In this document: piece by piece, positions 1 through 35,533 of the stretch | Numbering within the stretch: position 1 is the first letter of the stretch | How the letters are laid out: each line of letters begins with the position of its first letter | Source of the DNA: Nitrospirota bacterium | GTDB lineage: Bacteria; Nitrospirota; Thermodesulfovibrionia; UBA6902; JACROP01 | Length of the DNA stretch: 35,533 bases | Direction: 5' to 3' | NCBI GenBank assembly: GCA_016214385.1 | Contig: JACROP010000173.1 | Coordinates: 1 to 35,533, forward strand | Program-made: the position numbers and the translations under genes | Notes under the pieces: model-generated | The model's input: only the letters and a program-made list of their open reading frames with translations | Database searches by the model: none | What the model was told of the DNA's origin: nothing

Positions 1-71
1 CCACATATAAAACTCTTGCTTTTTTAAAATAGAGATTGTTTAATAATTATAATAACTATTAAAGTTTTGCC

Positions 72-521
72 ATGGCACTAAGAGTCAAAAGAGAATTCAG
101 TGAAGGAGAGAGAAAAAGTCTGCCCCTTTTCCCTATTAGTGTAGCAGCAGAGCTTTTAGGGACAACAGACCAGACCCTCAGGCTTTATGAAAAACATGGG
201 CTCATAAATCCGTCAAGGCGCAATAAAAACAGATTCTATTCAGAAAATGATATAAAATGGCTTAAATGTTTGAGAGACCTGATACACGATAAAAAAATCA
301 GCATCGAGGGAGTCAAGAGGCTGCTTGATTATGCTCCATGCTGGGAGATAATGAAATGCACTGCTGATTTCAGGGGAAAATGCACTGCATTTATAGATAA
401 TACAAAACCATGCTGGGAGATTAACCGCATGGTATGTAAAAGCGCAGATGATAAGATATGCAATGATTGTGTTGTCTATCTCTCAGGGATACGGAAAAAA
501 AGAGCGACCAGTAGACCTTAA
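72..521 (+). CDS. MerR-family regulator with two-CW cysteine tail
   Basis: A 149-residue transcription regulator. Residues about 21-65 form a MerR-type winged helix (PISVAAELLG, then TLRLYEKHGLI), closest in style to HspR-like members. The C-terminal third is cysteine-rich: C90-W91, C96, C104, C114-W115, C122, C130 and C133. Two CW pairs spaced 24 residues apart match what is called a two-CW domain. I infer that this tail binds metal, an iron-sulfur cluster or a redox signal; no ligand is shown. A TATAAT hexamer sits at 48-53, but the -35 is poor and no Shine-Dalgarno is evident before the ATG. The gene converges on murQ, and a 5-bp inverted repeat (526-538) in the 23-base gap is too weak to call a terminator. 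Its targets are unknown. Confidence 0.85.
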   Translation: MALRVKREFSEGERKSLPLFPISVAAELLGTTDQTLRLYEKHGLINPSRRNKNRFYSENDIKWLKCLRDLIHDKKISIEGVKRLLDYAPCWEIMKCTADFRGKCTAFIDNTKPCWEINRMVCKSADDKICNDCVVYLSGIRKKRATSRP

Positions 522-544
522 ATCCCGGCTATAAGCCGCCCGAT

Positions 545-1459
545 TTAGTTAGCCTTTAATGCATCTCGAAGAACCCCGCTGTATCTCAGAAGGAGCATCG
601 CTGCATCTTTTATTTTTAAATCCTTAAGCTTCATTAAGATTGCGACCTTTGCCCTGCCTGCTGCCTTTTTTAAAAGTTTTTCTGCCTCCTTCTCGCCCAC
701 ACCCGTTTCCTGCATTACTATGGTTTTTGCCCTATCAAAGAGCTTCTTATTCATGGGTTTAACATTAACCATTAGATTTTTGTAAACCTTTCCGAGCCTT
801 ATCATTGAGATGGTGGATATTATGTTCAGTATAACTTTTGTTGCAGTTCCTGCCTTCAACCTCGTAGAGCCTGTCAGGACCTCTGGTCCAACTATGACAT
901 TAATAATGTTATCTACAAAAGGCGGTTTACTAACTCGGTTGCGAGTCGTACCGACCTTATTAAAAGTAAGCAGCCATACCTTGGCCCTTCTCCTTTTAGC
1001 CTCTTTGAGGGCAGCAATTACAGAGGGAGTTTTACCGCTGGCTGATATGCCAAAGACCATGTCCTTTGAACCGATAGCTCTATTTCTTATCTCCCTTTTT
1101 GCTGATTCCATGTCATCCTCTGCGCCCTCAACTGCTGCCACCAGAGCCCTCTGGCCTCCGGCGAGGATGGCCTGAATTTTTTCCCCGCTTATACCAAATG
1201 TTGGAGGGGTCTCCACTGCATCAAGAAAGCCAAGCCTGCCGCTCGTTCCAGCGCCAACATAAAAGAGCCTTCCACCAGCTTTAAAGGTATCAACAGCAGA
1301 GTTTATTGCCCTTTCAATAGACTTTTTCTCTTTGAGAATACCCTTTAATCCCTTGAGCTCCTCGCCTACCATAAGCTCAATAATATCTGCTGTGGGGCGG
1401 ATGTCTAAATCTCGTGAGCGGGGGTTTCTACCCTCAGTAATCTTCAATTGTTTCTCCAC
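545..1459 (-). CDS. murQ: N-acetylmuramic acid 6-phosphate etherase
   Basis: Cleaves the lactyl ether of MurNAc-6-phosphate to GlcNAc-6-phosphate and D-lactate during cell-wall recycling in the cytoplasm. The 304-residue protein has the SIS-domain family landmarks: TEGRNP at 8-13, GAGTSGRLG at 69-77, the catalytic-type Glu83 in DAVETPPTFG, Glu111 in the second acid position, GISASGKTP at 137-145 and GPEVLTGSTRLKAGT from 191. The start is GTG. The unusual point is residues 168-180, between TFN and FVDNI. Part of this segment is encoded by a double-hairpin repeat also found at 18914 and, diverged, in ubiX. The loop is about six residues longer than in E. coli MurQ as I recall it. No other murein-recycling gene is nearby. 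Sure of the family. Confidence 0.95.
   Translation of the reverse strand: MEKQLKITEGRNPRSRDLDIRPTADIIELMVGEELKGLKGILKEKKSIERAINSAVDTFKAGGRLFYVGAGTSGRLGFLDAVETPPTFGISGEKIQAILAGGQRALVAAVEGAEDDMESAKREIRNRAIGSKDMVFGISASGKTPSVIAALKEAKRRRAKVWLLTFNKVGTTRNRVSKPPFVDNIINVIVGPEVLTGSTRLKAGTATKVILNIISTISMIRLGKVYKNLMVNVKPMNKKLFDRAKTIVMQETGVGEKEAEKLLKKAAGRAKVAILMKLKDLKIKDAAMLLLRYSGVLRDALKAN
934..955 (-). repeat. Double-hairpin repeat, copy A (inside murQ)
   Basis: Read on the minus strand this is GTCG, a 3-nt loop (GTA), CGAC, TCG, a 4-nt loop (CAAC), CGAG: two adjacent small hairpins. The copy is identical, over 24 nt when the next two bases are included, to 18914-18937. It is related to 21606-21627. It lies in frame in murQ, encoding V169 to R175 and the first base of the next codon. 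Confidence 0.85.
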
Positions 1460-1625
1460 GCTGATGCTTAATTCGTTAATTGCCTAATCATAGCATAAAA
1501 TTTACCACGAATTTCGGTTTATTGATTTTAGTTTCACTGTCGTGTATATTTTTAATGTATAGAAATTAATATCTTTTATTTTCTTCTCTGTGTTCTCTGT
1601 GGCTTAAATTAAGTTTTTATTCTTT
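1460..1625. other. Divergent intergenic region murQ/argD
   Basis: A 166-base AT-rich gap between two divergently transcribed genes, so it should carry promoters for both, but I see no convincing -35/-10 pair. Positions 1584-1603 contain TCTGTG/TCTCTGTGG wording, the reverse complement of a CCACAGAG motif seen again at 27352-27359. This looks like a degenerate dispersed intergenic repeat. Confidence 0.4.
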
Positions 1626-2825
1626 ATGGATATGAAGAAACTCATAGAGGACTCTAAGAAATACATAATGAATACCTATGACCGCTACCCTGTTGTCCTT
1701 AGAAAAGGCAGGGGCATGAAGGTGTGGAGTTATGACGATAAAGAATACCTTGATTTTGTCGCAGGTATTGCCGTGAACTGTCTGGGTCATTGCCATCCAA
1801 AAATTGTTGTTGCAGTCCAGAAGCAGGCCCAGAGGCTTTTGCATGCATCAAACCTCTATCACATCGAGCCACAGGTAAAACTTGCACAACTCCTCGTAGA
1901 GCATTCATTTGCAGACAGGGTATTTTTTTGCAACTCAGGGGCCGAGGCCAATGAGGCTGCGATAAAGCTTTCCAGAAAGTATGCGAAAGAACACATGGGG
2001 CCGGAGAGATTTGAGATTATAACTGCTCACGGCTCTTTCCACGGCAGGACCCTTGCAACCCTCAGTGCTACAGGGCAGGAGAGATTTCATAAGGGATTTG
2101 AGCCCCTTGTGCCTGGTTTTATACATGTCCCTTTCAACGATACAGGCGCCATTAAGAATGCCATTACAAAACATACATGCGCTGTCATGCTTGAGCCTAT
2201 TCAGGGAGAGATCGGCGTGAAGATGCCCAGTGAAGGCTACTTTAAAGAGGTCAGGCAGTTATGCGATGAACATGGCCTTTTACTAATACTCGACGAAGTT
2301 CAGACTGGCATGGGCAGGACAGGTAAGCTCTTTGCTTACGAACATTTTGGAATCACACCTGATATTATGACCCTCGCAAAGGCCCTTGGAGGTGGAGTGG
2401 CTATAGGTGCAATGCTTGCCAGGGAGGCTGTTGCCGCTTCTTTTCAACCTGGCTCGCATGCATCGACTTTTGGCGGCAACCCTCTTGCGTGTGCGGCTGC
2501 CATTGTCACTATTGAAACAATCCTTGAAGACGGCTTTATCCTCGATAACTGCAGACGTATGGGGGATTACCTGAGAAATGGGCTTGAGGGTCTCAAGAAA
2601 GAATTCCCTTCAATAATTGCAGATATACGGGGTAAGGGCCTTATCATTGGCATGGAACTTACAAGAGAATGCAAGACTATAACCACCGCGTGTATGGAAA
2701 GAGGTGTCCTTGTAAACTGTACTGGAGGGAATGTCCTCCGCTTTATCCCTCCCTTGATAGTTACAGAAAAAGAGATAAACCACCTCCTCGATGTCCTTGA
2801 GGCGGTCTTTGGAGGGCTTTCATAG
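1626..2825 (+). CDS. argD: Acetylornithine aminotransferase
   Basis: A PLP-dependent class III aminotransferase that converts N-acetylglutamate semialdehyde and glutamate to N-acetylornithine and 2-oxoglutarate in arginine biosynthesis. The 399-residue length is normal. It has SGAEANEAAIKLSRK (104-118) for cofactor phosphate binding, SFHGRT (137-142), ILDEVQTGMGRTG (221-233) with the pyridine-nitrogen Asp223, and K252 in TLAKALGGG as the Schiff-base lysine. The gene runs directly into argF, with only four bases between its stop and the best argF start, so the two are co-transcribed. Related enzymes acting on ornithine, GABA or succinylornithine share these motifs; the argF neighbour decides the call. 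Confidence 0.93.
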   Translation: MDMKKLIEDSKKYIMNTYDRYPVVLRKGRGMKVWSYDDKEYLDFVAGIAVNCLGHCHPKIVVAVQKQAQRLLHASNLYHIEPQVKLAQLLVEHSFADRVFFCNSGAEANEAAIKLSRKYAKEHMGPERFEIITAHGSFHGRTLATLSATGQERFHKGFEPLVPGFIHVPFNDTGAIKNAITKHTCAVMLEPIQGEIGVKMPSEGYFKEVRQLCDEHGLLLILDEVQTGMGRTGKLFAYEHFGITPDIMTLAKALGGGVAIGAMLAREAVAASFQPGSHASTFGGNPLACAAAIVTIETILEDGFILDNCRRMGDYLRNGLEGLKKEFPSIIADIRGKGLIIGMELTRECKTITTACMERGVLVNCTGGNVLRFIPPLIVTEKEINHLLDVLEAVFGGLS

Positions 2826-2829
2826 GAAA

Positions 2830-3735
2830 ATGAAAAGGGATTTTTTAACATTATGGGATTTATCAACAGGGGAGATAAATACCATTCTTAAGAGGGCATC
2901 TGAGTTTAAATCAGGTAAAGACGCAACCACCTGCCCTTTAATTGGAAAAAGCATCGGGCTTTTATTTGAAAAGGCATCCACGAGGACAAGGATTTCCTTC
3001 CAAGTGGGCATCTATCAGCTCGGAGCCCAGGCTATATACCTAAACCCAAAAGAGATACAGCTTGGAAGGGGAGAGACCATAGAGGATACAGCCAGAGTGC
3101 TTTCGAGGTATTTACACGGTATTGTAATCAGAACCTTTGCCCATAAGACTATAGAGGAGTTTGCAAAAAATGCATCAATACCTGTAATTAATGGCCTTAC
3201 TGACCTGCATCATCCGTGTCAGGCCCTTGCAGATATCTTAACTATAATGGAGCAGAAAAGTCGCTTAAAAGGCATACGCCTGTGCTACATAGGTGATGGA
3301 AATAATGTTGCCAACTCCCTTATTGAGGCAGCATCGAGGACAGGCATGGATATTGTGCTTTCCTGCCCGAAGGGCTACAAACCTGACGCAGAGATTTTAG
3401 AAAGAGCCCGCAGAGAATCAAAAAATAACATTCAACTCATAGACGACCCCCTGGAGGCAGCCTCAGCCGCAGATGTGCTTTATACAGATGTATGGGTCAG
3501 CATGGGCCAGGAGGAAGAGACTAAAAAGAGGAGAAAAGTTTTTAAACAGTATCAGATTAATAAGAAGCTTCTATCCCGTGCCAGGCCTGATGCCATAGTA
3601 ATGCACTGCCTGCCTGCCCACCGTGGAGAAGAGATTACGGATGAAGTCATTGACGGGCCACATAGCCTGGTCTTTGACCAGGCAGAAAACAGGCTCCACA
3701 CCCAGAAGGCACTCCTCGAGATGCTGATAAAATAA
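2830..3735 (+). CDS. argF: Ornithine carbamoyltransferase
   Basis: Transfers the carbamoyl group of carbamoyl phosphate to ornithine to make citrulline. I start it at the ATG at 2830, giving 301 residues. The longer reading from 2791 overlaps argD and adds a tail unlike the family, and the paralogue at 4985 begins with the same MKRDFL. All functional motifs are present: STRTR at 50-54 and Arg101 for carbamoyl phosphate, HPCQALAD for the carbonyl and domain linkage, a VSMGQEE loop for ornithine, and HCLPAHRGEEI near the C-terminus. It is co-transcribed with argD. The last 156 bases are almost identical to the end of the paralogue at 4985-5854. Confidence 0.94.
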   Translation: MKRDFLTLWDLSTGEINTILKRASEFKSGKDATTCPLIGKSIGLLFEKASTRTRISFQVGIYQLGAQAIYLNPKEIQLGRGETIEDTARVLSRYLHGIVIRTFAHKTIEEFAKNASIPVINGLTDLHHPCQALADILTIMEQKSRLKGIRLCYIGDGNNVANSLIEAASRTGMDIVLSCPKGYKPDAEILERARRESKNNIQLIDDPLEAASAADVLYTDVWVSMGQEEETKKRRKVFKQYQINKKLLSRARPDAIVMHCLPAHRGEEITDEVIDGPHSLVFDQAENRLHTQKALLEMLIK

Positions 3736-3755
3736 AAACCAAAAATAGAAATTCT

Positions 3756-4859
3756 TTACCTACCTTTTTCAGTGCCGCCCAGGCACTGACGGAGCCTTTC
3801 ATTTACTTCCTTATATTTATTCTCAAGTATGGAATAGAAGCGGGCATTGTCAATTGCTGTTGATGCCTGTTCTGCCACTATGGAAAAGAAATGCACATCA
3901 GCCTCTTTAAACGCATCGGCCCTGGTGCTTGCAATGAACAGGATGCCATAGTTCCTCCCCCGACTGTTTAAGGGCATATCGAGGAATGAACCCACATGAG
4001 ATGGTTCCTTTAATATTAAAGGTGAAAGCCCGCCTTCAAAGGAAATTGTTAAATCATCAGGGTTCAGCGCTTGTTTATTGAGGGCATACGTGAGCTCACA
4101 CAGGTGGGTTTTCACTTCAGCGATTAAAGTGTCAGTTACAGGTTCTACAGGAACAATCTTTATGTTTTTATCTTCTATGAACAGGATTGCAAAGAGAGCA
4201 AAGTCCATGTGCCGCCTGAAAAGCTCAAGCATAGTCCTGTAAATCTCTTTTTCATCGAGAGAGCCTCCAATGGCCTTTGATATTGCATTGGCGAGGTCTA
4301 CTTCTATGAGTTGTTGTTTCTGTGTATTTGAAAATTCCATCCTCTCTATCACCATTGCTGCAACTGTTGCCACAACTGTGAGGAGTTCCTTGTCCCTGTC
4401 CGTGAAAACGCCGTCAATACGGTTGTTGAGGCTTATTACGCCGAGAACTCTGCTCCCTATGATAATAGGAGCAACAATAGAGTCCTTTATTGTCCTGCTT
4501 TTTTCCTTCATGGAAGTAAATCTTGGGTCAGTATTGTCACCGATTATGAGAAGAGGTTCGAGCTCCTTAGCCACCCACCCGGCAATACCCTCGCCGTATT
4601 TGATTTTGGCCTTCTCTATTATTTCTGACTTGAGGCCCTCTGCGCTCTTTATCTCAAGTTCCTCCTTACCCCTGTTAAAAAGCATCACTGAGCCGCCCTC
4701 AGCCTTGAAAGTTTTAAGGCACACATTTAAAATCTGCCTGAAGAGATTTTCAGGCTCAATGATTGTCCCGAACTCGTTAATTGCATCAAGGAAAATGCTA
4801 ATGGCAGGATTCTCTTTTAACAACTTTTTGACATGAGGAATTATCGGATTATTTAGCAT
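3756..4859 (-). CDS. Tandem GAF-domain protein
   Basis: A 367-residue soluble protein with two GAF-like domains. The first is at about residues 35-175 (GGSVMLFN, YGEGIAGWVAKE, SIVAPIIIGSRVLGVISLNN are typical). The second is at about 200-350 (LFAILFIED, MPLNSRGRNYGILFIAS, VAEQASTAIDNARFY). A short coiled C-terminus follows. There is no kinase, GGDEF, phosphatase or DNA-binding domain, so it would have to pass its signal to a partner. The ligand is unknown. It lies on the opposite strand between argF and its paralogue and converges on argF with a 20-base gap. Co-location with arginine genes may be incidental. Confidence 0.8.
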   Translation of the reverse strand: MLNNPIIPHVKKLLKENPAISIFLDAINEFGTIIEPENLFRQILNVCLKTFKAEGGSVMLFNRGKEELEIKSAEGLKSEIIEKAKIKYGEGIAGWVAKELEPLLIIGDNTDPRFTSMKEKSRTIKDSIVAPIIIGSRVLGVISLNNRIDGVFTDRDKELLTVVATVAAMVIERMEFSNTQKQQLIEVDLANAISKAIGGSLDEKEIYRTMLELFRRHMDFALFAILFIEDKNIKIVPVEPVTDTLIAEVKTHLCELTYALNKQALNPDDLTISFEGGLSPLILKEPSHVGSFLDMPLNSRGRNYGILFIASTRADAFKEADVHFFSIVAEQASTAIDNARFYSILENKYKEVNERLRQCLGGTEKGR

Positions 4860-4984
4860 GGCTAAAAATATAGCACATTCCTTCTGTCGATACTACCGAG
4901 GTTTATGGTAAATTTTTAAAAAATGTTTGTCTTTGAGTATCAAAATATTGAGAATACCCTTTATGTGTGATAATATCTGATGCC

Positions 4985-5854
4985 ATGAAAAGGGATTTTC
5001 TGAGGGTCATTGATTTTACTGTTGATGAGCTGGAATCCATTCTTCAGAAGGCCGCTGACTTTAAGAACTCTTTTGACCCTGGATACAGCGCCCTTATCGG
5101 CAAAAATATCGGCCTCTTATTCGAAAAGCCTCCTACAAAGATGGCCGCATCTTTTGAGGCGGGTATAAATCACCTCTGGGGGAGACCTGTTTACATTGAC
5201 TCAAAGACTATATTCCAGGGTAAAGGGTCTCTCCTTGAGTCGGCAAAAGTCCTCTCAAGATATATTAATTGCATGATAATGAGCGCAATTTCTCACAGCA
5301 CTGTAGAGGAATTTGCGAGACATGCATCTATACCTGTGATTAACGCAAATACTGACCTGCATCATCCGTGTCAGGCCCTCGCAGACCTCTTAACTATTTT
5401 TGAGAAAAAGGGTAGATTCTCTCTGAGGCTTGCATACATAGGCGAAGGAAATAATATTGCACATTCCCTGATTGAAGGGGCTGCGAGGGTCGGGATGGAT
5501 ATTTCCCTCGCATGTCCTGCGGGTCACGAACCTTTTTATGAAATTATCCAGGAGGCGCGGAGAGAAGGAAGAAGTTTGATAGAGGTTGTAAGGGAGCCAT
5601 CTGCTGCTGCAAAAGATGCAGATGTCCTTTACACATCTGTTATGTCAAAACCCTATGGAAAAAATCTTTACCAGATAAACAGTTCCCTTCTAAAATTGGC
5701 CAGGCCTGATGCCATAGTAATGCACTGCCTGCCTGCCCACCGTGGAGAAGAGATTACGGACGAAGTCATTGATGGGCCACATAGTGTGGTCTTTGATCAG
5801 GCAGAAAACAGGCTCCACGCTCAGAAGGCCCTCCTTGAGATGCTGATAAAATAA
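4985..5854 (+). CDS. Ornithine carbamoyltransferase-like paralogue lacking the carbamoyl-phosphate motif
   Basis: A 289-residue paralogue of the argF at 2830. I take the ATG at 4985 because MKRDFL aligns with ArgF. The fold motifs HPCQALAD and HCLPAHRGEEI remain. However, STRTR of ArgF is replaced by P50-T-K-M-A54, ArgF Arg101 corresponds to Ser100, and the SMG ornithine loop is replaced by SVMSKPYG. By family knowledge these residues bind carbamoyl phosphate and ornithine, so ordinary ArgF activity is unlikely. It could be a pseudoenzyme, a regulator, or a transferase of altered specificity such as the YgeW-type proteins. The reading frame is intact and well conserved, which argues for selection. 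Its last 156 bases match argF at about 147 positions, far more than the rest, which suggests gene conversion. Confidence 0.85.
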   Translation: MKRDFLRVIDFTVDELESILQKAADFKNSFDPGYSALIGKNIGLLFEKPPTKMAASFEAGINHLWGRPVYIDSKTIFQGKGSLLESAKVLSRYINCMIMSAISHSTVEEFARHASIPVINANTDLHHPCQALADLLTIFEKKGRFSLRLAYIGEGNNIAHSLIEGAARVGMDISLACPAGHEPFYEIIQEARREGRSLIEVVREPSAAAKDADVLYTSVMSKPYGKNLYQINSSLLKLARPDAIVMHCLPAHRGEEITDEVIDGPHSVVFDQAENRLHAQKALLEMLIK

Positions 5855-5888
5855 AGAAAAAGCTTCAAATCTGCTATAATTAGTAAAA

Positions 5889-7544
5889 ATGATAAATACC
5901 CTCTCAATTATCCCACTCGGCGGTGTTGAGGAAATAGGTCTTAACAGTACTGTTCTTGAATACGGCGATGATATTATTGTAATCGACGCAGGTCTTATGT
6001 TCCCTGAAGAGGAGATGCTTGGCGTTGACTTTGTCATCCCTGATTTTACCTATCTCATTGAGAACAAGGAAAAGGTAAAAGCTATTATTCTTACCCACGG
6101 GCATGAAGACCACACAGGCGCCCTTCCATTTTTCCTCAGGGAATTAAAGGTTCCAATCTATGGGACCCCTCTTACCCTCGGGCTTGTAAAAGATAAACTA
6201 AGAGAACATAAACTTTTCGATGTTGAGCTTATTGCGGTCAAGCCGAGAGACGTTGTTGCCCTCGGGGCTTTTGAAATAGAATTCATCAGGGTTACACACA
6301 GCATCGTTGACGGCGTTGGTCTTGGAATAATTACGCCCCTCGGAAGGGTTGTACATACAGGTGATTTCAAGCTTGACCCAACTCCTGTTGATGGGCAGCT
6401 CATGGATTTTCATAAGTTCTCTGAATATGGAGAGACAGGCACCCTCGTACTCCTCTCAGATAGCACCAATGCTGAAAAGGGTGGTTACACATTCTCTGAA
6501 AAAGAGGTGAGAAGGGCTTTTGAAGAGATATTCTCCACAGCCCCTGGCAGAATAATAATAGCCACTTTTGCCTCAAATATACATCGTATACAGCAGGTCA
6601 TTGATGTGGCAATGCTCTTTAACAGAAAGGTCGCCATTTCAGGTAAGAGCATTGTCGCTAATGCCCAGATTGCCCTTGATCTTGGCTATTTATCTATCCC
6701 GCCTAAAACCTGGCTGAGAATCGATGAGCTCGACAGTCTCCCTGACAAAGAAGTGGTCATCCTGACAACCGGAAGCCAGGGAGAGCCGATGAGCGTGCTT
6801 TCCAGAGTAGCCACGGATGAACACAAGCATATAAAAATCAAAGAAGGTGATACAGTAATCCTTTCTGCAAAGATGATTCCAGGCAATGAACGTTCCATAG
6901 GCAGGATCGTCAACCACCTTTTCAGGCGCGGTGCAAATGTGATTTATGAAAAAGTCTCCGAAGTTCATGTATCAGGCCATGCAAGCAAAGAGGAACTCAA
7001 GTTAATGTTGAATCTTGTCAAGCCAAAGTACTTCATTCCTGTGCATGGCGAATACCGCCATCTCGTATACCATTCAAAGCTTGCAGAGAAATCAGGCATA
7101 CCCAGAGGCAATATATTTATACTCAATAATGGCGATATTGTTGAATTCACCGCAGAGGGAGTATCAAAAAATGGCAGGATTACTTCTGGAAGGGTCTTCA
7201 TTGATGGTAAGGGTGTCGGTGATGTGAAAGATATGGTTTTGCGGGACAGACTCAGGCTTGCCCATGACGGTATAGTCTTGATACTGATTGGTATCGAGAA
7301 GCTGACAGGGAGAGTTCTTTCAGGGCCTGAGATAATCTCGAGGGGTTTTATATTTGAAGATGTCTCTCAAGAGCTTTTTGAAGAAGTTAAGGCTCTGGTT
7401 GATGATACCATAAAGTCCATGGGCCAGGAGGTAAGAACTGATATTTCTCTTGTCCAGGTAAAGCTGCGAACCACACTGAGAAAATTTTTGCTCAACAGAA
7501 TGGACCGCAGGCCTATGATACTGCCTGTTGTAATTGAGGTATAA
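5889..7544 (+). CDS. rnj: Ribonuclease J
   Basis: A metallo-beta-lactamase/beta-CASP ribonuclease, with endonuclease and 5'-3' exonuclease activity on mRNA and rRNA precursors. The 551-residue length is standard. The zinc ligands are visible as THGHEDHTG (H70, H72, D74, H75), followed by H161-type THSIVDG and HTGDFK. The beta-CASP segment includes ATFASNIHR and GSQGEPMSVLSR, and VSGHASKEEL and PVHGEYRHL complete the active site. The N-terminus MINTLSIIPLGGVEEIGLN is typical. A TATAAT at 5875-5880 lies only eight bases before the ATG without a clear -35 or Shine-Dalgarno, so a very short leader or read-through from upstream is possible. Confidence 0.94.
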   Translation: MINTLSIIPLGGVEEIGLNSTVLEYGDDIIVIDAGLMFPEEEMLGVDFVIPDFTYLIENKEKVKAIILTHGHEDHTGALPFFLRELKVPIYGTPLTLGLVKDKLREHKLFDVELIAVKPRDVVALGAFEIEFIRVTHSIVDGVGLGIITPLGRVVHTGDFKLDPTPVDGQLMDFHKFSEYGETGTLVLLSDSTNAEKGGYTFSEKEVRRAFEEIFSTAPGRIIIATFASNIHRIQQVIDVAMLFNRKVAISGKSIVANAQIALDLGYLSIPPKTWLRIDELDSLPDKEVVILTTGSQGEPMSVLSRVATDEHKHIKIKEGDTVILSAKMIPGNERSIGRIVNHLFRRGANVIYEKVSEVHVSGHASKEELKLMLNLVKPKYFIPVHGEYRHLVYHSKLAEKSGIPRGNIFILNNGDIVEFTAEGVSKNGRITSGRVFIDGKGVGDVKDMVLRDRLRLAHDGIVLILIGIEKLTGRVLSGPEIISRGFIFEDVSQELFEEVKALVDDTIKSMGQEVRTDISLVQVKLRTTLRKFLLNRMDRRPMILPVVIEV

Positions 7545-7565
7545 GCAGAGGTTAACTACGACAAC

Positions 7566-8123
7566 TTATAAGTTTCGTCTTTTCTTTACATCCTTTATTA
7601 TCCATATAACAAACCCGGTAATCACAATCCCTATGGCAATCGGGATTTCATATTTTTTAATATCTCCAATGAGTTCTTTAATTGTAAAGCCAAAGAAATA
7701 ACCTAAAAATGTCATCAGACATGCCCATGTAAGGCAGCTTATAAACTGGAGGAGAAAATATTTATAAGGGCCCATCCTCATCAGGCCAAAGAAGGCTGCG
7801 CTAAGGAGTCTGAAACCATAAATATACTGGGAAATGAAGAGTGCAAAGATGCCGTATTTTTCAACTAATTTATTAAGTCTTGTCAGGTCTATTTTAATAA
7901 ACCTGCGGAGAAAATTTATAAAGCTATCACCCTTTAAAAGGGCTAAAAGAAAAGCTGCTGTGTGACCTACATAAGAAGCAATGGTTGCTACGGTAATTAT
8001 TGTTACAAGGTTAAGATGGCCGGACTGGGCAAAAAACCCACCTGCAATAAGAACACTTTCTCCTTCGAAAAAGGTGCCGATAAAGATAGCAATGTAGCCA
8101 TATTCGACTACGAACTCCTCCAG
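7566..8123 (-). CDS. DedA-family membrane protein, CTG start proposed
   Basis: A 185-residue polytopic inner-membrane protein of the DedA/SNARE-associated family, linked to lipid flipping and membrane homeostasis. The first ATG in frame (7781) would give only the last 71 residues. The frame is open upstream to 8123 and encodes the conserved DedA core: YGYIAIFIGTFFEGE, AGGFFAQSGHL, IASYVGHTAAF, KYGIFALFISQYIYGFR. No ATG, GTG or TTG lies between the in-frame TAG and this core. A CTG at 8123 is preceded by AGGAG (8134-8130) with a 6-base spacer and begins LEEFVVEYGY, exactly where family members start after Met. It lies 105 bases downstream of uvrA on the same strand. Start-codon loss or a base error are alternatives. 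Confidence 0.82.
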   Translation of the reverse strand: MEEFVVEYGYIAIFIGTFFEGESVLIAGGFFAQSGHLNLVTIITVATIASYVGHTAAFLLALLKGDSFINFLRRFIKIDLTRLNKLVEKYGIFALFISQYIYGFRLLSAAFFGLMRMGPYKYFLLQFISCLTWACLMTFLGYFFGFTIKELIGDIKKYEIPIAIGIVITGFVIWIIKDVKKRRNL

Positions 8124-8228
8124 AGTTAGCTCCTGCCTGTCCTATGCATGGTAAAATTTTAAAAGACTGTTTAAAACGTTGTCAAGCTCTTAGCAAAAAT
8201 AGGTAGGGACAGCGACCATTTATCCCTC

Positions 8229-10937
8229 CTATTTTAGGTATTCCTTCAGATGCCTCCCTGTGTATGACCCTTTGACCTCTGCTACTTTCTCCGGTGTCCC
8301 CTCTGCAACTATCCTTCCTCCTTCATCTCCGCCTTCAGGGCCGAGGTCTATAATCCAGTCAGCGCACTTTATAACATCTAAATTGTGTTCAACCACAAGG
8401 ACTGTATTACCGGCATCCACAAGGTCATTTAAGACCTTCAGCAGTTTTTTAATATCCTCTGGATGAAGGCCAACTGTTGGCTCATCAAGGATATAAAGGT
8501 AATCCCACCTGTTTGAAACTCCAAGCTCGGCGCAGATCTTAAGTCTCTGGGCCTCTCCTCCGGATAGTGTTGTGGCAGGTTGCCCGAGCCTGAGGTAACC
8601 CAGGCCCACTGATGCCATAATTTTCAGTCTGTTCGTAAGCGCAGGTATACCCGAGAAGAACTCAAGTGCCTCGTCAACTGTAAGCTCAAGTATCTGATGA
8701 ATATTTTTGCCGTTATAACTGATGTTCAAGACCTCCTGCTTGTATCTCCTGCTTCCACATTCCTCGCATTTCACATAGAGGTCTTCAAAGAAGTACATCT
8801 CGAGCCTCTGAAAGCCCGCTCCCTTACATGTCTCACAGCGGCCACCAGGCGTATTAAAGGAAAAATGCCCCGGGCCGAAACCGAGGTCTTTTGCCCCTGG
8901 CTGCTCGGCAAAGAGTTTTCTTATTGAATCAAATGCCTTGATATATGTGACCGGGTTTGACCTCGGGCTGCGGCCGACAGGGCTCTGGTCAATAATCTTC
9001 ACACCCTTTAAGTAATCAACTCCCTCAATGCTATCAAATAAGCCGGGGCTTTCAAAAGCGATTTTGAATGCCCTGGCAAGGGCCCTGTAAATTGTGTCCT
9101 CAACAAGGGTGCTTTTGCCAGAACCAGAGACCCCTGTTATGCATGTAAGGGTTTGAAGCGGTATTGTCACATTTATGTTTTTTAAATTATTTCTGCTGGC
9201 CTTATTTATGCGAAGAACCCTTCCGCTTCCCTTCCTTCTCTTTTTGGGCAGTGGTATGGCCTCAGTCCCCTTGAGATATTTTGCAGTCAATGTATTAGTT
9301 TTTAGAAATTCTGCTTTCCAGCCTGAAAAAAGGACATTGCCGCCCATGTGGCCTCCGCCCGGGCCAAGCTCTACAATCCAGTCCGAAGAATCAATAACAG
9401 TCCTGTCATGCTCCACAGCAATGATCGTATTTCCAATGTCCGAGAGCTCCCGCATTATCTCGGTAATCCTTCTGACATCTCTTGGATGTAGCCCTACAGT
9501 CGGCTCGTCTAAAACATAGAGGGTGCCTGTCAGTTTTGATGCAAGCTGGTTTGCAAGGTTAATCCTCTGGGATTCTCCTCCTGAAAGGCTTTTTGAAAGC
9601 CTGTCAATAGTGAGGTAACCAAGTCCGACCCTCAGGAGAAAGTCCAGCTTGAGATTAATCTGCCTTAATATCTCCACTGATATTTCTTTTTCGTATTCTG
9701 TAAGGTGCAGTTTTAAAAAGTAATCACTTAATGTGGTTACAGCCATTTTTGAAAGCTCTGCAATGTTAAGGCCACCTATCCTGAATGCAAGGGCTTCTGG
9801 TCTCAGCCTTGTGCCGCCGCAAACTTTACAGGTCACTGCCTTTCTATACCTGCTCAGGAATACTCTTACATGAAGTTTATAACGTCTGCCCTCTAATTCT
9901 TTAAAAAAATCCCGCAATCCATAAAAATCTGCTGTCCCTTGAAAAATCAGTTTCTTTGCCTTCTCCGACAAATCCTTATAAGGTTTTACTATATCAATAC
10001 CATGAACCTTTGCCCCCTTCATGAGCTGCCTTTGCCACCATCTGTAAGAGGGCTTGCTCCAGGGCTCTATAGCCCCATCCTTAATAGAACGGTCAGCGTC
10101 AGGGACTATCAAGTCTTCTGAATATTCGAGGGTATTGCCAAAACCCTTGCACTCAGGGCATGCGCCGAGGGGGTGGTTAAAAGAAAAAAGCAGGGGCTGG
10201 GGCTTTGTTATTTCTGTATTACAGTCAAAGCACCTGAGTTCTGCTGAGAAAATAAAGAGTCCTCTGCCGAGGACCTCGACTTTTATCCTTCCTTTCCCTT
10301 CCCTCCAGACTATTTCAATGGAGTCAGAAAGGCGGGGTTTATCACTGATAATGAGTCTGTCGAGAATTACCTCCACAGGGCCGTGCATATCAGGAGGAAT
10401 TTCAGTAATTTCTCCATTTACCCTGAACCTGTGAAAGCCTCTCCTGCTTAGCTCCTCAGGTGTATCTTCGGAGTCAAAAATTATTAATGCCCTTTCTCCC
10501 GAATAGTTTTTTACAAGTTCCTCAACTATTGCCGATGGATTCCATGCCCTGAGCTCCCTGCTGCACTTTGGGCAGTGTGGTCTTGCTATCTTTGAATAAA
10601 GGAGCCTCAGATAATCATAGATTTCTGTGGCTGTTCCTACAGTAGAACGTGAGCCCTTTACTGGATTTCGCTGCTCAAGGGCAATAGCAGGCCTTATATT
10701 GTAGATACCTTCGACATCCGGCCTGTCGAGTTTTTCAAGGAAAAGCCTTGCATAGGTCGAAAGGGACTCTATAAAGCGCCAGTGACCTTCTGCGAAGATT
10801 GTATCAAATGCAAGGGAAGACTTCCCTGAGCCAGAAACACCGGTAACAGCAATAACCTTGTTATGGGGCAGGCACAGGTTTATATTCTTCAGGTTATTCT
10901 GTTTTGCCCCTTCTATAATAAGTTCGTCCCTGGACAT
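8229..10937 (-). CDS. uvrA: Excinuclease ABC subunit A
   Basis: The damage-recognition ATPase of nucleotide excision repair, 902 residues. Both ABC halves are complete: Walker A GVSGSGKSS near residue 35 and GVSGSGKST in the second half, signatures LSGGESQR and LSGGEAQR, and two LDEPTVGLHP Walker B regions. Zinc-binding pairs are seen as CPKC, CFDC...CPEC and CETC...CEEC. It is somewhat shorter than the usual 940 or so; the UvrB-binding domain lacks the RGRKGEH-type loop I expect after the NYSGERALIIF strand. That may mark a lineage variant or a UvrA paralogue; no other uvr gene is in the window to decide. dedA follows on the same strand, and upstream lies a cluster of GC hairpins (10971-11080). 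Confidence 0.92.
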   Translation of the reverse strand: MSRDELIIEGAKQNNLKNINLCLPHNKVIAVTGVSGSGKSSLAFDTIFAEGHWRFIESLSTYARLFLEKLDRPDVEGIYNIRPAIALEQRNPVKGSRSTVGTATEIYDYLRLLYSKIARPHCPKCSRELRAWNPSAIVEELVKNYSGERALIIFDSEDTPEELSRRGFHRFRVNGEITEIPPDMHGPVEVILDRLIISDKPRLSDSIEIVWREGKGRIKVEVLGRGLFIFSAELRCFDCNTEITKPQPLLFSFNHPLGACPECKGFGNTLEYSEDLIVPDADRSIKDGAIEPWSKPSYRWWQRQLMKGAKVHGIDIVKPYKDLSEKAKKLIFQGTADFYGLRDFFKELEGRRYKLHVRVFLSRYRKAVTCKVCGGTRLRPEALAFRIGGLNIAELSKMAVTTLSDYFLKLHLTEYEKEISVEILRQINLKLDFLLRVGLGYLTIDRLSKSLSGGESQRINLANQLASKLTGTLYVLDEPTVGLHPRDVRRITEIMRELSDIGNTIIAVEHDRTVIDSSDWIVELGPGGGHMGGNVLFSGWKAEFLKTNTLTAKYLKGTEAIPLPKKRRKGSGRVLRINKASRNNLKNINVTIPLQTLTCITGVSGSGKSTLVEDTIYRALARAFKIAFESPGLFDSIEGVDYLKGVKIIDQSPVGRSPRSNPVTYIKAFDSIRKLFAEQPGAKDLGFGPGHFSFNTPGGRCETCKGAGFQRLEMYFFEDLYVKCEECGSRRYKQEVLNISYNGKNIHQILELTVDEALEFFSGIPALTNRLKIMASVGLGYLRLGQPATTLSGGEAQRLKICAELGVSNRWDYLYILDEPTVGLHPEDIKKLLKVLNDLVDAGNTVLVVEHNLDVIKCADWIIDLGPEGGDEGGRIVAEGTPEKVAEVKGSYTGRHLKEYLK

Positions 10938-10970
10938 CTATACATTTTAACAAAACGAGGAAAATAGTTT

Positions 10971-11080
10971 CCTCCCTCCCCTTGAGGGGGGAATAATAGA
11001 GTTCCCTCTCCCCTGGTGGGAGAGGCACAAAACAAATTCCCCTCTCCCCTCGTGGGAGAGAGGGTTAGGGTGAGGGGGAG
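10971..11080. repeat. Cluster of CCCTCTCCC/GGGAGAGG hairpins
   Basis: Three near-palindromic units stand in a row between the divergent uvrA and serS genes: about 10971-10993, 11002-11025 and 11037-11063. Each has a C/T-rich arm, a short spacer and the complementary G/A-rich arm; GTTAGGGTGAGGGGG then follows. This wording is a common dispersed intergenic element in many bacteria. It would fold strongly in RNA from either strand and may act on the 5' region of uvrA or serS. Its function is not shown. Confidence 0.75.
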
Positions 11081-11109
11081 CGGTTTATTTATATAAACCA
11101 ATCTGGTAG

Positions 11110-12402
<1,293 letters not shown>

Positions 12403-12404
12403 GC

Positions 12405-12473
12405 GTGAAAAGTGAAAAGTTCTTAATTCATAACTTATAACTCTTAACTTTCACCTTTTAACTTTCAACTGTA
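12405..12473. repeat. Degenerate GTGAAAAGT / AACTTTCAC repeat
   Basis: The serS-tRNA gap consists of GTGAAAAGTGAAAAGTT, a spacer built of AACTTATAACTCTTAAC-like words, then AACTTTCAC and AACTTTCAAC. The arms can pair with one bulged A. Related AACTCTTAACT wording recurs at the end of ndk (about 28978). It looks like a decaying dispersed repeat; any role is unknown. Confidence 0.5.
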
Positions 12474-12481
12474 GTTAAATT

Positions 12482-12567
12482 GGAGGGGTGGCCGAGTGGA
12501 CGATGGCGGCGGTCTTGAAAACCGCAGGCCGAAAGGCCCGTGGGTTCGAATCCTACCCCCTCCGCCA
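12482..12567 (+). tRNA. tRNA-Ser(UGA)
   Basis: An 86-base class II tRNA with encoded CCA. The acceptor stem GGAGGGG pairs with CCCCTCC, with discriminator G before CCA. The anticodon loop CTTGAAA between GCGGT and ACCGC gives anticodon TGA, reading UCA-type serine codons. A long variable arm (GGCC GAAA GGCC) identifies serine, and the T loop TTCGAAT is standard. It sits between serS and the radical SAM gene. Confidence 0.96.
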
Positions 12568-12606
12568 GTAGAGACAGTTAAGAGTCGAGAGTTGTAGGCT
12601 AAATTC

Positions 12607-13806
12607 ATGGGTTATTTTTGTCTGAAAAAAGACTGTTTCTTAAAGCTTCTGGAATCTCCCTGCCTTTACGATGTGACCACGGATGAGCTTTACGAGCTTG
12701 ACCTCGACTCACTGGAATTTCTAAAAAAGTGCTCAGAAGGCAAGGCCCTACATCCGGGTGGCAATAAAGAGATTGTAGATTTCTGCCTCGCAGAAGGCCT
12801 AATTTCAATAGAAGAACGGCCAGGGATTGTTGATTCCCCAGTTCAACAGTCGCCAGTTCCATCCCTCAGGTATCTTGAGCTTCAGATTACAAACAGGTGC
12901 AATCTCCGCTGCGGCCATTGTTATCTTGGAAAGCCCGGAGAAATTGATCTCGGCCTTAAAGAAATTAAAAATATACTTGAGGAGCTTGAGGCAATGCAGG
13001 GCCTGAGGTTACTCCTCTCAGGAGGAGAACCGTTACTCCATCCGGAATTCTGGAAAATAAATGATCTGCTTCCAGAATTTGCTTTAAGGAGTGTGCTGCT
13101 TACAAACGGCACTTTACTGAATACGAAAACAGTCCGCAGACTGAATGTCCACGAAATACAGGTGAGCCTGGACGGACTCGAAGATGGCCATGATTTTCTG
13201 AGGGGTAAAGGGACTTTTAAAAAAGCCCTTCACGGGATAACTAATGCAAAGGAGGCTGGCATAAATGTTTCAGTAGCCACAATGGTGCATGTCGGAAATC
13301 TTGATGAATTCGATGGACTCGAATCACTGCTAAAAAATTTCGGTATCAGAGACTGGACTGTTGATGTGCCGTGCATTCTCGGCAACTTAAAAGACAATCC
13401 TGGTCTTATAGTGCCGGCAGAGGCTTCGTCTGTTTATTTGAATTATGGTTTTGGCAAGACGCTTCATAATTGTGACACAGAAAATTATGCCTGTGGTGCA
13501 CATCTCATGGCAGTTATGGCTGATGGAACAGCCGCCAAGTGTGCCTTTTTTGCAGATGCCCCTGCAGCAGGAAACATTAAAGATGGCCTCCGGGCTTGCT
13601 GGCAGAATATAAAGAAATTTGACCTCGATGAACTCAGGTGCGACTGCGATATGATTGATGAATGTCGCGGTGGCTGCAGGTACAGGGCATTTCTATATGG
13701 AGATATTTTAGGGAAAGACCTCGTCAAATGTTATGCCTATGGTATAATTAAAGAAAAGCCTGACATGAAGCCATGGCTATCTTGCGGAAAGGGGGTAAAG
13801 GTATGA
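12607..13806 (+). CDS. Radical SAM/SPASM peptide-modifying enzyme
   Basis: A 399-residue radical S-adenosylmethionine enzyme. Residues 1 to about 75 (YDVTTDELYELDLDSLEFL, then VDFCLAEGLI) resemble the small PqqD-like RiPP recognition fold. C98, C102 and C105 form the CxxxCxxC motif for the SAM-binding 4Fe-4S cluster, and LLLSGGEPLLHP (135-146) follows. The C-terminus is a SPASM domain: C296, then G307 and C312, then C345, C347, C353, C357 and C375. This agrees with the canonical spacing except that the first pair of the second block is CxC rather than CxxC. Such enzymes typically make thioether or other crosslinks in short peptides. The stop codon overlaps the ATG of a 19-residue cysteine-rich peptide gene, the obvious substrate. 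No transporter or protease is adjacent. Confidence 0.9.
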   Translation: MGYFCLKKDCFLKLLESPCLYDVTTDELYELDLDSLEFLKKCSEGKALHPGGNKEIVDFCLAEGLISIEERPGIVDSPVQQSPVPSLRYLELQITNRCNLRCGHCYLGKPGEIDLGLKEIKNILEELEAMQGLRLLLSGGEPLLHPEFWKINDLLPEFALRSVLLTNGTLLNTKTVRRLNVHEIQVSLDGLEDGHDFLRGKGTFKKALHGITNAKEAGINVSVATMVHVGNLDEFDGLESLLKNFGIRDWTVDVPCILGNLKDNPGLIVPAEASSVYLNYGFGKTLHNCDTENYACGAHLMAVMADGTAAKCAFFADAPAAGNIKDGLRACWQNIKKFDLDELRCDCDMIDECRGGCRYRAFLYGDILGKDLVKCYAYGIIKEKPDMKPWLSCGKGVKV

Positions 13807-13862
13807 TTAAGAAAGTATTAAAGAAGCTTTTGAATACCTGTAAGTGCAAAGGCTCCTGTTAA
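13803..13862 (+). CDS. Candidate cysteine-rich RiPP precursor peptide
   Basis: A 19-residue ORF, MIKKVLKKLLNTCKCKGSC, too short for ordinary gene calling. Its ATG overlaps the TGA of the radical SAM/SPASM gene (ATGA), and a purine-rich AGGGGG lies upstream at a workable distance, so translation should be coupled. The first 12 residues are basic and amphipathic, leader-like; the last seven, CKCKGSC, hold three cysteines, glycine and serine and are core-like. A strong terminator follows 27 bases after its stop, so it closes a two-gene unit. I know no named family with this sequence. Maturation by the adjacent enzyme, probably at cysteine, is inference. Confidence 0.75.
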   Translation: MIKKVLKKLLNTCKCKGSC

Positions 13863-13889
13863 GATGATAGGCATTTATATTTAGAATCA

Positions 13890-13919
13890 GGGGTTAGTAA
13901 AAAACTGGCCCCTTTTTTT
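13890..13919 (+). terminator. Rho-independent terminator after the radical SAM/peptide unit
   Basis: GGGGTTAGT, a loop of five A, then ACTGGCCCC forms a 9-bp stem with two G-T wobbles. It is followed by seven T. It is the clearest intrinsic terminator in the window. Confidence 0.88.
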
Positions 13920-13966
13920 ATTTTATAAGGTTCAAAGATTCAAGGGGTCGAGGGGTCAAGGAAAAG

Positions 13967-14326
13967 ATGAAGCGTTTTGTCGTACAGGAGCACCACGCAC
14001 GCCATCTGCACTGGGATTTCCGTCTTGAAAAAGAAGGGATTCTTAAAAGCTGGGCTGTGCCAAAAGGCCCGCCTGAGAAAAAGGCGATTAAAAGGCTTGC
14101 TGTTCAGGTTGAGGACCATGAGCTGAGTTATATTGACTTTGAAGGCACAATAGCCGAAGGTCTTTATGGTGCGGGCACTGTAAAAATCTGGGATAAAGGC
14201 ATATACACCATGGAATCAGAATCCCTAAAACGCCTGGTATTTGAATTAAAAGGCAGACGGTTGACTGGTAAATACGCCCTCGTCCACCTGAGAGAAAATC
14301 AGTGGCTCCTGATGAAGCTCGAATAG
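13967..14326 (+). CDS. Stand-alone DNA 3'-phosphoesterase (LigD PE domain)
   Basis: A 119-residue protein that is the 3'-phosphoesterase domain normally fused to DNA ligase D, where it trims 3'-phosphate and 3'-ribonucleotide ends during end joining. The metal and phosphate residues of the family are visible: [18 protein letters not shown] at 4-21 (H9, H10, H13, H15, D17, R19), [13 protein letters not shown] around His51, EGLYGAGTV and WLLMK at the end. No ligase or primase domain is present or nearby, and no Ku gene is in the window. It is 18 bases upstream of polA on the same strand, so both probably belong to one repair unit. Stand-alone PE proteins occur in other bacteria and archaea. Confidence 0.88.
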
Positions 14327-14344
14327 AAATAAAATATAATTCAC

Positions 14345-16987
14345 ATGCCCACACTTTATCTTATAGACGGTAACTCTTATATATACAGGGCCTTTTACGC
14401 TATCAGGGGGCTCACGAATTCTAAGGGGTTTCCTACCAATGCCATTTATGGCTTTACGAACATGCTCCTTAAAATCCAGAGAGAAAAACAGCCTGATTTT
14501 ATCGCTGTTGCCTTTGACTCGCCTGTGCCTACAAAGAGGCATATTGTCTATGAGGCATACAAGGCCCAGAGGCCAAAGATGCCGGATGAGCTAAGGCAGC
14601 AGATACCTTACATAAAAGAGATAGTTTCTGCCTTTAAGATTCCAATAATAGAATTGGAAGGCCTTGAGGCTGATGACATCCTCGGTTCAATCGCAAAAAA
14701 AGCAGAGTCTGAAAATATTGAGACCTATATAGTTACATCTGACAAAGACACGTATCAGCTCCTGAGCCCGAGGGTCAAGGTTTATGACAGCATGAGAGAT
14801 AAGGTTATAGGCGAAAAAGAAATCAGCGAGCGTTTCGGGGTTGAGCCAAAGAGAATCCCTGAGGTAATGGCCCTGATGGGTGATGCAATAGATAATATCC
14901 CCGGAGTGCCCGGGATCGGTGAAAAAACCGCAGTTGCACTTTTAAAGGAATTTGGAAGCCTTGATAAAATAATAAAAGACCATTTAAAGATTAAGCAGCC
15001 TAAGCTCAGGGCCAGTGTCTCTGAAAATATAGAGAACATTAAATTAAGTCTTGCCCTCGCAACCCTCGACACCACTGTCCCTCTGGAAATATCAGTAAGA
15101 GAGCTTACGCCAGAAGAGCCTGACTGGGCAGAGCTTTTAAGGCTTTTCAGGGAATTTGAATTCGGAAGACTCCTGAAACTCATACCCGAACAGCGAACCA
15201 CCGAGAAGTATCTAAGTATTCTCGATAAGCATAGTCTAAGAGATGTAATAAATAATATAAAAGCTGAGGTTGTAATCGATACAGAGACCACAGGAAAAGA
15301 CCCGATGAGGGCATCCCTTGTTGGAATATCGCTTTCGACTGATGGCAGTGAATGCTATATACCTGTCGGGCATTTTTATTCAGGCGCTCCAGAGCAGCTT
15401 CAGAAGGACTATGTATTGAAAGAATTAAAGGCAATACTCGAGAATCCTGAGATTAAGAAAATCGGCCACAATATAAAATACGACCTTGTGGTCCTCAGAA
15501 TGGAAGGAGTAGAACTAAAAGGCATTGGATTTGATACAATGCTCGCCTCTTATCTGTTGAACCCGAATAAGCCAAATCACAGCCTTGAGGATGTTGCCCT
15601 GAATTATCTCGCCGTCAAAAAAATTTCCTTTGACGAGGTCTTTGGTAAGGGGAAAAAAGACTTCAGCGAGGTCTCTATAGAGGATGCAACTAAGTACTCG
15701 GCAGAGGATGCTGCTGTTACAGCAAAACTGAAAAAGGTCCTTGAGCCATCCATTAAAGAGCAGGGCCTTGACACTCTATTTTATGAGCTTGAGCTGCCCC
15801 TGATAGATGTTCTGGCAGATATGGAAATGGCAGGAGTAAAGATTGATATGGCTCTTATGGCTGCTATGTCAAAAGAGCTTGAGAGGGAGCTTGATGGCCT
15901 GCAGAGGAGGATATACTTCCTTGCTGGAGGTGAGTTTAACATAAATTCTCCAAAACAGCTTCAGGAGGTTCTTTTTGAGCGTATGGGGCTGAGGGCGATT
16001 AAAAAGATAAAGACTGGCTATTCCACAGATGTAGGGGTGCTTGAGGAGCTTGCTCTGGAGCATGAACTGCCCAGAGAAATTCTCGAGCACAGGTCTTTAA
16101 GCAAATTAAAGAACACCTATGTCGATGTCCTGCCGAGGATTATAAATCCCAGAACAGGAAGGCTCCACACATCCTTCAATCAAACAGTAACAGCAACAGG
16201 AAGGCTTAGCAGCTCTGAGCCGAACTTGCAGAATATTCCAATAAGAGGAGAGTGGGGAAGGAGGATAAGGGCAGCCTTTATATCAGAGAGCAGACACCTG
16301 CTCATGTCTTCTGATTATTCCCAGATAGAGCTCAGGCTCCTTGCCCACCTCAGTCAGGACGCCGGGCTTCTCGATGCCTTCAGGGCAGATGGAGACATTC
16401 ACACAAAGACCGCATCAGAGCTATTCGGAGTTTCTCCTGAAGCTGTGACTCCTGAGATGAGAAGGAGGGCAAAAACAGTTAATTTTGGCATTATCTATGG
16501 AATAAGTCCCTACGGGCTGTCACAGGAATTGGGGATTACCCCTCAGGAGGCAAAGATGTTTATTGATAAATATTTTGAGCGCCACAGCGGCGTAAGACAA
16601 TATATAGATACACTCATAAGAGATGCAAAGGAAAAGGGTTATGTGGAGACTATCTTGTGCAGGCGCAGGGCCATCCCGGAATTAAGGAGCCCTAACAAGA
16701 CCACCCGCCAACTCGGAGAGAGACTTGCAGTAAATAGCCCCATCCAGGGCTCTGCCGCAGATATTATTAAGTGCGCTATGCTTAATATATGGAGGAGAAT
16801 AAAAATGGAAGGACTCAAAACAAAGATGCTGCTTCAGGTTCATGATGAGCTTTTATTTGAAGTGCCAGAGGATGAGGTGGATAGAGCAAATGCCCTTGTG
16901 AAAGAAGAGATGGAGAAGGCTGCAGGGCTTTCCGTGCCGCTTAAGGCTGAACTCGGCCTCGGCAGGAGTTGGGCAGAGGCCCATTGA
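14345..16987 (+). CDS. polA: DNA polymerase I
   Basis: An 880-residue repair and Okazaki-processing polymerase with all three activities. Residues 1 to about 290 are the 5' nuclease (LIDGNSYIYRAFYA, LEADDILGS, TSDKDTYQLL, GDAIDNIPGVPGIGEKTA). The proofreading domain keeps its acids: D312-T-E314 in VIDTETTG, HNIKYDLVVL, and YSAEDAAVTAKL, so it should be active, unlike Taq polymerase. The polymerase domain has TATGRLSSSEPNLQNIP, DYSQIELRLLAHLS (motif A), RRRAKTVNFGIIYG (motif B) and VHDELLFEVP (motif C). The ATG at 14345 gives the usual MPTLYLIDGN start, with no clear Shine-Dalgarno. Confidence 0.96.
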   Translation: MPTLYLIDGNSYIYRAFYAIRGLTNSKGFPTNAIYGFTNMLLKIQREKQPDFIAVAFDSPVPTKRHIVYEAYKAQRPKMPDELRQQIPYIKEIVSAFKIPIIELEGLEADDILGSIAKKAESENIETYIVTSDKDTYQLLSPRVKVYDSMRDKVIGEKEISERFGVEPKRIPEVMALMGDAIDNIPGVPGIGEKTAVALLKEFGSLDKIIKDHLKIKQPKLRASVSENIENIKLSLALATLDTTVPLEISVRELTPEEPDWAELLRLFREFEFGRLLKLIPEQRTTEKYLSILDKHSLRDVINNIKAEVVIDTETTGKDPMRASLVGISLSTDGSECYIPVGHFYSGAPEQLQKDYVLKELKAILENPEIKKIGHNIKYDLVVLRMEGVELKGIGFDTMLASYLLNPNKPNHSLEDVALNYLAVKKISFDEVFGKGKKDFSEVSIEDATKYSAEDAAVTAKLKKVLEPSIKEQGLDTLFYELELPLIDVLADMEMAGVKIDMALMAAMSKELERELDGLQRRIYFLAGGEFNINSPKQLQEVLFERMGLRAIKKIKTGYSTDVGVLEELALEHELPREILEHRSLSKLKNTYVDVLPRIINPRTGRLHTSFNQTVTATGRLSSSEPNLQNIPIRGEWGRRIRAAFISESRHLLMSSDYSQIELRLLAHLSQDAGLLDAFRADGDIHTKTASELFGVSPEAVTPEMRRRAKTVNFGIIYGISPYGLSQELGITPQEAKMFIDKYFERHSGVRQYIDTLIRDAKEKGYVETILCRRRAIPELRSPNKTTRQLGERLAVNSPIQGSAADIIKCAMLNIWRRIKMEGLKTKMLLQVHDELLFEVPEDEVDRANALVKEEMEKAAGLSVPLKAELGLGRSWAEAH

Positions 16988-16992
16988 AACAA

Positions 16993-17022
16993 TTGCAAAA
17001 TGCAAAATGTAAAATGCAAAAT
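16993..17022. repeat. Short GCAAAAT tandem repeat
   Basis: TGCAAAATGCAAAATGTAAAATGCAAAAT: a 7-8-base AT-rich unit repeated about four times directly after polA. The rest of the gap up to the hflX Shine-Dalgarno is featureless AT-rich DNA. Confidence 0.6.
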
Positions 17023-17084
17023 TAAGGAATGTTTTTAATTAAAATTTTTCCTTCCACAATTTTGAATTTGATTTAGGAGGTTAT

Positions 17085-18710
17085 ATCCCAGCAATCTACG
17101 GTAACATATCAGGCCTTAAGGGAAGCGCTCTTAAGGCTGTTGAGAGAATTTACAGGAGGCGCATCCCCCACAACAAAGTCCTGACCCCTGAGCTTGCAAG
17201 GTACATGGGTGAGGTTTCGTCTTCTATTGGCAGGCAGATAGGTGTCCTTGCAGACAGGGATGGAAATATCACCCATGTAATAATAGGCGATGCAAAGGGC
17301 GTCTTTATCCCCGAGCTTTCTGATTATCCCCTCGGAAGGAAGTCACTCCGTGGACTCAGGCTCATCCACACCCATCTAAAGAATGAGCAGATAAATCAGG
17401 ACGACCTTACTGACCTTTCCCTCCTGAGGCTCGATACCATCATTGCCATAGGGCTAAAAGACGGACTTCCTGGCAACATATACATGGCGTATCTGCTTCC
17501 TCCCGATTCAGGGCGGCCATATGAAATCCAGGGGCCTGTTACCTTATATCAGATGGATACGGACTTCAGGGATTTAATTACTACCATAGAAAATGAAATG
17601 CAAAAAGTCCAGGCTGGTGTCTTCAGCGTAGATGATAAAAGAGAAAGGGCTATATTGGTCAGTGTTTCAACAGGGCCAAAATCAGAGCAGGAAGATTCAA
17701 TGGAAGAGCTGAAGGAACTTGCGCAGTCAAGCGATGTAATAGTCCTCGACACAGTGTTTCAGCGGCCAAAACAGATAAATCCAAAATACCTTATGGGAGA
17801 GGGGAAGGTAAAAGAGCTTGTAATCAATGCCCTTCAAAAAGGTGCAACACTCCTGATCTTTGACCAGGACCTCAGCCCCTCACAGATGAAGGCCATTGGC
17901 GATATAATAGAGCTTAAGGTCATAGACCGTTCTCAGCTCATCCTCGACATATTTGCGAGGCGCGCACACAGCAGGGATGGTAAGGTTCAGGTAGAGTTAG
18001 CACAGTTGCGATACAGGCTTCCCAGGCTGACAGGAAAAGGCACTGCTATGTCAAGACTCATGGGCGGTATTGGAGGAAGGGGGCCCGGGGAAATGAAACT
18101 TGAAGTGGATAGACGAAGGGTGAGAGACAGGATTGGGCTGCTTGAGCGGGAACTTGAGTCCCTCAGTCGTGCAAGACAGCAGAGAAAGGCAAGGCGGGCT
18201 GAAAGGGACATCCCCATAGTATCCATCATAGGTTACACTAATGCTGGCAAATCCACCCTCCTCAACAATCTCACTAAAAGCACTACTTTTGTGGAAGATA
18301 AAATGTTTGCAACCCTCGACACAGCAAGCAGGAGACTCAGGTTTCCGAGAGAAAGGGATATTATAATTACGGATACAGTAGGGTTTATCAGAGACCTGCC
18401 TGAAGACCTCTTCGCAGCCTTTAGAGCAACCCTTGAGGAACTTAAAGATGCAAACCTGCTCATTCACCTCATTGATGTATCCAGTCCGAGATTTGAGCAG
18501 CACATTGCCTCTGTAGAGAAAATACTCGATGCCCTCGGGCTTTCAGAAAAGGATAGAATACTTGTATTTAATAAAGAAGATAGAGTTGACTCAGAAGAAG
18601 CCACATTTCTATGCAAGAGGTTTAATGCAATTTCTATCTCGGCTTTAAAACCTGAGACCTTCTTCAGATTACTGAAGGCAATTGAAGCCAGACTCTGGCC
18701 ATCTTCCTAA
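17085..18710 (+). CDS. hflX: Ribosome-associated GTPase HflX, non-canonical ATC start proposed
   Basis: A GTPase that splits stalled ribosomes. The first ATG (17205) gives 501 residues, but the frame is open and conserved upstream: IYGNISGLKGSALK, then VERIYRRRIP, the usual HflX N-terminus. A perfect AGGAGG at 17075-17080 is followed after four bases by ATC CCA GCA ATC TAC, where relatives have Met. No ATG, GTG or TTG lies between the in-frame stop and 17205. From ATC the protein would be 541 residues. It has the glycine-rich segment GIGGRGPGEMKLEVDRR, a coiled region, and G motifs GYTNAGKST (G1), DTVGFI (G3) and NKED (G4). AUC starts are very rare, so a mutated start or base error must be considered. 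Confidence 0.85.
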   Translation: MPAIYGNISGLKGSALKAVERIYRRRIPHNKVLTPELARYMGEVSSSIGRQIGVLADRDGNITHVIIGDAKGVFIPELSDYPLGRKSLRGLRLIHTHLKNEQINQDDLTDLSLLRLDTIIAIGLKDGLPGNIYMAYLLPPDSGRPYEIQGPVTLYQMDTDFRDLITTIENEMQKVQAGVFSVDDKRERAILVSVSTGPKSEQEDSMEELKELAQSSDVIVLDTVFQRPKQINPKYLMGEGKVKELVINALQKGATLLIFDQDLSPSQMKAIGDIIELKVIDRSQLILDIFARRAHSRDGKVQVELAQLRYRLPRLTGKGTAMSRLMGGIGGRGPGEMKLEVDRRRVRDRIGLLERELESLSRARQQRKARRAERDIPIVSIIGYTNAGKSTLLNNLTKSTTFVEDKMFATLDTASRRLRFPRERDIIITDTVGFIRDLPEDLFAAFRATLEELKDANLLIHLIDVSSPRFEQHIASVEKILDALGLSEKDRILVFNKEDRVDSEEATFLCKRFNAISISALKPETFFRLLKAIEARLWPSS

Positions 18711-18719
18711 CACTCATTC

Positions 18720-18905
18720 TCAGGCCCTGTTACAGGGGCGATTGGAAATCCGTTCCCACATCTTCTCATCTATCTCATTGAGATATTCATTCACCTCATA
18801 TCTCTTGCCGCAATCCATGCAGCGCAGGATAACAGCCTGTCAACCCACAACTAATTTTATGTCCTCACCGCATTCCTTACACTTCACATCAAACCTCCAG
18901 GGCAT
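18720..18905 (-). pseudogene. Small zinc-ribbon gene interrupted by in-frame TGA
   Basis: On the minus strand an ATG at 18905 (MPWRFDVKCKECGED) runs 21 codons to a TGA at 18842-18840. It then continues in the same frame for 39 sense codons (AVILRCMDCGKRYEVNEYL ... NRPCNRA) to a stop at 18720. The two halves form one zinc ribbon with CxxC pairs CKEC and CMDC, so the TGA interrupts a recognisable small protein. The simplest reading is a nonsense mutation. Selenocysteine is possible in principle, but the only hairpin after TGA is a 4-bp CAGG/CCTG stem and the TGA position is not at a cysteine site. A double-hairpin repeat lies 8 bases upstream of the ATG. Confidence 0.65.
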
Positions 18906-18913
18906 CTGTCAAT

Positions 18914-18935
18914 CTCGGTTGCGAGTCGTACCGAC
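18914..18935 (-). repeat. Double-hairpin repeat, copy B (intergenic)
   Basis: Identical over 24 nt (18914-18937) to the copy inside murQ. It has the same two hairpins, GTCG/CGAC with loop GTA and TCG/CGA with loop CAAC. It lies just upstream of the broken zinc-ribbon gene and is not in frame with it. Confidence 0.85.
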
Positions 18936-18937
18936 CT

Positions 18938-19071
18938 GAATCAAGTTCAGGGCTTTATTCTACCGTATTTTAAAAAAATTATCCTGTGAAAATATTATCA
19001 GGACGAAAAAACCTCAGGCGGGGTTTAGTCTTAAAGCAAATATAAACAATTAGCCAAGATTTACATTTGAT
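18938..19071. other. AT-rich intergenic region upstream of fic
   Basis: Contains a 5-bp inverted repeat TCCTG/CAGGA around 18981-19002 and AAACC/GGTTT (19009-19013 with 19022-19026). Read leftward, the latter ends in a T run and could be a weak terminator. A lone TTTACAT at 19060-19066 matches the arms of the fic operator. I see no gene here. Confidence 0.35.
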
Positions 19072-19108
19072 TTGACATATGTAAAGATTTCATTTAAACT
19101 TTACATAT
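19072..19108 (+). promoter_or_regulatory. fic promoter with overlapping inverted-repeat operator
   Basis: TTGACA at 19072-19077 is followed after 17 bases by TAAACT (19095-19100), a plausible sigma-70 promoter. A perfect 10-bp inverted repeat, ATATGTAAAG (19077-19086) and CTTTACATAT (19099-19108), brackets the spacer and -10. A protein bound there would block transcription. The Fic protein ends in a winged helix, so autoregulation is an obvious hypothesis. Confidence 0.65.
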
Positions 19109-19133
19109 ATATTTTTAAACGTAAACTTACCAT

Positions 19134-20267
19134 ATGACAAAAGAAGTTTTTAAAGCGGGGGTTTTTAAACAGCAGTACGGGTATAAAAGCTTTTCCCCTA
19201 ATTTTATCAATGTCCCATTTAAGTGGAATGACAGGGGAATTGATACTTTATTAGAAAATGCAACCAGGCTTTTGGGCGAATTAAATGCCTATTCTTTGCT
19301 TGTTCCTGATGTTGATTTCTTTATCCATATGCATGTCATAAAAGAGGCGACAACCTCAAGCAGGATTGAAGGAACAAGGACAGGTATTGATGAGGCAATC
19401 CTGCCGGAAGAAGAAATCAAACCAGAGAGGCGGGATGACTGGCTTGAGGTTCAGAATTATACAAAGGCAATGAATTTTGCAATAAATAAGCAAAAGGAAC
19501 TGCCTCTCTCAATGAGACTGCTTAAAGAGGCACATAAAATCTTACTTGAAGGTGCAAGGGGTGAACATAAAAATCCCGGGCAAATCAGGAGTAGTCAGAA
19601 TTGGATAGGTGGTGCGACTCTTAAAGATGCTTTCTTTATTCCACCGCACCATAGCGAAGTGCCTGACCTGCTGAGTGATCTTGAGAAATTCTGGCATAAT
19701 GATAATCTTGAAATACCGCACTTAATAAAGAATGCTATCAGCCACTATCAGTTTGAAACAATACATCCTTTTCTGGATGGCAACGGACGTATTGGCCGTT
19801 TGCTTATTACTCTTTATCTTATTGACAAGGGTATATTAAGCAAGCCTACCCTGTATTTATCAGATTTCTTTGAGCGTAACAAGGGAGTTTATTATGATTC
19901 TCTGACGATGGTGAGGGTTTCAAACAACATTGAACAATGGATAAAATATTTTCTGGTCGGCATTGCAGAGACCGCTCAAAAAGGCAAAATGACTTTTGAA
20001 AATATTATTGCTTTAAGGAATAAATGTGAAGCCAAGATCATGAACCTTGGAAGAAGGGCAAAACCCGGACAGAATTTACTCAGGTTTTTATATTCTGAAC
20101 CCATAATGAGTGCTAAAGTAATCGGGAAAAGACTTAATATCACCCATCCATCTGCAAACCAGCTTATCAAGGACTTTCAGAGGATAGGCATTTTAAAGGA
20201 AATAACAGGATTTAAGAGAAACAGGCTCTTTGTTTTTCGTGAGTATCTGGAGTTGTTTGAAAAATAA
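19134..20267 (+). CDS. Class II Fic-family AMPylase with C-terminal winged helix
   Basis: A 377-residue Fic protein, likely to transfer AMP or another nucleotide moiety to a protein target. The active-site loop is complete: [12 protein letters not shown] at 211-222, with His211 as base and the GNGR phosphate anchor. An upstream inhibitory motif, S75-S-R-I-E79-G80, matches the (S/T)xxxE(G/N) signature of class II (inhibition helix in the same chain). Glu79 is expected to obstruct ATP until relieved. Residues about 300-377 ([24 protein letters not shown]) form a winged helix-turn-helix. No Shine-Dalgarno precedes the ATG, so with the promoter above the message may have a very short leader. Its target is unknown. 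The pocket around it holds gene debris, suggesting acquired DNA. Confidence 0.9.
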
Positions 20268-20284
20268 CTATACCATACATTTGA

Positions 20285-20488
20285 GATAATTCAAATTATG
20301 CAAGGGTCTCGGTTTCTGGCGAAGTTTTCTGGAGCCACGCAGGGAGTAAATTCCGCCGACTCGGACCAGATTCCTGCACCGAAAGCGAGTTGCTGGCAAT
20401 TATTCTGGGATCAGGTGCAAGGAATAGGACAGCCCAGCGAATCGCTGAAGAGATATTAGAAAAGCATCACTCTTTATATGGAGTTTAA
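20285..20488 (+). pseudogene. RadC/UPF0758 N-terminal fragment
   Basis: An open frame without a start codon encodes SELLAIILGSGARNRTAQR and IAEEILEKHHSLYGV before a TAA at 20486. This matches the helix-hairpin-helix N-terminus of RadC-type proteins (the usual wording is DAELLAILLRTG). The JAB metalloprotease-like domain that should follow is absent; 44 bases later ubiA begins. Upstream codons up to 20386 are not recognisable. It is most likely a remnant left by a deletion. Confidence 0.55.
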
Positions 20489-20532
20489 TGATATTATCTA
20501 CGTCCTTTACCTGAGGTAGAAAATAGGCATCT

Positions 20533-21396
20533 GTGATGAAAATGATAAAGAAGATAGAAGACTTCATGAGGATGATCAAATTCTCCCACTCAATCTTTGC
20601 CCTTCCGTTTGCCTTTACAGGCGCACTGATTGCTGCAGAGGGGCTGCCGACTTTAAAGCAGATTTTCTGGATTACAGTGGCCATGGTCAGCGCACGTTCC
20701 GGGGCAATGAGCCTGAACAGGATTATAGACAGAAAATTTGATGCCCTCAACCCGATGGCAAAAAGGCGGGAAATCCCCAGCGGGATAATAAAAGTAAGAG
20801 ATGCATATATTTTTACTGTCCTATCCTTTGGACTTCTAAGCCTCGCAGCCTATATGCTGAACCCACTCTGCCTTAAGCTTACGCCCATTGCCATTGCTGT
20901 CATATATTTTTACTCTTATACAAAGCGGTTCACATGGACATCGCACTTCGTCCTTGGCCTTGCCCTCTCTGCAGCTCCCTTTGGGGCGTGGATTGCTGTA
21001 AGAGGGACATTAGACATATCCATAATTACTTTAGGTATTGCTGTTGTCTTCTGGCTTGCAGGTTTTGACACCCTCTATGCCCTGCAGGATGTCGGATTCG
21101 ATAAATCTCATGGACTTCATTCCATACCCCAGAGGTTTGGCATAAAGAAGGCACTCCTTTTTGCAAGGCTTTTTCACTTAGTAACATGGCTCTTCCTTGT
21201 TTTAACCGGCATAGTCTTTGATATGGGGCTGCTTTACTGGATAGGGATGGCTATTGTTGCTGCCCTCTTTGTTCACGAGCATTCTCTTGTTAAAGCAGAT
21301 GACCTCAGTAAACTCGATATAGCCTTCTTTAATATGAATGGATATATAAGCATCACAGTTTTTGTTTTTACCTTAATGAGTTACCTGCTGGGCTGA
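20533..21396 (+). CDS. UbiA-family prenyltransferase (MqnP/UbiA-like)
   Basis: An integral membrane aromatic prenyltransferase of 287 residues with about eight hydrophobic segments. The first aspartate motif is N62-R-I-I-D66-R-K-F-D70 and the second is ALQDVGFDKSHG, the pair that binds magnesium and the prenyl diphosphate. SIPQRFG is typical of the subgroup annotated as 4-hydroxybenzoate prenyltransferase. In anaerobes lacking ubiquinone that subgroup serves the futalosine route to menaquinone. ubiX follows 50 bases later on the same strand, which supports a quinone role. GTG at 20533 or ATG at 20536 or 20542 could start it; none has a strong Shine-Dalgarno. Confidence 0.88.
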   Translation: MMKMIKKIEDFMRMIKFSHSIFALPFAFTGALIAAEGLPTLKQIFWITVAMVSARSGAMSLNRIIDRKFDALNPMAKRREIPSGIIKVRDAYIFTVLSFGLLSLAAYMLNPLCLKLTPIAIAVIYFYSYTKRFTWTSHFVLGLALSAAPFGAWIAVRGTLDISIITLGIAVVFWLAGFDTLYALQDVGFDKSHGLHSIPQRFGIKKALLFARLFHLVTWLFLVLTGIVFDMGLLYWIGMAIVAALFVHEHSLVKADDLSKLDIAFFNMNGYISITVFVFTLMSYLLG

Positions 21397-21446
21397 TGCC
21401 CTGCCCCCTGACCTCTTGATTACTTAAAATATGGTAATATGTCACG

Positions 21447-22082
21447 GTGAAGACTATTATCGTTGCTATAACAGGAGCAAGTGGCTCAATTTACGGGCTC
21501 AGGCTCATTGAAGAGTTGCTCAAGAACGGCTACAGGGTTCACCTTGTCATCTCAACGCAGGCATTCGGCATTATTAAAATTGAGACAGGGATAAACTGGG
21601 AGAAAGTCGCTGCGACTCGATTCCGAGAGGTAAAAGCTAAGAGTCAAGGGTCTAAGATAGAGAAAATAATACAAAGACATTTCTCTTCTTCTAATGTCCG
21701 GTATTACAGCGAATATGATCTATCAGCCCCTATTTCGAGCGGCTCTTTTAAAACCGATGGGATGCTCATTGTCCCCTGCTCAATGAAGACCCTTTCTGGT
21801 ATTGCCAATGGCTATGCTAATAGCCTGATTGAGAGGGCCGCTGACGTTACCTTAAAGGAGGGCAGGAACCTTATCCTTGTGCCCAGGGAAACACCCTTCA
21901 ATGCCATACACCTTGAAAACATGCTCAAGCTTGCACGCCTGGGAGTCAGGATAATCCCTCCGATCCCAGCCTTTTATCATAAGCCCAAAGATATTGCCGG
22001 CATCATAAATTTTGTGGTGGGAAAGATCCTCGACAGCCTCGGAATCGAGCACAATCTCTTTAAGCGGTGGGGGAAGGAGTAA
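21447..22082 (+). CDS. ubiX: Flavin prenyltransferase UbiX
   Basis: Makes the prenylated FMN cofactor used by UbiD-type decarboxylases. GTG start; 211 residues, about twenty longer than E. coli UbiX. Conserved points are AITGASGSIYGLRL at 7-20 (FMN), SSGSFKTDGMLIVPCSMKTLSGIA at 97-120, LIERAADVTLKEGRNLILVPRETP and PPIPAFYHKP. The extra length lies between about residues 51 and 90. Part of it (V54 to E61, VAATRFRE) is encoded by a diverged copy of the double-hairpin repeat seen in murQ. A matching UbiD is not in the window. Together with ubiA it points to quinone biosynthesis. Confidence 0.93.
   Translation: MKTIIVAITGASGSIYGLRLIEELLKNGYRVHLVISTQAFGIIKIETGINWEKVAATRFREVKAKSQGSKIEKIIQRHFSSSNVRYYSEYDLSAPISSGSFKTDGMLIVPCSMKTLSGIANGYANSLIERAADVTLKEGRNLILVPRETPFNAIHLENMLKLARLGVRIIPPIPAFYHKPKDIAGIINFVVGKILDSLGIEHNLFKRWGKE
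21606..21627 (+). repeat. Double-hairpin repeat, copy C (inside ubiX)
   Basis: GTCG, loop CTG, CGAC, TCG, loop ATTC, CGAG. Compared with copies A and B, 17 of 22 bases agree and all five differences fall in the two loops; every stem base is kept. It is read in the same codon phase as in murQ (GTC = Val first), so both proteins carry K-V-x-x-T-R-x-R here. Confidence 0.75.
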
Positions 22083-22087
22083 AGAGG

Positions 22088-22117
22088 ATGGAGTGATGGA
22101 GTATTGGAGTGATGGGA
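22088..22117. repeat. Octamer tandem repeat WTGGAGTR
   Basis: ATGGAGTG, ATGGAGTA and TTGGAGTG in a row, then a decayed fourth unit. The same octamer builds the longer structure at 27392-27486. It lies in the ubiX to synthase gap; the remaining bases up to 22222 show no gene. Confidence 0.7.
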
Positions 22118-22222
22118 TAGGGTTGAGAGTTGTAAATTTTCAGGCAAATATGTTTTAATTAAGTTACTGAAGTCTCTATTTTACCTCAACCAATCCGATA
22201 AATCTGAAAAGCAGGAGCTTAG

Positions 22223-23467
22223 GTGGATAAAAAAAAGGTATTTCTCATTGATGTTACAAACAGGGATGGTGTGCAGACCTCTCGCATACTCCTCAGCAAG
22301 CTTGCCAAGACCATGCTTAACCTTTATCTCGATGATATGGGGATATTCCAGAGCGAGGTCGGCTTTCCTACGCTATCGCACGAAAAGAACTACATAAACG
22401 CCAATCTTGAACTTGCTGAGATAGGCGCCATAAAAAGGATTCACCTTGAGGGCTGGTGCAGGGCAGTAAAAGAGGATGTTGAGCTTGCCCTGAAGAACTG
22501 CCCCGGGCTCAAACACATGAACATCTCAATTTCCACATCCGATATAATGATTCAGGGGAAATTTCAGGGCAAAAAGACATGGAAAGATATCCTCAATTCA
22601 CTGGTTGAAGCCTTGCGTACAGCCAGGGCGCTTGGGCTTGAGACTGTCGGGGTTAATGCCGAGGATGCATCAAGGACTGATATCAGCCGATTGATAGAAT
22701 TTGCTCAAGCTGGAAAAGAAAACGGTGCTGACAGGTTCCGTTACTGCGATACCCTCGGGGCAGATGACCCGATAACTATTTATGCGAGGATAAAGGCAAT
22801 TGCCGAGGCAACAAAGTTTCCCATAGAGATGCACTGCCACAATGACCTCGGCATGGCAGAGGCTGTATCAGTTGCAGGTGCACAGGGTGCGATTGAGAGC
22901 GGCGTTGATGCATATATAAATACCACAATAAATGGATATGGAGAACGTGCAGGCAACTGTGACCTCGTATCCACAATACTCGCACTTAAATTTTCTCATG
23001 TCCTTAAGGATAAGGTTCCGCTTGATGAGCATGTTGACCTTAAAAAATCATGGAGGATAGCTCGATACGCGTCTTATGCCTTCGGGCTTCCAATCCCGAT
23101 AAATCAGGTGGGTGTCGGCGCCAATGCTTTTGCACACGAATCAGGCATACATGCTGATGGAATGCTTAAAGACAGACGCAACTATGAGCTCTATGACCCA
23201 GAGGATGTGGGAAGAGGCGAGCCAGAGCTCCTCGAGACAGGCAGGGTTATAACCACAGGGACATACGGGGGTATCAAAGGGTTCAGGCACGTCTATGATA
23301 AATTTGGTATACAATTTCAAGATGATAAAGAGGCGAGAAGGATCTTCGAGCTTGTCCAGCATGCAAACCTGCATACGCAGAAACCCCTTACAGACGATGA
23401 GCTCAGGTTTATAGCAAAATACCCTGAAATAACTCAGAAGATCCTTACAGTTCACCCGGGCTCTTAA
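22223..23467 (+). CDS. DRE-TIM synthase, Re-citrate or homocitrate synthase type
   Basis: A 414-residue member of the family that condenses acetyl-CoA with a 2-oxoacid (isopropylmalate, citramalate, homocitrate and Re-citrate synthases). GTG start with AGGAG five bases upstream. R14-D15 in DVTNRDGVQ is the catalytic pair, and H204-C-H206-N-D is the metal site; GVNAEDASRTD, RYCDTLG and GVGANAFAHESGIHADG are family blocks. It lacks the C-terminal allosteric domain of LeuA and ends soon after the TIM barrel. The isocitrate dehydrogenase gene starts four bases after its stop. That makes citrate formation from oxaloacetate (Re-type) the best guess. Homocitrate synthase with homoisocitrate dehydrogenase is the main alternative. 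Confidence 0.75.
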   Translation: MDKKKVFLIDVTNRDGVQTSRILLSKLAKTMLNLYLDDMGIFQSEVGFPTLSHEKNYINANLELAEIGAIKRIHLEGWCRAVKEDVELALKNCPGLKHMNISISTSDIMIQGKFQGKKTWKDILNSLVEALRTARALGLETVGVNAEDASRTDISRLIEFAQAGKENGADRFRYCDTLGADDPITIYARIKAIAEATKFPIEMHCHNDLGMAEAVSVAGAQGAIESGVDAYINTTINGYGERAGNCDLVSTILALKFSHVLKDKVPLDEHVDLKKSWRIARYASYAFGLPIPINQVGVGANAFAHESGIHADGMLKDRRNYELYDPEDVGRGEPELLETGRVITTGTYGGIKGFRHVYDKFGIQFQDDKEARRIFELVQHANLHTQKPLTDDELRFIAKYPEITQKILTVHPGS

Positions 23468-23470
23468 TTA

Positions 23471-24547
23471 ATGTACAGAATAACTCTTATTCCCGGCGAT
23501 GGGATAGGCCCAGAAATAACAGAAGCCACAAAAAAGGTTCTTGAAGCCACCGGCATTGCCTTTGAATGGGATATTCAGGATGCAGGCGAGGAGGTCTATC
23601 AAAAAGAAGGCACGCCACTTCCAGGCAGGGTTCTTGAGTCTATTAAAAGGAATAAAGTTGCATTAAAAGGCCCTGTTACAACACCGGTTGGCACAGGTTT
23701 CAGGAGCGTCAATGTTGCCTTGAGACAGGCCCTTGACCTTTACTGTTGCCTCAGGCCGTGCAAGAGTTATCCTGGAGCCAGGACAAAATACAAAGATGTA
23801 GACCTGATTATTGTACGGGAAAACACAGAGGATCTCTATGCGGGCATTGAGTATCAGAAGGACCTGGCAGAGACAAAGAAGCTCATCGAATTTGTGGCTG
23901 AGACAACAGGTAAAAAAATAAGCCAGGACTCTGGCATTAGCATAAAGCCAATATCCGTTTATGGGTCAGAGAGGATTGTACGGTTTGCCTTTGAATATGC
24001 AAAAAAACATAGAAGGCACAAAGTCACGGCAGTTCATAAAGCCAATATCATGAAACACTCAGACGGCCTTTTCCTGGAAGTTGCGAGGGAAGTGGCTAAA
24101 AAATTTCCTGATATTGAATTTGAAGATAAAATCATAGACAATATGTGTATGCAGCTTGTTCAGAAGCCTGAGCTTTACGATGTCCTTGTCATGCCGAATC
24201 TCTATGGCGATATAGTTTCAGACTTAGCTGCCGGGTTAATAGGCGGTCTCGGTCTTGCCCCTGGCGCAAACATTGGTAATGAGTTTGCTGTATTTGAACC
24301 AACCCACGGAAGCGCCCCAAAGTACAGAGGCCTTAATAAGGCAAACCCCATGGCCATGATACTAAGTGGCGTTATGATGTTGACTCACCTCGGCGAGATA
24401 TCCGCTGCCAGAAAACTTGAAAGTGCCATTGCCTCTGTAATAAGCGAAGGGAAGGCAGTGACTTATGACATGAAGCCTGCCCCGGATGACCCTGCTGCAG
24501 CCACAACCTCTCAGGCAGCAGACGCCATCATCGAAAAAATGGTATAA
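23471..24547 (+). CDS. NAD-type isocitrate dehydrogenase family protein
   Basis: A 358-residue beta-decarboxylating dehydrogenase. GDGIGPEI at 9-16, substrate residues S79-V-N81-V-A-L-R85, Arg95 and Arg117, [11 protein letters not shown] at 118-128, and the metal-binding [17 protein letters not shown] follow the family order. The SxNxxLR block with [15 protein letters not shown] is the isocitrate form rather than the isopropylmalate form. The short length resembles the NAD-dependent, mitochondrial-type or Thermus/Aquifex-type enzymes, not the NADP E. coli type. It is transcribed with the upstream synthase (four-base gap). It is predicted to convert isocitrate to 2-oxoglutarate; homoisocitrate is the alternative substrate. 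Confidence 0.85.
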
Positions 24548-24603
24548 TTAATTAAAATGAAAACCAATTCACATACACCTCAGATTTCTTCATTAGCAGA
24601 GTA

Positions 24604-25866
24604 ATGGAACCAGGAAGTTTATTCAGTCTTATAATAATTGTCGTTTGTCTTGTTATTGTTGCGGTCCTGTCGGGCTCTGAAGCCTCCTTCATTGCTGTCA
24701 ACAAAATCAGGATAAGAAATCTAATCGAAAAGGGAGACAGCAAGGCAAAGGCAGTTCAGAGGATTCTTGAACAGCATGACCGCTTTTTCAGTGCGGTGAT
24801 ACTCTCTGGAAATCTATTCACTGTGCTTGCAACAGCCTTAGGCACTGCTCTGGCCATGAGTTGGTTTGGAAAGGATGGCATTGTCATCGCAACAGTAGTC
24901 ATGACCTTTCTCACAGTAGTTTTTGGCGAACTTGCGCCTAAAACATTTGCAGTTACGCATTCCGAAAGGGTCTCCCTATTTTTATCAAAACCAATCGAGA
25001 TATATATAAGATTGATTTCTCCACTGGTCTGGATTTTTACTAAATCATCAAACTGGATTATCAAACTCTTTGGAGGAGAGGAAAAACCCATCGTCCCTTT
25101 TATTACAGAAGAAGACATAAAAACCATGATCAGTATCGGCAAGGAAGAAGGTGCACTTGAGGAAGAGAAAAAGGAGATGCTACACAGGGTCTTTGAGTTC
25201 GGGGATAAAATGGTCTCAGAGGCAATGGTCCCGAGAACCGAGATAGTGGCTATTCCGGAAGATGCTACTGTGGCTGATGCCCTCAGCCTTGTATCAAAAG
25301 AAGGCTACTCCCGCTATCCTGTAATTAAAGATACGGTGGACAATATCACAGGGATGCTATATGTCAAAGATATATTGATAAAAATGGCTGAAGAGAAAGT
25401 CGAGCCGGATACGTCTATAAGCAGCTTCATAAGAGAGGCTTACTATATACCTGAAAGTAAAATGGTAACTGAGCTATTAGATGAGATGCAGAAAAAGAAA
25501 CTCCAGATTGCAATTATTATGGATGAATATGGAGGCACTGCTGGCCTTATAACCCTTGAGGATTTAATGGAGGAGATAGTTGGTGGCCTTCAGGACGAAT
25601 TCGAGGCCATTGAGGCTGAAAAAGAAGTAGAGGTTATAGACGAAAAAACTTTCATTGTATCAGGCTCTACAGGCATTGATGAGGTCAATGAACTTGTTGG
25701 TGTTGACCTCAAGAGCGAGGAGTTTCACACCGTAGGAGGTCTTCTCTTTGGTCTCTTTGGTCACCTCCCGAAGGTTGGCGAACAGCTTCGATACCACGGC
25801 ATAAAATTCCTCGTCCTTGAGATGGACGGCAAAAAAGTCGAGAAAATAAGAGTAACAAAAATCTAA
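24604..25866 (+). CDS. CNNM/CorC-type transporter with CBS pair
   Basis: A 420-residue inner-membrane protein in the HlyC/CorC family, associated with magnesium or cobalt homeostasis. Residues about 1-175 form the DUF21 membrane domain with four hydrophobic stretches and the conserved GSEASFIAVN and GELAPKTFAV. Two CBS motifs follow (MVPRTEIVAIPEDATVADAL; IPESKMVTELLDEMQ), then DEYGGTAGLITLEDLMEEIVG, the hallmark of the group. The C-terminal CorC_HlyC domain ends at about 415 (VGGLLFGLFGHLP). It follows the dehydrogenase by 56 bases. The transported ion cannot be read from sequence. Confidence 0.9.
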   Translation: MEPGSLFSLIIIVVCLVIVAVLSGSEASFIAVNKIRIRNLIEKGDSKAKAVQRILEQHDRFFSAVILSGNLFTVLATALGTALAMSWFGKDGIVIATVVMTFLTVVFGELAPKTFAVTHSERVSLFLSKPIEIYIRLISPLVWIFTKSSNWIIKLFGGEEKPIVPFITEEDIKTMISIGKEEGALEEEKKEMLHRVFEFGDKMVSEAMVPRTEIVAIPEDATVADALSLVSKEGYSRYPVIKDTVDNITGMLYVKDILIKMAEEKVEPDTSISSFIREAYYIPESKMVTELLDEMQKKKLQIAIIMDEYGGTAGLITLEDLMEEIVGGLQDEFEAIEAEKEVEVIDEKTFIVSGSTGIDEVNELVGVDLKSEEFHTVGGLLFGLFGHLPKVGEQLRYHGIKFLVLEMDGKKVEKIRVTKI

Positions 25867-25894
25867 AAGGAAATTTTCTTCTGCCTCCCTAATC

Positions 25895-27166
25895 TCAGCT
25901 TATTCTTGATTTAATGCTCCAATACCTCCAGTAAGGTATAGCCTCTACTATGAGTTTATCCTTCTGGAATTTTGTCTCAGTGTTAAGGGTGACGAGCAAT
26001 GCCTTCTTTAAGTTATTCTTCTCAAGGAATCTGAAAAGGGTCTTTACATCGTCCCTGCCTATTTTCTCCCTTATCTTTACTTCAACAGGAAGCACATGGC
26101 TGTCCTGCGCATGGATTATGTCGATCTCCTCTTTCTGAGGTGTCTTGAGGAAAAACCTTGCATCAAGGCTGTTTATAAAAAACTGCTCAAGGACGGCAGA
26201 CAAGTCAGCCTGAGGGTTCAGGGCCAATGTGAAGGCTGTATTGCTGAGATAGAGTTTCTTCACCTTCTTTTCACTTGTGAGGAGGTTACGCGAATAGTTA
26301 TAGAGCTTCTGCAGGAACAATGCATACTCAAGATACGAGACATAGTTGGCTATCGTCCTGTGGTCAATTTTAAGGTCATTGCTCAGGTTCTTATAGTCGA
26401 GATAAAAGCCGGGTCTTGAAGCAGTGATATTTAATATCTTCATAAGAAGCTCCGGCAGGTCAAGCCTGAATGTCTGCGGTATGTCAACAAAAATAACCCT
26501 TTCAAGAAGACTCTCTTTAAGATATTTCCTGAGCATATGCTCATCGAGATCCAATGCCTCGATAAAACCGCCTGTCTTAAGAAAGCCTGCCATATGTCTT
26601 CTCAAATCCCTCTCGAATATCTTCTCTCTATTTTTGTCTATCTTTATTCCCGTGAAATCAAGATACTCGTCAAAATCCAGTGGTCTGATCTGAAAGTCAA
26701 AGAACCTTCCTGCAAGACTCTCCCTTATGCTCCTCCACATTGTTATCTGTGCTGAGCCAGTAAGGAATATCTTAAGCTTCGGGTTTGAATCATAGAGGAG
26801 TTTCACTTTTGAAGGCCAGCCATTGAGCTTCTGTACCTCATCTAAGAATATAAATACCTTCTCCTTAGAGATATCCTTCCTGAGTGCGTCTGTCTCATAT
26901 TGTTTAATGATTTCTTCCAGGTCATACCTCATCTCGTCGAATGAGAAATATAAAATGTTGTACGGGTTCACACCCTTCCTGAGAAGTTCATCTATGATCT
27001 GGTATATGAGGGTCGTTTTTCCAACCCTTCTTAAGCCGGTGAACAGAACAATCTGCCGCTTGTCTATATACTTAACGATTTCACCGAATACCTTCCTTTT
27101 CCTCCCGAGAAATTCCGAAGGGACCTTTCCATCCTTCCACCAGAGGTTAAAGCTATGTAATTCCAT
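25895..27166 (-). CDS. AAA_14/DUF4143-family ATPase
   Basis: A 423-residue P-loop ATPase of the large, poorly characterised AAA_14 plus DUF4143 family. Walker A is GLRRVGKTTL with Lys50, Walker B VFIFLDEVQ near 104-112, and a sensor FLTGSA follows. Residues about 200-320 are a helical, winged-helix-like region (DHRTIANYVSYLEYALF). The C-terminus has a nuclease-like EIDIIHAQDSHVLPVEVK pattern (D then ExK), common in this family, though activity is unproven. It converges on the CorC-type gene and has its own consensus promoter. Such genes often spread horizontally; a cellular role is unknown. Confidence 0.85.
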   Translation of the reverse strand: MELHSFNLWWKDGKVPSEFLGRKRKVFGEIVKYIDKRQIVLFTGLRRVGKTTLIYQIIDELLRKGVNPYNILYFSFDEMRYDLEEIIKQYETDALRKDISKEKVFIFLDEVQKLNGWPSKVKLLYDSNPKLKIFLTGSAQITMWRSIRESLAGRFFDFQIRPLDFDEYLDFTGIKIDKNREKIFERDLRRHMAGFLKTGGFIEALDLDEHMLRKYLKESLLERVIFVDIPQTFRLDLPELLMKILNITASRPGFYLDYKNLSNDLKIDHRTIANYVSYLEYALFLQKLYNYSRNLLTSEKKVKKLYLSNTAFTLALNPQADLSAVLEQFFINSLDARFFLKTPQKEEIDIIHAQDSHVLPVEVKIREKIGRDDVKTLFRFLEKNNLKKALLVTLNTETKFQKDKLIVEAIPYWRYWSIKSRIS

Positions 27167-27175
27167 TATCGCTCC

Positions 27176-27206
27176 AATGTAATTGTTTTTTAATTTCAGT
27201 TACATT
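27176..27206 (-). promoter_or_regulatory. Inverted repeat over the ATPase start site
   Basis: AATGTAA (27176-27182) and TTACATT (27200-27206), a perfect 7-bp inverted repeat with a 17-base spacer. It overlaps the -10 hexamer and expected start of the ATPase promoter. The core TGTAA/TTACA is shared with the fic operator. It could be an operator or a leader hairpin. Confidence 0.5.
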
Positions 27207-27233
27207 ATATTGGGTTTGATTGATACTTGTCAA
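27204..27233 (-). promoter_or_regulatory. Consensus sigma-70 promoter of the ATPase gene
   Basis: On the minus strand, TTGACA (27233-27228) and TATAAT (27209-27204) are both perfect hexamers separated by 18 bases. Transcription should start near 27197, about 30 bases before the ATG. Confidence 0.8.
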
Positions 27234-27287
27234 GCAGTGCTTTTTTAGACTATTTGGAGTAGATTTTTGATGAGGCAATTCGGCCCC

Positions 27288-27316
27288 TTGTCAATATTCT
27301 TTGCCTTGGCTATAAT
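27288..27316 (+). promoter_or_regulatory. Sigma-70 promoter upstream of mdh
   Basis: TTGTCA at 27288-27293 and a perfect TATAAT at 27311-27316 with a 17-base spacer. It would give mdh a leader of about 225 bases that includes the octamer hairpin. Confidence 0.65.
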
Positions 27317-27391
27317 AGCTACCCATAAACCTAAATAATGTATTAAGAAAACCACAGAGGCATAGAGTTCACGAGAAAATGGTAAAGAAAA

Positions 27392-27486
27392 ATGGAGTAA
27401 TGGAGTGTTGGAGTATTGGGAAAAAAGAATACATTACTCCATTACTCCAATACTCCAATCAAATCCTCCAGCACTCCATTGCTCCA
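27392..27486. repeat. Octamer repeats arranged as a long inverted repeat
   Basis: Three WTGGAGTR units (27392-27415) face complementary YACTCCAW units (27435-27458, plus 27472-27479 and a decayed one to 27486). As RNA in the mdh leader, the two blocks would pair into a stem of more than 20 bp. The same octamer occurs in tandem at 22088-22117. Confidence 0.7.
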
Positions 27487-27548
27487 AATTATAGCTCTGT
27501 GAACGATGTGGTTAAATGTATTCTTCGGGTAAATCAGGAGGTGAAATT

Positions 27549-28472
27549 TTGCGCAAGAAGGTTACTATCGTTGGTGCTGGCAATGTTGGAGCCACCACTG
27601 CCCAGCTTGTAGCAGAACGGGGGCTTGCCGACATTGTGCTTATTGATATTGCAGAAGGAATTCCACAGGGAAAGGCCCTCGATATCCAGGAGGCATGTCC
27701 CCTCTGGGGTTCTTCTTCGAGGGTCACAGGCTCAAATGGATATATCGAATCTGTTAATTCTGATATCGTTGTAATTACGGCTGGCTTTGCCAGAAAGCCA
27801 GACATGAGCAGGGACGACCTGCTTCAGGCCAATGCGAGGGTTGTCAGGGAGATAGCTGAAAATATTGTCAGCTCTCCTCAGGCCATTGTGATTGTTGTCA
27901 CAAACCCGATGGATGTGATGGCATATCTTACTCTTAAGGTAAGCGGGTTTTCGCATCAAAAGGTAGTGGGCATGGGTGGGGTCTTAGATACAACGAGGCT
28001 TAGGGCTTTTATTGCAATTGAGCGTAATGTTTCTCCAGAAGATGTTCATGCCATTGTCCTCGGAGGCCATGGCGACCAGATGGTGCCCTTGCCGCGACTC
28101 ACAACTGTAAACGGTGTGCCTCTGACAGAACTTCTGCCTGGCGATAAAATTGATAGACTGATTGATAGGACAAGAGATGCCGGGGCAGAGATAGTAGGGA
28201 TGCTTAAAACAGGGAGTGCCTTTTACGCACCTGCTGCCTCAACAGTAGAGATGATTGAGGCTATCATTAATGATGACGGGAGGGTGCTTCCATGTTCTGC
28301 ATATCTCGATGGCCAGTATGGAATAAAAGATGTATATATGGGTGTGCCTGTAAGGCTTGGCTCAAGAGGCGTTGAAGAAATAATAGAGTTACAGCTTACG
28401 CCAGAAGAAAAAGAGGCATTCAACAAATCAGCCGATTCTGTGAAATCCTTAATCCAGGAACTTAAATTATAA
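27549..28472 (+). CDS. mdh: Malate dehydrogenase (LDH-like type)
   Basis: Interconverts malate and oxaloacetate with NAD. I start at the TTG at 27549: it is preceded by AGGAGGT with a good spacer and yields [18 protein letters not shown], the family start; the ATG at 27516 would add 11 unrelated residues. The protein is then 307 residues. Residues 7-14 are the nucleotide loop and Asp33 is the NAD-selecting acid. Arg82 and Arg88 in ARKPDMSR mark malate rather than lactate specificity; Asp147, Arg150 and His174 ([12 protein letters not shown]) are catalytic. With the synthase and isocitrate dehydrogenase upstream it fits a TCA set, although it has its own promoter. Confidence 0.93.
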
Positions 28473-28508
28473 ACTTGTCCTGAAAATGCATAGCGAGCGC
28501 ATTCCCCA

Positions 28509-28524
28509 TCCCGAAGTTTCGGGA
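28509..28524. repeat. 16-nt palindrome TCCCGA-N4-TCGGGA, copy 1
   Basis: TCCCGA, loop AGTT, TCGGGA in the mdh-ndk gap, flanked by CCCC and GGGG that can extend the stem. A second copy with the same arms and a different loop lies at 29136-29151, beyond ndk. Confidence 0.7.
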
Positions 28525-28563
28525 CTGCGGGGAGCTTCAATTTATTTCAGGAGCGGAGGAAAA

Positions 28564-28989
28564 ATGGAGAGAACCTTATCAATTGTGAAGCCAGACGGTG
28601 TAGAGAAAAACCTTATCGGAGAAGTCATAAAGAGATTCGAGGCACAGGGTTTGAGAGTTATTGCCCTTAAAATGATAAGGCTTAGCAAAGATGGAGCAAA
28701 GGGTTTTTACATTGTCCACAAGGCCAGGCCCTTTTATGAAAGCCTCACAGATTTTATGTCGTCTGGACCTGTTGTGATTATGGTCTTAGAGGGGCAAGAT
28801 GCCATCTCAAAGGTAAGATATATAATGGGCGCAACCAATCCCAGGGAAGCACTGCCTGGAACTATCAGGGCAGATTTTGCATCGGACATAGAGCGTAATA
28901 TAGTCCATGGCTCTGATTCTCTGGAGTCAGCATCTTTTGAAATATCTTATTTTTTCCCGGCAATTGAAATGCATTCTCTTAACTCTTAA
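28564..28989 (+). CDS. ndk: Nucleoside diphosphate kinase
   Basis: Equilibrates nucleoside triphosphate pools through a phosphohistidine. I start at the ATG at 28564, which has GGAGG just upstream and gives [13 protein letters not shown]; a longer frame from 28486 reads through the palindrome and is not conserved. The protein is 141 residues, as usual. His115 in [12 protein letters not shown] is the phosphorylated residue. Arg85 in the [13 protein letters not shown] block and Lys9 complete the nucleotide site. It follows mdh by 91 bases and may be co-transcribed. The last residues (AIEMHSLNS) overlap AACTCTTAACT repeat-like DNA. Confidence 0.95.
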
Positions 28990-29287
28990 CTCTGGTGGCG
29001 CTTTTCAGGCAAGCTCAAACTGTATCCCGATAATTCTGCCGAACACAATTCACAAATGTAAGAAAAAAATTTAAGGAAATGAACCCCACCTGACGGCTTT
29101 GCCCTTCGCTTCGCTCAGGGCTTGCGTCCGTTCTGTCCCGACAGGTCGGGAAACCGAGCATTATTTATATTTTTAAATGAGGGCGTTGCATATATTCTCT
29201 TAAATATTGATACTAAAATCCTTGCTTCTTTAATCTTGCCCTTTCACTATCTCATCAATAATTCGTTATCACAATTTAGCATAGAAA
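28990..29287. other. Intergenic junction between core genes and the defence island
   Basis: No gene is seen. It contains a nested inverted repeat at 29092-29128 (GACG...CGTC outside, GCCCT...AGGGC inside) and the second TCCCGA palindrome. After that the DNA turns AT-rich and gene direction switches to all-minus. This is the likely edge of acquired DNA, although I find no att site or tRNA here. Confidence 0.5.
29136..29151. repeat. 16-nt palindrome TCCCGA-N4-TCGGGA, copy 2
   Basis: Arms identical to copy 1 at 28509, with loop CAGG instead of AGTT. The two copies flank ndk. Confidence 0.7.
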
Positions 29288-29782
29288 TTAGATAATTCCA
29301 TATTCTTTACACTTATTAATTGCGTAATCCTTGTTTTTACAGTTTTCCAATATGTCATAGTTATTTTTCAGGGCTCTGATTCTATTTAGTGAAATACTCT
29401 TTTGTGATAAGCGCTCAACTACAATTGTTGGGACAAAAAACAGTTCGAAGGAATCTTTGCCGATTGAATGTACGCCGATAATTACATCTGAGGTTTTTGG
29501 TGATTGCGTATATTCCTTCACGCCAGACTTATAGTATCTATCTACGCCGCCTCTTGTGCCACCCGTAAACTTAATATTTTTAGTTGCGGTTTTAACTTGG
29601 GCGCGAATAATATTTTCTGTTCCGTCCTTTTCTTTGAAAACAATGACAATATCATAAGGTGATAATGGAAGATCAACGAGAGAAACATTTTGATATTTTT
29701 TCATTAGAATCCCAACGACTATATGTTCATTTGCAAAACCTTCTACTGATGCTTGCCTCCCTAAGTCTTCCCTATTCTCCAA
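29288..29782 (-). CDS. Putative PD-(D/E)XK restriction endonuclease
   Basis: A 164-residue protein that I do not recognise by family name. It carries a nuclease-like core: a conserved-looking helix with Glu14 and Glu19 (SVEGFANEHIV), then PYDIVIVF with Asp at the strand end, and RAQVKTAT, a QxK variant of the (D/E)xK motif. The later GVHSIGKDSFELFFVPT is a further strand pair. It starts 18 bases downstream of a DNA methyltransferase on the same strand, the usual place for the cognate restriction enzyme. Cleavage specificity cannot be inferred. Alternatively it is a nuclease with another role. Confidence 0.6.
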   Translation of the reverse strand: MENREDLGRQASVEGFANEHIVVGILMKKYQNVSLVDLPLSPYDIVIVFKEKDGTENIIRAQVKTATKNIKFTGGTRGGVDRYYKSGVKEYTQSPKTSDVIIGVHSIGKDSFELFFVPTIVVERLSQKSISLNRIRALKNNYDILENCKNKDYAINKCKEYGII

Positions 29783-29800
29783 TGTGTGCTCTCCTATATT

Positions 29801-31225
29801 TTATTTTCTAAGTATAATTATCCAGTCAGTATTTATTCTTTCCTCACGAGGAACTTTTATAACATGTTTTATGATCTCTGAACCGAAATAATTCTCTACA
29901 TTAAACCCGATTCTTTCTGACATTGGCATTAAATATTTCCATGTCTCAAACAGTTCATTTCTTATTTTATTGTTGCCAACTACGATTATATATCGTCCAC
30001 TTCTTCGTAGCACTTTATAGACTTCTTTCAAATTAAGTTCCATATCTTTTAAATATTTGAAAGCAATATAAGCTCGTCTCTGATCTTTCTTGAATATCTT
30101 AGTGATTATTTTATCTGCGCTGTTTATTCCAGTCAAGCAAAGTTTTTTGTAGTCTCGAGAAGATACGCTTTCTGTCCCTACATGATTTTTCTTTAAGGGG
30201 GTTAGTGAACCAGTTGCAAGTCCCAACCAGTAAATTTCCAATTGATGTGTTCTAGGATAATCTACAGCATTAGCATAAGGAGGGGATGTTAAAGCTAAAT
30301 CAAAAAAATGACCAGAATTTCTAATATTCCTTGCATCATTATTAATCGGAAAATCTACTTTTATATTTTTTGGACACACTAGTGAAAACTCAATCATTTT
30401 AGGCACATTGACCAATACACGCTCAACAAACTTTTTAAGTGCATAAGCAGGATAGACTTTTTTATTTAATTTTTTTCTTATCACAGTCCTTGTACAATTA
30501 TCGTCGGCATTTGAAACCGATCTAATAATTGACGAAAAACAGATTTTTAAAAAGTTTTGCACATCAATGCTTACTTCTAAAGAATTAATTATTTTTTTGA
30601 GATATGCTAACTCCAAAACTATTTCCTTATTGAACCAGTTATCTCTATATTGAAAATCAGGAATGTCAACCGCCTTTACTTTTGTTGGATGATATTTAAT
30701 TACTGACTTTAAAAGCGCGTTTTGTGAATATTTAAGTTCGTCAGCGTCTAAAGGTGTTGTCTTAACTTTGGAAAGAAAACATGAAAATGGATCAACATCG
30801 ACCCCTACAGAATGCCTGTTTAATAACAAGGCTTCAACATTTGTAGTTCCACTCCCAGAAAATGGGTCAAGCACTCTATCTCCTTCATTTGAATAACGTC
30901 TGATAAGCCATCTTGGAAGTTCAGGAAAAAATTTTGCCGGATATTTATGGAAACCATGTGTATAAATACTTTGATCGTAGCTGATAAATAAAAATCTATC
31001 ACCATTTCCTGTTGGCAAATCTATCGGGATATCGCCATCAACACGAGTTATCTTCTCTCCGAAGTCATTAATTATCTCTTTAACGTTTTCTAATTCTTCA
31101 TATCCATTAAATAAAAATGGCTGATTTTGCTGATTGTTTCTTTTGCCATTCCCATTTCTTTTAGAAATTTTTTGTCTTATCTCTTCGATTGAAATAGGAT
31201 AATAGTCATTTGCTAAGGCTTGCAT
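29801..31225 (-). CDS. DNA methyltransferase of the TSPPY type (module 1)
   Basis: A 474-residue amino-methyltransferase. HGFHKYPAKFFPELPRWLI (90-108) leads into motif I, D120-P-F-S-G-S-G-T-T128, for SAM binding. The catalytic motif IV is TSPPY at 313-317, the form most often seen in N4-cytosine and some N6-adenine enzymes. GRYIIVVGNNKIR near residue 410 is the following strand. The large segment between motifs I and IV may carry target recognition. It is paralogous in layout to the methyltransferase at 32617. The downstream small nuclease-like gene suggests a type II system. It is preceded by GGAG and by debris of another methyltransferase-like gene. Confidence 0.85.
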   Translation of the reverse strand: MQALANDYYPISIEEIRQKISKRNGNGKRNNQQNQPFLFNGYEELENVKEIINDFGEKITRVDGDIPIDLPTGNGDRFLFISYDQSIYTHGFHKYPAKFFPELPRWLIRRYSNEGDRVLDPFSGSGTTNVEALLLNRHSVGVDVDPFSCFLSKVKTTPLDADELKYSQNALLKSVIKYHPTKVKAVDIPDFQYRDNWFNKEIVLELAYLKKIINSLEVSIDVQNFLKICFSSIIRSVSNADDNCTRTVIRKKLNKKVYPAYALKKFVERVLVNVPKMIEFSLVCPKNIKVDFPINNDARNIRNSGHFFDLALTSPPYANAVDYPRTHQLEIYWLGLATGSLTPLKKNHVGTESVSSRDYKKLCLTGINSADKIITKIFKKDQRRAYIAFKYLKDMELNLKEVYKVLRRSGRYIIVVGNNKIRNELFETWKYLMPMSERIGFNVENYFGSEIIKHVIKVPREERINTDWIIILRK

Positions 31226-31226
31226 A

Positions 31227-31350
31227 TTATTTTCTCCTTCTATCTTTAATCTCTTTCATCCCCCGGCTATCGCCGATGATTATGGTGGTTTTAGATGGCA
31301 TAAGCCTGCTCATATTCTTCAAACTCTTTAAAACACCATGTGCACTCCAT
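31227..31350 (-). pseudogene. Remnant resembling a methyltransferase N-terminus
   Basis: Two tiny overlapping frames. The first, 31350-31291, has an AGGTG upstream and reads MECTWCFKEFEEYEQAYAI. The second, 31301-31227, contains TTIIIGDSRGMKEIKD before a stop just ahead of the next gene. GDSR followed by M-x-E is how many SPPY-type DNA methyltransferases begin, so this looks like the start of a third, deleted methyltransferase with a frameshift. A leader peptide is an alternative. Confidence 0.35.
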
Positions 31351-31355
31351 ATAAT

Positions 31356-31628
31356 TCACCTCAGTCTATCTGTATAACTCAACCTTACATATCTGTTTTC
31401 TGTCCATCGCCATATAGAGACATCATAGTAGCCGGACTTATTTACAGTCTCAGGCTCTAATCTATGATCACTTGCAATCTCATCAAAGACCTGCTTGGCG
31501 TCTTTGAAAGAACCAAAATGATTGATTTCGACAACCTTGCCGCCTTCCGCTGCCACAATTAAAAACTTTGCATCATAAGGCTGAGGTAATTGGTAGGTAA
31601 TGACATTAGAAGATTTTACTTTTTCCAT
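31356..31628 (-). CDS. Small protein of unknown function
   Basis: A 90-residue soluble protein that I do not recognise. Starting MEKVKSSNVITYQLPQPYD, it alternates predicted strands and a helix (VEINHFGSFKDAKQVFDEIASDH) and ends with SIWRWTENRYVRLSY. There are no cysteines, membrane segments or catalytic motifs. AGGGGAG lies at a suitable distance before the ATG. It lies between the two restriction-modification modules, 14 bases downstream of the larger nuclease gene, so it is probably co-transcribed with module 2. A role as a controller or accessory to restriction is possible but unsupported; it has no helix-turn-helix. Confidence 0.6.
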   Translation of the reverse strand: MEKVKSSNVITYQLPQPYDAKFLIVAAEGGKVVEINHFGSFKDAKQVFDEIASDHRLEPETVNKSGYYDVSIWRWTENRYVRLSYTDRLR

Positions 31629-31642
31629 ATCGACTCCCCTTT

Positions 31643-32620
31643 TTATTCTATTCGTATTTGGTAATGAAATAATTCTTCTAAAAACTCTTGTTTTTTCTTT
31701 TCGTCTGCAAGGATGTCAATTAAGTTGAAGTACGTATCGATTTCTCGATCTGTTTTTAATTGGGATAAAACAGCTTCAGTAAAGCAACTTGCTAAATAAA
31801 TAGTTAAGCAATGCGCATTTTCAGACTTGGCTTTTGCAAATGATTTCTTGGCCTCGCCTAAGCGAGTCTGAGCGCCAGCTTTATCCATGCTGCCTTTTAT
31901 TTCAATAGCAACCTTTAACTTATCTCTATTGTCTCTGATTGAAATGTCGGGTTCGCTTGAGAAAATAATGCGCCAATTATTATTCAAGATAAGATGAATC
32001 TGTTTTTGTTTTTTGCCTTTTACGGTTATATCTTTTTTCTCAGTTGATGAAACGAACTCCTTCTCTTGAGCATATTCTTGTATTATTTCTTCAACAGCCT
32101 TTGCTGCTCCCTGCCCAATAATATTTACCCAAGTGCCTTGTATCTCTGAACCTATTTCTGCTATTAACGCATTTTTTGCAAGAGAAAAAGAGAAACCTTC
32201 GGTATCAATAATGACACTTGAAATAACTTTGTTTAAGGTCTCAGCAATTAATTGAAAGCGTTCTTTATTATCTCCTTTACGGGCTTTTGGCAATCTGCCG
32301 GATAGAATTTGACTTAGACCTTTCTGTGATAAAGCAGTTAAACTTCTATAATATTCGACAAGATTTGGACATTTATTTAAAATCTCTGGATGACAAAAAA
32401 TCATGTAAGGAGGGATAGAAGCCGTCTTAGTAACAATAAAAGCCTCTTTAGAAATACCCAATTTTTCAATATTCCATGTGATATCTTTTATTGCACATTT
32501 CTCAACGCGTGTAAATAGTTTTTCAATGTTTTTACTTTTCAAAACCGAATAAAAAAGCTTTGCTCTAGCAACATATGATTTTATAAGCGCTTCATTGAGA
32601 CTTGAGTCTGTTCTTTTCAT
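31643..32620 (-). CDS. Putative type II restriction endonuclease (module 2)
   Basis: A 325-residue protein starting inside the end of a methyltransferase gene (ATGA overlap), the classic arrangement of a restriction partner. The C-terminal half has a PD-(D/E)XK pattern: SEPDISIRD near residue 228, then VAIEIKGSMDKAGAQTRLGEAKKSF. In it the Glu-x-Lys pair and the following helix are well formed. The layout of this domain resembles the XcyI-type restriction enzyme family, but I cannot confirm that without a search. The N-terminal half is helical and unrecognised. Predicted to cut DNA not protected by the methyltransferase encoded just upstream. Confidence 0.72.
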   Translation of the reverse strand: MKRTDSSLNEALIKSYVARAKLFYSVLKSKNIEKLFTRVEKCAIKDITWNIEKLGISKEAFIVTKTASIPPYMIFCHPEILNKCPNLVEYYRSLTALSQKGLSQILSGRLPKARKGDNKERFQLIAETLNKVISSVIIDTEGFSFSLAKNALIAEIGSEIQGTWVNIIGQGAAKAVEEIIQEYAQEKEFVSSTEKKDITVKGKKQKQIHLILNNNWRIIFSSEPDISIRDNRDKLKVAIEIKGSMDKAGAQTRLGEAKKSFAKAKSENAHCLTIYLASCFTEAVLSQLKTDREIDTYFNLIDILADEKKKQEFLEELFHYQIRIE

Positions 32621-33918
32621 AGAGGCTTCCTCCAGAATACTATTGTTTCTCGTACTGGAATTCGCCCATAACGGGCCATCTGTTGCGAACTATTGCCTTT
32701 GTAACGTGTTATCCATATCTTTTCTGTTTTTAAGCCATTCAATTCTGCAAGTTCAGAAAGGATAATATCTGTAGGGATCATCTCTCCCTCAAAGCGAGCA
32801 TTAGCCACAACAAGGGCTACAATGCCTCCAGGCTTGAGATAACGTGAAACTTGTTTTATAACAAGGTTCATATCCTCGAAATATCCTTTTATCATTATTG
32901 GAATTCTCTCATTGTTCAAATCTTTTTCATTGAGATTTCTTAATATCTCATCTATTGCTGGAATGGAGAGTTCTTTCCCATTATGTATTTTTGATTCAAT
33001 ATGAGACCTCAATAAACTATGTCTGACTTCGCTAAGGTTACTTGAATTTAAAGTGCAGAGTTCGAGCGCGTAGGTTCTGGAATAGTCATATCTGTTCAAA
33101 TAGGGGGGTGATGTAATAACTGCACCTATCTTTTCCCAATATTTTTCTGGAAGATCAGATTCTCTTGCGTCTCCTTTTAAAATTTCGACCTTAGCCTTGC
33201 CTTCTTTAAAAAGTGCGTTTTGTTGTATGTGTAAATCATCAATCATGTTTGTAAGTTGTCTTCCGAGAGCTTCTTTTACAGAAATGATGACCCTATCAAC
33301 TATTCTTAGGAACTGACCGTCTTTGGAGGTATAGCTAACGTTCTCAAGAATACTAATGAGTCCAAGCATAAGGAAGTCCTGAACAGGCTTCTTAAATTTA
33401 AGAATGCACTCCTTATAAAAGAGTATTTCTTCTTGCGTATGTTTTGGAAATGCCTTATCGATAATAGATACTTCAGGGAAAAAAAGTTTAGGCTTACGAA
33501 ATTTCTCCTTCATGAGTGATTGAACTGCTTTTTCTAAAACCTTAAGGTCAGGCCAATCCTGTAGCTTTACTCTTGCAACAAAAATTGCTACTGGCAATAT
33601 ATCAAGCCCAACTGCCTTATATCCGAATTCCTTGCAAGCAAGTAATGTAGTTCCACAGCCTGCAAAAGGGTCGAAAACGATATCGTTTTTATTTATTTGC
33701 CATTCCTTCAGTATGCTATAAACAAGCTGCCTCGAAAATCCTTCCTTGTATTTAAACCAGTTATAAACAGGAAGGTTTTTATTTGGGACATATGTTACAA
33801 GTTGCCTATAATCCAGACGATTTTCAAAGTATCTGGAATATTTTGCCTCTAAGCGGTCACGCTCGAATGTTGAATCGGTACTGCTATCCGTTATCTCAGT
33901 CAGTGTTGCAGTCTTCAT
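32617..33918 (-). CDS. DNA methyltransferase of the TSPPY type (module 2)
   Basis: A 433-residue amino-methyltransferase. Motif I is D83-P-F-A-G-C-G-T-T91, preceded by FKYKEGFSRQLVYSIL. Motif IV is TSPPYLNRYDYSRTYALEL from 269, with GGIVALVVANARFEG later. Motif order (I before IV), size and the YxRTxxLEL stretch after SPPY are the same as in module 1, so the two enzymes are distant paralogues. The last codons overlap the nuclease gene by ATGA, which couples their translation. Target sequence and whether it modifies N4-cytosine or N6-adenine cannot be read directly; the Ser in SPPY leans to cytosine. Confidence 0.86.
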   Translation of the reverse strand: MKTATLTEITDSSTDSTFERDRLEAKYSRYFENRLDYRQLVTYVPNKNLPVYNWFKYKEGFSRQLVYSILKEWQINKNDIVFDPFAGCGTTLLACKEFGYKAVGLDILPVAIFVARVKLQDWPDLKVLEKAVQSLMKEKFRKPKLFFPEVSIIDKAFPKHTQEEILFYKECILKFKKPVQDFLMLGLISILENVSYTSKDGQFLRIVDRVIISVKEALGRQLTNMIDDLHIQQNALFKEGKAKVEILKGDARESDLPEKYWEKIGAVITSPPYLNRYDYSRTYALELCTLNSSNLSEVRHSLLRSHIESKIHNGKELSIPAIDEILRNLNEKDLNNERIPIMIKGYFEDMNLVIKQVSRYLKPGGIVALVVANARFEGEMIPTDIILSELAELNGLKTEKIWITRYKGNSSQQMARYGRIPVRETIVFWRKPL

Positions 33919-33966
33919 AAATTTATCCTTTTCAAAAATCTGCCTTTTAGCTGATATAAAACCTTG

Positions 33967-34269
33967 TTATTTATCATCTTCGACTGGCTGTTCTATCGTG
34001 ATTATATCTTTTAGGTTTTCAGCGTAATCTATCGCTCTTAAAGGATAAGGTTTTGGTTTTGCCGACTCTGATTTTGTCGGCTGTTTTGTTTCTTGCTTTT
34101 TATCGCTTATCTGACTCCTCATATTTGATTTTTTAGTTTTATGATTAGATTGATTTGCCCCTCTTTGAGATGGCACAGTTCCGTAGCTCTGAGGTTTGCC
34201 CTGATTGCTTTGGTTACTATTGCCAGAATTTTGTTGAGAACTACTTACTCCTTGGTTTGTTTTGCTCAT
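33967..34269 (-). CDS. Ser/Gln/Asn-rich low-complexity protein
   Basis: A 100-residue hydrophilic protein. Residues 1 to about 70 are almost only Ser, Gln, Asn, Gly, Lys and Thr and are surely disordered. A more ordered tail (PLRAIDYAENLKDIITIEQPVEDDK) may be the interacting part. There is no signal peptide or membrane segment. A very strong AGGAGGT sits before the ATG, and the ATG overlaps the TGA of the membrane protein gene upstream, so the pair is translationally coupled. No function is assigned. The coupling implies that it works with the membrane protein. Confidence 0.65.
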   Translation of the reverse strand: MSKTNQGVSSSQQNSGNSNQSNQGKPQSYGTVPSQRGANQSNHKTKKSNMRSQISDKKQETKQPTKSESAKPKPYPLRAIDYAENLKDIITIEQPVEDDK

Positions 34270-34796
34270 ATATTACCTCCTATGAAATTTTTAATGACAA
34301 TATTTAAAATAGTCAGTAAAACAGTATAAGTCATCGAAATTGAGATCATAATTAATATGGTTCCTCGTTGAAAAACAGTTGCCATATTGTCAACAATTGG
34401 TATGTTCTTCTTTAGAGTTTCATCATAAGTGGCGATTAGTCTGCTCTCTACATCTATCGAATCTTTTTCTAACTCTTTATTAAAAACAAGCTTTTCGTAA
34501 TCTATTCTTTGAAATGTTTTTATTCGTATTACATTCAAAAAAAGAACTATAGCTATAATAATTATGAGCATTGCTAATATTAAGAGGGGGGCGTTTAAAT
34601 TTATATACCATTTCTGCTCAAATATTGTTTTGAGAAGGAAAATTATGGAAGTTAATAAAATACCAGCGACCGTTAACATCATCTGAACTTTTGATGTAAT
34701 AAAGCTATTTCTTTCTGATTCGCCTTCAAATTCCCTCTGAAGAACCTGCAAGACTGTTTTCACAGTTTCAGGATTATATTTTGGCATATCGGTCAT
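34266..34796 (-). CDS. Small three-helix membrane protein
   Basis: A 176-residue protein with hydrophobic segments at about 41-60 (MLTVAGILLTSIIFLL), 70-90 (LLILAMLIIIIAIVLFLNVI) and 145-168 (ILIMISISMTYTVLLTILNIV). A short cytoplasmic helix is expected at 10-35 and a charged helical loop at 92-142 (ESRLIATYDETLKKN). This layout of two close helices, a helical linker with LxxxYxxxxxxN, and a third helix is like membrane effectors of bacterial antiviral systems (Pycsar-TM or SLATT-like). The match is only of general shape. Its stop overlaps the next gene (ATGA). It lies between a toxin-antitoxin pair and restriction genes. Confidence 0.65.
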   Translation of the reverse strand: MTDMPKYNPETVKTVLQVLQREFEGESERNSFITSKVQMMLTVAGILLTSIIFLLKTIFEQKWYINLNAPLLILAMLIIIIAIVLFLNVIRIKTFQRIDYEKLVFNKELEKDSIDVESRLIATYDETLKKNIPIVDNMATVFQRGTILIMISISMTYTVLLTILNIVIKNFIGGNI

Positions 34797-34797
34797 T

Positions 34798-34866
34798 TTA
34801 CCTTTCCTTCCTCACCCCTTTAAACTGCTCTTTATCCGCTTTCTGGTCAATCAATGAATCTTCCAT
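34798..34866 (-). CDS. Possible 22-residue leader ORF
   Basis: MEDSLIDQKADKEQFKGVRK and two more residues, ending one base before the ATG of the membrane protein gene. It is hydrophilic, without recognisable motif or strong Shine-Dalgarno. It may be a leader peptide, the tail of a lost gene, or chance. Confidence 0.22.
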   Translation of the reverse strand: MEDSLIDQKADKEQFKGVRKER

Positions 34867-34885
34867 ATCGGCCGTCTTTCGTCTC

Positions 34886-35230
34886 TCATAAATTCAAGTG
34901 CACTTTCAGTGCGTTATTTATTGCATCCAGAATGTTGTGGTTATTAATAAACCAAACAGAATCTTTCAGCCTCTGTTTTGAGATTGTTCTTATTTGATGT
35001 GCAAGGATAATAGAATCCTGAGCAAGACCTCCAATCCCTTGTTTTAGTAAAACTTCATTGGGATAAACCCGCCTGCCTTCCTTTAATGAGGTTATAGGCA
35101 AAATAGTTACTACAGGCATAAGTCTATTAAAATCTTCATCGCTGACAACTATAACGGGTCTTGTCCCTTTCTGTTCCGAGCCCTGAACAGGATTAAGGTC
35201 TGCGATAAAGATTCCCCATTTATAATTCAT
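34886..35230 (-). CDS. MazF/PemK-family mRNA interferase toxin
   Basis: A 114-residue ribonuclease toxin. The family signature GIFIADLNPVQGSEQKGTRPVIVVS occupies residues 6-30; Arg24 and Thr47 (in VVTILPITS) are in the expected catalytic places. LLKQGIGGLAQDSIILAHQIRTI is the conserved second half. The ATG overlaps the stop of the upstream antitoxin gene by ATGA. Expected to cleave mRNA at short sequences when the antitoxin is degraded. Confidence 0.92.
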   Translation of the reverse strand: MNYKWGIFIADLNPVQGSEQKGTRPVIVVSDEDFNRLMPVVTILPITSLKEGRRVYPNEVLLKQGIGGLAQDSIILAHQIRTISKQRLKDSVWFINNHNILDAINNALKVHLNL

Positions 35231-35478
35231 TTTTTCACTTCTTCGAAATCAACATGTTCAAAATCTTTTTCTATCTCTCTAATATCCGCAAGAAAAAGGG
35301 GATCTTTAGCTGCATCCCTGATAGCTGCCTTTATGCGCTCTTTGTTAATACTAACCAACTCGTCCTTTATTGCAGTCTCAACAAATGCGTTCATAGACTT
35401 AAATGTTCCATTTTCAACAATTTCTTTTGCTTGCTCTATTATCCCCTCATCGAGGACAAAAGTTGTTTTTTTCTTCAT
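35227..35478 (-). CDS. Ribbon-helix-helix antitoxin (MazE-like)
   Basis: An 83-residue antitoxin. Residues 1-50 (TTFVLDEGIIEQAKEIVENG, then SMNAFVETAIKDELV) look like a ribbon-helix-helix DNA-binding domain; the acidic C-terminus (DIREIEKDFEHVDFEEVKK) should wrap the toxin. GGAGG precedes the ATG by seven bases. A TAAAAT -10 at 35512-35507 lies upstream, with the direct repeat TTATGC around it as a possible operator; the -35 would fall at or beyond the window edge. Autorepression by the complex is usual for such pairs. Confidence 0.85.
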   Translation of the reverse strand: MKKKTTFVLDEGIIEQAKEIVENGTFKSMNAFVETAIKDELVSINKERIKAAIRDAAKDPLFLADIREIEKDFEHVDFEEVKK

Positions 35479-35533
35479 GGTCCGTCCTCCACTAACTTTT
35501 TAATACATTTTAGCATAAAGAAAGCATAATCGC

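Follow-up and report, generated by a model that had tools for sequence, protein, structure and literature searches.

A 20-residue cysteine peptide and a radical SAM/SPASM enzyme as a candidate metal- or redox-handling system in three bacterial phyla

The stretch of DNA analyzed here (35,533 nucleotides of a Nitrospirota contig, hereafter the window) encodes a radical SAM/SPASM enzyme and, overlapping its end, a 19-residue cysteine peptide. Both are conserved and co-inherited in Nitrospirota, and the pair recurs in Desulfobacterota and Nitrospinota. With moderate confidence, we read the peptide (component A), the putative maturase (component B), and a cysteine-rich protein (component C) as a three-component RiPP-like system that makes a modified intracellular tri-cysteine peptide for the handling of copper or other soft metals and for redox handling. 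More tentatively, one maturase could serve several dispersed 20-residue precursors, with CKCK forms supplying a general redox/metal pool and CKCH forms placed in copper-export operons; Nitrospirota, Desulfobacterota, and Nitrospinota would then share a ribosomally encoded, enzyme-modified intracellular ligand of copper or soft metals that in effect takes the place of metallothionein or of low-molecular-weight thiols.

The peptide gene and its putative maturase

The maturase gene (12,607–13,806, forward strand) encodes 399 residues, and its product belongs to the radical SAM superfamily according to a Pfam Radical_SAM match (PF04055, 1.7e-21), an invariant CxxxCxxC motif, and AF2/Foldseek comparison. 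The 4Fe-4S motif reads CNLRCGHC (C98, C102, C105; 12,898–12,921). The SPASM domain (13,492–13,731), for which two auxiliary 4Fe-4S clusters are predicted, is spaced C296-x10-G-x4-C312, C345-x-C347-x5-C353-x3-C357, C375; measured against the yardstick of seven C-terminal cysteines, Cx9-15Gx4C–Cx2Cx5Cx3C–C, its seven cysteines place the enzyme in the SPASM subfamily, with a second pair that is CxC here versus CxxC in several Desulfobacterota. All seven, together with the three of the radical SAM motif (10/10 cluster ligands), are unchanged in 39 homologues drawn from the two phyla Nitrospirota and Desulfobacterota. The CxxxCxxC motif and the full SPASM set given in the preliminary description of this DNA are confirmed. 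Identity to orthologues is 47–56% within the class and 39–56% across Nitrospirota and Desulfobacterota.

An AlphaFold2 model built on the 39 homologues (pLDDT 91.9, pTM 0.90) finds its best PDB matches in SkfB, CteB, BlsE, and SuiB, followed at lower rank by anSME, PqqE, and ChlB, and sequence profiles agree with these structural neighbors (SkfB, CteB, SuiB, anSME, PqqE). In the model, approximately residues 1–70 (12,607–12,816) run strand-strand-strand-strand-helix-helix-strand. The PqqD-like N-terminus proposed earlier fits this predicted fold order and the RRE-bearing structural neighbors, but finds no support in Pfam, where PqqD gives no match and the enzyme passes the general Radical_SAM model only; because Pfam makes no call, we infer an RRE/PqqD-like, probably leader-binding domain from the model. 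The segments YELDxxxFxFLxxC and, in Desulfobacterota, LCDGT are reminiscent of PqqD as well. In NCBIfam release 20, the best score of the enzyme among the matches listed is 96.6 bits against a cut-off of 400; GeoRSP, SynChlorMet, WgkB, and other named SPASM systems stay below their curated cut-offs, and those of the SkfB, AlbA, StsB, and PapB models are likewise unreached among the matches listed. The MftC model gives 86.8 bits (cut-off 265), and the PqqE model gives 49.9 bits (cut-off 381) on a relative of the maturase (L134), so that the enzyme does not qualify as an orthologue of either. Canonical peptides have no Pfam match. The assertion that neither enzyme nor peptide falls in a named NCBIfam or Pfam family therefore holds, and the system is not one of the named SPASM systems listed in that release.

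The canonical precursor gene, MIKKVLKKLLNTCKCKGSC (19 residues; 13,803–13,862, forward strand), overlaps the stop of the enzyme gene by ATGA and ends in the proposed core CKCKGSC (13,839–13,859), aligned in the family as C-terminal C-K-C-x-x-[S/T]-C; the core pattern is expected by chance 0.00 times in the window. It is preceded by a Shine–Dalgarno-like sequence, GGAAAGGGGGT (13,786–13,796), which resembles the AAAGG(G/A)GG(T) of homologues. An alternative in-frame ATG lies upstream at 13,773, and both the homologues and the Shine–Dalgarno element AAAGGGGG support the 19-codon start. A Rho-independent terminator (13,889–13,919; −15.2 kcal/mol, z = −3.45), with a hairpin spanning 13,889–13,913 followed by a T tract, closes the enzyme–peptide unit. 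Overlap and strong terminator had both been described beforehand and are confirmed by these coordinates (enzyme end at 13,806) and this folding energy.

The neighbors of the unit in the window (serS, tRNA-Ser, LigD-N, polA) do not point to metals. The tRNA-Ser(TGA) gene (12,482–12,567) lies immediately 5′ of the enzyme gene, and a gene for a stand-alone LigD N-terminal 3′-phosphoesterase domain (PF13298, 1.7e-38; 13,967–14,326) sits between the peptide terminator and polA. Plasmid sequences searched with the window DNA gave no match. Elsewhere in the window, a second ornithine-carbamoyltransferase-like gene (4,967–5,854) is 57% identical to the first (2,791–3,735) and lacks the STRTR carbamoyl-phosphate motif (FEKASTRTRISF replaced by FEKPPTKMAASF), while its last 187 nt are 88% identical to the first copy; it is possibly a pseudoenzyme with a recently converted 3′ end. 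The right end (29,801–35,478) contains, as judged by eye, genes resembling those of DNA methyltransferases and of a MazF/antitoxin pair.

The short open reading frame is a real gene, to judge from the conservation of its codons. Loci were sampled by the enzyme alone (30 from Nitrospirota and 30 from Desulfobacterota), because selection on the full peptide motif had to be avoided, and were filtered for ORFs of 20 codons starting with MxI/V and ending in CxCx3C. The 41 ORFs that pass, all distinct in DNA sequence, read MxI[KRQ]K...CKCxx[ST]C; outside the filtered positions, K5, K15, and S19 (40/41) are also kept. Their variation falls mainly on third codon positions, with mean entropies at codon positions 1/2/3 of 0.72/0.75/1.40 bits over all codons and 0.36/0.32/1.15 bits in the core, a pattern indicative of purifying selection. 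I3 and K5 of the leader are as strictly conserved as the core. The length is nearly fixed at 20 residues (19 in the lineage of the window and in Thermodesulfovibrio; family range 19–21), and in related genomes the homologous short ORFs adjoining the enzyme are preceded by a strong Shine–Dalgarno sequence. The preliminary description had taken the ORF as the partner of the enzyme, and had named enzyme homologues without a conserved downstream ORF, or a lack of codon conservation in close relatives, as observations that would speak against it; instead, the short ORF is kept beside or together with enzyme orthologues, and its codons bear the mark of purifying selection.

Co-inheritance, distribution, and a third component

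Of 200 genomes of the class, 95 matched a DNA pattern for CKCK[GS]SC-stop, including one false match, and the reversed pattern matched none of the same 200. With an enzyme profile and a relaxed peptide pattern, peptide and enzyme occur together in 99 genomes and are both absent from 90, while 7 have the peptide alone and 4 the enzyme alone (3 of the 200 were left out of the enzyme re-test). The enzyme is thus present in 103 genomes. Two of the four enzyme-only genomes have the histidine paralogue discussed below; a third has the enzyme at the edge of a contig. An apparent absence of the peptide from 16 enzyme-positive genomes was mostly an artefact of the pattern (serine encoded by TCN, Asn/Ala at the variable position): 12 of them carry the canonical peptide and two the CKCH form only, and one (G374) has its enzyme gene at the end of a contig. 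Both presences and absences (the latter in f3–f5, within the order to which the window belongs) are spread across many families. In two families, f8 and f13, the latter identified as Thermodesulfovibrio from identical or nearly identical peptides in two named records (L121, L163), both genes occur although a long distance separates them, and the linkage is therefore functional, beyond mere chromosomal linkage. Peptide and maturase also show the RiPP hallmark of a ribosomal precursor encoded with a modifying enzyme, and their pairing as substrate and enzyme is strongly supported.

Few genomes depart from this pairing. A peptide was found without a detected maturase in G319 (L301; 100% complete, component C also absent) and G156 (L302; 99% complete, component C present), and a CKCH precursor without an intact maturase in G269 (L276); these three genomes are nearly complete, and the cases reflect either assembly gaps or true loss. 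G338, which also has a CKCH precursor, retains maturase fragments only: two tandem canonical peptide genes (L303/L195) each follow a copy of the C-terminal ~60–80 residues of the enzyme, an arrangement in which the maturase was either partly duplicated or has decayed while the peptides persisted. CKCH matches in four further genomes (G006, G210, G357, G058) were dismissed as chance occurrences without the leader, as were pattern matches in Ruminococcus, Campylobacter, Prevotellaceae, and similar records, which have neither leader nor enzyme.

Beyond Nitrospirota, a scan of named genomes found the peptide beside enzyme relatives in Desulfomonile, Desulfarculus, and Desulfobacterales (Desulfobacterota), and the same pairing in two MAGs labelled Nitrospinae/Nitrospinota. 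The enzyme is present in 30 of 297 sampled Desulfobacterota genomes; a 20-residue peptide lies within 1.5 kb of it at 26 of the 30 loci, and component C is also found at 26. The cores there are CKCKSSC, CKCKASC, CKCKRSC, CKCKKSC, CKCKKTC, CKCAKSC, CKCRSSC, CKCGGSC, CKCASSC, and CKCHSSC, leaving C-K-C-x-x-S/T-C as the irreducible core.

Component C, a protein of ~110 residues, has invariant C5, C9, C22, C55, C58, and C65 and a PCGG motif in Desulfobacterota, where it is encoded between peptide and enzyme or fused to the N-terminus of the enzyme. In three Nitrospirota families (f17, f18, f20) it adjoins the enzyme in divergent orientation, and in the genome of the window it is present (E 2e-24) but unlinked. 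It occurs in 25/25 enzyme-positive versus 3/35 enzyme-negative genomes (Fisher p 6e-14), although the genomes in this and the other co-occurrence and context counts are related, so that p-values overstate their independence. Component C has no match in Pfam, nothing meaningful in NCBIfam, and none in the viral contigs searched. The gene cutA (PF03091) lies directly upstream of it in f9 and f13 and nearby in f15. Since component C is conserved with the enzyme, the earlier picture of a "minimal" two-gene system is wrong; in many genomes, CKCH precursor genes far from the enzyme have to be added as well.

Histidine precursors, metal context, and competing readings

A paralogue with the same leader and the core CKCH[SKQN]SC is found in about 30 genomes of the class. 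Its loci lie in a copper-export context in 25 of 31 cases, against 1 of 57 for the canonical peptide, a comparison in which flank lengths differ between the two sets and the loci are phylogenetically related. In 21 of the 31 the CKCH gene directly precedes a gene for a Met-rich secreted protein, and the clusters examined encode a Cu-translocating P-type ATPase (TIGR01511, 624.5 bits against a cut-off of 397), proteins with YHS domains, a regulator of the ArsR type, and an efflux protein of the outer membrane. The maturase is present in 25 of 29 CKCH genomes. In Desulfarculus (L204), CKCHSSC and CKCKSSC genes stand in tandem beside one maturase, and at another locus (L391) a CKCHSSC gene alone adjoins the maturase; these two loci are the best evidence that one enzyme may serve both precursors. 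At a Desulfobacterota locus (L097), a Cu/Zn efflux gene of the SO_0444 family, above its curated cut-off, adjoins the operon, and a partial SO_0444 gene is in view at L204. Genes for SOD, rubrerythrin, flavo-diiron protein, thiol peroxidase, nitroreductase, or Fur-family proteins are near 16 of 57 canonical loci (f8, f12, f16, f17, f18) and 0 of 31 CKCH loci, where flanks are often shorter. In f9, f11, f13, f14, and f16 (L313–L328, L307, and others), the canonical peptide gene is followed in conserved order by a TPR-repeat gene, ispE, and prs; the TPR gene and ispE do not point to metals, and these neighbors and ruvC were rejected as functional partners and read as lineage synteny.

A mechanism can be proposed on this basis. 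The basic leader MxIKKVxKK of the ~20-residue precursor would dock on the RRE-like N-terminal domain of the maturase, whose radical SAM centre would take a hydrogen from the C-terminal core, C-K-C-K/H-x-S-C. With its SPASM clusters the enzyme may then install a crosslink, possibly a thioether or another bond, at Cys/Lys; a thioether at cysteine is a common outcome among radical SAM/SPASM RiPP maturases. The CKCKGSC core is the likely target in the window. Component C could help with maturation, with delivery, or with the loading of metal or clusters. Once made, the peptide would remain in the cell, where up to three thiolates with Lys/His nearby would suit Cu(I) or some other soft metal, and where such a tri-cysteine ligand might be linked to oxidative-stress defence, and the additional CKCHxSC precursors placed in copper-export operons would be matured by the same single enzyme. 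The role as an intracellular metal ligand put forward in the preliminary description gains indirect support from genome context. Beyond the identity of the genes, their conservation, their co-inheritance, and their surroundings, which the data show, we infer that B modifies A, what C does, and that the product binds metal in the cytosol.

Other readings explain parts of this picture. The crosslinked core could be trimmed to a redox cofactor of the PQQ/mycofactocin kind for a dedicated oxidoreductase or electron-transfer protein, which would agree with the very short precursor, the SPASM enzyme with its RRE-like domain, the near-universal chromosomal inheritance, and the redox genes near the canonical peptide. 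Among the clustered neighbors, however, no oxidoreductase family follows the peptide in all lineages, the core offers Cys/Lys rather than Glu/Tyr or Val/Tyr, and the CKCH paralogue is found in copper operons; such a cofactor is unlikely, albeit the strongest of the alternatives. The position of the CKCH gene before the Met-rich protein gene would also be expected of a copper-sensing uORF, a nascent or leader peptide of the CruR/DUF2946 type that regulates downstream copper genes and is no product in itself; CruR uORFs stand at the head of copper operons and sense copper through CXXC (PMC9426467). This appears less probable still: the CKCH genes share the leader, track the maturase, and can adjoin it (L204, L391), their peptides have no RAPP-like arrest motif, and in the window a terminator after the canonical peptide leaves nothing downstream to regulate.

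The resemblance of the Cys-Lys-Cys core to the CxC of metallothioneins, and the few genomes with a peptide and no detected enzyme, would fit an unmodified miniature metallothionein co-inherited with a radical SAM enzyme that acts on another substrate. Tight co-occurrence, overlap or adjacency of the genes in several phyla, the RRE-like domain, and a leader whose I3 and K5 are as conserved as the core make this quite improbable. Least credible of all is a secreted bacteriocin of the sactipeptide/ranthipeptide type or a metallophore. The nearest solved structures, SkfB and CteB, are indeed thioether-forming maturases, but exporter, protease, and immunity genes are not conserved neighbors, the inheritance is chromosomal and nearly single-copy, and the core hardly varies, unlike that of bacteriocins.

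Relation to known systems

The modified intracellular tri-cysteine peptide that we favor would belong to an unnamed peptide–maturase family present in about half of the bacterial class sampled; precursor genes of 20 codons make this family easy to overlook. Should the copper link prove true, it would explain the separation of precursor genes from the maturase, and we know of no earlier radical-SAM-matured peptide that acts on metals inside the cell. Neither the CKCKGSC/CKCKSSC motifs nor the peptide–enzyme pair were found in the open-access literature, to which the search was confined.

With SkfB, CteB, SuiB, ChlB, and PqqE, the maturase shares its fold, a predicted N-terminal RRE-like domain, the CxxxCxxC motif, the seven-cysteine SPASM domain, and a short precursor encoded next to it; it differs in its low identity (14–21% in structure alignment), the 19–21-residue precursor, dispersed precursor genes, and the lack of an exporter among conserved neighbors. 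The PQQ and mycofactocin pathways are similar in their short precursor, SPASM enzyme, RRE (here a predicted RRE-like domain), chromosomal inheritance, and presumed intracellular product, but here the core is of Cys/Lys type, their companion biosynthesis genes are not conserved neighbors, and a sister precursor is found in copper operons.

Copper-binding RiPPs of MNIO enzymes (CuRiPPs), exemplified by bulbicupramide (PMC12538549), are likewise small ribosomal peptides linked to copper. The present system has a radical SAM maturase instead of an MNIO/DUF692 enzyme (no MNIO enzyme was recognized by eye among the clustered neighbors), a peptide of 20 residues, and a product that is probably intracellular. 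The CruR/CutF (DUF2946) uORFs are comparable as small cysteine ORFs heading copper operons; CruR, however, has 145 residues, is predicted to be exported, and carries the motifs CXXC and RAPP, the latter for arrest (PMC9426467), both missing from the 20-residue peptides, which have a maturase and, in the canonical form, no downstream gene to regulate. Metallothioneins are also small CxC peptides in a metal-stress context and presumed intracellular, yet the present peptide is shorter, keeps a fixed leader, and has a maturase of its own. The enzyme has the sequence features that define the SPASM group, and the system would operate in the manner of an RRE-dependent SPASM RiPP or of a peptide-cofactor pathway. 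Its product seems to be a hitherto undescribed peptide of ribosomal origin that handles metals or redox chemistry within the cell and occurs in three bacterial phyla.
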